A stretch of DNA of 64,000 nt, taken from NCBI RefSeq assembly GCF_000282615.1, contig NZ_AKIY01000322.1, forward strand, positions 1 to 64,000. Reading direction: 5' to 3'. Of this stretch, positions 1 through 64,000 are shown piece after piece; position 1 is the first letter of the stretch; every line of letters starts with the position of its first letter. This DNA is from Bradyrhizobium sp. YR681. GTDB lineage: Bacteria > Pseudomonadota > Alphaproteobacteria > Rhizobiales > Xanthobacteraceae. The translations under genes were made by a program, and so were the position numbers. The notes beneath the pieces were generated by a model that saw nothing but the letters and a program-made list of their open reading frames with translations, had not been told where the DNA came from and searched no databases.

Positions 1-1
1 C

Positions 2-556
2 GGCAAGCCGCCGATGCGGCTGATCTCGGTCCGGTTCGGCAACGTGCTGGCCTCGAACGGCTCGGTGGTGCCGAAGTTCAAGGCACAGATCGAGGCGGGC
101 GGCCCGGTGACGGTGACGCATCCCGACATGGTCCGGTACTTCATGACCATCCGCGAGGCCTGCGATCTCGTCATCACGGCGGCGACGCATGCGCTGGGAA
201 CGCAGCGTCCGGACGTCTCGGTCTACGTGCTCAACATGGGCCAGCCGGTGAAGATCGTCGATCTGGCCGAACGCATGATCCGTCTCTCGGGCCTCCAGCC
301 CGGCTACGACATCGAGATCGTGTTCACCGGCATGCGGCCGGGCGAGCGCCTGCACGAGATCCTGTTCGCCTCCGAGGAGCCGACCCGCGAGATCGGCGTC
401 GCCGGCATCATGGCGGCACAGCCGAACGAGCCGCCGATGCAGACGCAGCGCAAATGGATCGCGGCGCTCGAGCAGGCGATCGCGCGCGACGATCGCGCCA
501 CGATCAGGACCATCCTGAAGGATGCGGTCCCGGAATTCGGGTCGACCGCGGCCTGA
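2..556 (+). CDS. CapD/FlaA1-type nucleotide-sugar epimerase/dehydratase, C-terminal part
   Basis: The reading frame is open from the first bases, so the 5' part lies outside the window. About 184 residues are visible. They contain the family's C-terminal signatures: [17 protein letters not shown], the [10 protein letters not shown] substrate-loop motif and [10 protein letters not shown] near the end. Proteins of this family are membrane-anchored or soluble short-chain dehydrogenases that make UDP-2-acetamido-4-keto-6-deoxy or related sugars for capsule and O-antigen. The stop is followed after two bases by the next start, so it is the upstream member of a glycan operon. The exact sugar product cannot be read from this fragment. 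Confidence 0.85.
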
Positions 557-558
557 CC

Positions 559-1791
559 ATGCAATCTCAAGGCAAGATCGCTGGCAAGATCGTCGTCGCG
601 AGCCAGCATTACCCGCCGGATACGAGCACGACGGCTGCGATCATGGCCGAGATCGCCTGCCGTCTCGCCGCCGCTCACGAGGTCGTGGTGCTGTCGGGCT
701 GGCCCGGTGCACTGCCGGCGTCGCTGACGGGTCCCGGCAAGCCGCGCATCGTTGCGGTCAAGAACCGGATCGCGGGCAAGGCGGCGCTGGTGCGGCGTGG
801 CTTGTCCGAGCTGCTGTTCGCTGCGCGCACCTTCTTCGCGTTGATCCGCGAGCTCAGGGCAGGCGACGTCGTGCTGACCGTCACCGCGCCGTTCATGCTG
901 CCTTATGCGGTGGCGGCGGCGGCACGGCTCAAGGGCGCGCGCTCGGCGCTGATCATGCACGACCTCTTCCCCGACGTGCTGGTGATGGCGGGCCTGCTGA
1001 AATCAGGCTCGATCGTGACGCGGACGATGCGGTTTGCCAACAGCCTGATGTTCCGTGCGCTCAATGCGGTCATCACCATCGGCCGCGACGCCGAGCGGCC
1101 GCTGCTGAGCTATTCCGGGATGCGGCGGAACAAGATCCGCTTCATCCCGAACTGGGCGACGCTCGTGCCCGCGCCGCGCCCGCTGTCGCCGGACAATCCG
1201 TTTCGCAACAAGCTTGCGGCGCGCTTCATCGTCGGCCTGTCGGGCAATCTCGGCTTCACCCATGATCCCGAGATCGTGTTCGAGGCCGCGCGCCTTCTGA
1301 AGGACGAGGTGGACATCCACTTCCTGCTGTCCGGCTGGGGCATCGGCTTCGAGCGGCTGAAGCAGTTGCAGGCCGATGCGAACCTCGCCAATGTCTCCTT
1401 CGTGGGACGGGTCGAGGATGCCGAGCTCGAGGCGTTCCTGGCGTCTGCCAATCTCTGGATCATTCCGTACCGGAAGGACGTTGCGGGGGTGTCGGTGCCG
1501 AGCCGGTTCTACAATCTGCTGGCGGTCGGCCGTCCCGTGGTGCTGGTCTCCGAACCGGAGGCCGAGGCCGCGTTGACGGTGGTGGAGAACGGGCTCGGCT
1601 GGGTGGTGACGCCGGGCCGCGCCGATCTGCTCGCCGACGCGATCCGTGCGGCGTCCCGATCCGACGGCGGCGCGTTTGCGGAGCGCGCGGTGAGGGCGGC
1701 TGCGAAGTTCGACCGGACGACCGCGATGAACGCCTATGCCGGTCTGATCGACGAATTGTTGCGCAACCCGGACCTTTCGGAGCAACGATGA
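559..1791 (+). CDS. Glycosyltransferase family 4 (WbuB-like)
   Basis: The 410-residue protein begins IVVASQHYPPDTSTTA, the N-terminal pattern of the WbuB/WcaI group. It ends in a GT-B nucleotide-sugar half with GLSGNLGFTHDPE and GVSVPSRFYNLLAVGRPVVLV. It should transfer a sugar or amino sugar to a lipid-linked glycan at the inner face of the cytoplasmic membrane. The frame stays open upstream to 454, but the start at 559 is chosen because it lies two bases after the previous stop and gives the normal N-terminus. The 3' end overlaps the next gene by ATGA, which indicates translational coupling. Donor and acceptor are unknown. Confidence 0.85.
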   Translation: MQSQGKIAGKIVVASQHYPPDTSTTAAIMAEIACRLAAAHEVVVLSGWPGALPASLTGPGKPRIVAVKNRIAGKAALVRRGLSELLFAARTFFALIRELRAGDVVLTVTAPFMLPYAVAAAARLKGARSALIMHDLFPDVLVMAGLLKSGSIVTRTMRFANSLMFRALNAVITIGRDAERPLLSYSGMRRNKIRFIPNWATLVPAPRPLSPDNPFRNKLAARFIVGLSGNLGFTHDPEIVFEAARLLKDEVDIHFLLSGWGIGFERLKQLQADANLANVSFVGRVEDAELEAFLASANLWIIPYRKDVAGVSVPSRFYNLLAVGRPVVLVSEPEAEAALTVVENGLGWVVTPGRADLLADAIRAASRSDGGAFAERAVRAAAKFDRTTAMNAYAGLIDELLRNPDLSEQR

Positions 1792-2735
1792 GCGAGCGCA
1801 AACCGGTCGTGCTGGTGACGGGAGCGAGCGGCTTTGTCGGCCGTCACGTCGCGCCGGCGCTGGCACGCGAGGGATGGTCGATCCGCCGCGCGGTTCGCAG
1901 CCCGGAAGGTCGGGACGACGAGGTCGTGATCGAATCGATTGGCCCCGAGACCGACTGGCAGGCTGCGCTCCAGGGGGTCGACGCTGTCGTCCACCTGGCT
2001 GCGCGCGTGCACCACAAGCACGAGGAGCATGCGGTCCAGCTCTACCGCAACGTCAACATCGCCGGCACGCTTCACCTGGCGCGCTGCGCGGCGACGGCAG
2101 GCGTGCGCCAGTTCATCTTCGTCAGCACCGTGCTCGTGCACGGCCGCAGCAACGAGGGGCGTGCGCCGTTCAGCGAGAACGACATCCTGACGCCGCGCGG
2201 CCTCTATGGCATGTCCAAGGCCGCCGCCGAAGCGGGCCTGAGGACGCTGGCGCGCGACAGCGACATGAAGATCTCGGTGATCCGGCCGCCGCTGGTCTAT
2301 GGCGCCGGCGCCAAGGGCAATTTCGCGCTGCTGACGCGGGCGGTGAGCCTGGGGCTGCCGCTGCCCTTTGCCGCGATCCGCAATCAACGCGCCTTCCTCG
2401 CCGTGCAGAACCTGTCGTCGTTCATCCTGCGCCGGATCGCCAATCCCGATCCCGCGAGCAATTTCGAGATCTTTCTGGTGGCGGACAAGGAGCAGGTCTC
2501 GACCCCCGAATTCATTGAGCGGCTGGCGCGGGCGTCGGGCAAGAGCCCGCGTCTGTTCAGGATGCCACCGGACCTGCTCGGCACGCTGTTCAGCGTGATG
2601 GGCCGGCAGGATACGCATGACAGTCTGATCGGCTCGCTCGAGCTCAACCTGTCCAAGGCGATCGCAACCGGCTGGCAGCCGCAGGTGTCGCTCGACGAGG
2701 GCCTGCGGCTCGCGCTGTCGGCTCAGGAGGCCTGA
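1788..2735 (+). CDS. NAD-dependent epimerase/dehydratase (extended SDR)
   Basis: The 315-residue Rossmann protein has the nucleotide-binding motif GASGFVGRHVAPAL at its N-terminus and the active-site segment YGMSKAAAE (Tyr-x3-Lys) in the middle. STVLVHGRS supplies the usual serine/threonine region. It resembles UDP-glucose 4-epimerase and UDP-hexose reductase relatives found beside WecA/WbpL-type transferases in O-antigen loci, where the product is the first lipid-linked sugar. Its start overlaps the preceding glycosyltransferase stop by four bases. Its end overlaps the end of the convergent transferase gene by 13 bases. The substrate is an inference from context. Confidence 0.85.
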   Translation: MSERKPVVLVTGASGFVGRHVAPALAREGWSIRRAVRSPEGRDDEVVIESIGPETDWQAALQGVDAVVHLAARVHHKHEEHAVQLYRNVNIAGTLHLARCAATAGVRQFIFVSTVLVHGRSNEGRAPFSENDILTPRGLYGMSKAAAEAGLRTLARDSDMKISVIRPPLVYGAGAKGNFALLTRAVSLGLPLPFAAIRNQRAFLAVQNLSSFILRRIANPDPASNFEIFLVADKEQVSTPEFIERLARASGKSPRLFRMPPDLLGTLFSVMGRQDTHDSLIGSLELNLSKAIATGWQPQVSLDEGLRLALSAQEA

Positions 2736-3742
2736 GGGCGGGAGAAGCGGCGCAGCACGACTGCGATCGCAACCGCGCCGGCCAGCAGCGCGAGCACTGT
2801 GGCCGGCATCGAGCCGGCGCGAGCGGTGATCACGGCCAGCATCGCCAGCACGAGATTGAGCGCGAACACTTCGCCGACCACGCGGGGGACCGTGAACCCG
2901 TTGTCGGTCGCACGCTGGTAGAAATGCGAGCGGTGCGCGGACCAGAATTGTTCGCGCCTGACGATGCGGCGAAACAGCGTGATGGTGGCATCGACGAGAT
3001 AGTAGGCCGGCAGCAGCAGCGCCGCGGCCGGCTGCCCGTGCCAGGCGAGCTCCAGCAGGCACCAGCCGAGCAGAAGGCCGATCGGCAGGCTGCCGACATC
3101 GCCGAGGAACACTTTCGCGACCGGCTTGTTGAGCGGTGCAAAGCCGAGCATGGCCCCGCACAGCGCCGCGGCGATCAACGCGGCCGGCCACGAGAGATCG
3201 CCGAGCCATCCCAGCAGCAGCAGCGCCGCGGTGACCGGCACGACTTCCGCGACCGTCATGAGGTCGAGCCCGTCCATGAAGTTGACGAGGTTCACGAACC
3301 AGATTCCGGCGAACAGGATGAGGCCGCGCTCCAGGGCGAGCGGCACCGCCGGCACGATGCGCGCGGTTTCCGGCGCGGTGAACACGACCGCGCCGACGCA
3401 GGCGGCCTGCAGCACGAGCCGCAGCAGCACGGGCAGGGACAGGATATCGTCGGCGAATCCGACCAGCGCGATCACGATCGTTGCAATGACCAATGCGGGG
3501 GGGATCGCGACATGCGCGAGTGTCGCCCACACGGCTGCGACGACAAGCGTCGCCGCGATCACCGCGATGCCTGCGCCTTGCGGGGTCGGGACGCGATGCG
3601 AGGACCGCGCATTCGGCCGCGCCAGCGCGTAGCGCTGCAGCAGGGGGCGGCTGATCCAGGTGATGACGGCCGATATCAGCGCGGCGATCGCAACGCCAAG
3701 CAGCGAGGGCATGGCGGCGAGCGCGTCGGTCGCCGGGCTCAC
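2723..3742 (-). CDS. Polyprenyl-phosphate sugar-1-phosphate transferase (WecA/WbpL/MraY superfamily)
   Basis: The protein is polytopic and about 339 residues long. In order it carries the diagnostic cytoplasmic motifs HRVPTPQGAGIAV, FADDILSLP, NLVNFMDGLDLM, FLGDVGSLPIG and HRSHFYQRA. The family transfers a sugar-1-phosphate from a UDP-sugar to undecaprenyl phosphate and so starts O-antigen or other lipid-linked glycans. I chose the GTG at 3742, which overlaps the upstream stop as GTGA and has a GGAGTG-like ribosome site. An ATG at 3712 is possible but lacks one. It follows the flippase-like gene in one operon. The sugar (GlcNAc, QuiNAc or FucNAc) is not determined. Confidence 0.9.
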   Translation of the reverse strand: MSPATDALAAMPSLLGVAIAALISAVITWISRPLLQRYALARPNARSSHRVPTPQGAGIAVIAATLVVAAVWATLAHVAIPPALVIATIVIALVGFADDILSLPVLLRLVLQAACVGAVVFTAPETARIVPAVPLALERGLILFAGIWFVNLVNFMDGLDLMTVAEVVPVTAALLLLGWLGDLSWPAALIAAALCGAMLGFAPLNKPVAKVFLGDVGSLPIGLLLGWCLLELAWHGQPAAALLLPAYYLVDATITLFRRIVRREQFWSAHRSHFYQRATDNGFTVPRVVGEVFALNLVLAMLAVITARAGSMPATVLALLAGAVAIAVVLRRFSRPQAS

Positions 3743-4698
3743 TCCGGCACTCCGAGCGGAGCGGAGCCTTGCGCGGCCTTCTCCGCGCTGAGGATCCAGA
3801 CGAGACCGCCGAACGCGCCGACGATGAAGGAGACCGCGCCGAACAGCAGCGAGATGTTGACGCCCTCGTTCGCGGCAAGGCCCGCGAAGCCGAAGGCGAG
3901 GCCCATGGTCGCCTCGCGCACGCCCCAGCCGGCGATCGAGATCGGCATCAGGGTGATCAGCATGACCGGCGGAATCAGCAGGAAGATCTGGCCGAAGCTG
4001 ACGGGAGCCGCGATCGCCTGCACCACGCACCAGGCGATCACGACGGCGAGCACGTGGACGAGCAGCGACAGCACCGCGATGACGGGCCCGCGCCTGGCGT
4101 TGAAGATCACGCGGTTGGCGATCACGGCGCAGGCGTGAATGTGATGGGTGGCCCACCAGGTCTTCAGCCACGGCCATGTCAGCGCGCCGAAGACCAGGAA
4201 GCCGAGGCCGCCCGCGAGCGCGGCGAAATCGACCAGCAGCAGCGCCGAGCGGCCGTGCGGATCGGTGATGAGCTCGTAGCTCCACGGCAGGCTCGCGACG
4301 ATCACGATGGCGAGCGCGACGAGGCCGATGGCGCGATCGACGAAGATCGAGTAGGTGGCCGCACGCCATCCGGCGCCGGCGCGCGCGACCAGCCACAGCC
4401 GCACCGCATCGCCGCCGATCGCCGACGGCAGGGTCTGGTTGAAGAAGGCGCCGATCACGTTGTAGCGCATGGCGCGGCCGAGCTCGAGCGGCGCGCCGCA
4501 TGCGGCGCTGATCTCGCGCCAGCGCAGCACGCCGACGAAGATCTGCAGGAACGTGACCGCGATCGCCATGGCGATCCAGAACAGGCTGGTCGCGGTGAAG
4601 CGCGACAATAATTCGGTCAGATCGACCTTGCGCAGCGCCAGATAGAGCAGCGCCGCGGAAATCAGGATCTTGGCCGTCGACAGCAGGATTCGGCGCAT
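3739..4698 (-). CDS. Lysylphosphatidylglycerol synthase/flippase-like membrane protein (UPF0104 type)
   Basis: The product is about 319 residues with roughly seven or eight hydrophobic segments and the pattern MRYNVIGAFFNQTLPSAIGGDAVRLWLVAR, typical of the flippase-like domain shared by MprF-related proteins. Members often sit in polysaccharide loci and are thought to move lipid-linked intermediates or aminoacyl-lipids across the membrane. No aminoacyl-transferase domain is attached here. The frame is open up to 4818, but the ATG at 4698 directly precedes the hydrophobic N-terminus and is preferred. The stop overlaps the next gene's GTG start. The transported substrate is unknown. Confidence 0.8.
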   Translation of the reverse strand: MRRILLSTAKILISAALLYLALRKVDLTELLSRFTATSLFWIAMAIAVTFLQIFVGVLRWREISAACGAPLELGRAMRYNVIGAFFNQTLPSAIGGDAVRLWLVARAGAGWRAATYSIFVDRAIGLVALAIVIVASLPWSYELITDPHGRSALLLVDFAALAGGLGFLVFGALTWPWLKTWWATHHIHACAVIANRVIFNARRGPVIAVLSLLVHVLAVVIAWCVVQAIAAPVSFGQIFLLIPPVMLITLMPISIAGWGVREATMGLAFGFAGLAANEGVNISLLFGAVSFIVGAFGGLVWILSAEKAAQGSAPLGVPE

Positions 4699-4914
4699 CT
4701 CGCCCGTATGATCAGGGTTTGCAAAGATTTGAGGCAACCCGACGCAGGGCGTCGAATTCGGCCGCTTTGGTATGGTTTTGGCGCCGATCTTGCAATAGCG
4801 CTTATCAGGGCTGGTCATGAACGGTCGTTATGACCGCCAGCAGGGCTATTGCGGGCCCCACGATACCGGCTAAAGAGGCTCCTCGGCCAGCTTTAGGGAT
4901 CCCTTGGGAACAGG

Positions 4915-5904
4915 ATGACGGATCAGGCGATTTTGGTCACGGGGGCCGCCGGCTTCATCGGCTTTCACGTCGCCCGGCAGCTGCTCGCCGAAGGCCGGCC
5001 GGTCGTCGGGCTCGACAATCTCAACACCTATTATGATCCGGCGTTGAAACAGGCGCGTCTGGAACTGCTGCAACAGGATTCGCGCTTTTCCTTCGTCAAG
5101 GCCGATCTCGCGGACCGCGGGGCCATCGCGGCGCTGTTTGCGCGGCATGGATTCGCCAAGGTCGTGCATCTCGCAGCCCAGGCCGGCGTGCGTTACTCGA
5201 TCGAGCAGCCGCAGGCCTATGCCGATTCCAATCTCCAGGGCTTTCTCAACATCCTGGAGGGCTGCCGCAACAATGGTTGTCGTCATCTCGTCTACGCCTC
5301 GTCATCCTCCGTTTACGGCGCCAACACAAAGCTGCCATTTGCCGTGCAGGATCGCACCGACCATCCCGTGAGCTTCTACGCCGCGACCAAGAAGGCGAAC
5401 GAAGTGATGGCGCAGTCCTACAGCCACCTCTACCGGCTCCCGGTCACCGGCTTGCGCTTCTTCACCATTTACGGCCCGTGGGGACGGCCTGATATGGCCC
5501 TGTTTCTGTTCGTGAACGCCATCATGGCGGGGCAGCCGATCCGGCTCTTTAACCATGGCAAAATGCGCCGCGATTTTACCTATATTGACGACGTCACCCG
5601 TGTAGTGTCCAAACTCATTGATCTTGTGCCTGCGGATGACCCGGCTGCCGCAAATGCGCCGTCTAGGGTCTACAATGTCGGCAACCACCACCCGGAAGAG
5701 CTGATGCATGTCGTCGGGCTTCTGGAGCAGGAGCTGGGTCGGACGGCGATCAAAGAATTGCTGCCGATGCAGCCGGGAGACGTTTTGGAAACGTTCGCGG
5801 ATGTCGAGGACCTGATGCGGGATACCGGCTTTGCACCGTCAACGCCGATCGCGCTCGGGGTTCGTAATTTTGTCACCTGGTATCGGGACTACTTCAAGGT
5901 TTGA
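4915..5904 (+). CDS. UDP-glucuronate 4-epimerase
   Basis: The 329-residue extended SDR has VTGAAGFIGFHVARQL for NAD binding, DNLNTYYDPALKQARL (the family signature after beta-2), SSSVYGANTKLPF and the catalytic YAATKKANE. FFTIYGPWGRPDMALFLF is typical of CapI/LpsL-type enzymes, which interconvert UDP-glucuronate and UDP-galacturonate for cell-surface glycans. It lies two bases upstream of the ManC-like gene and runs opposite to the flippase gene. The start has a weak GGGAACAGG ribosome site. LpsL or CapI would be fitting names, but I leave the symbol blank. Confidence 0.9.
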   Translation: MTDQAILVTGAAGFIGFHVARQLLAEGRPVVGLDNLNTYYDPALKQARLELLQQDSRFSFVKADLADRGAIAALFARHGFAKVVHLAAQAGVRYSIEQPQAYADSNLQGFLNILEGCRNNGCRHLVYASSSSVYGANTKLPFAVQDRTDHPVSFYAATKKANEVMAQSYSHLYRLPVTGLRFFTIYGPWGRPDMALFLFVNAIMAGQPIRLFNHGKMRRDFTYIDDVTRVVSKLIDLVPADDPAAANAPSRVYNVGNHHPEELMHVVGLLEQELGRTAIKELLPMQPGDVLETFADVEDLMRDTGFAPSTPIALGVRNFVTWYRDYFKV

Positions 5905-5905
5905 G

Positions 5906-7324
5906 ATGACGATGGACAAACGCATTATCCCCCTGATCATGTGCGGCGGTGCCGGAACGCGGCTGTGGCCGGCTTCGCGCGAGGTGCGCCCCAAGCAATT
6001 CCTGCCGCTGTTCGGCACGCGCTCGACCTTCCAGGACACGCTGCTGCGCGTCTCGGATACCTCGCTGTTCGATCGTCCGATCGTGATCACCAATGCGTCC
6101 TACCGCTTCATGGTGCTGGAGCAGCTCGCCGAGATCGGCATCGAGGCCGACGTGATCCTCGAGCCGATGCGCCGCGATTCCGGCCCCGCGATCGCCGCCG
6201 GCGCCGTGTTCGCGCAGAACCGTTCGAGTGAAGCGATCGTGCTCGCGCTCGCCGCCGATCACGTCGTGCAGGACAATGCCGCTTTCGTCGCGGCGTGCCG
6301 CGAGGGCCTCACCGCCGCCGGCGCCGGGCGCATCGTCACCTTCGGCGTCAAGCCGGAGCGGCCGGCGACCGAATACGGCTATATCAGCCCGGGCGATGTG
6401 ATCTCGGGCGAAGTGCGTGCGGTCACGCGTTTCGTCGAGAAGCCGGATGCGGTGAAGGCGGCAGACTACGTCAATTCGGGCTATCTCTGGAACAGCGGCA
6501 ACTTCATGTTCCCGGCCAGCCTGCTGCTCGACGAATACCGCAAGGTCGACGCGGCAAGCGTGGAGGCGATCTCCAATGCCGTCACCAATGCCGGCCGCGA
6601 CCTCGGCTTCGTGACGCTGGAGCCCGAGGCGTTTGCTGCTGCGAAGGCGATCTCGATCGACTATGCCGTGATGGAAAAGACCTCGCGTGCCGCCGTGGTA
6701 CCGGTCTCCTGCGGCTGGTCCGACGTCGGCTCCTGGCACGCGGTGTGGGAATTGTCCGAGAAGGACGCGCAAGGCAACGCCTCGCATGGCAGTGCGGTGT
6801 TCGAAGACTCCCGCAACTGCAATGTCACCACCGATTCCGCGCTGGTCGCGCTCGAAGGCGTCGACGATCTCGTCGTGGTGGCGACGGCGGATGCCGTTCT
6901 CGTCTCGCGCCAGAAGGATGCCAATGGCCTGAAGCGTCTCGTCACCAAGCTGAAGGCGGTCGCGCCGAAGGTCACCGAGGAGCATCTGAAGGTGCACCGG
7001 CCCTGGGGCAGCTACCAGTCCGTCGACAATGGCGAGCGCCACCAGGTCAAGCGCATCGTGGTGAAGCCCGGCGGGCGTCTGTCGCTTCAGAAGCATCACC
7101 ATCGTGCCGAGCACTGGATCGTGGTCCGCGGCGCTGCCCGCGTCACCGTCAACGAGACCGTGAAGACGGTGCACGAGAACGAGTCCATCTACATTCCGAT
7201 GGGCGCGGTGCACCGGATGGAGAACCCCGGGAAGATCATGCTGGAACTGATCGAGGTCCAGACCGGCTCCTATCTCGGGGAAGACGACATCATCCGGATT
7301 GAAGACGACTATCAAAGGTCGTAA
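5906..7324 (+). CDS. Mannose-1-phosphate guanylyltransferase / mannose-6-phosphate isomerase (ManC/AlgA type)
   Basis: The protein is 472 residues. The N-terminal pyrophosphorylase motif GGAGTRLWPASREVRPKQFL and the FVEKPD segment bind GTP and mannose-1-phosphate. The C-terminal cupin has RPWGSYQSVDNGERHQVKR and LSLQKHHHRAEHWIVVRG, the type-II isomerase half. Together they make GDP-mannose from fructose-6-phosphate with a phosphomannomutase. The ATG at 5906 is preferred over an upstream in-frame start at 5831 that would overlap the epimerase. GDP-mannose could supply O-antigen, exopolysaccharide or the mannose units of lipid A. Confidence 0.93.
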   Translation: MTMDKRIIPLIMCGGAGTRLWPASREVRPKQFLPLFGTRSTFQDTLLRVSDTSLFDRPIVITNASYRFMVLEQLAEIGIEADVILEPMRRDSGPAIAAGAVFAQNRSSEAIVLALAADHVVQDNAAFVAACREGLTAAGAGRIVTFGVKPERPATEYGYISPGDVISGEVRAVTRFVEKPDAVKAADYVNSGYLWNSGNFMFPASLLLDEYRKVDAASVEAISNAVTNAGRDLGFVTLEPEAFAAAKAISIDYAVMEKTSRAAVVPVSCGWSDVGSWHAVWELSEKDAQGNASHGSAVFEDSRNCNVTTDSALVALEGVDDLVVVATADAVLVSRQKDANGLKRLVTKLKAVAPKVTEEHLKVHRPWGSYQSVDNGERHQVKRIVVKPGGRLSLQKHHHRAEHWIVVRGAARVTVNETVKTVHENESIYIPMGAVHRMENPGKIMLELIEVQTGSYLGEDDIIRIEDDYQRS

Positions 7325-7347
7325 CCAGCAGGCTCCGAATCACGCGA

Positions 7348-7391
7348 CCCGGGCCGAAAGAGCGGTATCTTTCAGCCACTTAAGGCCCGGG
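7348..7391. terminator. Nested hairpin downstream of the GDP-mannose gene
   Basis: CCCGGGCC at 7348-7355 pairs with GGCCCGGG at 7384-7391. Inside it, GAAAGA (7356-7361) pairs with TCTTTC (7368-7373). A short T-run follows at about 7402. It may terminate the glycan transcript or form a leader structure for the next gene. No function is proved. Confidence 0.45.
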
Positions 7392-7443
7392 GAACGTGTA
7401 ACTTTTTGAATCAAATCGTGTCCGGTCAGTTTGGCCGGCATTC

Positions 7444-7457
7444 GCCACAAATGTGGC
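7444..7457. promoter_or_regulatory. 14-bp palindrome upstream of the oxidoreductase gene
   Basis: GCCACAAATGTGGC is a perfect palindrome 52 bases before the ATG at 7509. It could be an operator for the oxidoreductase/aminotransferase pair. I do not recognise the binding protein. Confidence 0.35.
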
Positions 7458-7508
7458 ACCCGTGCTAGAAGCGGCCCGGGGATTTGCGTTGAATCGGGGT
7501 TTGCTCAG

Positions 7509-8513
7509 ATGAGTTCCAAAGGGTCACAACCGGCAAAGGCCGGCCTGCGCGTCGGCGTCATTGGCGCGGGCGTGATGGGCAGCAACCATGCGCGCGTGCT
7601 TGCGGGCCTTCCCGGCGTCACCCTGGTCGGCGTGGTCGATCCGTCGCCGGCGCACCTTGCGCGTACCATCGAGCTTGCCAGCTGCCAGGGCTTCGAGACC
7701 ATCGACCAGCTCTTCGCCGCAGGCGTCGACGCCGTCACCATCGCGGCGCCGACCCATCTGCATCACGAGGTCGCGCTCGCCTGCATCGCCAAGAACATCC
7801 ACGTGCTGGTCGAGAAGCCGATCGCTTCCACGGTCGCGGAAGGCCGCGAGATCGTCGCCGCCGCGCAAAAGGCCGGCGTGACGCTGATGGTCGGCCATGT
7901 CGAGCGCTTCAATCCGGCGGTCGCCGCCGTCAAGCAGGCGATCGCTGGCGAGGACATCCTCTCCATCGCGATCACGCGCGTCGGCCCGTTCCCGCCGCGC
8001 ATGTCCAATGTCGGCGTCGTCATCGATCTGGCCGTGCACGACATCGACCTGATCCGCTGGTTCACCGAATCCGACATCGTCGAGGTGCAGCCGCAATTGT
8101 CGAGCGCGGTCGCCGAGCGCGAGGACATCGCGCTCCTGCAGTTCCGCACCGCCAACGGCGTGCTCGCGCACATCAACACCAACTGGCTGACGCCGTTCAA
8201 GGCGCGCAGCGTCACGGTCGCGACCCGCGGCAAATACGTGATGGGCGATCTGCTCACGCGCCAGGTCACCGAATGCTTCGGCTTCAAGCCGGACGGCAGC
8301 TACTCGATGCGGCATCTGCCCGTCGGCCATGACGAGCCGCTCCGCGCCGAGCTGATCGCGTTCCTCAAGGCGGTTCGCCACGGCGAGATTCCGGCGGTCA
8401 CCGGCGACGAAGGCGTCGCCAGCCTCGAGATCGCCACGCAGTGTCTCGAAACACCGTCGCGGCCCGCGGCGACGTCGCCCGCCCGCAAGGGCCCGCGCCG
8501 CATCGCCGGCTGA
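7509..8513 (+). CDS. Gfo/Idh/MocA oxidoreductase, candidate UDP-GlcNAc 3-dehydrogenase (GnnA-like)
   Basis: The 334-residue protein has an N-terminal Rossmann fold (VGVIGAGVMGSNHARVL), the family signature VEKPIA and a following GHVERFNP segment, with the typical C-terminal alpha/beta domain. Immediate partnership with a DegT aminotransferase, and no acetyltransferase between or after them, fits GnnA/GnnB. That pair makes the 2,3-diamino-2,3-dideoxyglucose precursor used for lipid A in Bradyrhizobium, Brucella and Leptospira. A WlbA-type role in another amino sugar is the main alternative. I chose the ATG at 7509 because it directly precedes the Rossmann domain. Confidence 0.75.
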   Translation: MSSKGSQPAKAGLRVGVIGAGVMGSNHARVLAGLPGVTLVGVVDPSPAHLARTIELASCQGFETIDQLFAAGVDAVTIAAPTHLHHEVALACIAKNIHVLVEKPIASTVAEGREIVAAAQKAGVTLMVGHVERFNPAVAAVKQAIAGEDILSIAITRVGPFPPRMSNVGVVIDLAVHDIDLIRWFTESDIVEVQPQLSSAVAEREDIALLQFRTANGVLAHINTNWLTPFKARSVTVATRGKYVMGDLLTRQVTECFGFKPDGSYSMRHLPVGHDEPLRAELIAFLKAVRHGEIPAVTGDEGVASLEIATQCLETPSRPAATSPARKGPRRIAG

Positions 8514-8557
8514 TCCTTTCCATGCCGACCACGCAAGAAGGCGCCAAGAATCAGGCC

Positions 8558-9709
8558 ATGAACCAGCATCTTCGTTCCGAACCCATTCCCTTCATCGACG
8601 TCGCCTCGCAGCGCCGCCGGCTCGGTGATTCCCTCGATGCCGCCGTCAAGCGCGTGCTCGATCACTGCCAGTTCGTCAACGGCCCCGAAGTCGCCGAGCT
8701 CGAGAAGCAGCTCGCGGCCTATTCCGGCGCCAAGCACGTGATCGGCTGCGCCAGCGGCACCGATGCGCTTCTGATGGTGTTGATGGCGAAGAATGTCGGT
8801 CCCGGCGATGCCGTGCTGTGTCCGTCGTTCACCTTCATCGCGACCGCTTCGCCGGCGGCACGGATGGGCGCTACCCCTGTTTACGTCGATGTCGACGAGA
8901 CGACTTTCAACATGAGCCCGGAGTCGCTGAAGCGCGGCATCGCGACCGCCCGCAAGGCCGGTCTGAAGCCCGTTGCGGTCATTCCGGTCGACCTGTTCGG
9001 CCAGCCCGCCGACCATGATGCCATCGCCGAGATCGCCAGGGCCGAAGGCTTGTTCGTCATCGACGACGCTGCGCAGGGCTTTGGCGCCAGCTACAAGGGC
9101 CGCAAGCTCGGCACTTTCGGGCTCGCCACGACGACCAGCTTCTTCCCCGCAAAGCCGCTCGGCTGTTTTGGTGACGGCGGCGCGATCTTCACCGATGACG
9201 ATGAGCTCGCGGCCACGCTGCGCAGCATCCGCGTGCACGGGCAGGGCGTCGACAAATACGACAACGTCCGCCTCGGCCTGACCGGCCGGCTCGACACCAT
9301 GCAGGCGGCGGTGCTGATCGAGAAGCTGAAGATCTTTGACGACGAGATCGCCGCCCGCAACAGGGTTGCGGAGCGCTACGCGCGGGGCCTGTCGAATGTC
9401 GTCACCGTGCCGCGCCTCAGCCCCGGCAACACCTCGGTCTGGGCGCAGTACACCATCCGCCTGCCCAAAGGCACTGACCGCGACGGCTTTGCGGCCGCGC
9501 TGAAGGCCCAGGGCGTGCCGACCGCGATCTATTACGGCAAGTCGATGCATCAGCAGACCGCTTACAAGCAGTATCCGGTCGCCGACGGCGGCCTGCCTGG
9601 CTGCGAAAGCCTGTCGCAGGACGTCATCAGCCTGCCGATGCACGCCTATCTGACCGAAGCCGAACAGGAGCGAGTCATCGCGGCCGTGCGCGGCGCGATT
9701 GCGGGCTGA
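8558..9709 (+). CDS. DegT/DnrJ/EryC1/StrS aminotransferase, candidate UDP-3-keto-GlcNAc transaminase (GnnB-like)
   Basis: The PLP enzyme is 383 residues and begins just before IPFIDVASQRRRLG. CASGTDALLMVLMA binds the cofactor phosphate, FVIDDAAQGFGA carries the cofactor-ring aspartate, and the lysine in TSFFPAKPLGCFGDGG forms the Schiff base. The family converts keto-sugar nucleotides to amino sugars. It follows the Gfo/Idh gene by 44 bases, so the two likely act in sequence (oxidise, then aminate). ATG at 8558 gives the usual N-terminus; an in-frame ATG at 8522 is the alternative. The exact sugar is inferred. Confidence 0.85.
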   Translation: MNQHLRSEPIPFIDVASQRRRLGDSLDAAVKRVLDHCQFVNGPEVAELEKQLAAYSGAKHVIGCASGTDALLMVLMAKNVGPGDAVLCPSFTFIATASPAARMGATPVYVDVDETTFNMSPESLKRGIATARKAGLKPVAVIPVDLFGQPADHDAIAEIARAEGLFVIDDAAQGFGASYKGRKLGTFGLATTTSFFPAKPLGCFGDGGAIFTDDDELAATLRSIRVHGQGVDKYDNVRLGLTGRLDTMQAAVLIEKLKIFDDEIAARNRVAERYARGLSNVVTVPRLSPGNTSVWAQYTIRLPKGTDRDGFAAALKAQGVPTAIYYGKSMHQQTAYKQYPVADGGLPGCESLSQDVISLPMHAYLTEAEQERVIAAVRGAIAG

Positions 9710-9721
9710 TTCGCCGTTCTT

Positions 9722-9871
9722 CCCTCTCCCCTTGCGGGAGAGGGTGGCTCGCCGCAAAGCGGCGAGACGGGTGAGGGGTATCTCTCCGCACTGAATGCGC
9801 TGAGAGATACCCCTCACCCTGGTGAGCTCATGTCTAATGACGGTGCTGCCCTCTCCCGCAAGGGGAGAGGG
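9722..9871. repeat. 150-bp intergenic compound palindrome
   Basis: Perfect 23-bp outer arms (9722-9744 and 9849-9871) enclose perfect 18-bp arms (9769-9786 and 9802-9819) and a small CTCGCCGC/GCGGCGAG hairpin at 9748-9766. The arms are rich in CCCTCTCCC/GGGAGAGGG. It fills the gap between the aminotransferase gene and murJ. Elements of this sort are dispersed in Bradyrhizobium genomes. Here it would fold into a long cruciform or RNA stem and could end transcription. Confidence 0.85.
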
Positions 9872-9933
9872 CGCAGCAATGCGCACCGCAAGATGCAATC
9901 GACCTCTGTTCGATAAGTCTCTAAAACAGACGC

Positions 9934-11460
9934 ATGCTCGGACGCATCTTCACGGTTGGTGGTTACACGCTGCTCTCGCGGCTGACGGGATTTGCCCGCG
10001 ACATCATGCTCGCGGCGATCCTCGGCGCCGGCCCCGTCGCCGACGCCTTTTTCGTGGCGCTGCGGCTGCCCAATCATTTCCGCGCGATCTTCGCCGAGGG
10101 CGCCTTCAACGCCGCCTGGGTGCCGGCCTATGCGCATGTCCATGGCGAGAAGGGCGAGGGGGCGGCAAAACTGTTTGCCGACCGCATCTTCACGCTGCTG
10201 CTCGCCTCACAAGTGGTGCTGCTGATCGTCGCCTGGCTGTTCATGCCGCAGGCCATGAGCTTGCTTGCGCCCGGCTTCAGTGAGGATGCCGAGCAGCGCA
10301 AGCTCGCGATCGAGCTGACCCGGATCACCTTTCCCTATCTCCTGCTGATCACGCTGGTGACGCTCTATGGCGGCATGCTCAACGTGATGCAGCGCTTTGC
10401 CAGCGCCGCGGCCGCCTCGATCTTCCTCAACGTCGCGATGATGATGACGCTGGCTGTGGCCGTTTGGTTTCCGACCGCTGGCCATGCAGCGGCCTGGGGC
10501 GTCCTGATCTCGGGCTTCCTGCAATATTTTCTGCTGGCAGGCGATCTTGCTCGCCATGGCGGCCTGCCGCGCTTTGCGCCGCTCAAGCTCGACGAAGATG
10601 TGCGCGGCTTCTTCAAGGCGCTCGGACCAGCCACATTGGGCTCGATGGGCACGCAGGTGGCCATGTTCGCCGACACCATCATTGCGACGTTCCTGCCCGC
10701 GGGCGCGCTGTCGGCGCTGTATTACGCGGACCGGCTGTATCAGTTGCCTATCGGCGTGATCGGCATCGCCATCGGCACCGTACTGCTGCCCGAGATGTCG
10801 CGCCGGCTGACGGCCAATGACCCTGACGGTGCGATGAGGTCGCAACGCCGCGCATTCGATTTCACGCTGCTGTTCTCGGTGCCGTTCGTCGCTGCGTTCA
10901 TTACCGTGCCTGACGAGATCATGCGCGCCTTGTTTGCCCACGGCGCTTTCTCCAGGGCGGACGCCGCCGCGGCCGGCGCAACGCTCGCGGCCTATGCGAT
11001 TGCCTTGATCCCGGCCGTGCTGATCCGCAGCGCAGTCGCGACCTTCTATGCGCGCAAGGACACCGCGACGCCCGTTCGCGCCTCGCTGACGGGCATCGCC
11101 GTCAATGTCGCGCTGAAGTTCGCATTGATGGGGACGCTTGCCCAGATCGGCCTCGCGCTGGCGACCGCCGTCGGGATCTGGACCAATCTCTTGCTGGTGC
11201 TGTTCTTCGCCGTGCGGAGAGGCTTTGTCGTGTTGGATCGCGCCTGGCTGGCGTCACTCGCGAAATTCCTGCTGACCGGGATTATCCTGGCTGCTGCTTT
11301 CTGGATGATCGCACGCGTCAGCGGCTCTTCCCTGGCTTCGATGCGCTTCCACGATGAATTGACGCTGGTCATGCTCGCCGTCGGCGGCACGATCGTCTAT
11401 GCGCTCGCGATCCTCGTCCTGTTCGGCCGCAAGTGGCTGGTCTCGTTGGTGCGCGGCTAG
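9934..11460 (+). CDS. murJ: Lipid II flippase MurJ
   Basis: The 508-residue polytopic protein of the MATE-like MurJ/MviN family starts MLGRIFTVGGYTLLSRLTGFARDIMLAAILGAGPVADAFFVALRLPNHFRAIFAEGAF, its hallmark, with the conserved arginines. About 14 hydrophobic segments follow. The family moves lipid II from the inner to the outer leaflet for peptidoglycan assembly and is essential in most Gram-negative bacteria. It stands alone after the repeat element, with no strong ribosome site visible upstream. Confidence 0.93.
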   Translation: MLGRIFTVGGYTLLSRLTGFARDIMLAAILGAGPVADAFFVALRLPNHFRAIFAEGAFNAAWVPAYAHVHGEKGEGAAKLFADRIFTLLLASQVVLLIVAWLFMPQAMSLLAPGFSEDAEQRKLAIELTRITFPYLLLITLVTLYGGMLNVMQRFASAAAASIFLNVAMMMTLAVAVWFPTAGHAAAWGVLISGFLQYFLLAGDLARHGGLPRFAPLKLDEDVRGFFKALGPATLGSMGTQVAMFADTIIATFLPAGALSALYYADRLYQLPIGVIGIAIGTVLLPEMSRRLTANDPDGAMRSQRRAFDFTLLFSVPFVAAFITVPDEIMRALFAHGAFSRADAAAAGATLAAYAIALIPAVLIRSAVATFYARKDTATPVRASLTGIAVNVALKFALMGTLAQIGLALATAVGIWTNLLLVLFFAVRRGFVVLDRAWLASLAKFLLTGIILAAAFWMIARVSGSSLASMRFHDELTLVMLAVGGTIVYALAILVLFGRKWLVSLVRG

Positions 11461-11530
11461 GCGTGCATGAATGGGTTGAAAGAAGCCGCCAACTGAGGCG
11501 AGCTCGACCCAGGAAGCGAAGGAGTATCCG

Positions 11531-11719
11531 ATGGCTTGGGAAAAAATCGTTCAGCGACTTGGCTCAGCTTGGCTTTGCTGTCCGAACTGTCACAGCGTTG
11601 AGGTCGAGTATCCGGAAGAGTCTGGCTTGGGGGAGTTAGCGACCGTCGCGTGCCGCAAGTGCGGTTGGAAGGGCATCGGCTACGAGTTGACCGGCATCCC
11701 CGCGCCGGATGCAAAGTAA
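11531..11719 (+). CDS. Small zinc-ribbon-like protein (62 aa)
   Basis: A strong AAGGAG ribosome site lies 8 bases upstream of the ATG. The protein has two CxxC pairs, Cys17/Cys20 (CPNC) and Cys41/Cys44 (CRKC), spaced like a zinc ribbon with 20 residues between them. No other domain is visible. It starts 70 bases after murJ on the same strand. It may bind nucleic acid or a protein partner. The function is unknown. Confidence 0.7.
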   Translation: MAWEKIVQRLGSAWLCCPNCHSVEVEYPEESGLGELATVACRKCGWKGIGYELTGIPAPDAK

Positions 11720-11817
11720 GAACACGAACGCGCCGGAACGAAGCGCTCGCCTTCAGGATGCAACCCACGTCCGCGCATCTCTTGATTCTCCGCGCTTGCC
11801 GTGCTAATGGCCTCCTC

Positions 11818-11895
11818 ATGTCCAAATGCTCGCGCAAAATCAACTTCAACCACATGACCCGCTTCGGCCGGGCCGTGGAAGGAGTCGTGCGCTAG
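11818..11895 (+). CDS. Possible 25-residue peptide, or part of a small RNA
   Basis: An ATG at 11818 opens a 25-codon frame with a basic product (MSKCSRKINFNHMTRF and onward) ending at TAG 11893-11895. A strong rho-independent terminator follows 27 bases later. No good Shine-Dalgarno sequence precedes it, so it could instead be a short non-coding transcript. The terminator shows that something is transcribed here separately from the DUF1127 gene. Confidence 0.35.
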   Translation: MSKCSRKINFNHMTRFGRAVEGVVR

Positions 11896-11922
11896 CAATT
11901 CGACGACGACACCTTTTCCACC

Positions 11923-11956
11923 AGGCCCCGCCGGCATCGGACGGGGCCTTTTGTTT
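11923..11956 (+). terminator. Intrinsic terminator after the small peptide/RNA
   Basis: AGGCCCCG (11923-11930) pairs with CGGGGCCT (11942-11949), with inner CCG/CGG pairing around a GCAT loop, followed by TTTTGTTT. It separates the 11.8-kb transcript from the downstream gene. Confidence 0.85.
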
Positions 11957-11994
11957 GGCCACGCTCCCTGCCGGCACAACAGCAGGAGCATCCG

Positions 11995-12393
11995 ATGCCA
12001 CCTCAACTGACGAGTATTTCCCCCGGGATCGAGGGCGACGCCGCAAGGCGTAACCTCAACCTCTCCATCGTGTCGGCGAAGAGCGCGGTCGACCAGGCTT
12101 TGGCAGCACGTCTCAAGGCGTCTGCGGCGGCGCTGGACGACGCCTTGTCGGCAAAGAACGCTGCTGGTCCAGAGGCCGCATCGACGCCAAGCGTCCTCGG
12201 CCTGCTTAGGCGGTCCTGGCTTGCGTTTCGGCAGCGGCGCCGGAGCCCACGGCTCGCCTTGCAGGATCTGAGCGACAGGGAGCTGCTGGATATCGGCCTG
12301 ACGCGTGGCGAGGTCGACGGCCTCACACCCCAGCGGTCGATAGACAGGCTGAGAGACAACACGCGGTATCTGTTGAGCCGCGGTGGGATGTAG
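11995..12393 (+). CDS. DUF1127-like protein (132 aa)
   Basis: An AGGAG ribosome site precedes the ATG. The N-terminal half is alanine-rich and unlike known families. Residues about 68-110 hold an arginine-rich stretch, then LALQDLSDRELLDIGLTRGEVDG, the DUF1127 signature. DUF1127 proteins in alphaproteobacteria are small, basic, and linked in some species to RNA turnover and phosphate or carbon metabolism. This one is longer than usual because of the N-terminal extension. A terminator follows at 12429. Confidence 0.7.
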   Translation: MPPQLTSISPGIEGDAARRNLNLSIVSAKSAVDQALAARLKASAAALDDALSAKNAAGPEAASTPSVLGLLRRSWLAFRQRRRSPRLALQDLSDRELLDIGLTRGEVDGLTPQRSIDRLRDNTRYLLSRGGM

Positions 12394-12428
12394 ATGATCA
12401 ACTGCGAGACGTGGACATGCGCTCTGAG

Positions 12429-12461
12429 AACAAGCGGCGGTCACTACGGCCGCTTGTTTTT
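12429..12461 (+). terminator. Intrinsic terminator after the DUF1127-like gene
   Basis: AACAAGCGGC (12429-12438) pairs with GCCGCTTGTT (12449-12458), followed by a run of T. The rest of the gap to 12689 shows no gene or recognisable regulatory site. Confidence 0.85.
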
Positions 12462-12689
12462 CAGGTGTGCGCTGCAGTGCGAGGCCGGGATGGTGCGTGC
12501 TGAAGGCATCTGGGGGGATTCGATCTTCACAGGGAAATAACCGCGCTGCGACCCTTCGGATCGAGCCCGCTCCGAAGCGCAAGGGCACCGGACAATGTTT
12601 CGCGGACCCTGCCAGCCTAAACCCGTTTGCCTTGCCACTTTTTCCACGGCAATATGCCGGCAAAACAACCATGCGGACGTGGAGATCAA

Positions 12690-14999
12690 ATGGCAGCCCC
12701 TATCAAGTTCGGCGTCGGCCAGAGCGTGTTGCGCAAGGAGGATGACGCGCTCATCCGCGGCAAGGGCCGCTATACCGACGATTATGCGCCGCAGGCCGCG
12801 CTGCGCTGCCTGATGCTGCGTTCGCCGCATGCGCATGCCAAATTCACCGTCGATGCGAGCCGCGCCCGCGGGCTTCCCGGCATCGCGCTGATTCTGACCG
12901 CGGCCGACGTCGCCGATCTCGGCGACCTGCCGTGCCTGTTCAATCTCGAGACCGATCCGTTCAAGGGGCCTCCCTATCCGATCCTCGCCAGGGACGAGGT
13001 GCGGCATGTCGGCGATTCCATCGCTTTCGTGGTCGCCGAGACCATCGACCAGGCCCGTGACGCGATCGAGGCGATCGACGTCAAGTGGTCGCCGCTTCCG
13101 GCCGTGACCGGCGTCGTCAACGCCGTGAAAAAGGGTGCGCCGCAGGTCTGGCCGGACAAGGCCGGCAATGTGCTGTTCGACGTCGCGATCGGCGACAAGG
13201 CGGCGACTGATGCTGCCTTTGCCAAGGCGCATGCGGTGGCCGAGATCTCCATCGTCAATCCGCGCGTCGTCGCAAGCTTCATGGAGGCGCGCGCAGCCGT
13301 CTGCGAATATGACGCCAAGAACGATCATCTGACGCTGACCGTCGGCAGCCAGGGCAGCCACCGGCTGCGCGATATCCTGTGCCAGAACGTGCTCAAGATC
13401 CCGACCGAGAAGATGCGCGTGATCTGCCCCGATGTCGGCGGCGGCTTCGGCACAAAGCTGTTTCCGTACCGCGAATACGCCTTGCTGGCAGTCGCTGCAA
13501 AGCAACTGAAGAAGACGGTGAAATGGGCGGCGGACCGCACCGAGCACTTCATGGGCGACGCGCAGGGCCGCGACAATGTCACCACCGCGAAGATGGCGCT
13601 GGCTGAAGACGGTAAATTCCTCGCGATGGATTGCGACCTGATGGGCGACATGGGCGCTTATCTGTCGACCTTCGGGCCCTACATTCCGCATGGCGGCGCG
13701 GGCATGCTGCCGGGCCTCTACGACATCCAGGCGTTCCACTGCCGGGTGCGCACCATCTTCACCAACAGCGTGCCGGTGGATGCCTATCGCGGCGCGGGGC
13801 GGCCCGAGGCCGCCTATGTGATCGAGCGTCTGGTCGACGCCTGCGCGCGAAAACTCGACATGACGCCGGATGCGATCCGCCGCAAGAACTTCATTCAGCC
13901 GAAGGCGCTGCCCTACAAGACCGCAACCGGCAAGGTTTATGACTCCGGCGACTTCGCCGCGCATCTCAAGCGCGCGATGGAAATCGCCGACTGGAAGGAG
14001 TTTGGAAAGCGCGCCAAGGCGGCCAAAAAGAACGGCCTGATCCGCGGCATTGGGCTTGCGAGCTATGTCGAGGTCTGCGGCACGATGGGCGAGGAGACCG
14101 CCAATGTGCGGATGGACCCCAATGGCGACATCACCGTCCTGATCGGCACGCAGTCGAGCGGGCAGGGTCATCAGACCGCCTACGCGCAGATCGTGGCCGA
14201 GCAGTTCGGCGTTGCGCCCGAACGCGTGCACGTCCACCAGGGCGATACCGCCATGATCGCCACCGGCCTCGGCACCGGCGGCTCGGCCTCGATTCCCTCG
14301 GGCGGCGTCAGCGTCGAGCGCGCCACGCGCGAGCTCGGGCAGAAGCTCAAGGAGATCGCGGCGCAGGCGCTGGAAGCCAGCGCCGGCGACCTCGAGATCA
14401 CCGACGGCATCGTGCGCATCGCCGGCACCGACCGTTCGATCTCGTTCGCAGATATTGCCAAGCGGCCCGGCGCCGACCCGTCCAAGCTGAATGCGAGCGC
14501 GACCTTCGCCAGCGCCGACGGCACCTATCCCAACGGCACCCATGTCGCGGAGGTCGAGATCGATCCGGCCACCGGCATCATCAAGATCGTGAACTACGTG
14601 ATCGTCGACGATTTCGGCAAGACGCTCAATCCGCTGCTGCTGGCGGGCCAGGTGCATGGCGGCGCCATGCAGGGCATCGGCCAGGCGCTGATGGAGCAGG
14701 TGGTCTATGGCCCCGGTGATGGCCAGCTCATCACCGCGACCTTCATGGACTACGCGCTGCCGCGCGCCGCGGATGGTCCGGACTTCGTGTTCGAGACCGC
14801 TAACGTCCCTTGCAAGACGAATCCGCTGGGCGTGAAGGGGGCGGGCGAGGCCGGCGCGATCGGCTCCTGTCCGGCCGTCGTCAATGCCATCGTCGACGGG
14901 CTCTGGCGCGAGTACAAGATCGACCACATCGACATGCCGGCGACCCCGGAGCGGGTGTGGATCGCCATCAACGAGCACCATCGCCGTCACAGCCTGTGA
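12690..14999 (+). CDS. Xanthine dehydrogenase-family molybdopterin-binding subunit (form II CoxL-like)
   Basis: The 769-residue protein has the N-terminal Ald_Xan_dh_C fold (VLRKEDDALIRGKGRYTDD). The molybdopterin domains follow, with GGGFGTK at about 250-256, AYRGAGR at 365-371 and GQGHQT. The active-site glutamate is probably Glu720 in GVKGAGEAG. AYRGAGR marks form II, not the AYxCSFR of true CO dehydrogenase, so oxidation of an aldehyde, purine or other heterocycle is likelier. A GGAG site precedes ATG 12690. No FAD (medium) or 2Fe-2S (small) subunit gene is adjacent, which is unusual. A cytochrome c follows and could take electrons. Confidence 0.88.
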   Translation: MAAPIKFGVGQSVLRKEDDALIRGKGRYTDDYAPQAALRCLMLRSPHAHAKFTVDASRARGLPGIALILTAADVADLGDLPCLFNLETDPFKGPPYPILARDEVRHVGDSIAFVVAETIDQARDAIEAIDVKWSPLPAVTGVVNAVKKGAPQVWPDKAGNVLFDVAIGDKAATDAAFAKAHAVAEISIVNPRVVASFMEARAAVCEYDAKNDHLTLTVGSQGSHRLRDILCQNVLKIPTEKMRVICPDVGGGFGTKLFPYREYALLAVAAKQLKKTVKWAADRTEHFMGDAQGRDNVTTAKMALAEDGKFLAMDCDLMGDMGAYLSTFGPYIPHGGAGMLPGLYDIQAFHCRVRTIFTNSVPVDAYRGAGRPEAAYVIERLVDACARKLDMTPDAIRRKNFIQPKALPYKTATGKVYDSGDFAAHLKRAMEIADWKEFGKRAKAAKKNGLIRGIGLASYVEVCGTMGEETANVRMDPNGDITVLIGTQSSGQGHQTAYAQIVAEQFGVAPERVHVHQGDTAMIATGLGTGGSASIPSGGVSVERATRELGQKLKEIAAQALEASAGDLEITDGIVRIAGTDRSISFADIAKRPGADPSKLNASATFASADGTYPNGTHVAEVEIDPATGIIKIVNYVIVDDFGKTLNPLLLAGQVHGGAMQGIGQALMEQVVYGPGDGQLITATFMDYALPRAADGPDFVFETANVPCKTNPLGVKGAGEAGAIGSCPAVVNAIVDGLWREYKIDHIDMPATPERVWIAINEHHRRHSL

Positions 15000-15086
15000 A
15001 ATTCTCGATGGAATGAAATCTGCCTAGCGGTGTTGGCTCCATGGAGGGGTCAGCACGATCCTGCATCAGGGAAAGGGATTTTGCGA

Positions 15087-15533
15087 ATGAAGCGAGTTTT
15101 GGTTGTTGGGGGTGCGCTGCTGCTCGGCATGGGCGCGGTTTGGGCGCAACAGGACTCCGTCAAGGAGGTTCAGGTCCTCATGAAGGGCAACGGCAAGAAC
15201 GCCGGCGCGGTGGCGGCGATGGTCAAGGGCGAGAAGCCCTACGACCAGGCCACGGTCGACACCGCCCTGGCGCAGTTCGAGGACACCGCCAAGAAGCTGC
15301 CGACACTGTTTCCGGATAGCGCCAAGGGCATGAAGCCCGAGGGCGACTACTCGACCTCGCCGAAGGTGTGGGAGGACAAGGCGGGCTTCCAGGCCAAGAT
15401 CGCAAGCTTCGCCAAGGTCGTCAGCGAGGCCAAGGCCAAGATCAAGGACCTGGATTCGCTCAAGACGAACTTCCCCGCGGTCGGCAAGGAATGCGGCGGC
15501 TGCCACGAGACCTTCCGCGTCAAGAACGGCTGA
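15087..15533 (+). CDS. Cytochrome c prime-type (c556-like) protein
   Basis: The 148-residue protein has a clear signal peptide (about residues 1-20, ending VWAQ). A four-helix, lysine-rich body follows, with a single heme motif CGGCH at 136-140 near the C-terminus, the arrangement of the cytochrome c' family. It should sit in the periplasm and carry electrons or bind small gases. The start at 15087 is chosen because the signal peptide begins there; the open frame upstream to 15030 is not needed. It lies 87 bases after the molybdo-subunit gene. Confidence 0.88.
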   Translation: MKRVLVVGGALLLGMGAVWAQQDSVKEVQVLMKGNGKNAGAVAAMVKGEKPYDQATVDTALAQFEDTAKKLPTLFPDSAKGMKPEGDYSTSPKVWEDKAGFQAKIASFAKVVSEAKAKIKDLDSLKTNFPAVGKECGGCHETFRVKNG

Positions 15534-15546
15534 GGGAGGTTCGTAA

Positions 15547-15626
15547 CCCGGATGGAGCGTAGCGAAATCCGGGAGGCCTGTCCGAGTTGATAAACCCGTC
15601 CCGGATTGCGCTGCGCTCCATCCGGG
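15547..15626. repeat. Intergenic palindromic repeat
   Basis: 28-bp arms (15547-15574 and 15599-15626), beginning CCCGGATGGAGCG on the left, are near-perfect inverted copies around 24 bases. Such elements recur between Bradyrhizobium genes. It lies 3' of the cytochrome gene. Confidence 0.75.
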
Positions 15627-15643
15627 CGACGGAGATCAACAAA

Positions 15644-15672
15644 GGGCGGTTGCGAAAGCAGCCGCCTTTTTT
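15644..15672 (+). terminator. Intrinsic terminator
   Basis: GGCGGTTGC, loop GAAA and GCAGCCGCC (one G-T pair), followed by TTTTTT. It is placed to end the molybdo-subunit/cytochrome transcript. The remaining 15673-15856 carries no recognisable riboswitch or gene. Confidence 0.8.
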
Positions 15673-15856
15673 GTTGCGCCGGCATCCGGAATTCTGTTCG
15701 CAAGCCCTGACGGAGCGCGGTCGGAGCAGCTATCTTCACACCAACCGCGGCGGCGTTGGCGTGAGCTGTCGGAACCAGCGCATCCGCTTCAGATTGTTTC
15801 ATCGCCGCGAAAGCTCAAACGCGGCGAGCGATGAAGCAAGAACAGCGAGACAGGCC

Positions 15857-17140
15857 ATGGTCAAACCGTTCCCGTCCAAGACCCACATCGGCAACCATAT
15901 GCTGCATCCGGAAACGCTGATGCTGACCTATGGCTATGATCCGCAATTGTCGGAAGGCGCCATCAAGCCGCCGGTGTTCCTGACCTCGACCTTCGTGTTC
16001 AAGACGGCCGATGACGGCCAGGACTTCTTCGATTTCGTCGCCGGCCGGCGCGAGCCGCCGGAAGGGATGGGGGCGGGCCTCGTCTATTCGCGCTTCAATC
16101 ATCCCAACAGCGAGATCGTCGAGGACAGGCTTGCGATCTACGAGCGCACCGAGAGCTGCGCGCTGTTCTCGTCCGGCATGGCGGCGATCTCGACCACGAT
16201 TTTGGCGTTCGTCCGTCCCGGCGATGTCATCCTGCATTCGCAGCCGCTCTATGGCGGAACGGAAACGCTGCTGACGAACACGCTGGCGCGCCTGTCGATC
16301 GGCGCGGTCGGCTTCGCCGATGGCATCGACGAGGCGACGGTCAAGCAAGCTTCGGAAGAGGCGATGCGCAAGGGCCGGGTCTCGATGATCCTGATCGAGA
16401 CGCCCGCCAACCCCACCAACGGCCTGGTCGACATCGCCATGATCCGCCGCATCGCCGATGCGATCGGAAAGGCCCAGGGGCACACGCCGATCATCGCCTG
16501 CGACAACACGCTGCTCGGTCCGGTGTTTCAGCGGCCGATCGAGCACGGCGCGGACATTTCGCTGTACTCGCTGACCAAATATGTCGGCGGCCATTCCGAC
16601 CTGATCGCGGGTGCCGCGCTCGGCGCGAGGGCGATCATGAAAGGCATCAAGGCGCTGCGCGGCGCCATCGGCACCCAGCTCGATCCGCATTCCTGCTGGA
16701 TGATCAACCGCTCGCTGGAGACGCTGAGCCTGCGCATGGAAAAGGCCGACGCCAATGCGCGCCTTGTCGCGGCCTATCTGCGCGATCATCCCAAGGTCGC
16801 AAAAGTCCACTATCTCGGTCATCACGATGAGGCTTCACCCGCGGGGCGCGTGTTCGCACGGCAGTGCCTCGGGGCGGGATCGACCTTCTCGTTCGACATC
16901 GCCGGCGGCAAGGCGGCGGCCGTGCAATTCCTCAACGCGCTGCAAATCCTCAAGCTGGCGGTCAGCCTCGGCGGAACGGAATCGCTTGCGAGCCTGCCGG
17001 CGACCATGACCCATTCCGGCGTTCCCGCCGACATCCGCCAGAAAATCGGCGTGCTCGATTCCACCATCCGGCTGTCGATCGGCATCGAGCACCCCTCGGA
17101 TCTGATCGCCGATCTCGGGCAGGCGCTGAACGCCGCTTGA
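15857..17140 (+). CDS. Cys/Met-metabolism PLP enzyme (cystathionine gamma-synthase family)
   Basis: The protein is 427 residues. [18 protein letters not shown] and [14 protein letters not shown] form the cofactor-phosphate region. Lys241 in [15 protein letters not shown] is the Schiff-base lysine, and [18 protein letters not shown] is the family's C-terminal substrate loop. Members make or break C-S bonds of cystathionine, homocysteine or methionine. Which reaction applies cannot be read here; gamma-synthase or methionine gamma-lyase are both possible. The frame is open upstream to 15587, through the repeat and terminator, so ATG 15857 is preferred. Confidence 0.85.
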
Positions 17141-17263
17141 GCGCGGGGCAGTTGAGGCCCGGGGCGGACTTCCGGCAGCCGCCCTGATGCGATAAATGAT
17201 GGGAGCAGGCGGGGATCATTCCCGCCCGAGAGTGGTCATGCTGCGTCCAGGGTCCCGCCGCTC

Positions 17264-17887
17264 ATGAACGATCCCTCCGCCCGGCTGACACAGCTTCGCG
17301 CGCGGGTCGTCGAGCTGGCGCGCGTGCAGGACCCCTACGCGCACATCTTCGCGGGCAAGGAGTTTCGGCGCGACTATGTGGCCGGCCGCACGATGGTCTG
17401 GAGCACGCTGTTCAGCGACATCCGCGATACGACGACCCGGGTGCTCGAGATCGGCTCCAAGGAGGGGCGATCGGCGTTGTTCTGGCTCGCGTTCTTCGCG
17501 CGTGCGCATCTGACCTGCGTCGACCTCTTCCCCGCAGACGATGGCGGGCGCTTCGACCGCAACCTTGCCGCCCATGGCCCGCGCCTCCGCAAGATCGTGG
17601 GCACCTCGATCAGGGCGCTCGGCAGCTTGCGCGAAGAGAATGCGGTGTTCGATTTCGTCTATGTCGACGGCAGCCATCAGCGCGACGACGTGATGATCGA
17701 CTGCCTCGGGGCCTGGCGCCTGCTGCGCGATGGCGGCGTGATGCTGATCGACGACTACACCTGGAAGCCCGATAATCCCGACGCCGAGCGCGTCGCGCCG
17801 GCCGTCGATACCTTCCTGGCCTGGCATGGCGATGCCGAGATCATCCTCAAAAGTCATCAGGTCGCCGTGCGCAAGCGCCCCGCCTGA
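17264..17887 (+). CDS. Class I SAM-dependent methyltransferase (Methyltransf_24 type)
   Basis: The 207-residue protein has TRVLEIGSKEGRSALFW as motif I, CVDLFP after beta-2, FDFVYVDGSHQRDDVMIDCLGAW and GGVMLIDDYTW, the pattern of the Methyltransf_24 family found in surface-polysaccharide and small-molecule pathways. The substrate is unknown. It stands alone 123 bases after the PLP-enzyme gene and faces the CHRD gene across a shared terminator. Confidence 0.8.
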   Translation: MNDPSARLTQLRARVVELARVQDPYAHIFAGKEFRRDYVAGRTMVWSTLFSDIRDTTTRVLEIGSKEGRSALFWLAFFARAHLTCVDLFPADDGGRFDRNLAAHGPRLRKIVGTSIRALGSLREENAVFDFVYVDGSHQRDDVMIDCLGAWRLLRDGGVMLIDDYTWKPDNPDAERVAPAVDTFLAWHGDAEIILKSHQVAVRKRPA

Positions 17888-17903
17888 GATACGCGGAATC
17901 GAA

Positions 17904-17936
17904 AAGGCCGGACGCTCCCTCCCTGCGTCCGGCCTT
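17904..17936. terminator. Bidirectional terminator between convergent genes
   Basis: AAGGCCGGACGC (17904-17915) and GCGTCCGGCCTT (17925-17936) form a perfect 12-bp stem with a 9-base loop, AT-flanked on both sides. Confidence 0.85.
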
Positions 17937-17959
17937 CCGCGACGACGCGGCGTTTTCGC

Positions 17960-18376
17960 CTACTTCGTCACCTGACCGCGGATCTCGCCGCCCGGATTGG
18001 CCGCGGTGTGGATGTTGACGTAAAGCTTGCCGGCGAGCAGATCGGCGGCCTGCGCGTCGGTCAGCGTCGCCGAGCCTTCGGCCGGGCTGTTGGCGGCGCC
18101 CGGAATCGGGACCGCGACGCCGGCGTTCTTGCCGGCCTCGGCCGGGCCGTGGAAGTGGGCGGCGGTGGCGGGGCCCGATAGTCCCGAATAGGTGAGCTTC
18201 CAGGACAATTTCTTGCTGGCGGCGTCATAGTCCAGGTCGGCCGTTCCGGTGCCGCTGCTGGTCGTGGCCGGCACCTCGGACTTGCCGTCGAGCATGGCTT
18301 TCAGCTTTTCGGCGCTGGCGGGGGCTGCAAAGGCAATTGCGCCAAGCGCGATCATGGCGATGACGGTCTTTTTCAT
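17960..18376 (-). CDS. CHRD-domain secreted protein
   Basis: The 138-residue protein has a signal peptide (MKKTVIAMIALGAIAFAAPASA) and one CHRD domain covering nearly all the rest: KLSWKLTYSGLSGPATAAHFHGPA, then LLAGKLYVNIHTAANPGGEIRGQV. CHRD is the domain of animal chordin, also found in bacterial secreted proteins of unknown role. An AGGGAG ribosome site precedes the start. It is divergent from the diheme cytochrome gene. Confidence 0.9.
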   Translation of the reverse strand: MKKTVIAMIALGAIAFAAPASAEKLKAMLDGKSEVPATTSSGTGTADLDYDAASKKLSWKLTYSGLSGPATAAHFHGPAEAGKNAGVAVPIPGAANSPAEGSATLTDAQAADLLAGKLYVNIHTAANPGGEIRGQVTK

Positions 18377-18520
18377 GACATTCTCCCTGTGACCTCGTTG
18401 GACAGTCTAACTTCCCAACAGTGGCCGTTTCAGTTTATTCCCGTGTCTGCGGGGGACTGCTTAAATTCTTCGTGGCTGGAGCCGCGCGGACATCGGTCTT
18501 AGGCTCGACCCAACGCGTGG

Positions 18521-19459
18521 ATGGACGGAATGTTGCAACGAACAATTCTCGTGGGACTGCTCGCAGCAGTCGCCGCTTTGGGGATCTATTGGTGGCTCAG
18601 CGCGCCGGTGGTCGCCGCTGTCGGCGCGGGGCCGGCCCATGTGCCAAATCTCGCCAATGGCGAGGTGATCTTCAACGCCGGCGGCTGCGCGTCCTGCCAC
18701 GCCGTTCCCGACCAGCCCGATCGTCTCCGGCTCGGCGGCGGCGTCGCGATCAAATCGCCGTTCGGAACGTTCTATGCGCCCAACATTTCCTCCGATCCGA
18801 CGGACGGCATCGGCAAATGGAGCGAGGCGGACTTCGTCAACGCGGTGATGCACGGGGTCTCGCCCGGCGGGCAGCATTATTTTCCCGCCTTTCCCTACAC
18901 GTCCTATCAGCACGCCAGGCGCGAGGACGTTCTCGATCTCTTCGCCTACCTGAAAACGCTGCCGGCCGTTGCCGGAAAGGTGCGCGACCACGACGTCGGC
19001 TTCCCGTTCAACATCAGGCGCAATGTCGGCATCTGGAAATTCCTGTTCATGGACGCCAAGCCGTTCGTCGCCGACGGGGCCAAGTCGTCGCAATTCAATC
19101 GCGGCGCCTATCTCGTCAACAGCTTCGGCCATTGCGCCGAATGCCACAGCCCGCGCAACGCGCTGGGCGGCATCATCGCCAGTGAGCGCTTTGCCGGCGG
19201 GCCCAATCCGGAAGGCGAGGGTTGGGTGCCGAACATCACGCAGAAGCGCCTCGCCGAATGGAGCGTGAAGGATTTTTCCTATTTCCTCAAGACCGGCGAA
19301 TTGCCCGACGGCGACAGCGTCGGCGGCGCGATGACGCGTGTGATCAAGAACACCTCGCAACTGCCTGAAGCAGATATCGCGGCGATGGCGGATTACCTGA
19401 AGTCGCTGCCGCCGGTGGACGGTCCGCCGCGGCCGAAGCGCAAGGAGGGCGGCGCCTGA
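18521..19459 (+). CDS. Membrane-anchored diheme cytochrome c
   Basis: The 312-residue protein has an N-terminal hydrophobic anchor (about 8-36) and two heme motifs, CASCH at 56-60 and CAECH at 205-209, each in a cytochrome c domain. It resembles the cytochrome subunits of membrane-bound sugar and alcohol dehydrogenases, which pass electrons from a periplasmic dehydrogenase to the respiratory chain. No dehydrogenase is adjacent. An ATG at 18530, with GGACGGA just upstream, is an equally good start. Confidence 0.88.
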   Translation: MDGMLQRTILVGLLAAVAALGIYWWLSAPVVAAVGAGPAHVPNLANGEVIFNAGGCASCHAVPDQPDRLRLGGGVAIKSPFGTFYAPNISSDPTDGIGKWSEADFVNAVMHGVSPGGQHYFPAFPYTSYQHARREDVLDLFAYLKTLPAVAGKVRDHDVGFPFNIRRNVGIWKFLFMDAKPFVADGAKSSQFNRGAYLVNSFGHCAECHSPRNALGGIIASERFAGGPNPEGEGWVPNITQKRLAEWSVKDFSYFLKTGELPDGDSVGGAMTRVIKNTSQLPEADIAAMADYLKSLPPVDGPPRPKRKEGGA

Positions 19460-19617
19460 GGCCGGCCCTTTCCAATTGACTCGCAGGGAGCGGACCCGCA
19501 TGTTTTGCTGCCGGTTGGGAATTGGAATTGCGTCACGATGGGTTGTCTGGTCTTTGCACGAGTAGTGCCGGTCGTTGCGACGCGTGATCGTGCCGGGCGA
19601 GGTGCAGCGGGCATCGT

Positions 19618-19639
19618 ATCTCAACCGTTCGGTTGAGAT
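19618..19639. promoter_or_regulatory. 22-bp perfect palindrome over the nucleotidyltransferase start
   Basis: Arms ATCTCAACCG (19618-19627) and CGGTTGAGAT (19630-19639) are separated by TT. The right arm contains the GGTTGAG ribosome-site-like sequence and the first bases of ATG 19638. It could be a repressor operator, or an mRNA hairpin hiding the start. The core TCAACCGTTCGGTTGA recurs at 23170-23185. Confidence 0.55.
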
Positions 19640-21233
19640 GACGGGCACAGCAAGGCTTCCGACCGTGCTCCGTGGGCGTTTTCTGACGCTGTTCCGGGCC
19701 GCACTCGGACAGGGGCAAACCGCCGTCGACGCCTATCGGGACTGGCGCGCCTCCGAGCCGCTGGACGCTGCCGACGAGATCGTCTACCGGACCATGCCGC
19801 TGCTCGTGGCCACCATCGACAGGGCCGGCATCGTGGATGCCGACACCAGGCGGATGCGCGGCGTCGTCAAGCATGTCTGGCTCTCGAACGCGACGCGGGT
19901 CCGCGATCTCGTCGAGGCCAACAGGGCGCTCGCAAGCGCCGGCATCGCCGCGCTGCTGATCAAGGGCGGTGCGCTGTTCGCGCGCGACGAGAGCTACATG
20001 GCCAAGCGCATGACGGGAGACTACGATCTCCTGGTTCGCCGCGCCGAGGCGCCCCGCGCCATCGATGTGCTGCGGCAGGCCTCGTTCCGCAGCCACGGCA
20101 TGAAGGTCGAGCTGTTCTCGGAGTCCGATTACGACCGCGACATCCATGCTGTCGCGATGTCGCGCGCCGGCTTCGGCCGGGCCATCGACCTGCACTGGCG
20201 CGCGATCTTCTGGCTCGACGACGCTGGCTTCACCGAGGAGCTGTTCAGGACCGCCGAGCGGGCGAAGCTGCTGACCCATGAGGTGCTGATCCCGGGCCTT
20301 GCCGAGCAGCTGGCGATCGCGGCGATGCGGCCGGAGCCGGCGGACCAGAAGGAGATGGTTTTTCGCGCGCTCGAGGTCGTTCATCTGCTGGAAAATTACG
20401 GCGACAAGGTCGATTGGGAGCGCTTCCGCTCGATCGTGACAGGCTACAATGGCGGCCTGTTCGCGGCGCAATTGCTCGACGTCGTCGCACGCGAGATGCC
20501 GGCGCTCGTGCCTGACGGTCTGGTCGAGCAGCTGTTGCGCGACGGGCCGCCCGGAACATCGATCGAGCTCGCGATGCGCGCGGTACCTTGCGCACAGCGC
20601 ACGCCTTGGCAGCATTTTTGGGTCGCCTTCTTCGGCTCGCTGCGCGCGCAGTTCAAGGGGCCGTTTCGCGTGCTGGACTGGCTGAGGCTGCCCGGCGCCG
20701 CCATCGCCGCGCTCGACGCCAGCGCCGTGCATTTTCCTCTTCGTCACGACGCGATCCTCAAACGGGTCTGGCAGCAGGCCGCCGCTGCGACGCATCCGCT
20801 GCGAGGACAGGACGTCTGGTTCGGGCAGGGCTTTTCCATTCCGGAGGACGAGGGACGGTGGACCGATCACCAGTTCGCCGTCGTCGAAGTGCCGGTCGGC
20901 GGACAGATGCAGGCGTCAGCCGCCGTCGAGCTCGCGGTGATCCCGTTCCTGCCGCCGGGCACGGAGAGCTTTCGCTTCGCGGCCTATGCCGGCGCCGGTG
21001 ATATCTTGCAGTTGATTGCGGGACGTAACGATCCGATGCCGTTCAAGATCGCGCTGAACGCGAAGATCGTCGGCTCGGGCACGCGAAAAATCGTCGTCGC
21101 GTTGCGCATGCTGGATACCGGCCGTCCGATGGACCTCGGTCATTCGATCGACCACCGTCTGCTTGGGCTGTTCGTGAAGTCGGTATCGGTCAACGGCGTG
21201 CCGGTGTTCACTCCGGCGGTTGCCGCGCCTTGA
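19638..21233 (+). CDS. Nucleotidyltransferase family protein (PF14907-like)
   Basis: The protein is 531 residues. IKGGALFARDESYMAKRMTGDYDLLVRR at about 110-135 is the active-site region of the NTP_transf_5 family, with DYDLLV giving the metal-binding aspartates. The C-terminal half has no family I recognise. Members sit beside PqqD-like and HprK-like genes in lasso-peptide and exopolysaccharide clusters, where a role in modifying a peptide or glycan is suspected. The start at 19638 is chosen over 19575 for its GGTTGAG site. The 3' end overlaps the convergent GT2 gene by 26 bases. Confidence 0.75.
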   Translation: MTGTARLPTVLRGRFLTLFRAALGQGQTAVDAYRDWRASEPLDAADEIVYRTMPLLVATIDRAGIVDADTRRMRGVVKHVWLSNATRVRDLVEANRALASAGIAALLIKGGALFARDESYMAKRMTGDYDLLVRRAEAPRAIDVLRQASFRSHGMKVELFSESDYDRDIHAVAMSRAGFGRAIDLHWRAIFWLDDAGFTEELFRTAERAKLLTHEVLIPGLAEQLAIAAMRPEPADQKEMVFRALEVVHLLENYGDKVDWERFRSIVTGYNGGLFAAQLLDVVAREMPALVPDGLVEQLLRDGPPGTSIELAMRAVPCAQRTPWQHFWVAFFGSLRAQFKGPFRVLDWLRLPGAAIAALDASAVHFPLRHDAILKRVWQQAAAATHPLRGQDVWFGQGFSIPEDEGRWTDHQFAVVEVPVGGQMQASAAVELAVIPFLPPGTESFRFAAYAGAGDILQLIAGRNDPMPFKIALNAKIVGSGTRKIVVALRMLDTGRPMDLGHSIDHRLLGLFVKSVSVNGVPVFTPAVAAP

Positions 21234-21888
21234 TCGCCTTGCGCAGCGCCATCAGCGTCTGCAGATTTTGCGCGTCGGTATGGGTGCGGCCGCCATTGCG
21301 AAGGTGCAGCCGGCGCCGCACGACGATGTCGTCGACATGCGCGATCTTGAGGCCATTCTGCTTGGCGCCGCCGAGCCAGGCGATGAAGAAGGTCGCGGGC
21401 AGCGTCTCGTCGAACGGGCCGTTCCGGTCGAGCGCGGTACGGCGGACCAGCATGCATTGCTTCAGCTCGCCCGGCATGATCTCGATATCGGGCGTGAGGC
21501 GCGCGCGATGGTCTTCCGGCACGTCGGGGCTGACGAATTGCTGCACCTTGCCGAACGCGGCCTCGACCCTGCCGTCGCGTTCGAGCAGCGCCAATTGCAT
21601 CTCCAGTTTGCGTGGAGTCCACAGATCGTCCGCATCGCAGAAGCCGATCAGCTCGCCGCGCGCCATTGCGAGGCCCTTGTTGACGGCGACGGCCTGACCG
21701 CTGTTCGCCTGGGTGAGAACAATGACGCGGTCGCCGAAGCGATCGAGGATGCCGCGCGTGCCGTCGGTAGATCCGTCGTCGATGACGATGACCTCGTCGG
21801 GCGGGACCGTCTGGCCGAGCACGCTCTCGATCGCCTCGGCGATATAGGCCTCGGCGTTGTAGGCGGCGATGACCACGGAGACGCGCAT
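21208..21888 (-). CDS. Glycosyltransferase family 2
   Basis: The 226-residue GT-A enzyme has VSVVIAAYNAEAYIAEAIESVL at the N-terminus, VIVIDDGSTDGT, and GFCDADDLW as the DxD metal site. It lacks a C-terminal membrane part, so it is a soluble or peripheral cytoplasmic transferase. It is last in an operon after the PqqD-like and HprK-like genes, 6 bases after the kinase stop. Donor and acceptor are unknown; context suggests it acts in the same pathway as those two. Confidence 0.85.
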   Translation of the reverse strand: MRVSVVIAAYNAEAYIAEAIESVLGQTVPPDEVIVIDDGSTDGTRGILDRFGDRVIVLTQANSGQAVAVNKGLAMARGELIGFCDADDLWTPRKLEMQLALLERDGRVEAAFGKVQQFVSPDVPEDHRARLTPDIEIMPGELKQCMLVRRTALDRNGPFDETLPATFFIAWLGGAKQNGLKIAHVDDIVVRRRLHLRNGGRTHTDAQNLQTLMALRKAIKARQPPE

Positions 21889-21894
21889 GCGGCC

Positions 21895-22884
21895 TCAGAG
21901 CCGTTCGAGCTGGCGGGCGAAAGCGGAAGGTATCTCCATCGGCGTGGTGCCGGTGTCGGCGAAGAACACCGGCGCGAGGCCCGCGATCCTCGCCACCTTG
22001 GCGGCGATCTCGTTCGGCCATCCCGGCAGCTCGTAAGCGGTGGTCGGCAGCAGCGCGCGAAACGCGTCGGACTGTCTGGCCGGCGTAAATTCGGGCGTTG
22101 CGGCGCCGCGCCGGCGGGGAATGAACGTCGCGCGCAGCTTGCCGCCGCCGATGCGGTTGCCGAGATCGGCGAGGCTCAGTTCGTGGCGCGGCTCGCCGTT
22201 GAAGTCGGAGACCGGCGTGGTGTCGCCGATGAAATCTTGAAAGGTGTCGACGAGGGCAGGGCGCAGCCGCGCCGAGCAGAACAGCGGCTCGATCCGGCCG
22301 GTCTCGCTGTCGACTGCGACGAAATCGTCGCCCGCATAGAGCCAGCCGGCTTTCGCGCAGGCCAGCGCCGCCGTGGTCTTGCCGCTGTGGCCTTCGCCCG
22401 CGAGCAGCGCGAAGCCCGATGTGCCGCCGACGGCCGCGGCATGGACGGCGCACCAGGGCGTCTCGTGCATCATGGCTTGGATCAGCGAGATCGCCGGGCG
22501 GCTGCGGATCCAGGGCGGCGCGTCGCCCTTAGGCAACCAGGCGATGCCGCGCTTCGCCGTGAGGTCGACCGCGTACAGCACGGGAATGACGGCCGGCTGC
22601 CATACCGAATAGATGCCGTCCTCGATCAGGAGGCGCGGCTTCTCGGCGGCCTCCGGCACCAGCGCTGAGAGATCGTGGTCGGCGGCGGTGATGAAGCGCA
22701 GGTCGAGATCGATCGCCTGGGGCGTGCTCTGGATGTAGGCCGGCAGGAACATGCCGGCCAGAGCCTGCGAGGCAAATCCGAGACGTAAGCCGAACGGGCC
22801 GCAGCGTGCGCGGGCCTCGATTGGCTCCGATGCTTTGGCGAAGACCGCCGCGATCTCCTGCCGGATGAGATCGCTGGCTCTCAT
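21895..22884 (-). CDS. HprK-related kinase-like protein
   Basis: The 329-residue protein has a C-terminal HPr kinase/phosphorylase-like fold: VHAAAVG at about 147-153, a P-loop GEGHSGKTT at 163-171 and YAGDDFVAVD after it. The first 130 residues are a separate, unrecognised domain. True HprK acts on HPr in sugar transport. The PqqD-linked subgroup instead accompanies peptide or glycan clusters and may phosphorylate another substrate. The start overlaps the PqqD-like stop by ATGA. No HPr gene is nearby. Confidence 0.8.
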   Translation of the reverse strand: MRASDLIRQEIAAVFAKASEPIEARARCGPFGLRLGFASQALAGMFLPAYIQSTPQAIDLDLRFITAADHDLSALVPEAAEKPRLLIEDGIYSVWQPAVIPVLYAVDLTAKRGIAWLPKGDAPPWIRSRPAISLIQAMMHETPWCAVHAAAVGGTSGFALLAGEGHSGKTTAALACAKAGWLYAGDDFVAVDSETGRIEPLFCSARLRPALVDTFQDFIGDTTPVSDFNGEPRHELSLADLGNRIGGGKLRATFIPRRRGAATPEFTPARQSDAFRALLPTTAYELPGWPNEIAAKVARIAGLAPVFFADTGTTPMEIPSAFARQLERL

Positions 22885-23318
22885 TTCGATTCTTGGGTCT
22901 CGCGCAGCGGCCAGCCTTCCTCGCCGGCGTCATGCACGGGATCCATCAGCAGCAGCTCCCGCAGATTGTCGAAGCGCTGGAATTCCGGGGCGACGAAGGC
23001 ACCCGTCAGCACTGGTGCCCAGTTCGCGATGGCGGCCTCATCGCGCGCATCGGCCGCGCCTTCGGCGATGAGGCCTTCGGCCAGCATGCCGTCGACGAAG
23101 GCGTGCACTTGCTGTGTGATGAACGGCACATCGCCGCCGGTCGCGGCAGCGATGGCGCTGCCGATCTCCTCAACCGTTCGGTTGACCTTGAGGCCGAGCC
23201 AGATCTGCGCGGCGCTGCCCTCGAGATTGTAGTAGACGCCGTTCTGATAGTTGGCGAGCACCACTTCGCTATCGAATTGCTGGCTGATCAGCAGCGGCAC
23301 TGACGTCGTGAGGGCCAT
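22881..23318 (-). CDS. PqqD-like protein
   Basis: The 145-residue protein's first 95 residues match the PqqD fold: LANYQNGVYYNLEGSAAQIWLGLKVNRTVEEI, a small winged-helix that in other systems binds leader peptides for RiPP enzymes. The C-terminal 50 residues (VAPEFQRFDNLRELLLMDPVHDAGEEGWP) are an extra tail of the type seen in HprK-linked members and may themselves be recognised by partners. ATG 23318 is preferred over 23354. It is first in the PqqD-HprK-GT2 operon. No radical SAM enzyme or precursor peptide is visible. Confidence 0.8.
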   Translation of the reverse strand: MALTTSVPLLISQQFDSEVVLANYQNGVYYNLEGSAAQIWLGLKVNRTVEEIGSAIAAATGGDVPFITQQVHAFVDGMLAEGLIAEGAADARDEAAIANWAPVLTGAFVAPEFQRFDNLRELLLMDPVHDAGEEGWPLRETQESK

Positions 23319-23411
23319 GACTTGCTCGGTACTCACATCAATTCCAGACAACACACGCTAGCATGGGCACGCGGCTGCGAGAACCGCGCCGCTTGCGCCA
23401 ATTGCAGGCAG

Positions 23412-23657
23412 CTAGCCCGTGCCGAACGCCTTGAAGGTGATGATGGTGAGGGTGTCCTGGATGCCGGGCAGAACCTGCACCTTCTCGTTGATGAAGTGGC
23501 CGATGTCGGTGTCGTTGTCGACGTAGAACTTTACCAGGAGGTCGTAATGGCCGGCCGTGGAATAGATCTCGGAGGCGATCTCGGCTTCGGCGAGCGCATT
23601 GGCGACCGTGTAGGACTGGCCGAGCTTGCATTTGATCTGGACGAAAAAGGGAACCAT
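23412..23657 (-). CDS. Stand-alone Lrp/AsnC ligand-binding (RAM) domain protein
   Basis: The 81-residue protein is MVPFFVQIKCKLGQSYTVAN and onward, with the GHYDLLVKFYVDNDTDIGHF and GIQDTLTIITFKAF segments of the RAM effector domain. The DNA-binding half of Lrp/AsnC is absent. Such stand-alone domains form dimers or octamers and may bind amino acids or partner regulators. It lies 89 bases downstream of the hybrid kinase gene on the same strand, so the two may be co-transcribed. Confidence 0.85.
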   Translation of the reverse strand: MVPFFVQIKCKLGQSYTVANALAEAEIASEIYSTAGHYDLLVKFYVDNDTDIGHFINEKVQVLPGIQDTLTIITFKAFGTG

Positions 23658-23746
23658 TGCAGTCACTCCGAAAGCACATCTGGCGGCTAATAGGCCAAAA
23701 CCCACCGGGCTTGGCAAGCGAACTTGCCAGCCCTGACCGGAGGCTT

Positions 23747-25726
23747 TTAGGACGGCAGGGGCGCGCCGGCAAACGCCTCCCGCAGCCGCCGGGCGAGCTC
23801 GGCATTGCGGTAGGGCTTGGTCAGAACGATCGCTTGCGCGTGGGCGCGGCCCTGCTCGACCAGGGTCTCCAGGGCATAGCCGGACGAGAACACGACCGGC
23901 AGGCCGGGACGGATGTGCCGGGCCTGGTCGGCGAGGTCCCAGCCGCTGATCCCGCCGGGCATCACGATGTCGGTGAACAACAGGTCGATGGCCGGGTTGG
24001 TGCGCAGCAGCTGCAAGGCCTCCTTGCCGTTGACGGCCGCGACCACGCGATACCCCAGCGCCTCCACACGCAGCGTGACGGAGGAGCGGACGAACGGATC
24101 GTCCTCGGCGACCAAAATCGTCTCATGGCCCCGGGGCGCCGCCTCCTCGCGCACCCCGATGTCGGCGAGCGACTGCTCGCCGCCGGCGTGCGGCAGGTAG
24201 ATGCGGACCGTCGTGCCGAGGCCCGGTTCGCTGTAGATCGAGACATGGCCGCCTGATTGCTTGGCGAAGCCATAGACCATGCTCAGCCCCAGGCCGGACC
24301 CCTTGCCGACCTCCTTGGTGGTGAAGAACGGCTCGAAGGCGTGCTCGATGACGTCAGGCGTCATGCCTTCGCCGTCGTCGGTGACCGAGATCAGCGCGTA
24401 GCTGCCGGACTGCACCTCCGGATGCTGGACGCGATAATGCTCGTCGATTGCGGTGAGCTCGGTGCTCAGCGTGAGATGCCCGCCTGACGGCATGGCGTCC
24501 TGCGCGTTGAGCGCGAGATTGAGCACGGCGGATTCGAGCTGGGCGAGGTCGGCGAAGGCGAGGATGGAGCCGGGGCCGAATGCCGTCTTGATCTCGATGT
24601 TCTCGCGCAAGGTGCGCTTGAGCAGCTTGTGCATGGAGGTCAGGAGCTCGCGGCACTCGATCGCCCGCGGTTGCAGCAATTGGCGGCGGCTGAACGCCAG
24701 CAGCCGCTGGGTCAGCTCGGCGCCGCGCTCGCCGGACTGGCAGATGTCGTCGGCGAAGCGCCTGAGGTCCGGACGCGCCTTGAGCTGGTCGCTGAGGAAT
24801 TCCGCGTTGCCGATGATGACGGTGAGCAGATTGTTGAAGTCGTGGGCGATGCCGCCGGAGAGCTGGCCGACCGTCTCCATCTTCTGCGCCTGCTGAAGCT
24901 GCTGCTCGGTCAGCTTGCGCGTGGTCAGGTCGTGAACGATGCCGACATAGATCAGCTCGCCGTCCTGCCACGCCTGGCCGACCGACAGGTCCATCGGAAA
25001 GTGTGAACCGTCCTTGCGCAGGCCGGCGGCTTCCCCGGTTGCGATGCGCCGCGCATGACCGGTCGATGAGGGCCTTTCCTCGTTGGACATCAGCATGCCG
25101 ATGTCGCGATGCATGACCTCGTCGGCGCGATAACCGAACAGCCGTTCGCAGGCGGGGTTGAACAGGAGAATGCGGGCTTGCGCGTCGAACAGGATGACGC
25201 CGTCCACCGCGGTCTCGACCACGGCGGTGAGGCGCGTCATGCTCTCGCGTAGCGCGCGCTGGGCGTCACGGACCTGGTCGAGGAGCTGGGCCGCATCCCG
25301 GTTCTTGGTCTCCTCCTCCTGGAGCGCGGCCTGGACCTGCCGGAGCTCGAACGGCGAGGGGATGGTCAGGATCTTCGGCAGGAGCGGCCAGAGTGCTCCC
25401 GCGGTGAAGACCGACGCCACGGCGGTGAGCGCCTTGACGATGCCTTCGATGCCGTAGACCGGTACCCACAGCGTGTAGATCGACAGCACATGCGTGAGGC
25501 CGCAAGCCATGATGAAGACGGCGAACGCCCAGAACACCCAGCCGAATTTGAGGTCGCGCCGTTTGGTGACGAGGATCGCGAGCGCGAACGGGATCGAGAA
25601 ATACGCAAGCGCAATAAGGGCGTCCGAGACGACGTGCAGCCAGATCAGCTCGGGTTCCCAGAGCAGGCAGATCCCGTGCGGCGAGAACATCGAGGAATCG
25701 AGGAGACGTTCGAAGTAGGCCCACAT
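23747..25726 (-). CDS. Hybrid histidine kinase with ethylene-receptor-type sensor domain
   Basis: The protein is 659 residues. Residues 25-120 form three membrane helices that align without gaps (constant offset of 10) to the ethylene-binding domain of Arabidopsis ETR1: Asp35, Tyr42, Ile45, Pro46, Ile72, Cys75 and His79 match D25, Y32, I35, P36, I62, C65 and H69. Cys75 and His79 are the Cu(I) ligands. A coiled coil follows, then a PAS domain (about 165-275), a HisKA domain with His295 in GGIAHDFNNLL, an HATPase (ALNAQDAM, GSGLGLSMVYGF) and a receiver with Asp586 and Lys637. ATG 25726 has a GGGTGG site. Ethylene sensing is inferred. Confidence 0.88.
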   Translation of the reverse strand: MWAYFERLLDSSMFSPHGICLLWEPELIWLHVVSDALIALAYFSIPFALAILVTKRRDLKFGWVFWAFAVFIMACGLTHVLSIYTLWVPVYGIEGIVKALTAVASVFTAGALWPLLPKILTIPSPFELRQVQAALQEEETKNRDAAQLLDQVRDAQRALRESMTRLTAVVETAVDGVILFDAQARILLFNPACERLFGYRADEVMHRDIGMLMSNEERPSSTGHARRIATGEAAGLRKDGSHFPMDLSVGQAWQDGELIYVGIVHDLTTRKLTEQQLQQAQKMETVGQLSGGIAHDFNNLLTVIIGNAEFLSDQLKARPDLRRFADDICQSGERGAELTQRLLAFSRRQLLQPRAIECRELLTSMHKLLKRTLRENIEIKTAFGPGSILAFADLAQLESAVLNLALNAQDAMPSGGHLTLSTELTAIDEHYRVQHPEVQSGSYALISVTDDGEGMTPDVIEHAFEPFFTTKEVGKGSGLGLSMVYGFAKQSGGHVSIYSEPGLGTTVRIYLPHAGGEQSLADIGVREEAAPRGHETILVAEDDPFVRSSVTLRVEALGYRVVAAVNGKEALQLLRTNPAIDLLFTDIVMPGGISGWDLADQARHIRPGLPVVFSSGYALETLVEQGRAHAQAIVLTKPYRNAELARRLREAFAGAPLPS

Positions 25727-25744
25727 GATTCCACCCCGATAGGC

Positions 25745-25768
25745 TTGCGGGTCGGGGGCGACCCGCAA
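25745..25768. promoter_or_regulatory. Perfect inverted repeat upstream of the ethylene-receptor-like kinase
   Basis: TTGCGGGTC (25745-25753) and GACCCGCAA (25760-25768) are perfect 9-bp arms with a 6-base spacer, 18 bases before the kinase ATG. A second dyad, CGCTGGA/TCCAGCG, lies at 25778-25795. Either could be an operator or a leader hairpin. The remaining gap to 25998 holds nothing recognised, and no TPP riboswitch precedes thiD. Confidence 0.5.
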
Positions 25769-25998
25769 CATTGGCGTCGCTGGACGGTTCCAGCGTCAAC
25801 GTCTCACTCATCGAGCTGGACGCCAAGGGCCAAGGGGGTTTCAATGTTTTATTTTCGCGCTTTTGCACGATGCTGGGTCGACAGGGCCGCGCCGGGGCTC
25901 GACCTGCTGATTCGTCGGCCGCTCCGGCTTGCTGACGTTCCATGGTCGCGCTAGGACAAGGTCATGGTTGTGTCCGTATCAAGCGAGTGTGCCCTGCG

Positions 25999-26799
25999 AT
26001 GACGACGCCCGTGGCGCTCACCATTGCCGGCTCCGATTCGAGCGGCGGCGCCGGTATCCAGGCTGACCTGAAGACCTTCGCCGCGCTCGGTGTCTATGGC
26101 GCTTCCGCCATCACGGCGCTGACGGCGCAGAACACGCGCGGCGTCACCGGCATTCACGCGGTGCCGGCCGACTTCGTCACGGCGCAGATCGATGCGGTGT
26201 TCTCCGATCTCGAGGTCGGTGCGGTGAAGATCGGCATGGTGGCGCAGGCCGCCAGCATCGATGTGATCGCGGCCGCGCTGTCGCGCTGGAAGCCAGGCCA
26301 TATCGTGCTCGATCCCGTGATGGTCGCAACCTCCGGCGATCGCCTGCTGGCGCCTGAAGCCGTCGAGGCGCTACGGACAAGACTGATGCCGCTGGCCTCG
26401 GTGATCACGCCCAATTTGCCGGAGGCCGCAGCGCTGCTCGACGAGCCTGTTGCGGTCAGCGAGGCCGGGATCGAAAGCCAGGGGCGCCGCCTGATGGCGC
26501 TCGGCTGCCGCGCGGTCCTGATCAAGGGCGGCCACGGCGAGGGCGCCGAGAGCGTCGATTACCTCGTCACGCCCGCAACCACGATCGCGCTCGCCGCGCC
26601 CCGCGTCGCCACCAGGAATACCCATGGCACCGGCTGCTCACTGTCCTCGGCCGTCGCGGCGGGGCTGGCCAAAGGCGAGGACCTGGAGCAGGCGGCGCGG
26701 AGCGCCAAGGCCTGGATCAGCGCGGCGATCGCGGCCGCCGACGGTTTCAGCGTCGGCCACGGCCACGGGCCGGTCCATCATTTCCACAAGTTTTACTGA
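25999..26799 (+). CDS. thiD: Hydroxymethylpyrimidine/phosphomethylpyrimidine kinase
   Basis: The 266-residue ribokinase-family enzyme starts [23 protein letters not shown], the ThiD hallmark. [14 protein letters not shown] and the C-terminal anion hole and catalytic Asp region [20 protein letters not shown] complete the fold. It phosphorylates HMP twice to HMP-PP for thiamine synthesis. ATG 25999 gives the normal N-terminus. The gene stands alone between the kinase and plcP-like genes. Confidence 0.93.
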
Positions 26800-27016
26800 C
26801 GCCGGTTTCGCGCGGGCGCGGCAACTTCCCCCGTTAACAAATATGGCCCCGTGGTTTCGTCGCTCCGGGCACGGCCTTGCCATGCCATGTCGCCTGATTG
26901 TCGCATGCGACTGATATTCGCGGGGAGGGCGAGGCGAGGTTCGATTCGTATCTGAGGGTGCCTCAAAGGTTCAAATGGTCATCCCCCTGTCACGGGATAT
27001 TGTTACAGGCTGTCGC

Positions 27017-27829
27017 ATGGGAAGTTACGATGTGAGTGACGAGAGCCCTGAAAGGCGCTTTCGCACCTTGTTCATCTCCGACGTGCATCTCGGAGCCCGC
27101 GGTTCTCAAGCCGACCTTCTGCTGGATTTCCTGCGTTACCACGATGCCGACACGATCTATCTCGTCGGCGACATCGTCGACGGCTGGGCGCTGAAATCGA
27201 GCTGGCACTGGCCGCAATCGCATAACGACCTGGTCCAGAAGCTGCTGCGCAAGGCGCGCAAGGGCGCCAAGGTCATCTACATTCCCGGCAATCACGACGA
27301 ATTCCTGCGCAACTATTACGGCACGCATTTCGGCGGCATCGACGTGGTCGAGAACACCGTCCACACCGGCGTGGACGGCAAGCGCTACCTCGTGATCCAC
27401 GGCGACATCTTCGATCTCGTGGTGCAGAACGCGCGCTGGCTCGCCCATCTCGGCGACAAGGCCTACGACTTCGCGATCCAGATGAATCGCTTCGTCAACT
27501 TCTTCCGGCGCATGTTCAAGGTGCCCTATTGGTCGCTGTCGCAATGGGCCAAGCAGAAGGTCAAGAACGCCGTCAACTATATCGGCGCGTTCGAGCATGC
27601 GCTCGCCGCCGAGGCGCGCCGCCACGACGCCGACGGCGTGATCTGCGGCCACATCCACTACGCCGTGATCCGCGACGAGGGCGGCATCCGCTACATGAAC
27701 TGCGGCGACTGGGTCGAGAGCTGCACTGCGCTGGTCGAGCACGACGACGGTCATTTCGAGATCATCACCTGGGCTGATCAGGCGCAGAAGCCGGCGGCCG
27801 TTCCGCAGGTGGCAGCCAGAGCTGCGTAA
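27017..27829 (+). CDS. PlcP-type metallophosphoesterase (phospholipase C-like; LpxH family)
   Basis: The 270-residue calcineurin-like phosphoesterase carries FISDVHLG, GDIVDGW, IPGNHDEFLR, VIHGD and GHIHY, giving a two-metal site. It resembles PlcP, which in Sinorhizobium and marine bacteria removes the headgroup of phosphatidylcholine under phosphate limitation to give diacylglycerol. The gene directly downstream is an Agt-like glycosyltransferase that would use that diacylglycerol, which supports PlcP over LpxH; alphaproteobacteria usually use LpxI. ATG 27017 is chosen; the frame is open to 26975. No convincing Pho box was found. Confidence 0.8.
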   Translation: MGSYDVSDESPERRFRTLFISDVHLGARGSQADLLLDFLRYHDADTIYLVGDIVDGWALKSSWHWPQSHNDLVQKLLRKARKGAKVIYIPGNHDEFLRNYYGTHFGGIDVVENTVHTGVDGKRYLVIHGDIFDLVVQNARWLAHLGDKAYDFAIQMNRFVNFFRRMFKVPYWSLSQWAKQKVKNAVNYIGAFEHALAAEARRHDADGVICGHIHYAVIRDEGGIRYMNCGDWVESCTALVEHDDGHFEIITWADQAQKPAAVPQVAARAA

Positions 27830-27843
27830 TCAAAGGCCGCTTG

Positions 27844-28887
27844 ATGCGCATCCTGGTCGCGACCGACGCCTGGCACCCGCAAGTCAACGGTGTGGTTCGG
27901 ACGCTGACCAGGCTGGCTGATGCCGCCAAGACATTCGGCGTCGAATTCACGTTCCTGACGCCGCAATCGTTCCGCACCTTTGCGATGCCGAGCTATCGCG
28001 ACGTGCGGCTGGCGATGCCGCGTCCGGCACGGATCGCCAGGCTGATCGCGGATGCGCGTCCCGACAGCATCCATATTGCGACGGAAGGGCCGATCGGCCT
28101 GATGGTCCGGCGCTATTGCCGCCAGCGCAAGCTGCCGTTCACGACCAGTTTCCACACCCGCTTTCCCGACTATGTCCGCGCCCGGGTGCCGGTTCCGGAA
28201 TCCCTGATCTGGCGGGCGCTGCGACGATTCCACGGCCCCAGCGCGGCGGTGATGGCGGCGACGCCGGCGCTGGCCCGCGAACTCGGCGAGCGGGGCTTTG
28301 CCAATGTCGTGCTGTGGCCGCGCGGCGTCGACACAAAATTGTTCCATCCTCGCGCGATCGATCTCTGCCTGCCGGCGCCGGTGTTCCTCTCGGTCGGCCG
28401 CGTTGCGGTCGAGAAGAATCTCGAAGCCTTCCTCGACCTCGATCTGCCCGGCACCAAGGTGATCGTCGGCGACGGTCCGGCGCGCGCCTCGCTGGAAGAA
28501 GCCTATCCCGATGCGATCTTCCTTGGGCAAAAGCACGGCGACGAACTGGCGGACATCTATGCCGCGGCCGATGTGTTCGTGTTCCCGAACCGCTCCGACA
28601 CGTTCGGCCTGGTTCTGCTGGAGGCGCTGGCGAGCGGTTTGCCGGTGGCCGCCTTTCCTGCGAAGGGGCCGCGCGACGTGATCGGCGAGGCGCCGGTCGG
28701 CGTGCTCGATGACGATTTGCGCGGCGGATGCCTTGCCGCCCTCGACATCTCGAGGCAGGCCTGCGTCGCGTTCGCGGCCAATCACAGCTGGGAATCGTCC
28801 GCCCAGGCATTCGTCGACGGCATCATGGCCGCCGGTGCGATGTTGCCCCGCGCAGGCGGGCCGGAACAGCGGCGTTTCGTCGCCTGA
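27844..28887 (+). CDS. Glycosyltransferase family 4, Agt-like diacylglycerol glycosyltransferase
   Basis: The 347-residue GT-B enzyme has RILVATDAWHPQVNGVVRTL at the N-terminus and SVGRVAVEKNLEAFLD, FVFPNRSDTFGLVLLEALASGLPVAAF in the C-terminal domain, the EX7E pattern of retaining GT4 enzymes. The relative Agt glycosylates diacylglycerol to make glucosyl- or glucuronosyl-DAG that replaces phospholipid. It starts 15 bases after the PlcP-like gene; a TTG at 27841 precedes the ATG. The sugar donor is inferred only from family and context. Confidence 0.8.
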   Translation: MRILVATDAWHPQVNGVVRTLTRLADAAKTFGVEFTFLTPQSFRTFAMPSYRDVRLAMPRPARIARLIADARPDSIHIATEGPIGLMVRRYCRQRKLPFTTSFHTRFPDYVRARVPVPESLIWRALRRFHGPSAAVMAATPALARELGERGFANVVLWPRGVDTKLFHPRAIDLCLPAPVFLSVGRVAVEKNLEAFLDLDLPGTKVIVGDGPARASLEEAYPDAIFLGQKHGDELADIYAAADVFVFPNRSDTFGLVLLEALASGLPVAAFPAKGPRDVIGEAPVGVLDDDLRGGCLAALDISRQACVAFAANHSWESSAQAFVDGIMAAGAMLPRAGGPEQRRFVA

Positions 28888-28965
28888 CGGGCGCGGCCGC
28901 CGATGGGCCGCACGCCCTGCTCGCGGACTTCGGGAGGCAGGGAAATGGCGGAAAATTCCGGCCGC

Positions 28966-30312
28966 TCAAGAAGCCGGAAAGATCTGCAACACCAGATTTC
29001 CAAGATAATTCACGGGCGCCATGGCCGTATCGCGGAGCCATATCGCCGTATCGTGGAGCGATTTGAAGAAACCTGGAAACCTTTGTTCGGCGATGAATAC
29101 CAGGAGCGCAAAGACCAACCAGTCCAGCGCACGGGTTGTCCATTTTTCCCGAGTGCTCCGCGTGTCCTCATAGCCGTCGTTCGAGAACGATCGCATCGCG
29201 TGCCATCGGTATTCGAGATAGATTCTCGGCGCCGGGATGAAGACGGTCATGACGAGGAGCAACGCGATCAGCGAGACCAGCGCATTGTTGACGACGCCGA
29301 GCGGGGATTGCGACCAAATGAAGATGTTTATCGCATACACGGCAACCAGGATCTTCATGTAGACCAGCGCCTGGCTGAACAGAAGCACATGTGCGTCCTT
29401 CTTCAGCGAATAGTCCTTGTCGTTGGCTTGAGCCGGTCCCACGTTCTTGGCGTATCGCGCGATCTCCATGCTTATGGCGATGTAGCACCACAGGGCCGAG
29501 ACGGTGAGGAACAGAAGCGCCGCATTCATGATCAGGTAGTACGCGCCCACCGAGTTCAGCACGCGGTCGCCGCTGCCGGTCGTTCGAACGAACCAATATG
29601 CCGGGCGTACCAGCGCTCCCGGCTTGAGAATATCGTTGATGTAGCCCGTTATGAAAACGACAACGACCAGAGTGACGACTATGAAATAGGACGCGATCCG
29701 CTTGTTGGTGGACGTCGGCAGCAGATCGGCGGATGCATCGGACGCCGACGCCCCGGCCGTATCAGCGAAGCGTTTGAAGTCCGGCCATGTCGTGACGAAC
29801 AGCTTTATGATCGTGATGTCGAAGGCGACATAGGCGGGCACGACGAGAAGGTAGAGAACGATATTGTAGACGTCCTGGGTGAAATACAAATGCTCGCCCG
29901 GATCGGCCGAATTTGGATCGGCGGCGCAGAATGAGGACAGCGCTCTGCCGGGTGGTGTGAACGTGCCGGCACCGCATGTAAACGCCGCGTTCAGGACGAG
30001 GCAGAAAAACATGGCGGTGAAAAACCAGAACCAGAACGGCCGGCTGGTCATCGTCCTCGCGACGATCTGGTTGACGCCTCTTGGCACCGCGGGAGCGAGC
30101 GCGGTAAGCGCCAGCGGATACCCTGCGCGACCGAATTTCGAGATGTAAGCACCGAGCTTCGTCTTCATGATCGATTGCCCCAACACCGCGAGCAGGTGAA
30201 ACGTCTTGGCGTTCGCCGCCCGGGGCGGAGCTTCGAGATAGTCGTAGATGCGATCGATTTTGGAGAGCGCGTTTTTGGTGCGCCCCAACAGGCTGCCGTC
30301 GTTCGGAGTCAT
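28966..30312 (-). CDS. Unrecognised polytopic membrane protein (448 aa)
   Basis: The protein has roughly eight to ten hydrophobic segments, with the first strong pair near 90-120 (FWFWFFTAMFFCLVLNAAF) and a cluster near 330-360 (LVSLIALLLVMTVFIPAPRIYLEYRW). A soluble N-terminal part of about 80 residues precedes them. I do not recognise the family. The gene is less GC-rich than its neighbours and is preceded by an AT-rich stretch with a possible promoter (TTGTTT, 16 bases, TATGAG) on its strand. It may have been acquired. Confidence 0.75.
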   Translation of the reverse strand: MTPNDGSLLGRTKNALSKIDRIYDYLEAPPRAANAKTFHLLAVLGQSIMKTKLGAYISKFGRAGYPLALTALAPAVPRGVNQIVARTMTSRPFWFWFFTAMFFCLVLNAAFTCGAGTFTPPGRALSSFCAADPNSADPGEHLYFTQDVYNIVLYLLVVPAYVAFDITIIKLFVTTWPDFKRFADTAGASASDASADLLPTSTNKRIASYFIVVTLVVVVFITGYINDILKPGALVRPAYWFVRTTGSGDRVLNSVGAYYLIMNAALLFLTVSALWCYIAISMEIARYAKNVGPAQANDKDYSLKKDAHVLLFSQALVYMKILVAVYAINIFIWSQSPLGVVNNALVSLIALLLVMTVFIPAPRIYLEYRWHAMRSFSNDGYEDTRSTREKWTTRALDWLVFALLVFIAEQRFPGFFKSLHDTAIWLRDTAMAPVNYLGNLVLQIFPAS

Positions 30313-30525
30313 CAAATGCCTCGGACCGAACTCATAAAAAGATTATGTTCAAAAACAATTATAAGTTGTAGTGGATGGCGGCGCTCCTTGCAATAGGCCG
30401 AAATCGGCCCGCTTGATGTTCAGCCGGCGCTCGCTGGCACTTTTGGCGCAGGGGACAGGATTGCTGGCACTGCGCCTACCCAGGCTGTAAGATGATCCAG
30501 GATCAATGGAGGAGCCGGACCAGGT

Positions 30526-31521
30526 ATGACTGAGACGATTGCCCAGCAGGAGCTCCCGATCGGCCCCGCCGATATCGATGCCGCAGCGCGCGTGATCGCG
30601 CCTTTCGCCATCCGCACCCCGCTGTTGTCCTTTCCGGTGCTCAACGAGCGCGTCGGTGCAAAGATTTTCCTGAAGCCGGAGATGCTCCAGCGCACCGGTT
30701 CCTTCAAGTTCCGCGGTGCCTTCAACAAGGTCGCCTCGATCCCGCAGGACAAGCGCGCCGGCGGCGTCGTCGCGTTCTCCTCCGGCAACCACGCCCAGGG
30801 CGTGGCGGCGGCGGCCAAGATCCTCGACATGCAGGCGACCATCGTGATGCCTGCGGATGCGCCGCTGTCGAAGCGCGAGCGCACCAAATCCTATGGCGCC
30901 GAGGTCGTGCTCTACGACCGCTACAATGACGACCGCGAGGCGATCTCGCGCGGCATCGCGGAGAAACGCGGCGCGACGCTGGTCAGGCCCTATGACGATC
31001 CCTTCGTGATCGCGGGGCAGGGCACCGCCGGCCGCGAGATCGCGGAGGACATGGCGGCGCTCGGCCTCAGCCCCGACATCGTGGTGGCGCCGGCCTCCGG
31101 CGGCGGCCTGATCGCCGGCGTCGCGACCGCGATCAAGGCGCGCTATCCGCAGGCCCAGATCGTGGTCGCCGAGCCCGAGGCGTTCGACGATCACGGCCTG
31201 TCGCTGACCGCAGGCCATCGCGAGCCGCATGCGCCCGCCGGCCGCACCATCTGCGATGCGCTGATGGCGCTGATCCCCGGCGAGATGACCTTTGCGATCA
31301 ACAGCAAGCTGCTCGCGCGCGGCGTCACCGCGTCGGACAAGGAAGTCGGCGCGGCGGTGGCGTTCGCCTATCGCGAACTGAAGCTCGTGGTGGAGCCGGG
31401 CGGGGCCGTCGGCCTTGCCGCGCTGCTGGCGGGGCGCCTCGATGTTGCCGGCAAGAACGTCGTCATCGTGCTCTCGGGCGGCAATGTCGATGCCGATCTG
31501 TTCTCAGAGCTGGTGGCCTAG
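30526..31521 (+). CDS. Threonine dehydratase-like PLP enzyme (catabolic type)
   Basis: The 331-residue fold-type II enzyme has Lys61 in TGSFKFRGAFNK as the Schiff-base lysine, SSGNHAQGVAAAA and SGGGLIAG as phosphate-binding loops, and no C-terminal ACT domain. It is therefore of the catabolic or serine/threonine dehydratase kind, forming 2-oxobutyrate or pyruvate and ammonia. A GGAGGAG ribosome site precedes the ATG. A serine racemase role is possible. It is convergent with the caspase-like gene across a terminator. Confidence 0.88.
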   Translation: MTETIAQQELPIGPADIDAAARVIAPFAIRTPLLSFPVLNERVGAKIFLKPEMLQRTGSFKFRGAFNKVASIPQDKRAGGVVAFSSGNHAQGVAAAAKILDMQATIVMPADAPLSKRERTKSYGAEVVLYDRYNDDREAISRGIAEKRGATLVRPYDDPFVIAGQGTAGREIAEDMAALGLSPDIVVAPASGGGLIAGVATAIKARYPQAQIVVAEPEAFDDHGLSLTAGHREPHAPAGRTICDALMALIPGEMTFAINSKLLARGVTASDKEVGAAVAFAYRELKLVVEPGGAVGLAALLAGRLDVAGKNVVIVLSGGNVDADLFSELVA

Positions 31522-31587
31522 CCGTCATTCGGGCCTGCGCCTTCGGCGTATCCCGGGATGACGCACGCTCCGGATGCTGACATGAAG

Positions 31588-31617
31588 AAGGGGCAGAGCG
31601 TTTCCGCTCTGCCCCTT
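31588..31617. terminator. Bidirectional terminator
   Basis: AAGGGGCAGAGCG (31588-31600) and CGCTCTGCCCCTT (31605-31617) form a perfect 13-bp stem with a TTTC loop, between two convergent genes. Confidence 0.9.
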
Positions 31618-31642
31618 TGTCGTCTGTACGTTCTCCGCGCGA

Positions 31643-33430
31643 TCAGTGCATGAAGCCGCCGCGGCGATTGCCGCCACCATTGTTCATGCTCGGGGCCTGG
31701 TTCATCGACTGGCGGAAGTTGTTGCCGCCGTTGTTGACGATGCGGTTGGTCGTGTTGAACTGCGGGCGGTTGTTCTGGACCTGCACCTTGTTCACGGGGG
31801 TGTTGAGCTTGACGCCGTTGTTGACGCGGATCGGTGTGTTCTGCGTCTGAACGACCGGCTTCGTCTCGACAGTCGTACCGCCCTTGCCGACATTCACCGG
31901 CATGCTCACGATCTTGCCGGGCGAGCCGTTGGTCGTGCCGGTATTGGTGCTGCCGCCATTCTGCGTATTGGTCACGGGCAGGGTCACGATCTTGCCGGGG
32001 CCGGCATTGTTGGTCGTCGTGTTGGTCGGCGCGGGCAGGGTGACGATCTTGCCCGGGGTCTGCAGCGGCGTGCCGTTCGTCTGGTTGTTGCCCGCCGGCA
32101 GGTTGACGATCTGGCCGCCATTGCCGGGCTTGCCGATGCTGTTGCCGCCCTCCGGCTTCTGCACGACCGGCAGATTGCCGTTGAACTGACCGCCGCCGTG
32201 ACCCTGCTGCACCAGCGGCATGTATTTGGGCTGGCCGAGATTGCCGATCTTGAAGGTCGGCGCAATGTTCTGCGGCGCCAGGAATTTGGTCGCCTGCATC
32301 AGGGGGATCTGCTTCGGCTGGGCCTCGAGCTTCAGCGCGACCTGCGCATAGGGAGTGTTGCCGTAGCTGTCGTAGAAGCTCTTGTAGCCGAGCGGCGAAT
32401 TCGCCAGCACCGCCTTGTGCCAGGCCTGCGTCAGCAGCAGGTTGTTGAGCAGCCAGCGGACGTGGTCGCACAGCGGGTCGTGCGGGTACATCTGGATGAA
32501 CTCCTGATAGTACTCCGGCCGCGCCTCGGACACGACGTAGTCATAGGCCTGGCGCGTCGAACGGCTCGGCAGGTTGGAGGCCATCTGCACGACCGGCGCG
32601 TTCACCGGCGCGCGGCTCGCGGCGACAGCGGTGTCGCCGAAGAAGGTGAAGTCGCTCGTCAGCGACGAGCTCTCCCACGGGATCTGCGCGCCGCTGGTGG
32701 TCTGGTTCACCTGGAGGCGCACGCGCTTGAACAGCTGCTCGATCGGCACGTTGGGCTCGTGCGCGATGTTGAGGAAGGCCTGCGTGTAGGGGCTGTGGCC
32801 GCCGGTACCGTCCTGCGCTTCGGCGCCCGGTGCGGTCGAATAGCCGACGATCGAGCCGTTCGGCGCATCAACGATGGCAAGGCCCCGGCCGGCATCGTTC
32901 ACGTTCGGAAACGGGTTGTTGCGGCAGGCATCGAGGATGACGATGCGCATGCGGCTCGGAATCGCCTCCAGCGTCGACATCACGTCGACGAGGCGCACCG
33001 AATTGTTGACGAGCTCCGTCGGGCTCGACACCTTGGCATCGACGGGGACGAGATAGTTCTCGCCGGCGAGCTGCACGCCGTGGCCGGCGTAGTAGACCAT
33101 CGCCACCGTGTTCGGGCCGCGCGCAGACACTTTTGCGGAAAAGTCCTGCACCACGCGTAGCATGTCGTTCTGGGTCAGGTCGGTCGCGGCGACCACCTCG
33201 AAGCCGGCGGAGTTCAGGAACTGCGCCATCGACTGCGCGTCATTGTCGGGGTTCTGGAGCTGCGGCGCGTTCTGGTAGTTGGAGTTGCCGATGACCAGCG
33301 CCACGCGCTGCTCCGGGCCTTGCAGCACGGTCGGGGCGGGCGGTTCTTGCGCGGAAACCGGGCCGCAGGCGAAGCCGAACAGGCTCCCCACGAGGCTGGC
33401 CGTCATCAGGAAAGACTTTAGGCGGAACAT
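31643..33430 (-). CDS. Secreted caspase-family (C14) protein with repetitive tail
   Basis: The protein is 595 residues, with a signal peptide (cleavage near VSA27-Q28). The caspase-like domain (about 40-270) starts RVALVIGNSNY and has the catalytic pair His117 (YYAGHG) and Cys169 (LDACRNNPF). A middle region (about 290-420) has no known fold. Residues about 430-595 are Asn/Gly/Thr-rich with repeated PGKIVTLP-like motifs. Prokaryotic metacaspases of this layout occur in several Bradyrhizobium relatives; substrates are unknown. GAGGAG precedes ATG 33430. Confidence 0.9.
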   Translation of the reverse strand: MFRLKSFLMTASLVGSLFGFACGPVSAQEPPAPTVLQGPEQRVALVIGNSNYQNAPQLQNPDNDAQSMAQFLNSAGFEVVAATDLTQNDMLRVVQDFSAKVSARGPNTVAMVYYAGHGVQLAGENYLVPVDAKVSSPTELVNNSVRLVDVMSTLEAIPSRMRIVILDACRNNPFPNVNDAGRGLAIVDAPNGSIVGYSTAPGAEAQDGTGGHSPYTQAFLNIAHEPNVPIEQLFKRVRLQVNQTTSGAQIPWESSSLTSDFTFFGDTAVAASRAPVNAPVVQMASNLPSRSTRQAYDYVVSEARPEYYQEFIQMYPHDPLCDHVRWLLNNLLLTQAWHKAVLANSPLGYKSFYDSYGNTPYAQVALKLEAQPKQIPLMQATKFLAPQNIAPTFKIGNLGQPKYMPLVQQGHGGGQFNGNLPVVQKPEGGNSIGKPGNGGQIVNLPAGNNQTNGTPLQTPGKIVTLPAPTNTTTNNAGPGKIVTLPVTNTQNGGSTNTGTTNGSPGKIVSMPVNVGKGGTTVETKPVVQTQNTPIRVNNGVKLNTPVNKVQVQNNRPQFNTTNRIVNNGGNNFRQSMNQAPSMNNGGGNRRGGFMH

Positions 33431-33530
33431 GGCGTGCTCCTCTGGCACTGATCTCGATGCGAGATTGGTTGCGAGGAAGCTTGGCCGCGTTCGAGCCGGT
33501 GGTCCGTGATCGCTGTCACCATGGTAAGCT

Positions 33531-33548
33531 GCGTGATCTGAATCACGC
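33531..33548. promoter_or_regulatory. Crp/Fnr-type palindrome
   Basis: GCGTGATCTGAATCACGC is a perfect 7-bp dyad with a 4-base spacer and contains GTGA-N6-TCAC, the core of a CRP-like site. It lies 70-87 bases before the fucU start and about 100 bases upstream of the divergent caspase gene. It could control either. Confidence 0.5.
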
Positions 33549-33617
33549 TGCGGAACCTGCTATGGTGAATGACCGGTTCCGCCGGCGAACAAGAAGCTCT
33601 CGGGGACATGCCTGCTC

Positions 33618-34061
33618 ATGCTGAAATCGATCGATCCGATCCTCACGCCCGATCTGCTCTGGCTGCTCGCCTCGATGGGCCACGGCGACGACCTCGTTTT
33701 CGTCGATGCCAATCATCCGGCGGCCCGCATCGCGCAGGCCACCACGTCGCAGCGCCTGATCCAGCTGCCGGGCATGCGCATGGAGATCGCCGTCCGCGCC
33801 ATCATGTCGGTCTACCCGCTCGACGATTTCGATCCCGACCCGGTGCGCGTGATGGCACCGGTCGATGATCCCGACCGCGTGCCCGAGGTGCAGCGCGCGG
33901 TGCTGGCCGAGATCGAGCGCGCTGTTGGCCGCACTGTCACGCCCGGCAAGCTCGCGCGGGCGGATTTCTATCGCGCCGCTGCGACCGGGTTCGGCGTCGT
34001 GCAGGTCGGGGACAGCAGGGGTTACGGCTGCTTCCTGATCCGCAAGGGCGTGATCAGCTAG
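33618..34061 (+). CDS. RbsD/FucU-family sugar mutarotase
   Basis: The 147-residue protein matches the FucU fold from end to end: MLKSIDPILTPDLLWLLASMGHGDDLVFVDANHPA at the N-terminus and ARADFYRAAATGFGVVQVGDSRGYGCFLIRKGVI at the C-terminus. The family interconverts sugar anomers (L-fucose, D-ribose). No fucose catabolic or transport genes are adjacent. It overlaps the convergent VOC gene by 8 bases. Confidence 0.88.
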   Translation: MLKSIDPILTPDLLWLLASMGHGDDLVFVDANHPAARIAQATTSQRLIQLPGMRMEIAVRAIMSVYPLDDFDPDPVRVMAPVDDPDRVPEVQRAVLAEIERAVGRTVTPGKLARADFYRAAATGFGVVQVGDSRGYGCFLIRKGVIS

Positions 34062-34437
34062 GGCGAGCCATCAGCTCGGAGGGCCAGCCGATCCTCACCA
34101 GAAGACCATCAGGCCCATTGATGCCCACCTCATACATCCCCCATTCGCGGTGACGCAGCACGCCGCCCGGGCGGATGATCAGATCGTCGACGCGCGCGGC
34201 GATCTGATCGACGTCGGGCGTACGAATGAAGACGCCGAAGGGGTTGTGCTCGGGCACCCGCCACGGGCCGTCGCCGGCTTGCGTGAGATGCACCTCGCAA
34301 TCCCAACCCCGCATGATGACGTAGCCAGCGTCACCGCCGGCGCGCGCAAAGCCGAGGCGTTCCCAGAACGGAATCGCAGCGGCGAGGTCGTTGCTCGGTA
34401 CGATGGCGAAAGCGCCAACGCGTGTGGCCTCGGACAT
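34054..34437 (-). CDS. VOC/glyoxalase-superfamily protein
   Basis: The 127-residue protein has the beta-alpha-beta-beta-beta unit FAIVPSNDLAAAIPFWERLGF and ends YEVGINGPDGLLVRIGWPSE. It resembles bleomycin-resistance-like and glyoxalase-like proteins that bind small molecules. The start at 34437 is chosen; an ATG at 34455 is possible. Specificity is unknown. Confidence 0.8.
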   Translation of the reverse strand: MSEATRVGAFAIVPSNDLAAAIPFWERLGFARAGGDAGYVIMRGWDCEVHLTQAGDGPWRVPEHNPFGVFIRTPDVDQIAARVDDLIIRPGGVLRHREWGMYEVGINGPDGLLVRIGWPSELMARPS

Positions 34438-34587
34438 TCGTTCACTCCGGAACATGCGGATTGTCGGCGCCGGTTCTCGTGCCGCGCCTTGCAAGCTTAT
34501 CGAGAGAGGCTGCGGAAGCGAAGCGGCGAAAAGCCTCGCACTCGAATTTGAGTGGCCTTCTCGCAGCCGCCTGTCTATGGTCGGTCC

Positions 34588-34947
34588 ATGTCTCGCCTTG
34601 TGTGTCTATTCGTTGCTGTCATCCTGTCGCTGCTGCCGGCCACCGCACCAGCGGAGCCCATCAAGAAGCGCCCCGCGCCGGTCTGGCGAGGCTACGGCTT
34701 TCTGCCCGGCTATCGTCAGCCGCTGAGCAACAGCATTCCGCTCTACAAGCAAAAGGAAGCGATGCGCCGCATGTCGCGCAGCGATCGCCGCCATTGGTAC
34801 ATCGATCCGGTTCCCCAATATTACGGCTGGGATGGCGAATGGCGCTATTTCGGCCGTCCCGGCTTCGGCGGCGACCGCTACAATGGCGGCAGCTTCGGCC
34901 CGTGCTGGACGCGGACGCCGATCGGACCGATCTGGAATTGCGGGTGA
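34588..34947 (+). CDS. Small secreted aromatic-rich protein (119 aa)
   Basis: The protein has a signal peptide (MSRLVCLFVAVILSLLPATAPA) and a mature part rich in Tyr, Trp, Arg and Gly (YYGWDGEWRYFGRPGFGGDRYNGG), with two cysteines near the end. It has no family I recognise. It is likely periplasmic or surface-located. Confidence 0.65.
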   Translation: MSRLVCLFVAVILSLLPATAPAEPIKKRPAPVWRGYGFLPGYRQPLSNSIPLYKQKEAMRRMSRSDRRHWYIDPVPQYYGWDGEWRYFGRPGFGGDRYNGGSFGPCWTRTPIGPIWNCG

Positions 34948-34966
34948 CCGGTGTACTGCGTCGCGG

Positions 34967-35320
34967 CTAGGGGAACCTGCGGACAACCTCGATCGGCCCG
35001 GCGATTGCGGCATTGAACGCATCGAGGTCCTCGGCCGGAATCCAGTACTCCAGATGTGAGCGCCCGCCGGCCTCCTGCACGTCGTACTTCGCAATGAAGT
35101 CGCGCTTGACCTCGAAGCGCGTCACGAAGCCCGCGCCACTCGCCGGGACATTCCAGTCGCGCGCGATCTTGATGGCGTAGTCCTCGGTCAGCACCGGATA
35201 GAAGATCGGCTGGTCAGGCAGACGCGGCGGAAACGCGCGCATGCCGGATTGCTGGATCAGCTCCAGCTCCTTCGGTCCGACGGGGCGCCAGAGGGTGAGG
35301 GTGTCTTCGGTGGGGGACAT
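34967..35320 (-). CDS. Conserved hypothetical protein (117 aa)
   Basis: The protein starts with TLTLWRPVGPKELELIQQSG and includes PPRLPDQPIFYPVLTEDYAI and an arginine/aspartate-rich body. Related alphaproteobacterial proteins carry the database label ADP-ribosylation/crystallin J1, but no catalytic motif is evident. It ends 10 bases before the start of the next gene on the minus strand and may form a pair with it. Confidence 0.7.
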   Translation of the reverse strand: MSPTEDTLTLWRPVGPKELELIQQSGMRAFPPRLPDQPIFYPVLTEDYAIKIARDWNVPASGAGFVTRFEVKRDFIAKYDVQEAGGRSHLEYWIPAEDLDAFNAAIAGPIEVVRRFP

Positions 35321-35330
35321 GGTTGCCCCC

Positions 35331-36758
35331 TTACGAGAAGAACGCGATCTTCTCGGCCTGCGTCATGCGGCGGATCGGCGCGAGCGGGTCGTTGGCGGCC
35401 GCGCGGGGCATCTGCAACATGCCGCTGGCGAGGATGCTGGCGCCGAGCGAGGGCTCGGGCATGGACGCGGGCAAGGGAGACGGCATCGGCAGCGTCGCGA
35501 CGGGTGCTGCGCCGAAAGATGCCGCGGCGGCCATGGCCGGGGCGGGCTGCTCCATCACTTCGGCCGCGGCCTCTGCGATCGCGTCGGTGAGGCGCGCGAG
35601 CGAGTCCGTCGCGATCGGCGCATCGGCTGCGGGCTCTTCCACGATCGGTGTGACGGCCGGCGCCGGCGTGATCGGCTCGGGAAGCTCTGCAGCAAGCGGC
35701 GCCGCGATCTCCGCGGCCATCGGCTCCGGAACGGACGCCTCGATCTCGACCGGCGCGATGATCTCGTCGAAATCAGGATCGGGCGCGGCCATCTCCAGCG
35801 CGATGGCCTCGAGCACGGCCTCGTCCTCGGCTTGCGCGGCGGCGTCGAGCGAGAACTCGTCGGTGATTTCCCCGAAGGCGGCGGCCTCTGCGGCCGGCTC
35901 TTCAAAAGCGACCTCTTCGACCGCGGCGCTTTCGAGCTCGGGGTGATCGGACGCGATCTCGCTTTCGGCCGCGATCTCCGGCGCGACGGCTGCGTCCATG
36001 GCCTGCTCGGCCATTGCGAACGCCTCGGCGCTGCCGGTTTCCTCAACGGCTGCTTCGGGCTCAGGAGTCGGCGCGATGTCCTGCGGCGCCTCCGTAAAAG
36101 CCACGGGGGCTTCGCTCGCCATCGCGGCGGGCGCGGCCTCGACGGGGGCGGCCTCCGCGACGGGCGGCGGTGTCTCCTGCATCGGAGCAGGCGCGGGAGG
36201 GGCCGCCGCCTGCGGCGTTGCGTCACCGTCGGTCTGGTCGATCCGATCCCTGAGCAGATCGAATGCGGCCTTGAGCTCGACGCGGGGGTCGACTGTGGAA
36301 ATCTGTCCGCAGGCGGCCTCGATCGAGGCGAGCTGCGAATCAATGAGGTCGCAGATTCGCCCGTCGGCGCCGATCTCGCGCCAGCGCCAGGAGATCTCCT
36401 TGATGATGCGCACCCCGCGCGGGATCGCAGCGAGGCTGGCCTCGATCGCCGCGGGATCGAACGCTGCGATCGCGATGGTCTCGGCCTCGCGGACCGCGCG
36501 GCGGATCTCGACCAGCGCTTCGGGCAGGCGGTCCTCGACGACGGGTTGTCTCTGTGCCGCAAGGGTTTCTTCGATTTTCGCGACCGCATCGAGCACCATG
36601 CTCGTATCCGCATTGCGGTTGCGCTTGGCATATTCGCCGAGGAACCAGCGACCGCGCGCGGTCTCCATGAAGGCTTCGCGGATCGCGTCGTAATCCTGCT
36701 CGTTCGGCTCGGCCGCGCGGGCAGACATGGGCGAGAGGGCGAATGCTTCGTTGGCCAT
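35331..36758 (-). CDS. Acidic Ala/Glu/Pro-rich protein of unknown function (475 aa)
   Basis: Residues about 18-75 form a compact segment (DYDAIREAFMETARGRWFLGEYAKRN) that looks folded, followed by a helical region to about 190. Residues 190-420 are low complexity and strongly acidic, with many Ala, Glu and Pro and repeated EEP/AAE patterns, likely disordered. The C-terminus PLAPIRRMTQAEKIAFFS is again ordered and basic. No signal peptide or membrane segment is seen. The function is unknown; a scaffold role is a guess. Confidence 0.75.
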   Translation of the reverse strand: MANEAFALSPMSARAAEPNEQDYDAIREAFMETARGRWFLGEYAKRNRNADTSMVLDAVAKIEETLAAQRQPVVEDRLPEALVEIRRAVREAETIAIAAFDPAAIEASLAAIPRGVRIIKEISWRWREIGADGRICDLIDSQLASIEAACGQISTVDPRVELKAAFDLLRDRIDQTDGDATPQAAAPPAPAPMQETPPPVAEAAPVEAAPAAMASEAPVAFTEAPQDIAPTPEPEAAVEETGSAEAFAMAEQAMDAAVAPEIAAESEIASDHPELESAAVEEVAFEEPAAEAAAFGEITDEFSLDAAAQAEDEAVLEAIALEMAAPDPDFDEIIAPVEIEASVPEPMAAEIAAPLAAELPEPITPAPAVTPIVEEPAADAPIATDSLARLTDAIAEAAAEVMEQPAPAMAAAASFGAAPVATLPMPSPLPASMPEPSLGASILASGMLQMPRAAANDPLAPIRRMTQAEKIAFFS

Positions 36759-36833
36759 GACAATCTCGTCGCGCAAATCAGTGCGCGTTAGAGTAACGAT
36801 CACCACGATATCGACCGAATCGCAATTGGTTTG

Positions 36834-38030
36834 ATGGCAGGCGAATCACAAATCCCCATCGCGGCAACCGAGAAGCGGCGATTCGCCGTGAGTCTCGCGC
36901 TGTTCTACTCGGCCGTGTTCGCGGTGTCGGGCACGCATCTGCCGTTCTTCCCGGTCTGGCTGAAGGCGATCGGCATCGACGCAAGCTGGATCGGTCTCAT
37001 CAACGCGCTGCCGGCGATCACGCGCTTCACCACGCTGCCGCAGGTCACCGCCTTTGCCGAAAAGCGACAGGCCATCCGCGCCGCCATGATGCTGTCGGTG
37101 CTGGCCACCGCAATCGGCTTTGCGGCGGTCGGCCTGCAGCACCAGCCGCTGGCGCTGTTCCTGATCTATGCGGCGACCTGCATGATGTGGACGCCGACGA
37201 CCCCGCTGACGGACGCCTATGCGCTGCGCGGTGTCGCGCGCTACGGGCTCGATTACGGACCCCTGCGGCTGTGGGGCTCGGCGGCGTTCGCCGCCGGCTC
37301 GCTCGCCTGCGGCTATCTAGTCGACCACATCGCGGCGCGCGACCTGATCTGGATCATCGTCGCATGGGCGGTCGTCGCGGTCGCCGCCAGCCTGCTGCTT
37401 CGGCCGCTCGACGACGTCCGGCGGAAGAGGACCGAGACGCATGCCGGCAAGGCGCTCTTGCACGACGGCGGCTTCTGGGCCGTGATCGCCTCGGCCGCGC
37501 TGATCCAGGGCAGCCATGTCGCCTATTACACGTTCTCGGCCATCAACTGGCAGCTCCAGGGCCTCGGCGGCCTGACGATCGCGGTGCTCTGGACGTTGGG
37601 GGTGATCGCGGAGATCGTCGTGTTTGCGCTGTCGCCGCGCTTCTCGCTGCATCCGTCCACGCTGATCGCGATCGGCGGGCTGAGCGCCGTGCTTCGCTGG
37701 ATCGTCACCGCGCACGAGCCGCCGCTCGCACTGCTCGCAATCGTGCAGCTCGGCCACGGCCTCAGCTTCGGCATGACCATGGTCGGCACCATGAGCCTGC
37801 TGGTGCAGCGGGTGCCGTCGCATCAGATCGCGCGGGGGCAGGGCTATTATGCCGCGTGCAACGGCCTGCTGGGCGCGACGACATCGATCGCGTCGGGCGC
37901 GATCTATGCCCGCATCGGTGACAGCCTGTATTACGTGATGGCGGCGATGGCCGCGGCCGGCGCGCTTGTCATCTGGTCGGCACGGCACCGGCTCATCGCT
38001 CATCCCCAGAGCGAAGTTTCAGGCGGATAG
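36834..38030 (+). CDS. MFS transporter (HcaT/PPP-like)
   Basis: The 398-residue protein has twelve hydrophobic segments. SLALFYSAVFAVSGTHLPFFPVWLKAIGIDASWIGLINALPAITRF at the N-terminus is the pattern of the MFS_1-like, 3-phenylpropionate transporter group. The substrate is unknown. A TTG directly precedes the ATG at 36834. The 3' end overlaps the convergent dipeptide epimerase gene by 31 bases, so the two genes share terminal sequence. Confidence 0.85.
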   Translation: MAGESQIPIAATEKRRFAVSLALFYSAVFAVSGTHLPFFPVWLKAIGIDASWIGLINALPAITRFTTLPQVTAFAEKRQAIRAAMMLSVLATAIGFAAVGLQHQPLALFLIYAATCMMWTPTTPLTDAYALRGVARYGLDYGPLRLWGSAAFAAGSLACGYLVDHIAARDLIWIIVAWAVVAVAASLLLRPLDDVRRKRTETHAGKALLHDGGFWAVIASAALIQGSHVAYYTFSAINWQLQGLGGLTIAVLWTLGVIAEIVVFALSPRFSLHPSTLIAIGGLSAVLRWIVTAHEPPLALLAIVQLGHGLSFGMTMVGTMSLLVQRVPSHQIARGQGYYAACNGLLGATTSIASGAIYARIGDSLYYVMAAMAAAGALVIWSARHRLIAHPQSEVSGG

Positions 38031-38995
38031 ACCAGGCTGTCGTCATAGCGCAGGCCGTGATCGCGGTCGCGCGCCAGCAGCAGCGGGCCGTCGAGATCGA
38101 CGAAGCGGGCCTGCGGCGTCACCAGCATCGCAGGCGCCATCGACAGCGAGGTTGCGACCATGCAGCCGATCATGATCTCGAAGCCGAGCGCCTGCGCGGC
38201 GTCCGCCATGGCGAGCGCCTCGGTGAGGCCGCCGGTCTTGTCGAGCTTGATGTTCACGGCGTCGTAGCGCGCGCGGAGTGGTGCCAGCGACTTGCGATCA
38301 TGCACGCTCTCGTCGGCGCAGACCACCAGCGGCCGCTTGATCCGCGCCAGCGCATCGTCCTTCCCGGCCGGCAGCGGCTGCTCCACCAAGGTGACGCCGA
38401 CGGCGTCGCAGGCGGCGAGATTGTGCTCGAGATTGGCCTCGGTCCAGGATTCGTTGGCATCCACGATCAGCTCGGATTCGGGGGCGGCGTTGCGCACCGC
38501 TGCGATGCGGGCATCGTCGCCGTCGCCGCCTAGCTTGATCTTGAGCAGCGGCCGGTGCGCGGCCTTCGCGGTCGCCGCAGCCATGGCCTCGGGGGTGCCG
38601 AGCGAGATCGTGTAGGCCGTGGTGCGCTCGCCCGGGATCGGGCGGTCGAGCAGGTTCCAGGCCCGCAAGCCCGCCGCCTTGGCCTCCAGGTCGATCAGGG
38701 CGCAGTCCAGCGCGTTGCGGGCCGCGCCCGGGGGCATGGCAGCCTGCAGGGCCTGCCGCGTCAGCCCGCCGGCCACGGCCGCCTGCATCGCCTCGATGGC
38801 CGCAAGGGTCGCCTCGGGAGTCTCGCCATAGCGGGGATAGGGGACGCATTCGCCGCGGCCGGTGAGGCCGTTCCGGCTCACTTCGGCCATGACGGTCACG
38901 GCCTCGGTCTTGGCGCCGCGGCTGATGGTGAAACTGCCGGCAATGGGAAAGCGCTCGATTCGCGCCCGAAGTGCCGGAACTTTGCTGGAAGTCAT
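38000..38995 (-). CDS. Dipeptide (L-Ala-D/L-Glu) epimerase, enolase superfamily
   Basis: The 331-residue protein has an N-terminal capping domain (FPIAGSFTISRGAKTEAVTV), RGECVPYPRYGET, then the catalytic lysine segment LLKIKLGG, metal ligands in VDANESW, VEQPLP and CADESV, and the second lysine in VNIKLDKTGG. This residue order is typical of L-Ala-D/L-Glu epimerases that recycle murein peptides. Exact dipeptide preference is not readable. Confidence 0.88.
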   Translation of the reverse strand: MTSSKVPALRARIERFPIAGSFTISRGAKTEAVTVMAEVSRNGLTGRGECVPYPRYGETPEATLAAIEAMQAAVAGGLTRQALQAAMPPGAARNALDCALIDLEAKAAGLRAWNLLDRPIPGERTTAYTISLGTPEAMAAATAKAAHRPLLKIKLGGDGDDARIAAVRNAAPESELIVDANESWTEANLEHNLAACDAVGVTLVEQPLPAGKDDALARIKRPLVVCADESVHDRKSLAPLRARYDAVNIKLDKTGGLTEALAMADAAQALGFEIMIGCMVATSLSMAPAMLVTPQARFVDLDGPLLLARDRDHGLRYDDSLVYPPETSLWG

Positions 38996-39020
38996 TTTGA
39001 ACTCTGGCGAAATCTGAACC

Positions 39021-39038
39021 TGCTAGTTACCTCTAGCA
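39021..39038. promoter_or_regulatory. Inverted repeat between the epimerase gene and mlaE
   Basis: TGCTAG (39021-39026) and CTAGCA (39033-39038) flank six bases in the divergent promoter region. It could be an operator for either side. The binding protein is unknown. Confidence 0.4.
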
Positions 39039-39129
39039 ACTAACGTTAACCAGTTGGGGATACCTTCTCCGGGTAAGGGCGTGTGCGCAACCATCTGATT
39101 TTCTCCGCCCCGGCACGGGAGCGGACCTC

Positions 39130-40263
39130 TTGAGCGGCGATCCAAAGCTGGAACGGATTGCCCAGGGCAATGCGCTGGCCCTCTGCGCCACCGGAACCTG
39201 GACCGCGAGTTTTGCGCCGGTCCTGGAGCGGATCGTGGCGGATGCCGAAAAACTGGCCGGCGGTTCCCAAAGCATCTTCATCGACGTCTCCGAGATCGCC
39301 AAGCTCGACACCTTCGGTGCCTGGCTGATCGAGCGGCTGCGCCGCAGCCTGACCCAGGGTGCCGTCGAGGCGCAGATCGCGGGCCTCTCCGCCAATTATT
39401 CGAGCCTCGTGGACGAGGTCCGCCGGGTCAGGGCGAACGCCGTGGTCGACCGCAGCCCGATCACCATCACCGGCATGCTCGAGCAGATCGGCCGCGCCGT
39501 GGCGGGTGTGGCGGCCACGGTTGCGGGCCTCGTCGACATGCTGGGCGCGGTGCTCGCGGCGGGCGCGCGCACCCTGATCCATCCTCGCTCGTTCCGCCTG
39601 ACCTCGACCGTGCACCACATGGAGCAGGTCTGCTGGCGCGCGGTGCCGATCGTGGTGCTAATCACGTTCCTGATCGGTTGCATCATCGCCCAGCAGGGCA
39701 TTTTCCATTTCCGCCGCTTCGGCGCCGACCTTTTCGTCGTCGATATGCTCGGCGTGCTGGTCTTGCGCGAGATCGGCGTGCTGCTGGTCGCGATCATGGT
39801 CGCGGGCCGTTCGGGCAGCGCCTACACTGCCGAGCTTGGCTCGATGAAGATGCGCGAGGAGATCGACGCGCTGCGCACCATGGGGTTCGACCCGATCGAG
39901 GTGCTGGTGCTGCCGCGCATGCTCGCACTGGTGCTGGCGCTGCCGATCCTCGCTTTCCTCGGCGCGATGGCCGCGCTCTATGGCGGCGGTCTTGTCGCCT
40001 GGCTGTATGGCGGCGTTCAGCCAGAGGCTTTCCTGTTGCGGTTGCGCGACGCCATCTCGATCGATCATTTCATCGTCGGCATCGTCAAGGCGCCGGTGAT
40101 GGCCGCCGTGATCGGCATCGTCGCCTGCGTCGAGGGCCTCGCCGTGCAGGGCAGCGCGGAGTCGCTCGGGCAGCACACGACGTCGTCCGTCGTGAAAGGC
40201 ATCTTCTTCGTTATCGTCATGGACGGCGTGTTCGCCATCTTCTTCGCCGCGATCGGGATGTGA
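39130..40263 (+). CDS. mlaE: ABC transporter permease MlaE with N-terminal STAS domain
   Basis: The 377-residue protein starts with TTG at 39130, with GGGAG 8 bases upstream. Residues 1-110 are a STAS domain (IDVSEIAKLDTFGAWLIERL), the role of MlaB in other bacteria. Residues 140-377 are the MlaE permease (GIFHFRRFGADLFVVDMLGVLVLREIGVLLVAIMVAGRSGSAYTAELGSMK). With MlaF and MlaD it moves phospholipid between the inner membrane and periplasm. No mlaC follows. It is first in an mlaEFD operon. Confidence 0.92.
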   Translation: MSGDPKLERIAQGNALALCATGTWTASFAPVLERIVADAEKLAGGSQSIFIDVSEIAKLDTFGAWLIERLRRSLTQGAVEAQIAGLSANYSSLVDEVRRVRANAVVDRSPITITGMLEQIGRAVAGVAATVAGLVDMLGAVLAAGARTLIHPRSFRLTSTVHHMEQVCWRAVPIVVLITFLIGCIIAQQGIFHFRRFGADLFVVDMLGVLVLREIGVLLVAIMVAGRSGSAYTAELGSMKMREEIDALRTMGFDPIEVLVLPRMLALVLALPILAFLGAMAALYGGGLVAWLYGGVQPEAFLLRLRDAISIDHFIVGIVKAPVMAAVIGIVACVEGLAVQGSAESLGQHTTSSVVKGIFFVIVMDGVFAIFFAAIGM

Positions 40264-40265
40264 CG

Positions 40266-41048
40266 ATGGCAGGCGAAATCCAGAACGTGGTCCAGGACCC
40301 CATCATCCGCGTCCGCGACATCACCGTGCAGTTCGGCACGACGCGCGTGCTCGACGGGCTCAACCTCGACGTCGAGCGCGGCGAGATTCTGGGCTTTGTC
40401 GGCCCGTCGGGCGCGGGCAAGTCGGTGCTGACGCGCACCATCATTGGCCTTGTGCCGAAGGTCGCAGGCTCCATCGAGGTGTTCGGCGTCGACCTCGATT
40501 CCTCCAGCACGTCGCAGCGCCGCAATGTCGAGCGGCGCTGGGGCGTGCTGTTTCAGCAGGGAGCGCTGTTCTCCTCGCTCACCGTGCGGCAGAACATCCA
40601 GTTTCCGATGCGCGAATACTTGCGCGTCTCGCAGCGCCTGATGGACGAGATCACCATGGCCAAGCTCGCCATGGTCGGCCTCAAGCCTGAAGTCGCCGAG
40701 CGTTTCCCCTCGGAGCTCTCGGGTGGCATGATCAAGCGTGTCGCGCTGGCGCGCGCGCTGTCGCTCGATCCGGACCTCGTGTTCCTGGACGAGCCGACCT
40801 CTGGCCTCGACCCGATCGGCGCCGGCGATTTCGACGAGCTGGTCCGGACGCTGCAGCGTACTTTGGGGCTGACCGTTTTCATGGTAACGCACGATCTCGA
40901 CAGCCTTTACACAGCATGTGACCGCATCGCCGTTTTAGGGAACGGTAAGATCATTGCGGCAGGGTCGATCGCCGACATGCAGGCCTCGCAGCATCCCTGG
41001 CTGAGGCAATATTTCCATGGCAAGCGCGCTCGCGCGGTGATGGGCTGA
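40266..41048 (+). CDS. mlaF: ABC transporter ATP-binding protein MlaF
   Basis: The 260-residue protein has Walker A GPSGAGKS at 46-53, the signature LSGGM within FPSELSGGMIKRVALARAL, Walker B LVFLDEPTSGLDP and the switch histidine in FMVTHDLD. It powers the MlaE permease. It starts 2 bases after the mlaE stop, so the two are coupled. Confidence 0.93.
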   Translation: MAGEIQNVVQDPIIRVRDITVQFGTTRVLDGLNLDVERGEILGFVGPSGAGKSVLTRTIIGLVPKVAGSIEVFGVDLDSSSTSQRRNVERRWGVLFQQGALFSSLTVRQNIQFPMREYLRVSQRLMDEITMAKLAMVGLKPEVAERFPSELSGGMIKRVALARALSLDPDLVFLDEPTSGLDPIGAGDFDELVRTLQRTLGLTVFMVTHDLDSLYTACDRIAVLGNGKIIAAGSIADMQASQHPWLRQYFHGKRARAVMG

Positions 41049-41063
41049 GTGCCGGAGTAATCG

Positions 41064-41942
41064 ATGGAAACGCGGGCAAATTACGTACTGATCGGATCGT
41101 TCACGCTGGCGGTGATCGCGGCTGCGATCGGCTTCGTGCTCTGGTTCCAGTCGCTGCACACCACCAAGCAGCGCAGCCCGTTGCGTGTCGTGTTCGAGGG
41201 CCCGGCGGCGGGCCTGCGCAACGGCGGCAGCGTCAATTTCAACGGTATCCGGGTGGGCGAGGTGGTCTCGGTGAAGCTGGATAACCCGCGGCGGGTTGTC
41301 GCACTCGCCATGGTCGAGAACAACGCCCCGATCCGCAAGGACACCCTGGTTGGCCTCGAATTCCAGGGCCTGACCGGCGTCGCCGCGATCTCGCTCAAGG
41401 GTGGCGAGGAGGCAGCTCCGCCGCCGCCGCTCGACGAGGACGGCATCCCGACGCTGACGGCCGATCCCAACAAGCTCCAGGACGTCACCGAAGCGATCCG
41501 CGGCACGCTCCAGAACATCAACAAGATCGTCGCCGACAATCAGGAATCGGTGAAGAACTCGCTGAAGAACCTCGAAACCTTCACCAATTCGCTGGCGCGC
41601 AACTCCGAGAAGATCGACGGCGTGATGGCCAAGGTCGACGGCGTCATGCTCAAGGCCGACAGCCTCATGCTCGGTCTCAACACGCTCGCCGGCGGCAAGG
41701 ACGGCGGCGAGCTGTTCCAGGCGGTGAAGTCGATCCGCGAGCTCGCCGACGACTTCGACAAGCGCTCCGGCGCGTTGATGAGCGATGGCCGCCGCACCCT
41801 CGGCGACATCAGCCGCGCCGTGAACAATTTCGACCGCAACCCCACCCGCGTCCTGTTCGGCGCCAGCAACAGCGCGCCTGCCGCCGCTCCGCCGCCTGCC
41901 GAACCGCCGAAGCCGGCAGCGACCGAGCGTCGGCGGCAGTAG
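41064..41942 (+). CDS. mlaD: MCE-domain lipid-binding protein MlaD
   Basis: The 292-residue protein has one N-terminal membrane anchor (about 8-28) and a periplasmic MCE domain (about 38-118: LRVVFEGPAAGLRNGGSVNFNGIRVGEVVSV). A long helical region (about 140-260) and a Pro/Ala-rich C-terminus follow. In E. coli MlaD forms a hexameric ring that binds lipid; the longer C-terminal helix here resembles that of other alphaproteobacterial members. It ends the mlaEFD operon. Confidence 0.9.
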   Translation: METRANYVLIGSFTLAVIAAAIGFVLWFQSLHTTKQRSPLRVVFEGPAAGLRNGGSVNFNGIRVGEVVSVKLDNPRRVVALAMVENNAPIRKDTLVGLEFQGLTGVAAISLKGGEEAAPPPPLDEDGIPTLTADPNKLQDVTEAIRGTLQNINKIVADNQESVKNSLKNLETFTNSLARNSEKIDGVMAKVDGVMLKADSLMLGLNTLAGGKDGGELFQAVKSIRELADDFDKRSGALMSDGRRTLGDISRAVNNFDRNPTRVLFGASNSAPAAAPPPAEPPKPAATERRRQ

Positions 41943-41968
41943 GCGTCTAGTCCGCGAACCTCTCCACT

Positions 41969-42055
41969 CGTCATTGCGAGGAGCTCTTGCGACGAAGCAG
42001 TCCGGACTGCTTCCTCGGAGGCAGCCTGGATTGCTTCGCTTCGCTCGCAATGACG
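41969..42055. repeat. Intergenic inverted repeat with 12-bp ends
   Basis: CGTCATTGCGAG (41969-41980) and CTCGCAATGACG (42044-42055) bound an 87-bp element. The sequence type (GTCATTGCGAGCGAAGC-like) is dispersed in Bradyrhizobium genomes. Confidence 0.8.
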
Positions 42056-42083
42056 GTGGCAACGTCCGGTCTCATTCTCAATC

Positions 42084-42212
42084 CGTCATCCTGGGGTGCT
42101 CCCCGTGCGACGCAACGCGGCGCACGGGGAGCCTCGAAGGATGAGCGGCCCAGATGCAGCCGGGCTGTCGCCCTTCGAGGCCTTCGCTTCGCTCCGGCGC
42201 CTCAGGGTGACG
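42084..42212. repeat. 129-bp intergenic repeat with near-matching ends
   Basis: The ends CGTCATCCTGGG and CTCAGGGTGACG are near-perfect inverted copies. Inside, GCTCCCCGTGCG (42098-42109) pairs with CGCACGGGGAGC (42121-42132). The size and ends resemble a small non-autonomous mobile element, but no target duplication was verified. Confidence 0.75.
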
Positions 42213-42268
42213 GGATGGATTGGTATTGCGGCTCCTAAGTGTTCGCCGAACGACACCGCCCCAAAACA

Positions 42269-42296
42269 AAAACGGAGGCCGTCAGGCCTCCGTTTT
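42269..42296. terminator. Bidirectional terminator
   Basis: AAAACGGAGGCC (42269-42280) and GGCCTCCGTTTT (42285-42296) form a perfect stem with a GTCA loop between mlaD and the convergent giant gene. Confidence 0.9.
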
Positions 42297-42319
42297 CTAG
42301 TCATGTTGCTATCCGCTGC

Positions 42320-45300
42320 TTACCCCAGCCGGCCCGCCGCATGCGCGAGCAGCGTGTACACCAGGCCCGTCTCCGAGGTCAGGTGGTTGCGCAGCTCCTG
42401 CGGGCCGCGGCCGTCGCGGGCGACTTCGTCGAGCAGGCGCTCGAACTCGGCGACGTAGCGGTCGACCGTGCCCTTGAAGTTGCGGTCGGCGCGATATTTG
42501 CGGGCGACCTCGTCGAAGGCCTTCTGGCCGGCGGGCGTGTAGAGGCGCTTGGTGAAGGCCTTGTTCTCGCCGCGCTGGTAGCGGTCCCACATCTCGGCCG
42601 CGAGGTTGCGGTCCATCAGCCGGCCGATGTCGAGCGACAGCGATTCCAGCGGATTGCTGCTGGCCTGAGGGGCCTGCGGCTGCGGAGCAGGCGCCTGCTG
42701 GCGGCCACGGGGAGCCTCACGGCCGGTCGGGGCGCCCTGGTTGGCGTCGGTGCGGCTGAGCAGGTCCGACAGCCAGCCGTCACGGCCCTGGTCGTTGCTG
42801 GAAGGCGCGACCGGCGGCGCTTCGGTGCGGCGCGAGGGCGCGGGCATGCCGAGGTCCGGCGGCGGCAGCGTCGAGGCGCTGCCGGTGTCGCGGCCGCGGG
42901 TCTCGGCAGCTCGGGCACCGACGGTCGCCAGCATCGGCTCTTCCTGGCGCGCCACGCTGGTGCGCCCGGTGGTGGAGACGTCGAGGCCACGGCCATGCTG
43001 GGCCACGATGCGGTTGAGCTCGGCGAGCGCCTCGATCTGGTCGACGATCACCTTGCGCATCTGCGCCGTGCTCTCGGCGGCCTCCTGCGGCATCTCGAGC
43101 ACGCCGCGGCGCAGCTCGTTGCGGGTGGCTTCGAGCTCGTTATGCATCTCGTACGCCATCTGCTTCATGCTGGAGACGAGGTTGCCGAACTTCTCGGCCG
43201 ACTGCTTGAACATCGCATCCGCCTCGTCGGTGGTCTGGCGGTAGATGTCGTGCATGGCCTCGATGGTCTGGCGATGCTCCTCTTCGGACGCCGACCGCAC
43301 CGCCTCGAACTGGCGGGTGATCGCGGCGGAACCTGCACCGGCGGTCTCGGCGACGACGCGTGCGATGTCGCGGGCACGCTCTTCGGCCGCGGCCAGCGAT
43401 TCATCGAGCAGGCCGGTGAAGCGCGACAGGCGCTGGTCGAGATCGGTGGTGCGCAGGTCGATCGTGGTGACGAGCGATTCCAGCGCCGCCTTGCGTTCGG
43501 CCAGCGAGGCGGTGGTGTTCTTGTTGCTCTGCTCGACGACCTGGGCGGCGTCGACGAGCGCCTTGCCGTGCGCGTCGAACTGAGTCGACAGCTCGCCGAG
43601 ATCCTGGAGTGCCCGCGTGGTCTTCGTGTTGAAGACGTTGAGCTGGTCTTCCAGGTTCTGCGTCGCAGCGCCGTTGCGCGAGGTGACGTCGTTCATCGCC
43701 GAGACGAAGTCGGCGACACGCGTCACCAGCGCCCGCTCGAGCGAGTTGAGGTTGTCGTGCGCACCGGTCAGCACCTCCTGGAGCAGGATGTTGCCTTCGC
43801 GCAGGCGCTCGAACAGGGCCACCGTGTCGGTGCGCAGGATCTTGCTGGTCTCCTGCATCTCGGTGACGGCCGCGATCGAGACCTGGCGCGACTGGTCGAT
43901 CGCCGCACGCGAAGCCTGTTCGAGGTCCTTGAGCGACTTGCCGACGGCGCCGGTGGCCATCTCGCTCGCCGCGTTGATGGTGCGGGCCACTTCCGAGCCG
44001 TTGCCCATCATGGTCTGCGAGAACGCATGGCCGCGCGTTTCGATCGACTTCAGCGCGTCCGAGGTGACGCGGTCGATGTCGAGCGTGAGCTGGCTGGTCT
44101 TCGAGCCGATCGCGTCCACGAGCGAGCCGCGCTTGGAGTCGATCATGTTCGAGAGACGGTCGGCCTGCTGCTGCACATAGGTGACGATCTCGTCGGTCTT
44201 GCCGGTCATGGCCTGGCCGAAGCTGCTGCTGGCGGCGAGCACCGAGCGCTCGACGTCGGCCGAGCTCGACTTGACGCGCGAGCTTGCCTCGTTGGAGGCG
44301 TTGATCAGCGCATTCTGGGCGTTGAGCGCGCTGGTCTGGATGTCGTTGGTCGCGTTCGTCGTCGCCGTGCTCAGGGCGCGCTCGATCTCGGTCGAGATCG
44401 TGCGGATCTGGCTGGCGGCGTCCGCCGAGGTCGAGGTCAGCGAGGTCTGGGCCTCGCGCGCGCTGTTGAGGATGGTCGAGGCGGTGTCGGCGCCGACCGC
44501 AGTCAGCGTGCGCTCGATGTCCGTGGTCAGCGACTTGATCTGGCTCGCCGCATCCGTCGAGGCGGATATCAGCGTGCCCTGGGCCTCGCGCACGCCGCTG
44601 GTGAGCGCCTCGATGGTGGCGCCGCCGGCGGTTGCCAGTGCGCGCTGCATCTCGGCCGCGAGCGAACGGACCTGGCTGGTCTGCTCGGCCGAGACGGAGA
44701 GCAGGGTGCTCTGGGCGTCGCGGGCGCTGGTCGTGATCGTCTCGGCGGTCGACTGGCCGACCTGCGAGAGCGAACGATGCACCTCGGCCGCGAGCGACTT
44801 GACCTGGCTCGCCGCATCCGAGGACGCCGTCACCAGCGTGCTCTGGGCTTCGCGGGCGCCGGTCGTGATGGTCTCGGCCGTCGCGGTGCCCGCCATCGAG
44901 AGCGAGCGCTGCACGTCGGACGAGAGTGCCTTGATCTGGTTGGCGGTCTCGCTCGAGGCCGCGATCAGCGCGCTCTGCGCATCGCGGGCGCCTGCGGTGA
45001 TCGATTCCGCCGTGGTGGTGCCGGCGAGCGACAGCGAACGCTGCACGTCGGCAGTGAGCGTCTTGACGTGGTTGGCCGCGTCCGAAGATGCGGTGACGAG
45101 CGTGGTCTGCACCTCGCGGGCGCCGGCCAGGATCGAGGCGGCGGTCGCCGAGCCTGCTGCGGACAGCGTGCGTTCGACGTCGGCGGCGAGCCCCTTGATC
45201 TGGTTGGACGCATCGCCGGAGGCAGCGACCAGCGTCGACTGCGCTTCGCGGGCGCTGGTCAGGATCGAGTTCGCAGCGCCGGTGCCGACCGCGGTCAGCG

Positions 45301-48028
45301 CGCGCTCGACCTCGGATGAGGTCATCTTGAGCTGGGCGTTGACGTCGGAGGAGACCGTCATCAGCGACTGCTGGGCGGTGCGCGCGCCGGTCTGGATCGT
45401 CTCGCTGGTGTTGACGACGAGGTTGGTGAGCGAGCGCTCTGCGTCCTCGACATGCGAACGGATCGCGGTCGAGATCATCTCGGCGCGGGACATCATGTCC
45501 TCGCTGGCCTGGCGGCCGCTGCTCTCGATGCGGCCGGCGACGGCCTCGACACGCGAGCCGAGCAGGTCCTCGAACTGCGCCACGCGCACGTCGATGTCGC
45601 TGGCGACCGAGCCGACCTTGGTCTCGATGGCCTGGTGGATGTCCTGGAAGCGCGCCGTGACCGTGTCGGTCAGGTGCATGCTGCGGCCGTCGATGATCTC
45701 GGTGACGCCGGTGATGCGGCGGTCGACCGCCTCGATCGCCTGCGCGGTGCCGTCGGTGAGCGTCGAGGTCAGCAGCGTGAGGCGGGTGTCGATCGACTGC
45801 ACGGCCTGCGAGGCGCCGTTGGTCACGGCGGTGGTCAGGTAGGTGAGGCGGGTATCGATGGATTCGAGCGCCTGCGTCGCGCCGCCCGTCAGCGTCGTCG
45901 TGAGGTGCGTCAGTCGGGTGTCGATCGACTGGATGGTCTGCGAAGCGCCATCGGTCAGCGAGGTCGTGAGGTGATTGAGGCGCGAGTCGATGGCCTCAAT
46001 GGTCTGCGACGCGCCGTCGGTGAGCGACGTCGTGAGGTGGGTGAGGCGGGAGTCGATCGACTGGATCGCCTGCGCGGCACCGTCGGTCAGCGACGTCGAG
46101 AGCGTGTTCAGGCGCGCGTCGATCGTTTCGGTCACGGACTTGGCGCGGGTGTCGAACGACTGCTCGAGCGCGCCGACGCGACCGCCGAGCTGGTCGTCGA
46201 AGGTCTTGATGTGGCTTTCGATCGTGCTGTCGAGGCCGGCGATCTTGTCGTTCAGCGAGGCGTCGAGGTTGGTGACGCGTTCGCCGATCGTGGTCTCGAA
46301 CTGCACCAGGCGCTGGTCGAGCACGGCCGTGATCGCGCCGCCGTTCGAGGTGAAGCGGGTGTCGAAATTGTCGACATAGCTCTTCAGGCTCTCGTGGATG
46401 TCCTGCGTACGCTGGCCCATGCGCTCGACGATCTCGCCGCCGAACGTCTTCACGGTGCGGTCGAACTCGGAGATGTGACGGGTGATCAGCGCGCCCAGCG
46501 TGCCGGAATCGCGGGCGAACTTCTCGACCAGCTCGGTGCCCTGGTTCTTCACCAGTTCGTCGAACGCGCTCATCTGCAGCGACAGCGAGTCGTGCGCGGT
46601 CTCGGTCTGGCTGACGACCTTGGCGACCAGCGTGTTGACGGTGGCGTCGAGCGCGTCGCTCGCCTTGTCGCCGGACGTCATGATCTGGGTTGCGAGGCGG
46701 TTGCCGGCGTCGTCGATCTTGGCGGAGAGGTCGTTGGAGCGCAGCTCGAGCTCGAGCAGCAGCGAGTCCGACGAATTCTTCAAGCTGTCGTGCACCTGCT
46801 CGGTACGCTCGGAGATGCCGTCGACGATCGCGGCGGACCGCTGCTCGAACTCGCCGGTGATGCGGTCGATGCGCTCGTTCAGCATCTCGTGGACGCGGTC
46901 GGCGAGGTCGACGAACTCGTCGTGGACGTGGCCGGTCTTGAAATTGAGGCTGGTGGTCAGCCGCTCGCTGGCATCGAGCACGGCGCGCGTGGTCTCGTTG
47001 CTGGCTTCCTCGAGGCGGTCGAGCAGGTCGCCGCCGCGCTCGCCGAGCGCGAGGATCATGTTGTCGCCGGCATTGCTCAACGCGCCGGTGATGTGGGCGC
47101 CGCGCTCTTCCAGCGCGCCGGTGATGGACTTGGCGACCTCGTCGACGCGCGAGGCGATCGCGTCCGAGATCAGCGCGATGTCGTGGCGCAGATCGATCTG
47201 CACGCCGGAGATGGCGCTGCGGACCTGCTCGGCCTGGCCGACCAGGTTGTCGCGCTGATGCGCGATGTCCTGGAGCAGGGCGCGGATGCGCACTTCGTTG
47301 TCGGAATAGGCGCGCTCGAGCGCCGCGACCTCGTTGGCGACCAGCGTCTCCAGCTCGCCGGCGCGCGCAATCGCGCGCTCGATGCCGTCGCCCATCGCCG
47401 CGACCTCGCGGCGGATGGCTTGGCCGACGGTGACCATGGAATCGGAGGCCGAGCCCTCGGGCTCGGAGAAGCGGATCGCGACCTGCGCCATCGCCTGCGC
47501 CACCGCGCTCATCTGCTGGCCGCGCCAGACGAGGCTCGCCAGGAAGAAGAACAGCATGATCGGCGCGAAGAACATCGTGACGAGGCCGGCAATGGCCAGC
47601 ACGCCGCCGCTCTCGCCCATGGCGGCCCGGATCGAGGGCAGGAAACCGACCGTCAGCGCGGCGCAGGCCGCGAGCCAGATGACGGTGAAGATGATCGCGC
47701 CGGTGTAGATGTTGCGGGTCGGACGTCCCGTCTGCAGCGTCTGGAGCAGCTGGCCGATGGTGGCGCGATCGTCATTGGCGGCGCGGCGCGAGGAGCGCGG
47801 CTCCTCGATCGGGTCGAACACCGCCCGCTCATTGGCGGCGGGACGCGGCTCGAAGCCCGGCTCGTCGAAGATCGGGGGAGCCGGCGGCGCCACCGGAGGC
47901 GAGGTTTCGTTGCGCATCGAGGCGTTGCGGCTGGTGTCCGCAGCGGTGTCACTGATGTTCAGGGCTTCCTGGATCGCAGAAAGCGCAACTTCTGTCGGGT
48001 CTTTGACCTTTTTCGGAGTGTTCGCCAT
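42320..48028 (-). CDS. Giant repetitive membrane-anchored protein, GPR/RgsE-like polar growth protein (1,902 aa)
   Basis: The N-terminus (1-100) is soluble and Pro-rich. Two membrane segments follow (about 108-130 and 143-167), then an almost continuous helical region to about 1690. It contains six 22-residue and nine degenerate 44-residue repeats. A Pro/Gln-rich linker leads to a conserved C-terminal globular region (PLESLSLDIGRLMDRNLAAEMWDRYQ). The size, two N-terminal membrane helices and apolipoprotein-like repeats match GPR of Agrobacterium and RgsE of Sinorhizobium, which organise unipolar growth. A CtrA-like site lies upstream. Orthology is inferred, not shown by alignment. Confidence 0.8.
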   Translation of the reverse strand: MANTPKKVKDPTEVALSAIQEALNISDTAADTSRNASMRNETSPPVAPPAPPIFDEPGFEPRPAANERAVFDPIEEPRSSRRAANDDRATIGQLLQTLQTGRPTRNIYTGAIIFTVIWLAACAALTVGFLPSIRAAMGESGGVLAIAGLVTMFFAPIMLFFFLASLVWRGQQMSAVAQAMAQVAIRFSEPEGSASDSMVTVGQAIRREVAAMGDGIERAIARAGELETLVANEVAALERAYSDNEVRIRALLQDIAHQRDNLVGQAEQVRSAISGVQIDLRHDIALISDAIASRVDEVAKSITGALEERGAHITGALSNAGDNMILALGERGGDLLDRLEEASNETTRAVLDASERLTTSLNFKTGHVHDEFVDLADRVHEMLNERIDRITGEFEQRSAAIVDGISERTEQVHDSLKNSSDSLLLELELRSNDLSAKIDDAGNRLATQIMTSGDKASDALDATVNTLVAKVVSQTETAHDSLSLQMSAFDELVKNQGTELVEKFARDSGTLGALITRHISEFDRTVKTFGGEIVERMGQRTQDIHESLKSYVDNFDTRFTSNGGAITAVLDQRLVQFETTIGERVTNLDASLNDKIAGLDSTIESHIKTFDDQLGGRVGALEQSFDTRAKSVTETIDARLNTLSTSLTDGAAQAIQSIDSRLTHLTTSLTDGASQTIEAIDSRLNHLTTSLTDGASQTIQSIDTRLTHLTTTLTGGATQALESIDTRLTYLTTAVTNGASQAVQSIDTRLTLLTSTLTDGTAQAIEAVDRRITGVTEIIDGRSMHLTDTVTARFQDIHQAIETKVGSVASDIDVRVAQFEDLLGSRVEAVAGRIESSGRQASEDMMSRAEMISTAIRSHVEDAERSLTNLVVNTSETIQTGARTAQQSLMTVSSDVNAQLKMTSSEVERALTAVGTGAANSILTSAREAQSTLVAASGDASNQIKGLAADVERTLSAAGSATAASILAGAREVQTTLVTASSDAANHVKTLTADVQRSLSLAGTTTAESITAGARDAQSALIAASSETANQIKALSSDVQRSLSMAGTATAETITTGAREAQSTLVTASSDAASQVKSLAAEVHRSLSQVGQSTAETITTSARDAQSTLLSVSAEQTSQVRSLAAEMQRALATAGGATIEALTSGVREAQGTLISASTDAASQIKSLTTDIERTLTAVGADTASTILNSAREAQTSLTSTSADAASQIRTISTEIERALSTATTNATNDIQTSALNAQNALINASNEASSRVKSSSADVERSVLAASSSFGQAMTGKTDEIVTYVQQQADRLSNMIDSKRGSLVDAIGSKTSQLTLDIDRVTSDALKSIETRGHAFSQTMMGNGSEVARTINAASEMATGAVGKSLKDLEQASRAAIDQSRQVSIAAVTEMQETSKILRTDTVALFERLREGNILLQEVLTGAHDNLNSLERALVTRVADFVSAMNDVTSRNGAATQNLEDQLNVFNTKTTRALQDLGELSTQFDAHGKALVDAAQVVEQSNKNTTASLAERKAALESLVTTIDLRTTDLDQRLSRFTGLLDESLAAAEERARDIARVVAETAGAGSAAITRQFEAVRSASEEEHRQTIEAMHDIYRQTTDEADAMFKQSAEKFGNLVSSMKQMAYEMHNELEATRNELRRGVLEMPQEAAESTAQMRKVIVDQIEALAELNRIVAQHGRGLDVSTTGRTSVARQEEPMLATVGARAAETRGRDTGSASTLPPPDLGMPAPSRRTEAPPVAPSSNDQGRDGWLSDLLSRTDANQGAPTGREAPRGRQQAPAPQPQAPQASSNPLESLSLDIGRLMDRNLAAEMWDRYQRGENKAFTKRLYTPAGQKAFDEVARKYRADRNFKGTVDRYVAEFERLLDEVARDGRGPQELRNHLTSETGLVYTLLAHAAGRLG
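44198..45385 (-). repeat. Nine tandem 132-bp (44-residue) coding repeats
   Basis: Within the giant gene, units such as AREAQSTLVTASSDAASQVK-SLAAEVHRSL repeat every 44 codons. The last copy is the most diverged. The heptad-like spacing suggests an extended helical rod. Confidence 0.85.
45698..46093 (-). repeat. Six tandem 66-bp (22-residue) coding repeats
   Basis: Units of the form SLTDGASQTIQSIDTRLTHL-TT repeat six times without gaps. 22-residue units resemble apolipoprotein A-type amphipathic helices that lie along a membrane. Confidence 0.88.
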
Positions 48029-48205
48029 GTTCAGTCCGAGCCCTCGTTACTTTTACGCGTCCCCCGCGAGCCCTGCGCGCTACGCAAGCCCACAGACCGG
48101 ATCATGCCGCTTACGCGGATTTCCGAGCCGTCCCCACCCGGACGGCTTGTCCGCCAATTTCCGCAACATCCTATTGGCAGAGCGTCGCGAATGAAATGGC
48201 TGCGA

Positions 48206-48220
48206 TTAAGACAATCTTAA
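48206..48220. promoter_or_regulatory. CtrA-like binding site
   Basis: TTAAGACAATCTTAA is TTAA-N7-TTAA, the CtrA consensus of alphaproteobacteria. An overlapping TTAA-N6-TTAAC follows at 48217-48231, a TTAACCAT half-site at 48347-48354, and a CcrM-type GACTC at 48277. They lie in the 396-bp gap between the divergent giant gene and the HPt gene, which holds no other feature. Confidence 0.6.
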
Positions 48221-48424
48221 TCATCGTTAACAGGATCGCGCCGTAACGCCTTAGCAACAAATGCAATTCTCCACCGGACTCGTCGGATTGTGGCAACTTT
48301 TCGTCAATAAACGGGCGGATTTGCGTAAAACGGCCCAAACATTTCGTTAACCATTTCCGTGCTTGGGTGCAGGAACCTGACCGCCGGACCGGCGGACACG
48401 TTACGCGATGCCGGGGCCTGCGCC

Positions 48425-48799
48425 ATGACGCCTGAACTGCAACGGATGGACTGGATGCCTTCGCCCCCGCTTGCACCGATCGACAGCCCGCTCGACCTCG
48501 ATCACCTCTCCCGCATGACGCTCGGCGATACCGAGCTGGAACAGGAAGTGCTTGCGATGTTCGCCGAGCAGGCGGTCCGCCTGCTCGCGGCGATGACGGC
48601 GCTGCCGGCCGAGACCGGCGCGCTCGCGCACAAGCTCAAGGGCTCGGCGCGCGGGATCGGCGCCTTTGCGGTGGCCGACGCCGCCGCCAGCCTGGAGACT
48701 GCGATCCAGACCGGCCACAACCGGCCCCACGCCTTCGCCGCGCTGAAGGAGGCGGTGGCCGAGGTCCGTGCCGCCATCGAGACGATCCTGAAACATTAG
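48425..48799 (+). CDS. Histidine phosphotransfer (HPt) protein
   Basis: The 124-residue protein has its phosphorylatable His69 in AHKLKGSARGIGA, the HPt motif, within a four-helix domain (about 30-124). It should relay phosphate between a hybrid kinase receiver and a response regulator. The start at 48425 removes an unlikely N-terminal extension (open to 48359). It is divergent from the giant polar protein and shares the CtrA-like control region. Confidence 0.85.
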   Translation: MTPELQRMDWMPSPPLAPIDSPLDLDHLSRMTLGDTELEQEVLAMFAEQAVRLLAAMTALPAETGALAHKLKGSARGIGAFAVADAAASLETAIQTGHNRPHAFAALKEAVAEVRAAIETILKH

Positions 48800-48820
48800 G
48801 ATTTTGACTCGCTCAAAATC
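48800..48820. terminator. Short hairpin after the HPt gene
   Basis: GATTTTGA and TCAAAATC are perfect arms around CTCGC, one base after the stop. It may end transcription; there is no long T-run. Confidence 0.4.
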
Positions 48821-48835
48821 AGGGGCTAGTCGTTT

Positions 48836-48898
48836 GTTTTGACGCGATTTCTTCGCGCGAACCGGGGTCCATTTCGCGCGAAAACGCTATGGCGCCGG
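48836..48898. repeat. Dispersed intergenic repeat (GTTTTGACGCG type)
   Basis: GTTTTGACGCGATTTCTTCG begins a stretch with two copies of the palindrome TTCGCGCGAA (48852-48861 and 48883-48892). Similar sequences are common between Bradyrhizobium genes, by recollection. Confidence 0.5.
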
Positions 48899-48967
48899 GC
48901 GGATCGACCCGTTATAGGACAGCCCGGACCCTCCTTTATCCCCAACATCGCGGCAGCACGAGCACAC

Positions 48968-49288
48968 ATGGCCAAGATCCACTTTGTCGACCACAAGGGC
49001 GAAACCCGTACGGTGGAAATCGAGAACGGCGCGACCGTGATGGAAGCCGCCATCCGCAACAGCATTCCCGGCATCGAAGCCGAATGCGGCGGCGCCTGTG
49101 CCTGCGCGACCTGCCATGTCTATGTCGACGAAGCCTGGCGCGAGAAGGTCGGCAGCCCGACGCCGATGGAAGAGGACATGCTCGACTTCGGCTTCGACGT
49201 GCGCCCGAACTCGCGCCTGTCCTGCCAGATCAAGGTGTCCGACGAGCTCGACGGGCTCGTGGTGGCGACGCCGGAACGCCAGGCCTGA
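48968..49288 (+). CDS. 2Fe-2S ferredoxin, adrenodoxin type
   Basis: The 106-residue protein has cluster ligands Cys40, Cys46, Cys49 (C-x5-C-x2-C) and Cys86, with an extra Cys44 between the first two. [21 protein letters not shown] is typical of the vertebrate-type ferredoxins that serve P450s and Fe-S assembly. A TrxR-like ferredoxin reductase lies 0.7 kb downstream and could reduce it. The ATG at 48968 is chosen over 48839. Confidence 0.92.
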
Positions 49289-49299
49289 ACACGTCTTGT

Positions 49300-49767
49300 C
49301 TATGCGGCGGGCGGCGCGACCTCGATGCCGCGCTTGTGCCAGGGCCTGAACTTCTCGATCACCTCCGCGGTCAATTGTGCGGGCCGCCGTGTCGCTTCGT
49401 CGAGCAAGACGCCGACCGACGTCGCGGATGCGATGCATTTCCCGTTCGAGAACACGACCTGCTCGAACGTCACTGACGTCCGTCCGAGCTTCACCACGCC
49501 GAGGCCGAGTTCGATCGTGCCCGGCCAGTGCAGCTCGGCGCGGAAATGCATGTCGAGCCGCACCATGATCCAGGCGAAGCCCAGTGGGGTCAGCCCGTAT
49601 TCGGGAAGCTTCATCAGCGTGACACGGCCGGTCTCGAAATAGGTGGCGTAGACCGCGTTGTTGACGTGCTGGTTCGGATCGAGATCGCCGAAGCGGACAT
49701 TGTCGCCGAGGCGAAAGGGGAAGTCCTCCAGGCGCGGCGTCGTGTCGAGGCGGCTTGGTGCGTTCAC
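49300..49767 (-). CDS. Acyl-CoA thioesterase, 4-hydroxybenzoyl-CoA thioesterase-like
   Basis: The 155-residue hotdog-fold protein has the active-site segment VRFGDLDPNQHVNNAVYATYFE. It starts with GTG at 49767, preceded by GGAG 8 bases upstream. The family hydrolyses acyl-CoA thioesters; the substrate is unknown. It faces the ferredoxin gene. Confidence 0.87.
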   Translation of the reverse strand: MNAPSRLDTTPRLEDFPFRLGDNVRFGDLDPNQHVNNAVYATYFETGRVTLMKLPEYGLTPLGFAWIMVRLDMHFRAELHWPGTIELGLGVVKLGRTSVTFEQVVFSNGKCIASATSVGVLLDEATRRPAQLTAEVIEKFRPWHKRGIEVAPPAA

Positions 49768-49940
49768 CGATTGATCTCCGTCATATCCATCCTCGTTACA
49801 GCCCAGTTATTTTGGTCCGGCAAGTGGGCGCGGCTGCGGGGCGCTCCCGCTTTTATGCCTTCCCTGATCCATCCCCGTTGGCTAGACAGGCAGGGTCACC
49901 TCTGCCCACCGGGCGCCGTCCAACCGATAACCATCGATAA

Positions 49941-50978
<1,038 letters not shown>

Positions 50979-51102
50979 CGCGAGGGGGCGGGACGGCGCT
51001 GCCCCATGTTTCTGGTGCTGGAATCGTTCGCGAAATCGCCGTAGTCTGCGGTCATTCCAGTCATGGCTTGGCAAAGGCGATTGGCTTAGCAAGGTGATCA
51101 TA

Positions 51103-51717
51103 ATGCGGACTCTCTTTTCCAGCTTTCGGCTGCTCTCGCTGCTCGCGCTCGCGCTCTCGCTTGGTGCGGCGAGCCCGGCCGCGGCACAGGTCGCGGCTGC
51201 GACGTCGGCCCAGCCAACCGCCGCGGGGCTCTGGCAGAAGGTCGAAGACGGCAAGACGGTGGGATGGTTTCTCTTCATCGACCACAACGGCATCTTCGAA
51301 GGCGTGATCGCAAAGACCTTTCCGCGTCCCGGCGACGACCCGAACGAGATTTGCGCGAAGTGCGCGGACGATCGCAAGAACGCGCCGGTGCTCGGGCTCT
51401 CCTTCATCCGCGACATGAAGCGCGACGGCTTGAAGTATGACGGCGGCAACGTGGTCAATCCGCGCGACGGCAACATCTGGAAGGCCAAGATGACGGTGAG
51501 CCCGGACGGCCAGACCCTGACCATGCGCGGCTTCCTCGGCATTTCCCTGTTCGGCAAGGACGAGACCTGGACGCGCCTGCCCGACGCGAATATTGCGCAG
51601 GTCGATCCCGCCATCGTCGCGAAATATCTCCCCGCGCAGGCCGCTGCGACCAAGCCGGCCACCGCGCCCGCAGCGAAGAAGGGCGGCGCGATGATGGCGC
51701 CGGCGCCGAAGCAGTAG
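51103..51717 (+). CDS. Secreted DUF2147 protein
   Basis: The 204-residue protein has a signal peptide (about 1-29) and one DUF2147 domain: [32 protein letters not shown], a conserved cysteine pair (CAKC), and [18 protein letters not shown]. The C-terminus is Ala/Lys/Pro-rich. DUF2147 proteins are periplasmic with lipocalin-like folds and unknown roles. ATG 51103 with AAGG upstream is preferred over GTG 51094. Confidence 0.85.
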
Positions 51718-51764
51718 ACTGCTTTCGCGTTTTCGTGTAGCCCCGCTCACCGGGCTACGGACCG

Positions 51765-52907
51765 TCAATACGTCCGCGCCTTCTTGCAGGGCGCATAGAA
51801 CGTGCCGTTGCTGCTAACGACGCGCTCGAGGCAATTCCGGGGATCGGTGATCTCGCCCTCGACCTGGAAATAGTAGGCCTGCGGTCCCAGACTCAGGATG
51901 TAATAGCCCGGCGGAAGATCGAGCTCCGGATCGCTGGCATGAAGCTCGTACATTTCGGGGGTCCCTGGCATCGGGGACGCTCTGAACGCGTAGGCGATGT
52001 TGCGGACGACCCCGAAATCATCTCCGCCATTCGGTGCCTTGCCTGCGGCGTCGATCGAATACTCCCTGGCGATTTTCGCCACGATTCGAACCTCGACGCG
52101 ATCGGGAATTGCCTTGGCCACGTCGCGACGAAACACGATGAACTTGACGCGGCCGTTGGATAGACGAGGTTGATCGGGCTTTTTGAACGCCGCTGAAATC
52201 GCAACGCGCATGTCGGGCGCCATCACGCCGGTCGCTTTCAGCTCCGCGAGCGATTTGTCGTCGATGAGGGCGTAAATCCCGTAGTCGGTCGGAAGCACGC
52301 GCGTTGGTGGAGGTGGAACGGACGGCACCATTTCAGGCTTGGCAACCGAGATTGTCGTCTCCGGCCTGGGTGCGACCTGCGCGATCTCCGGGGCTTGCGC
52401 TGACATCTGACGGCGCAGTGCGGCGATGTTGTCGCGCTGCGAGACGATCAGGATGACGGCGCCGACGGCAAGCAGGATGGCGGCCATCCGCTTGATCACC
52501 GGCAGAAGCGCACCCGAGTTCGCGGATGGCTTGCTGCGAGACGTCCCGATCCCCGATCGCAAAACGGTGGCATCGCCGGACATCGGAACGCCGCCCGTGT
52601 CCCAGGACGACGTGAGTTGTTGCGAGGGCAGGCGCTCCAGCGGAGCCTGGTCGCGCGAGAACTTCTCGACCTCCTCGATGGCGACCTCGAGGGCCCGCTT
52701 CGCCTGGTCGATGTTCTTGGTGTCGGCGTAGGTGAATTGTTCCTGGAGCTTATAGCGGGCGAGGTCGTAAACCATTTGCCGTCTGGCGTCCGGGTCGTCC
52801 CTCACGGTGTCGAGCATGCGCGAAATCACCAGCGCAAACTGCACCTGGTTTGCGGGCAGATCCGCTTCCTCCTGCTGACTGGGAAGCAGGTCTTTTGAAT
52901 CACTCAT
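51765..52907 (-). CDS. Unrecognised single-pass membrane protein (380 aa)
   Basis: Residues 1-95 form a charged cytoplasmic helical segment. One membrane helix lies at about 138-158 (KRMAAILLAVGAVILIVSQR), and a periplasmic domain (about 200-380) has FIVFRRDVAKAIPDRVEVRI and YYILSLGPQAYYFQVEGEI. Its codon use is less GC-biased than that of its neighbours. I do not recognise the family. Confidence 0.75.
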   Translation of the reverse strand: MSDSKDLLPSQQEEADLPANQVQFALVISRMLDTVRDDPDARRQMVYDLARYKLQEQFTYADTKNIDQAKRALEVAIEEVEKFSRDQAPLERLPSQQLTSSWDTGGVPMSGDATVLRSGIGTSRSKPSANSGALLPVIKRMAAILLAVGAVILIVSQRDNIAALRRQMSAQAPEIAQVAPRPETTISVAKPEMVPSVPPPPTRVLPTDYGIYALIDDKSLAELKATGVMAPDMRVAISAAFKKPDQPRLSNGRVKFIVFRRDVAKAIPDRVEVRIVAKIAREYSIDAAGKAPNGGDDFGVVRNIAYAFRASPMPGTPEMYELHASDPELDLPPGYYILSLGPQAYYFQVEGEITDPRNCLERVVSSNGTFYAPCKKARTY

Positions 52908-53262
52908 AGCGCTGACGGTCCAATGCCAGTCACGCCGACACCTGATTTCTCTAATCGAAACAGTCGATTAAGCAATGCGATAGGGCTCGCGGCAATGTTC
53001 GTACACGTCCCCGCGCAACAAGGAAAGCCTCGAAATCACGGCGTCAAATCGTCGGCGCGTCACACATGTAGGGCGTGCACGCGGTCGTGGGCAACAGCCT
53101 GCGGCAGTAGTTCCCCGGAATGCGCGCTGGCGCCGGATTTGCATAGCTGTCGCAAAGCCGCTGGGGAGCGAGTCGCCGTCTCCACGCCTGCCGCGACCGT
53201 GCGGAAGGCGGACGGCGGCGTCTGTCCCTCGCGGCGCTGATTGCGATCCGCGGGAAGACGAT
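52908..53262. other. Intergenic region without a recognisable gene
   Basis: This 355-bp gap lies between two divergent genes. Short open frames exist but lack good starts or family resemblance. No terminator or palindrome stood out; it presumably holds promoters for both sides. Confidence 0.6.
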
Positions 53263-53619
53263 ATGCGACTTGCAAGACTATGTGCGGCGGCGCTGCTCGG
53301 GCTGACGGCGCTGCTGGCGACATCGGCGATGGCGCGCGACGACGGGCGCTACGCCAACTCGCCGCTCAAGCCCTGGTTCGAAAGCCTGCACAGCGAATAC
53401 GGCCAATGCTGCTCCGACGCCGACGGCTACATGGTCGCCGACGTCGATTGGGAATCCGACAAGGGCCGTTACCGCGTCCATCTCGACGGCGAATGGGTCG
53501 TCGTACCCGACGGCGCTGTCATCACCGAGCCGAACAAGATCGGCCGCACCATGGTGTGGAAGCACTATATCGACGGCCATCCGCGCGTGCGCTGCTTCAT
53601 GCCGGGCAGCATGACGTAG
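53263..53619 (+). CDS. Small secreted cysteine-containing protein (118 aa)
   Basis: The protein has a signal peptide (MRLARLCAAALLGLTALLATSAMA) and a mature domain with a CC pair (YGQCCSDADGYMVADVDW) and one further cysteine in RVRCFMPGS. GEWVVVPDGAVITEPNKIGRTMVW gives it a compact beta-like look. It resembles conserved hypothetical periplasmic proteins of Bradyrhizobiaceae. It ends 8 bases from the convergent TonB receptor gene. Confidence 0.75.
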   Translation: MRLARLCAAALLGLTALLATSAMARDDGRYANSPLKPWFESLHSEYGQCCSDADGYMVADVDWESDKGRYRVHLDGEWVVVPDGAVITEPNKIGRTMVWKHYIDGHPRVRCFMPGSMT

Positions 53620-53627
53620 CCCTGCTC

Positions 53628-55883
53628 CTAGAATTTGTAGGTCACACTGCCGAGCACCGTGCGACCGGTGCCGAGGAAGCAGTCGCCGCGCGCCAGGCAG
53701 GTCGTGAGATGGCGCTTGTCGAAGAGATTGCTGGCGTTGACCTGAAGTCGCCAGGGGCCGTTGTCGTAACGGACCATGGCGTCGAACAAGGTGTAGTCGG
53801 GCGTGCGGATGGTGTCGGTGCCATCCCAGGATTGGCCGACGTAGCGTACGCCGCCGCCGAGCGTGACGCCGGGCAGGCCGAGCAAAGTGAGGCGGTACTT
53901 CGCCCAGAGCGAGGCCTGGTGATCCGGCACGGTCTCGACATGCTTGCCGGCATTGTCGCCGCTCTCGACGCGGGCGTCGAGATAGGCGTAGGCGGCGATC
54001 AGATCGAGATCCGGCGTGACGCGCGTGAGAACCTCGAGCTCGGCGCCGCGGATGCGGACCTTGCCGGTCTGGATCGAGAGCAGCGGATTGTCGGGATCGC
54101 TGGCGAGCCTGTTCCGCTCGGTGGTGTCGAAGATCGCGCCGTTGACGGCATTGCCGGGCGCCGGATTGTACTTGAAGCCGAGCTCCACCATCTCGCCGCG
54201 CTGTGGCGTGCAGGCTCCCGTGGCGCAGACACCGCTGCCGAACACCGGATTGAACGACTGTGCATAGGTGACGTAGGGCGTGACGCCGAACGGCAACTCG
54301 TACATCAGCGCGGCGCGGCCCGTGGTCGCCTGGTAATGCTCGACCGGCGAGCCCTGCGTGTCGCTGGTGACGTAGTCGTGGCGCAGGCCGAGCACGGCGA
54401 GCCACGGCCCGAGCCGCAACTGGTCCTGAGCGTAGAGGCCGAACTGGCTCTGCCGTAGATCGGGCTCCGCCGACATGACCGGCGGCGTGACGCCGGTGTA
54501 GACCGGCGCGTAGAGATCGAACGGCGTCGCGTCGTAGCCCCCGCCGGACGAAGCGCGTTCCTTGTAGCCGCGGTAGTCGACGCCGAACAACGTCTTGTGC
54601 AGGAGCGCGCCGGTTGCGAACTTCAGCTCGGCATTGCTGTCCGAGGTGAAATTATCTTTCACGCTGTCCCGGGCCCAGATGTAGCGCGCCACCGTGCGAC
54701 GCTCGGCATCCAGGAACGGATTGTCCGGTGTGGAATACACGTCCGGATAAAGGCCGTGATAGATGCCCTCGACATGCGTATAGCGCAGGTTCTGCCTGAC
54801 GGTCAGGCCATCGTTGAAGCGGTGCTCGAACAGGCTGGAGACGGCGCCGGTCTCGGTCTGGTAGCGATCCCAGCCTGGCTCGCTGGTGAAGCGGTTGACC
54901 GGAATGAGGCCGTTGGGACCGGGATAGAGCGTCCCCTCATGCGGCAGGAACGCCGTGGAGGAACCCGTATTGTCCTTTTGATAGGTGCCGAGCACGGTCC
55001 AGCTCGTGTTGTTGGTCGGGCGCCAGGTCAGCGACGGCGCCAGCAGGATGCGGTCGTCCTTGACGTAGTCGGTCTGCATGTTGCTGTCGCGGAACACGCC
55101 GACGAAGCGATAAAGCCACTCGCCGTCCTTGGTCAGCTTTCCCGTGGAATCGAGCTGCACCTGCTTGCGGTTGAAGCTGCCATATTGCACGCCGATCTCG
55201 TTGGCGCTTTCCGCCTGCGGGCGCTTCGAGATCAGGTTCAAGAGACCTGCCGTCGAGGTGTCGCCGTAGAGCACCGAGGAGGGACCGCGCAGGACCTCGA
55301 TGCGCTCCAGCGTGTAGGGCTCCGGCCGCCATTCATTGAAATTCCAGGTGTTCACCATCCGCGTGCCGTCGAGATAGATGTTCGGGTCCTGGCCCCGGAT
55401 GCGCGGATAATCGCCGCGCGAATCCGCGCCGTAGGCGTCGGCGAACACGCCCGGCACATAGCGCAGCGCTTCCTGCACGGTGGTCGCGCCCTGGTCGGTG
55501 ACCCGATCGGCGGTCACCACGCTGATCGAATGCGGGGTCTCGCGCAGGGGCGTGTCGGTCTTGGTGCCGGTGCCACTGCGGGTTGCGACATAGCCCCGGA
55601 CCGGACCCGTCGCCGTCTCCGCTTCCGTGCCCGCACTGGCCGCCGGTGCATCCGCGCTCGATGGGACGCGCGCGGCCTGGCGACGTCTTGCGGCTTGCGT
55701 GGCTTGACGGGAGCGAACCGGACGGGTGCGCGCCGCCGGCCTTGACGACGATTGCTCGACCACGACGGGAGCCAGTTCCTGCGCTGATGATTGCGCTTCG
55801 GCCGGTGCAGCGTCCATCAGGCCGGCTAGCAGCGGCAGGGCGCCGCCGATCAATTTCGCCGTCGTCCTCAAAAAGTTTGTCAT
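53628..55883 (-). CDS. TonB-dependent siderophore receptor
   Basis: The 751-residue protein has a signal peptide (about 1-30), then an N-terminal low-complexity basic stretch. The plug domain (about 110-230: ETPHSISVVTADRVTDQGATTVQEALRYVPGV, RIRGQDPNIYLDGTRM) and a 22-strand barrel follow, ending in VTYKF with a C-terminal Phe. It resembles ferrichrome/ferrioxamine-type receptors. It is the last gene downstream of a two-component system and a small secreted protein on one strand. No Fur or Irr box was identified. Confidence 0.92.
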   Translation of the reverse strand: MTNFLRTTAKLIGGALPLLAGLMDAAPAEAQSSAQELAPVVVEQSSSRPAARTRPVRSRQATQAARRRQAARVPSSADAPAASAGTEAETATGPVRGYVATRSGTGTKTDTPLRETPHSISVVTADRVTDQGATTVQEALRYVPGVFADAYGADSRGDYPRIRGQDPNIYLDGTRMVNTWNFNEWRPEPYTLERIEVLRGPSSVLYGDTSTAGLLNLISKRPQAESANEIGVQYGSFNRKQVQLDSTGKLTKDGEWLYRFVGVFRDSNMQTDYVKDDRILLAPSLTWRPTNNTSWTVLGTYQKDNTGSSTAFLPHEGTLYPGPNGLIPVNRFTSEPGWDRYQTETGAVSSLFEHRFNDGLTVRQNLRYTHVEGIYHGLYPDVYSTPDNPFLDAERRTVARYIWARDSVKDNFTSDSNAELKFATGALLHKTLFGVDYRGYKERASSGGGYDATPFDLYAPVYTGVTPPVMSAEPDLRQSQFGLYAQDQLRLGPWLAVLGLRHDYVTSDTQGSPVEHYQATTGRAALMYELPFGVTPYVTYAQSFNPVFGSGVCATGACTPQRGEMVELGFKYNPAPGNAVNGAIFDTTERNRLASDPDNPLLSIQTGKVRIRGAELEVLTRVTPDLDLIAAYAYLDARVESGDNAGKHVETVPDHQASLWAKYRLTLLGLPGVTLGGGVRYVGQSWDGTDTIRTPDYTLFDAMVRYDNGPWRLQVNASNLFDKRHLTTCLARGDCFLGTGRTVLGSVTYKF

Positions 55884-56075
55884 TTGCGCCCCCCGTCATT
55901 TGCGACCGGGGACGACTAACAAGTGTGATCTGGCGCTTGAAGTGCAGGAGGGACGCAGCGTCTCTCAATCATCAGATTTGGAATTAGTATATCTATAGAA
56001 TGAGCGCGCGCCGGTTGATATCGGCGCGCGGATGCATGAAAGGGAGAATGAGGTGGTGCGCCTCGGCGCCTGCGG

Positions 56076-56345
56076 TCAGTGCGCCTCGCTCTCCGTCGTC
56101 GCGCTGGCGAGCCGCTTGACGCGTGGCGACAGCACCGAGACTTGCGCGGGCGAGGCGGGCATGCCGGCGACGATCATCGCAGGCGCAGTCGACTGCTCCT
56201 CGACGCCGGCGCCGCCGAGCACCTGGACCTGCGTCGCCGAGATCGGAAACGAATTCACTTCGTAAGAGGGCAACTCGCCGGCAAACGCACCGGCCGAGCT
56301 CGCAATCATGGCGCCGGCAACGGCAATCATTGAAAGAACGCGCAT
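56076..56345 (-). CDS. Small secreted protein (89 aa)
   Basis: The protein has a signal peptide (MRVLSMIAVAGAMIASSAGAFA) followed by a Val/Ser/Pro-rich mature part (LPSYEVNSFPISATQVQVLG). A GGAG ribosome site precedes ATG 56345; the open frame to 56516 lacks one. It lies between the sensor kinase gene and the TonB receptor gene on the same strand. The function is unknown. Confidence 0.65.
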   Translation of the reverse strand: MRVLSMIAVAGAMIASSAGAFAGELPSYEVNSFPISATQVQVLGGAGVEEQSTAPAMIVAGMPASPAQVSVLSPRVKRLASATTESEAH

Positions 56346-56528
56346 TGGAAAATCTCCGTGAAGGATGGCAATCGGAGGTTTGGTCGCGGCAATGCCGCAA
56401 CAGGTTCGCTCGTGCACGAACATTCGACGGCCGCGTTCGGACATATTTGATTGCGTGATGCGACGGGACGAAACAAACAGGACGTTTTTCGCGCCGATGT
56501 TTCCGGACGGTTTCACGGAAGGGGCACG

Positions 56529-57890
56529 TCAGTGCGGTTGCAGATCGCGCTGCGGAGATCTGGTCGTCGCGGCCTCGGGAAAGCGCAGGCTCATCGTCGT
56601 GCCGCGGCCGGGTGCAGAGGAGATGACGAGCTCGCCGCCATGGGCGGCCATGATCTCGCGGACGATCGACAGGCCGAGGCCGGCGCCGTCGCCCGCGCAG
56701 TTGCCGGTCTGAAACGGCTCGAGCAGCCGGTGCTCCGCGTCATCGGGCAGGCCCGCGCCGTCGTCGTCGACCGAGATGCTGCCGCGGCCGAGCGTGGCGA
56801 CGATGCGCCGGGCGCCATGCGCGTGGATGAGCGCGTTGCCGACGAGATTGGCAAGCGCGCTGCGAACGGCGGCGTCCACGCCTTGCACCAGGAGCGGCCC
56901 TTCCTCGGCGCGTTCGAGCGCAAGCTCGATGCCGGCATCCAGCGCCGAGGGGCCGAAATCGGCGAGCACGTCCAGTGTTAGCTCGGCGAGATCGATCGGC
57001 CGCTTCTCGATCGCGTGGTTTTGCAGCCGCGCCAGGTCGAGCATGGCCGAGACCAGCGAGGTGAGGCGGCGGACGTCGCGCACGAGCTCGACCTTCAGGG
57101 CCGGGTCGGGCACGTCCTCGATCTTCGCACGCAAGAGCGTCAACGGTGTGCGGAGCTGATGGGCGGCATTGCCGAGGAAACGGCGCTGCATCCTGATATA
57201 GGCGTCGATCTCGCCGAAGGCGCGGTTGAGCGCCGCGACCAGCGGCTTCAGCTCGGTGGGAACTTCGGACAGCGATATCAAGCCTTGCGGCGCCGATGGG
57301 TCGATCGCGAGCGCGCGGCGCGCCACCCGTTCGATCCCGCGCGAGACGAACCGTGCGGCGAGCGCCGAGCCGATCGCGACGGTCGCCGCGAATGCCAGCG
57401 CCAGCAGCGCGATCGAGAAAATGCTGCGGACGAGGAAGTTCCTCGCAATCCGGCCAAATCTGACCTGAGGCTCGCCGATCATCGTCGTGAGCTGCAATGA
57501 ACCTCGTTGCATGACGGCGAGACAGAAGGTGCTCTTCTGGTCGAGTGTGCTGAAGACGGACGAGCCGACGGGCCCGTGATAGGGAAATGCGAATGGAAGG
57601 GCCGGCCGGCGTTCGCTGCCGTACTCGCTGATCATGCTGCCCGCGGACACGACGTACCACAGATTGGGACTGTCCGCCTTGAGCTCCTCGAGCCCGGGAG
57701 TCTGACGCACCGTCAGGTTCTGCCCTTCGATCACCGTGGCGCGGTCGAGAATCGCAGCCACGACCCGGCACGCCCTGAACTCGCGTTCCTCCATCGGGTA
57801 TCGCGAGACGAAGATGCCGAGCATGATCAGGAAGATCATCGTCGCGGCGATGCCGAGCGACAGCGCGAACGTTCGGGCGATGGACTTCAT
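56529..57890 (-). CDS. Two-component sensor histidine kinase
   Basis: The protein is 453 residues. Membrane helices at about 8-29 and 153-178 flank a periplasmic domain of roughly 120 residues. A HAMP-like linker leads to HisKA with His244 in NAAHQLRTPLTLL and an HATPase with NLVGNALIHA, DDDGAGLP and GAGLGLSIVREIM. Its start overlaps the response regulator stop by ATGA. The signal is unknown; location suggests control of the TonB receptor. Confidence 0.9.
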   Translation of the reverse strand: MKSIARTFALSLGIAATMIFLIMLGIFVSRYPMEEREFRACRVVAAILDRATVIEGQNLTVRQTPGLEELKADSPNLWYVVSAGSMISEYGSERRPALPFAFPYHGPVGSSVFSTLDQKSTFCLAVMQRGSLQLTTMIGEPQVRFGRIARNFLVRSIFSIALLALAFAATVAIGSALAARFVSRGIERVARRALAIDPSAPQGLISLSEVPTELKPLVAALNRAFGEIDAYIRMQRRFLGNAAHQLRTPLTLLRAKIEDVPDPALKVELVRDVRRLTSLVSAMLDLARLQNHAIEKRPIDLAELTLDVLADFGPSALDAGIELALERAEEGPLLVQGVDAAVRSALANLVGNALIHAHGARRIVATLGRGSISVDDDGAGLPDDAEHRLLEPFQTGNCAGDGAGLGLSIVREIMAAHGGELVISSAPGRGTTMSLRFPEAATTRSPQRDLQPH

Positions 57891-58567
57891 CGCGGTGTTG
57901 CCAGCCGCAGGATGTAGCCGATACCGCGCATGCTGCGGATCTCGACGTCGCCGCCGAGCTCGGCCAGTTTCTTCCGCAGGCGCGAGACCTGCGCTTCGAG
58001 CGTGTTGGATTCGATCTCGTCGTCGAAGCCGTAGATCTCCTCGATCAGGGCGGTGCGGGTGATGACGCGGTCGCGCCGCATCAGGAGCGCTCCGAGGATC
58101 AGTGCCTCGCGCCGCCGCAGCAGGATTTTGGTGTCGGCCACCACCGCCTCGTTGCTTCCGAGATGCAGCTCGACATTGCCGAGCGACAGCACCGAGGGCG
58201 CGAGCAGCCGGGGCCGCCGCAGCACCGCGCGCACACGCGCAATCAATTCCTGCGGCTCGAACGGCTTGCCGAGATAATCGTCGGCGCCGCTGTTGAGGCC
58301 GTCGACGACATCCTCCTTGGCGTCCTTGGACGTCAGCATGATGATCGCGGGGCGGTCCGGCGACCGGCTCAGCGCCGTGACCACCTGGAGTGCATCTCCG
58401 TCGGGCAGCATCCGATCGACGATCGCAAGATCATATTTGAAATTGTCCAGCGCATGACGGGCATCGGCAATCGAGCCGACGAGGTCGACGACGCCGTGCA
58501 GCTGCCCGAGCAGGCGGCTGACATAAGCGCCGATCTGCGGTTCGTCTTCGATCACGAGGGAGCGCAC
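57887..58567 (-). CDS. OmpR-family response regulator
   Basis: The 226-residue protein has a receiver with Asp51 (AIVDRMLPDGDAL) and Lys101 (GKPFEP), and a C-terminal winged helix (SNTLEAQVSRLRKKL, MRGIGYILR). It starts with GTG at 58567, preceded by AAGGA. It is the upstream partner of the sensor kinase. Targets are unknown. Confidence 0.92.
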   Translation of the reverse strand: MRSLVIEDEPQIGAYVSRLLGQLHGVVDLVGSIADARHALDNFKYDLAIVDRMLPDGDALQVVTALSRSPDRPAIIMLTSKDAKEDVVDGLNSGADDYLGKPFEPQELIARVRAVLRRPRLLAPSVLSLGNVELHLGSNEAVVADTKILLRRREALILGALLMRRDRVITRTALIEEIYGFDDEIESNTLEAQVSRLRKKLAELGGDVEIRSMRGIGYILRLATPR

Positions 58568-58918
58568 GCGGGTCGTCCTTGACTCTGCTGGGGCACAAAA
58601 CCTCGAGCGTTACGCTCCCTGGCCGACATCTGATGTCTCGGCTCATGCGCAGGGTTCCCATTAAGGCAGCGAGCTTGGCGAATAAAAGGCAGGAGCGAGC
58701 GCGCTGACCGGCCCTGACGGCCTAAGTTTGCGAGCGTGCGCGCGGCCCGGCAATGTTCGGGCAATGTTGGTCGTGCGGCCGATTGTTTTCGCGCAAGTCG
58801 GGAATGTCCCGGGCGGCGGCGTCGCCTTGCAATCTTGGGGCAATTTTGCCGGACCACATGCTGGGCTCCTAACCAACACGAGTCGACTAGGCCAGCAAGG
58901 CCGGTCCGGGGCCCCGTA
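58568..58918. other. Intergenic region without a recognisable gene
   Basis: This 351-bp divergent gap holds a direct repeat of GGCAATGTT near 58750-58770 and a small GACAT/ATGTC dyad near 58623. No convincing gene or terminator was seen. Confidence 0.55.
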
Positions 58919-59812
58919 ATGAAGCATGTTGAAGAATCCGCTCTCGATCCTGTGGCAAGCGCGCGGCGGACTTGGCCGATTGCTTTCCTTGCCGCGCTCG
59001 GCGCGACCATGGCGATCCCTCAATCGGCATCGGCGCAGACCGCGTTCACGTTGCCGGCTCCGCCGTTCGACGTGCCGATGCTGCCTTCGCCCTCCGGCAA
59101 CTGGACCGTCATGGTCGGCATCGGCGGGGAGTACACGCCGGATTTCGTCGGCGCGAAGAACGGCAAGCTCCTCCCGATCCCGATCTTCACCATCCGCCGC
59201 GCCGGGTCGATCGACCAGTTTCGCGGGCCGCGCGACAGCGCCAGCATCGCGCTGCTCGATGTCGGCAATTTTCGCGCCGGCCCTGCGTTCAAATACGTCT
59301 CGTCGCGCAAGAGCGACAAATATGCCGAGCTCACCGGCCTCGGCGACGTCAAGGCCGCATATGAGCTCGGCGGCTTCGTCGAATATTATCCGGTCGACTG
59401 GCTGCGCCTGCGCAGCGAATTGCGCCAGGGCATGGGTGGCCATACCGGCACGGTGGCCGATGTCTCCGCCGACGTCATTGTGCCGCTGATCCAGCGGCTC
59501 ACGATCTCGGCAGGCCCGCGCTTCACCTGGAAGAGCACCAAGGCGACGGCACCGTATTTCGGCGTCGATGCCGCGCAGGCGGCTGCGTCGGGATTGCCGA
59601 TGTACGACGCCAAAGGCGGCGCGCATTCGGTCGGGTTCGGCAGCCAGATCTCCTACCGCATCAACCCGCAGTGGGAGGTTCATGCCTATGTCGAATACCA
59701 GAAGCTGCTCGGCGACGCCGCCGACAGCCCGCTCGTCAAGCTGCGGGGATCGTCGAACCAGACGACTGTCGGCCTCGGCGCGTCCTATTCGTTCGACTTC
59801 AGGATTCGGTAG
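58919..59812 (+). CDS. MipA/OmpV-family outer membrane protein
   Basis: The 297-residue protein has a signal peptide after a short charged start (cleavage near QSASAQ). A beta-barrel follows: WTVMVGIGGEYTPDFVGAKNGKLLPIPIFTIRR, repeated amphipathic strands, and TTVGLGASYSFDFRIR at the C-terminus. The family scaffolds or binds murein enzymes in E. coli. It starts the pair with the gene at 59816, which begins 3 bases after its stop. Confidence 0.87.
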   Translation: MKHVEESALDPVASARRTWPIAFLAALGATMAIPQSASAQTAFTLPAPPFDVPMLPSPSGNWTVMVGIGGEYTPDFVGAKNGKLLPIPIFTIRRAGSIDQFRGPRDSASIALLDVGNFRAGPAFKYVSSRKSDKYAELTGLGDVKAAYELGGFVEYYPVDWLRLRSELRQGMGGHTGTVADVSADVIVPLIQRLTISAGPRFTWKSTKATAPYFGVDAAQAAASGLPMYDAKGGAHSVGFGSQISYRINPQWEVHAYVEYQKLLGDAADSPLVKLRGSSNQTTVGLGASYSFDFRIR

Positions 59813-59815
59813 GCC

Positions 59816-60553
59816 ATGCGTCGCAGATTAATCCTGGGTCTGGCCTGCGCAATCGCCTGCGTTGCCCTCGGCGCCGCTGCCGCGTTCGAGACACGCGCGA
59901 CAAAGCTCCAGGCGATCAAGACCATCGGCATCGTCTCGGCGATCGGCGAGGAGATGAGCCTGACGCAGGCCGGCTTGACCGGGATCAACAACACTGGGCA
60001 AAGCCTTTCGATCAGCGCCTGGGGACTAGACGAGCTGATCGTCCAGCAGGTCACCGGGCTGCTGAGCGGACGCTATCGCGTGCAGGCGGTGAGCTATCAG
60101 CGTGCTGCGTTCGCTGCGATCAGGGATTCGGCGGTTGCACCCGTCAATCTTCTCCGTAGCGATCCGTTCAAGGATCTGGTTCGCAGCAATGTCACGCCGC
60201 AGGGCCTGGACGCCTACATCGTCATCACCCGGGCACGATCGAAACTCGGAAATGGCCGCAACGTCGAGGGTGTCGGGCTCGCCCAATATCGGACGCTGCT
60301 TGCCGATTACGGGTTGATCCATGCGCTCTACGAGGTGCGCGTGATCGACGGCAAGTCGTTCGACGTGATCGAGAAGCGGGCGGCTGCGCCGCTCGACAAC
60401 ACCGGGACGATGCGGCTTGCCGGTCCAAGCGGGCCCATTGACGAGGCGTTCGGGTCGCCTTCGAGCGAGCGGCTGCGCGCGGCGATTGCGGATCTCATCA
60501 CGCGCAGCCTGCCGGTCACGCTCGGCGACATGCACCTGATCGACGGTCAGTGA
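59816..60553 (+). CDS. Secreted protein of unknown function (245 aa)
   Basis: The protein has a signal peptide (MRRRLILGLACAIACVALGAAAAF). The rest is a mixed alpha/beta domain with GLDELIVQQVTGLLSGRYRVQAVSYQ and DAYIVITRARSKLGNGRNVEGVGL. I do not recognise the family. Tight spacing after the MipA gene suggests a shared function at the envelope. Confidence 0.75.
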   Translation: MRRRLILGLACAIACVALGAAAAFETRATKLQAIKTIGIVSAIGEEMSLTQAGLTGINNTGQSLSISAWGLDELIVQQVTGLLSGRYRVQAVSYQRAAFAAIRDSAVAPVNLLRSDPFKDLVRSNVTPQGLDAYIVITRARSKLGNGRNVEGVGLAQYRTLLADYGLIHALYEVRVIDGKSFDVIEKRAAAPLDNTGTMRLAGPSGPIDEAFGSPSSERLRAAIADLITRSLPVTLGDMHLIDGQ

Positions 60554-60561
60554 GACCGGAT

Positions 60562-62103
60562 TCAGGTCACCGGCGCCGGATTGAACAACGTCAGGTCGTT
60601 GTGGATGCCCCAGCGGTCCGACCACGGCTTTGTGCGGCCGGAGGCGACGTCGAGGATCAGGCGGAACAGGTCCCAGCCGGTTTCCTCGATGGTCTTCTCA
60701 CCGGTGGCAATGCCGCCGGCGTCGAAATCGATCAGGTCCTTCCAGCGGCGGGCCAGCTCGGTGCGCGTCGCGACCTTGATCACGGGTGCGGCGGCAAGGC
60801 CGTAAGGCGTGCCGCGGCCGGTGGTGAACACCTGCAAGGTCATGCCGGAGGCGAGCTGGAGCGTGCCGCAGATGAAGTCGGAGGCGGGCGTGGCCGCGAA
60901 CAGCATGCCCTTCTGCGTCGCCCTCTCGCCGGGCGAGAGCACGCCGGTGATGGCGGACGAGCCGGACTTGACGATCGAGCCCAGTGATTTTTCGACGATG
61001 TTGGCGAGGCCGCCCTTCTTGTTGCCGGGCGTGGTGTTGGCGCTGCGGTCGGCGCCGCCGCGGGCCAGATAGGAATCATACCAGGCCATTTCGCGCACCA
61101 GCGCGCGGCCGACATCCTCGTTGATGGCGCGTCGCGTGAGCAGCTGGATCGCGTCGCGCACCTCGGTCACTTCCGAGAACATCACGGTGGCGCCGGCGCG
61201 CACCAGCAGATCGGCGGCGAAGCCGAGGGCGGGGTTCGCAGTGACGCCCGAGAACGCGTCGCTGCCGCCGCATTGCAGGCCGATGACGAGATCGGCGGCC
61301 GGGCAGGTCTCGCGGGTGCGCTTGTTGAGGATATTCAGGCGGGCTTCAGCCTGGGTCATGATCGCATCGACGATCGCGCCAAAGCCGTCGAAGGCTTCGT
61401 CCTGCATGCGCACGATGGCATCGCTGACGCCTTCGGGGACCAGCCGTTCGGGTGCGAGCTTCTCGCAGCCGAGGCTGATGACCAGAATCTCGCCGCCGAA
61501 ATTCGGGTTCTGCGCGATGTTCTGCAGCGTGCGGATCGGCACCACCGCGTCGGGGGCGTTGATGGCGACGCCGCAGCCATAGGCATGCGTCAACGGGACG
61601 ACGTCATCGACGTTCGGGTACTTTGGCAGCAGCTCGGCGCGGATGCGCTTGACCGCGTATTCCATCGTGCCCTTGACGCATTGCACGGAGGAGGAGATGC
61701 CGAGGATGTTCTTGGTGCCGACCGAGCCGTCGGAATTGCGAAAGCCCTGGAAGGTGAAACCTTCCAGCGGCGGCAGCGGCGCGGGGACGGCGGTCGATAT
61801 CTCCAGCTTGTCGAGGTCAGGTGCCTCGGGCATGCGGATGCGCGCCTCGTCCACCCATTCGCCGGCCAGGATCGGCGAGAGCGCGTGGCCGATCACCTCG
61901 CCATAGCGGATGATTGGCTGATCCTGTGCGATGTCGACCAGCGCCGTCTTGTGCCCCTGCGGCACGAAGGCGCGCAACGTGAGCCCGCTGGCGAAGCGGG
62001 AGCCGGCCGGAAGCCCGAAATCATTGACCACGATCGCAACATTGTCGCGCTCGTTGAGCTTGATGTAGCGGGGCTGCTCTTTCGCTGCGACGTCCTGGTC
62101 CAT
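60562..62103 (-). CDS. garD: Galactarate dehydratase
   Basis: The 513-residue protein matches E. coli GarD along its length: [71 protein letters not shown], and the C-terminal FNPAPVT. The enzyme dehydrates D-galactarate to 5-keto-4-deoxy-D-glucarate using an iron site. It is in one orientation with an aldehyde dehydrogenase and gudD. The next step enzyme (KdgD) is not in the window. Confidence 0.92.
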
Positions 62104-62123
62104 GGAAGGACTCCGGGATTTGT

Positions 62124-62206
62124 AGGGTGGGTTAGCGCAGCGTAACCCACCATTGTCTCTGTCCGCGGAAGTTGAAGAGGTGGGTTACGCTGCGCTAACC
62201 CACCCT
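62124..62206. repeat. Intergenic palindromic repeat
   Basis: 28-bp arms at 62124-62151 and 62179-62206 (left arm begins AGGGTGGGTTAGCG) are perfect inverted copies around 27 bases, between garD and the aldehyde dehydrogenase gene. The type is dispersed in Bradyrhizobium. Confidence 0.85.
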
Positions 62207-62220
62207 GCGATATCAGCCCA

Positions 62221-63669
62221 TCAACCCGGGTAAGTATAGGCCGTCTTCACCGTCGTGTAGAACTCGCGCGCATAGGAGCCCTGCTCGCGGGCGCCGTAGC
62301 TCGAGCCCTTCCGGCCGCCGAAAGGCACGTGATAGTCGACGCCGGCGGTCGGCAGGTTGACCATCACCATGCCGGACTCGCTGTTGCGCTTGTAGTGCGA
62401 GGCGTATTTCAGGCTGCTGGTGCAGATGCCGGAGGCAAGGCCGAACTCGGTGTCGTTGGAGATCGCCAGCGCTTCCTCGTAGTTCTTGGCGCGGATGACG
62501 GCGGCGACGGGGCCGAAGATTTCCTCGCGCGCGATGCGCATGTTGTTGTTGGCCTCGGTGAACAGCGCCGGCTGGAGGTAGTGGCCGGGCGTCTCGCGCT
62601 TGAGCAGCTCGCCGCCGAAGGCGAGCTTGGCGCCCTCGTCCTGTCCGATCTTGATGTAGCGGAGATCCTGGTCGAGCTGGCTCTGGTCGACCACCGGGCC
62701 GATATGCACGCCGGCCTTGAGCGCGTCGTCCACCGACAGGCCGCTCAGGCGCTCGGCCACAGCGGCGACGAAGCGGTCGTGGATGCCTTCGGTGACGATC
62801 AGGCGCGAGGACGCCGTGCAGCGCTGACCGGTCGAGAAATAGGCGCCATTGACGGCGACCTCGACGGCGGTCTTGAGGTCGGCATCGTCGAGCACGACCA
62901 GCGGGTTCTTGCCGCCCATCTCGAGCTGGAACTTCTTCATGGGGTTCGAGAGCACGCAGGCCTGCGCGATCTTGCGGCCGGTCTGCACCGAGCCGGTGAA
63001 GGAGATCGCGGCGACGTCCGGATGCTCGAGCAGGGTCTGGCCGACCACCGAGCCGGAGCCGACCACGAGGTTGAAGACGCCAGCCGGAATGCCGGAGCGG
63101 GTGATGATCTCGGACAGCGCATGCGCGGAGCCCGGCACCAGCTCCGCCGGCTTGAACACCACGGTGTTGCCGTAGCAGAGCGCGGGCGCGATCTTCCAGG
63201 CCGGGATCGCGATCGGGAAATTCCAGGGCGTGATCATGCCGATGATGCCGACCGGCTCGCGGGTGAGCTCGACGTCGAGGCCGGGACGCACCGAGGCGCC
63301 CTTCTCGCCGATCAGGCGCAGCGCTTCACCGGCGAAGAACGCGAAGATCTGGCCGGCGCGGGCGACCTCGCCGATGCCCTCGGGGAGCGTCTTGCCTTCC
63401 TCGCGGGCGAGCAGGCGGCCGAGCTCTTCCTTGCGGGCGATGATCTCGAGCGAAATCTTGTTCAGCGCGTCATAGCGCACCTGCGGCGTCGACTGCGCCC
63501 AGGCGGGGAAGGCGGCCTTGGCGGCGGCGATCGCCTTCTCGGTCTGCGCCTTGTCGGCCTTGGCGTATTCGCCGACGAGATCATTGGTGTTGGAGGGGTT
63601 GATGTTCTTGGTGACGCCGGAGCCGTCGACCCATTCGCCGCCGATGAAGTTCTTCAGGATCGCAGTCAT
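62221..63669 (-). CDS. Aldehyde dehydrogenase, candidate 2-oxoglutarate semialdehyde dehydrogenase
   Basis: The 482-residue protein has catalytic Cys284 (STGQRCTASSRLIV) and Glu250 (FQLEMGGKNP), and TPWNFPIAIPAWKIAPAL for NAD binding. Its place between gudD and garD fits oxidation of 2,5-dioxopentanoate (2-oxoglutarate semialdehyde) to 2-oxoglutarate. Two ATGs are in tandem; the second at 63669 has GGAGG at the better distance (5 bases). Confidence 0.88.
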   Translation of the reverse strand: MTAILKNFIGGEWVDGSGVTKNINPSNTNDLVGEYAKADKAQTEKAIAAAKAAFPAWAQSTPQVRYDALNKISLEIIARKEELGRLLAREEGKTLPEGIGEVARAGQIFAFFAGEALRLIGEKGASVRPGLDVELTREPVGIIGMITPWNFPIAIPAWKIAPALCYGNTVVFKPAELVPGSAHALSEIITRSGIPAGVFNLVVGSGSVVGQTLLEHPDVAAISFTGSVQTGRKIAQACVLSNPMKKFQLEMGGKNPLVVLDDADLKTAVEVAVNGAYFSTGQRCTASSRLIVTEGIHDRFVAAVAERLSGLSVDDALKAGVHIGPVVDQSQLDQDLRYIKIGQDEGAKLAFGGELLKRETPGHYLQPALFTEANNNMRIAREEIFGPVAAVIRAKNYEEALAISNDTEFGLASGICTSSLKYASHYKRNSESGMVMVNLPTAGVDYHVPFGGRKGSSYGAREQGSYAREFYTTVKTAYTYPG

Positions 63670-63686
63670 CATTTCCTCCAGAGTAT

Positions 63687-64000
63687 TTAGCGAACCAGGC
63701 ACGGGCGCTTGTCGTCAAACGTCCAGCCAGGGATTAAGTCCTGCATGGCAATAGCGTCATCCCGGGCGCCAAGTCCATGCTGCTTATAGAGGTCATGCGC
63801 GGCGTCGATGGCCGCCCTGTCGATTTCGATACCCAGACCCGGCCTGTCGGGGACCGCGATCTTGCCGCCCTTGATCAGGAGCGGCTCCTTGGTCAGCGCC
63901 TGGCCGTCCTGCCAGATCCAGTGGGTGTCGATCGCGGTGACCTTGCCGGGGGCGGCGGCGCCGACATGGGTGAACATGGCGAGCGAGATGTCAAAATGGT
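63687..64000 (-). CDS. gudD: Glucarate dehydratase, C-terminal part
   Basis: The 5' end lies outside the window. The visible 104 residues, [20 protein letters not shown] and onward to [16 protein letters not shown], match the C-terminus of GudD, an enolase-superfamily enzyme that dehydrates D-glucarate to 5-keto-4-deoxyglucarate. It is upstream of the aldehyde dehydrogenase on the same strand, separated by 17 bases. Confidence 0.9.

Follow-up and report, generated by a model that had tools for sequence, protein, structure and literature searches.

Does a soil bacterium that is kin to the soybean symbionts carry a working receptor for ethylene and, if so, what would it use it for? The question is raised by a gene in the 64,000-nucleotide stretch of Bradyrhizobium sp. 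YR681 DNA analysed here (hereafter the window), whose product joins an N-terminal domain resembling the ethylene sensor of the plant receptor ETR1 to a hybrid histidine kinase (Table 1). Our analysis of its residues, its selective constraint and its distribution across the genus leads us to conclude that the YR681 protein is, as judged from sequence, very probably a working ethylene receptor, and sheds light on how such a gene is kept and lost among close relatives.

The bounds of the reading frame given in the original prediction proved exact, with an ATG at 25726, and the strand, which that prediction had not given, is minus. This start is favoured over an in-frame ATG upstream at 25771 because Met1 is kept in all 47 aligned syntenic copies, that is, 46 loci plus the window aligned by codon, the broken copy of genome G094 having been left out of the syntenic 48. 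The PAS, HisKA, HATPase and receiver domains that were predicted to follow the sensor are all matched by Pfam in that order, and a genome-wide profile search returned a PF25487 span identical to the Pfam span, residues 26-121. Since PF25487 matches 0 of 14 control genomes, the sensor match is not a chance one. In a Kyte-Doolittle scan the hydrophobic stretches within residues 25-122 form three helix regions, the third interrupted, and the protein thus has the three-helix N-terminal ETR1_N membrane domain that marks ethylene receptors of the ETR1/AzoEtr1 type. Receptors of that type also have a histidine-kinase output module in which the catalytic residues are intact; here H295, N407, D450, D586 and K637, together with D542 and D543 of the receiver, are kept in 47/47 syntenic copies, and all ligand and catalytic residues checked are invariant save receiver position 614, which is T in 40 copies and S in 7. 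An AlphaFold2 monomer model of low confidence (mean pLDDT 63, pTM 0.40) places helices at residues 25-55, 62-91 and 93-112, followed by a long helix at 125-159, and is too poor for the geometry of the copper site. A sequence search of the PDB found no solved structure of this sensor domain, and Rfam gave no match over the window at gathering thresholds. The domain is the single ETR1_N sensor in the whole genome (7.83 Mb in 351 contigs, with a completeness of 100% by tool estimate).

Table 1. The receptor gene, its domains, its flanking genes and a candidate partner, in window coordinates.
Feature	Position	Strand	Basis
Hybrid histidine kinase gene, EBD-PAS-HisKA-HATPase-REC, 659 aa	23747..25726	minus	ORF and Pfam
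Ethylene-binding domain (EBD) ETR1_N (PF25487), residues 26-121	25364..25651	minus	Pfam 6e-39, 132.7 bits (cut-off 27)
PAS, PF00989 residues 165-218 (PAS_9: 175-268)	25073..25234	minus	Pfam
HisKA, residues 287-349, phospho-acceptor H295	24680..24868	minus	Pfam; H295 in 47/47
HATPase_c, residues 393-513; N407, D450 and G-box present	24188..24550	minus	Pfam and residue check
Response_reg, residues 537-648; phospho-acceptor D586, acid pair D542/D543, K637	23783..24118	minus	Pfam
Stand-alone Lrp/AsnC ligand-binding (RAM) protein, one flank	23412..23657	minus	PF01037 2.3e-12
Divergent thiD, other flank; possible upstream start 25942	25999..26799	plus	PF08543 4.3e-97 on frame 25942-26799
Stand-alone Hpt protein, candidate phosphorelay partner (guess), 23 kb away	48446..48799	plus	PF01627 3.7e-9

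Whether the domain could bind ethylene depends on its copper site. All seven ETR1 binding residues that the original prediction had listed are indeed present, with Cys75 and His79 placed as in ETR1; window residues D35, Y42, I45, P46, I72, C75 and H79 stand opposite what we take to be D25, Y32, I35, P36, I62, C65 and H69 of ETR1. These seven, which include the Cys and His copper ligands and are a further hallmark of such receptors, are invariant in 47/47 syntenic copies, as is Lys98, and by homology C75 and H79 would be the Cu(I) ligands. The gapless alignment to ETR1 that had been claimed over 120 residues does not survive, BLASTP giving 39/115 identities and 9 gap positions. From window residue 27 to residue 88 the two sequences keep the constant offset of 10, which fails on both sides of that stretch, where gaps of six residues N-terminal of residue 27 (before helix 1) and of three residues between helices 2 and 3 intervene. 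As a result of the 3-residue gap before helix 3, K91 of ETR1 pairs with K98 at an offset of 7, a pairing that is also given for the Azospirillum receptor AzoEtr1 in the accessible text of its report (PMC11819568). Before helix 1, residues H17, G18, C20 and W23, outside ETR1's seven, are invariant in 16/16 aligned bacterial sensors and are perhaps a bacterial periplasmic feature.

The sensor is common in the genus. Among the best 80 of 95 confirmed loci, the closest named sequences are from Bradyrhizobium, headed at 99% by Bradyrhizobium sp. cir1, and an ETR1_N domain occurs in 101/146 Bradyrhizobium genomes and in 20/289 genomes across the class. Sorted by neighbourhood and sequence, the copies in the 146 genomes fall into four sets: a window-like hybrid kinase in the syntenic position beside thiD (48 genomes, one copy broken), the window-type hybrid at other sites (4 genomes, bringing the window type to 52), a second canonical type (30 genomes) and an Arg-type described below (27 genomes). 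Two members of the second canonical type (G023 and G125) were placed there by sensor matches alone, with their sensor residues confirmed; single copies in G015, G053 and G077 lie outside all four sets, and fragments or small copies occur in a few genomes (G070, G085 and G131). Genome G131, the only one to carry both the window type and the second canonical type, has five ETR1_N matches, a frame-broken copy among them (L071-L073, L079). A contig titled 'Frankia sp. RB7' (JAUEPE010000009.1, L197) bears a 91% Bradyrhizobium-type sensor, and its title looks wrong.

Selection on the protein is concentrated where ethylene would bind. With our own Nei-Gojobori script, taking medians over pairs of the 47 copies, the sensor core shows a dN/dS of 0.099, the lowest of six stretches, the others being the linker (0.171), PAS (0.303), kinase (0.146), second linker (0.340) and receiver (0.189); among the four domains, constraint is weakest on PAS. 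For 20 copies of the second canonical type the median is likewise lower in the sensor (0.186) than in the rest of the protein (0.343). So strongly kept a sensor must be in use. That the sensor is important follows from purifying selection; the identity of its ligand as ethylene goes beyond that evidence.

A sister branch of the genus provides a natural contrast. Thirty Arg-type EBD-like histidine kinases in 27/146 genomes (L056-L070, L278-L291 and L302) have Arg at the position of His79 in 29 copies and Cys in the remaining one, so that the copper His is found in 0/30; Pro46 of helix 1 is likewise kept in 0/30, Cys75 in 26/30 and Asp35 in 27/30. In the 12 of these 30 copies for which dN/dS was determined, the median is 0.357 for the sensor against 0.144 for the rest, and in these copies the sensor is relaxed and the kinase still constrained. 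This loss of the site in a relative makes it more credible that the window gene encodes a true ethylene receptor. It is conceivable, although we would not quite favour it, that one scaffold has here taken on two jobs, with a constrained, nodulation-independent copper receptor cassette on one side and, on the other, an Arg branch without ethylene binding that answers to another signal or is locked. The window-type hybrid (scored in 52 genomes) and the Arg branch (27) never coincide in the 146 genomes as scored, which may reflect nothing more than clade membership. An obligatory heteromer of canonical and Arg-type receptors was considered and set aside, since the second canonical type occurs in only 10/27 Arg-type genomes and the window type in none. 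In one Arg-branch genome, G085, there is also a short piece of a canonical-looking sensor (L292) that breaks off after helix 1.

The surroundings of the gene reveal how it is carried. In 48/48 genomes the syntenic kinase and thiD point away from each other, and in 46/48 the RAM gene lies on the kinase's other side, the fetched stretches of G007 and G047 showing none. We also fetched the site from 40 genomes that lack the kinase there, 29 from the same clade and 11 others, out of the 98 without a syntenic copy, some of which carry another EBD type. In 40/40 of them the RAM gene lies next to thiD in divergent orientation, with 98 to 456 bases between the two matches, and in two (G093 and G018) remnants of the receiver or kinase persist between them. 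The same 40/40 count, with RAM beside thiD and no kinase, led us to reject an obligate operon of the kinase with its downstream AsnC/RAM gene. In a site tree built from thiD, lpxH and RAM (89 rows; computed quickly in IQ-TREE, with SH-aLRT as the sole measure of support), the syntenic kinase is confined to one supported clade, where it is present in 48/77 rows. The best tree requires 14 presence/absence changes, of which starred branches impose 9; shuffling gives a mean of 29.5. Given the empty sites with adjacent flanks, the remnants and the low number of changes on the tree, the receptor gene is a chromosomal cassette of one clade, optional and tied to a fixed site, that was largely inherited and lost at least twice. 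Absent at this site in 98/146 genomes, it is dispensable for the genus.

Further genes of the window deserve mention in their own right. Beside the kinase, positions 19575-23354 encode a nucleotidyltransferase-like protein (PF14907), a glycosyltransferase, a protein with no Pfam match and a PqqD-like protein; this might be a modified-peptide cluster, and relatives of the last two proteins occur in 6/48 syntenic stretches (the window included) and in 3/40 kinase-less ones. At 31643-33430 lies a caspase-domain protein of 595 aa (Peptidase_C14, 6.4e-49) whose start looks, by eye, like a signal peptide, and at 53628-58567 a TonB-dependent receptor has a separate two-component system close by, made up of a histidine kinase and a Trans_reg_C-domain regulator.

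The sequence, the constraint on the sensor and the proven relative AzoEtr1 all lend good support to the claim that a hybrid kinase here carries an ethylene-binding sensor. As a whole, we consider it highly probable that the protein belongs to the ETR1/AzoEtr1 kind of membrane ethylene receptor, has a phosphorelay output, is carried as an optional cassette and serves a role other than nodulation. By homology, Cys75 and His79 in the three N-terminal transmembrane helices would coordinate Cu(I), Asp35 would position the histidine, and ethylene would bind at the copper. We hypothesize that binding alters the packing of the helices, which would be relayed through the linker and PAS domain to change the autophosphorylation of His295. 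From His295 the phosphate would pass to Asp586 of the protein's own receiver, then to a free Hpt protein and finally to some response regulator. No response-regulator gene adjoins the window gene, unlike in Azospirillum; the genome holds six Hpt matches, among them the stand-alone protein in the window. By analogy with AzoEtr1, the output would likely be control of lifestyle, for instance of surface attachment or carbon storage and of the carbon/nitrogen balance, rather than of nodulation.

Two other readings concern what the protein senses. We regard it as unlikely that the ETR1 fold and copper site have been kept in this lineage to sense a ligand other than ethylene, or copper itself. The scaffold can drift, since a branch of the genus lost the His ligand, and the H17, G18, C20 and W23 residues, outside the ETR1 set and invariant in the 16-member alignment, could serve another role. 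Nevertheless, AzoEtr1, which is 54.7% identical in the sensor, binds ethylene according to the accessible text of its report (PMC11819568), and all seven ETR1 ethylene-binding residues are kept here, as in AzoEtr1, within the most constrained part of the protein. Quite improbable, in our judgement, is a membrane domain acting mainly as anchor and dimeriser, with PAS as the real input. A PAS domain does follow the sensor, and PAS domains are common sensors; however, PAS is the fastest-evolving domain and the sensor core the slowest, the opposite of what this reading predicts, and the PAS of the window protein is not matched anywhere in the second canonical type of the genus.

The remaining alternative concerns purpose. 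The original prediction held that such a receptor could sense ethylene, which controls nodulation, and this leads to a reading of the gene as a symbiosis receptor tuning nodulation to plant ethylene. In its favour, ethylene is described, in the abstracted literature, as a negative regulator of nodulation (PMC13291814), and NodA is present in 30/48 genomes with the syntenic receptor. Yet NodA is about equally common without it (54/98; Fisher p=0.48 over 146 Bradyrhizobium genomes); counted the other way, the syntenic receptor occurs in 30/84 NodA genomes and in 18/62 NodA-less ones, NodA presence being scored as 84/146 after nine genomes with weak matches only (E 1e-6 to 1e-3) were dropped from 93. 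No other receptor set shows an association with NodA in these 146 genomes either, and nine tree-independent pairs show no NodA trend, although informative pairs are too few for significance. The co-occurrence with nod genes that would mark a symbiosis regulator is therefore not seen. Moreover, the YR681 genome itself has no NodA match, no NifH over the cut-off and no NodC over the cut-off (best 41 bits against 550, in a search that also gives sub-threshold matches in 13/14 control genomes), and the gene sits between the RAM gene and thiD, a gene of vitamin synthesis. ACC deaminase is present in YR681 (588 bits) and says little, because 127/146 genomes have it over the cut-off. The proposal that the receptor senses ethylene for nodulation is thus left without support, and we hold it to be very unlikely. 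The absence of any tie to nodulation here cautions against reading such receptors as symbiosis genes.

The preferred reading, a copper-dependent ethylene receptor with a role outside nodulation, can be set against the systems already known. Like the window protein, Arabidopsis ETR1 has its EBD at the N-terminus and a kinase and receiver at the C-terminus, but it carries a GAF domain where the window protein has PAS and signals via CTR1 and EIN2 in the ER. The two sensors are 34% identical over 115 columns with 9 gap positions. The label 'plant-type', which the original prediction gave to the sensor, misleads: such domains are noted, in the accessible text of one study, in many proteobacteria and cyanobacteria (PMC7700396), and the nearest characterised relative that we found is itself proteobacterial, AzoEtr1 of Azospirillum brasilense. 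A recent transfer from a plant is not thought likely, the nearest sequences in the prokaryote collections searched being from Bradyrhizobium and other bacteria.

No gap is needed to align the sensor with that of AzoEtr1 from strain Sp7, and D35, C75, H79 and K98 carry the same numbers in both (54.7% identity over 128/128 residues); the order EBD-PAS-HK is shared, and the full-length alignment gives 35% identity over 524 columns. We recognised AzoEtr1 in the Sp7 record (L156) by its 525 aa and its neighbouring genes, release factor 3 and aspartate-semialdehyde dehydrogenase upstream and an overlapping response-regulator gene downstream, which agrees with the accessible text of the published account (PMC11819568). 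According to that text, the AzoEtr1(1-130) fragment shows saturable ethylene binding, the D35A and C75A variants do not rescue biofilm formation (with the authors' caveat of a two-plasmid complementation), and AzoEtr1 is the first ethylene receptor to be described as functional in a proteobacterium, in 2025 (PMC11819568). In contrast to the window protein with its fused receiver, AzoEtr1 has none and relies on the separate, overlapping response-regulator gene, so the output may differ between the two. The adjoining response-regulator gene that marks the AzoEtr1 subtype is not found beside the window gene, whose neighbours encode the RAM protein and ThiD, and AzoEtr1 lies on a 1.75-Mb plasmid. 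SynEtr1 of Synechocystis PCC 6803, a bacterial ethylene receptor whose histidine kinase activity leads to a response regulator, differs, by description alone, in being bifunctional for ethylene and light (PMC11819568, accessible text). The second canonical EBD kinase type of Bradyrhizobium has key residues identical in the aligned copies and an EBD ~73-82% identical to the window's; it differs in having no match to the window's PAS, in its other neighbourhoods and in being mostly EBD-kinase-receiver, with some members shorter.

Among the literature matches listed, by their titles and abstract openings, no Bradyrhizobium ethylene receptor is described; one may be in print in the subscription papers, which lay outside this scope. 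A constrained relative of the window protein is found in about one third of the 146 Bradyrhizobium genomes, present or absent at one fixed site, and this offers ready-made comparisons of close relatives for understanding what use soil bacteria make of ethylene. The receptor is a well-preserved case of a known kind, already proven in Azospirillum, and across Bradyrhizobium its occurrence does not go along with the ability to nodulate.
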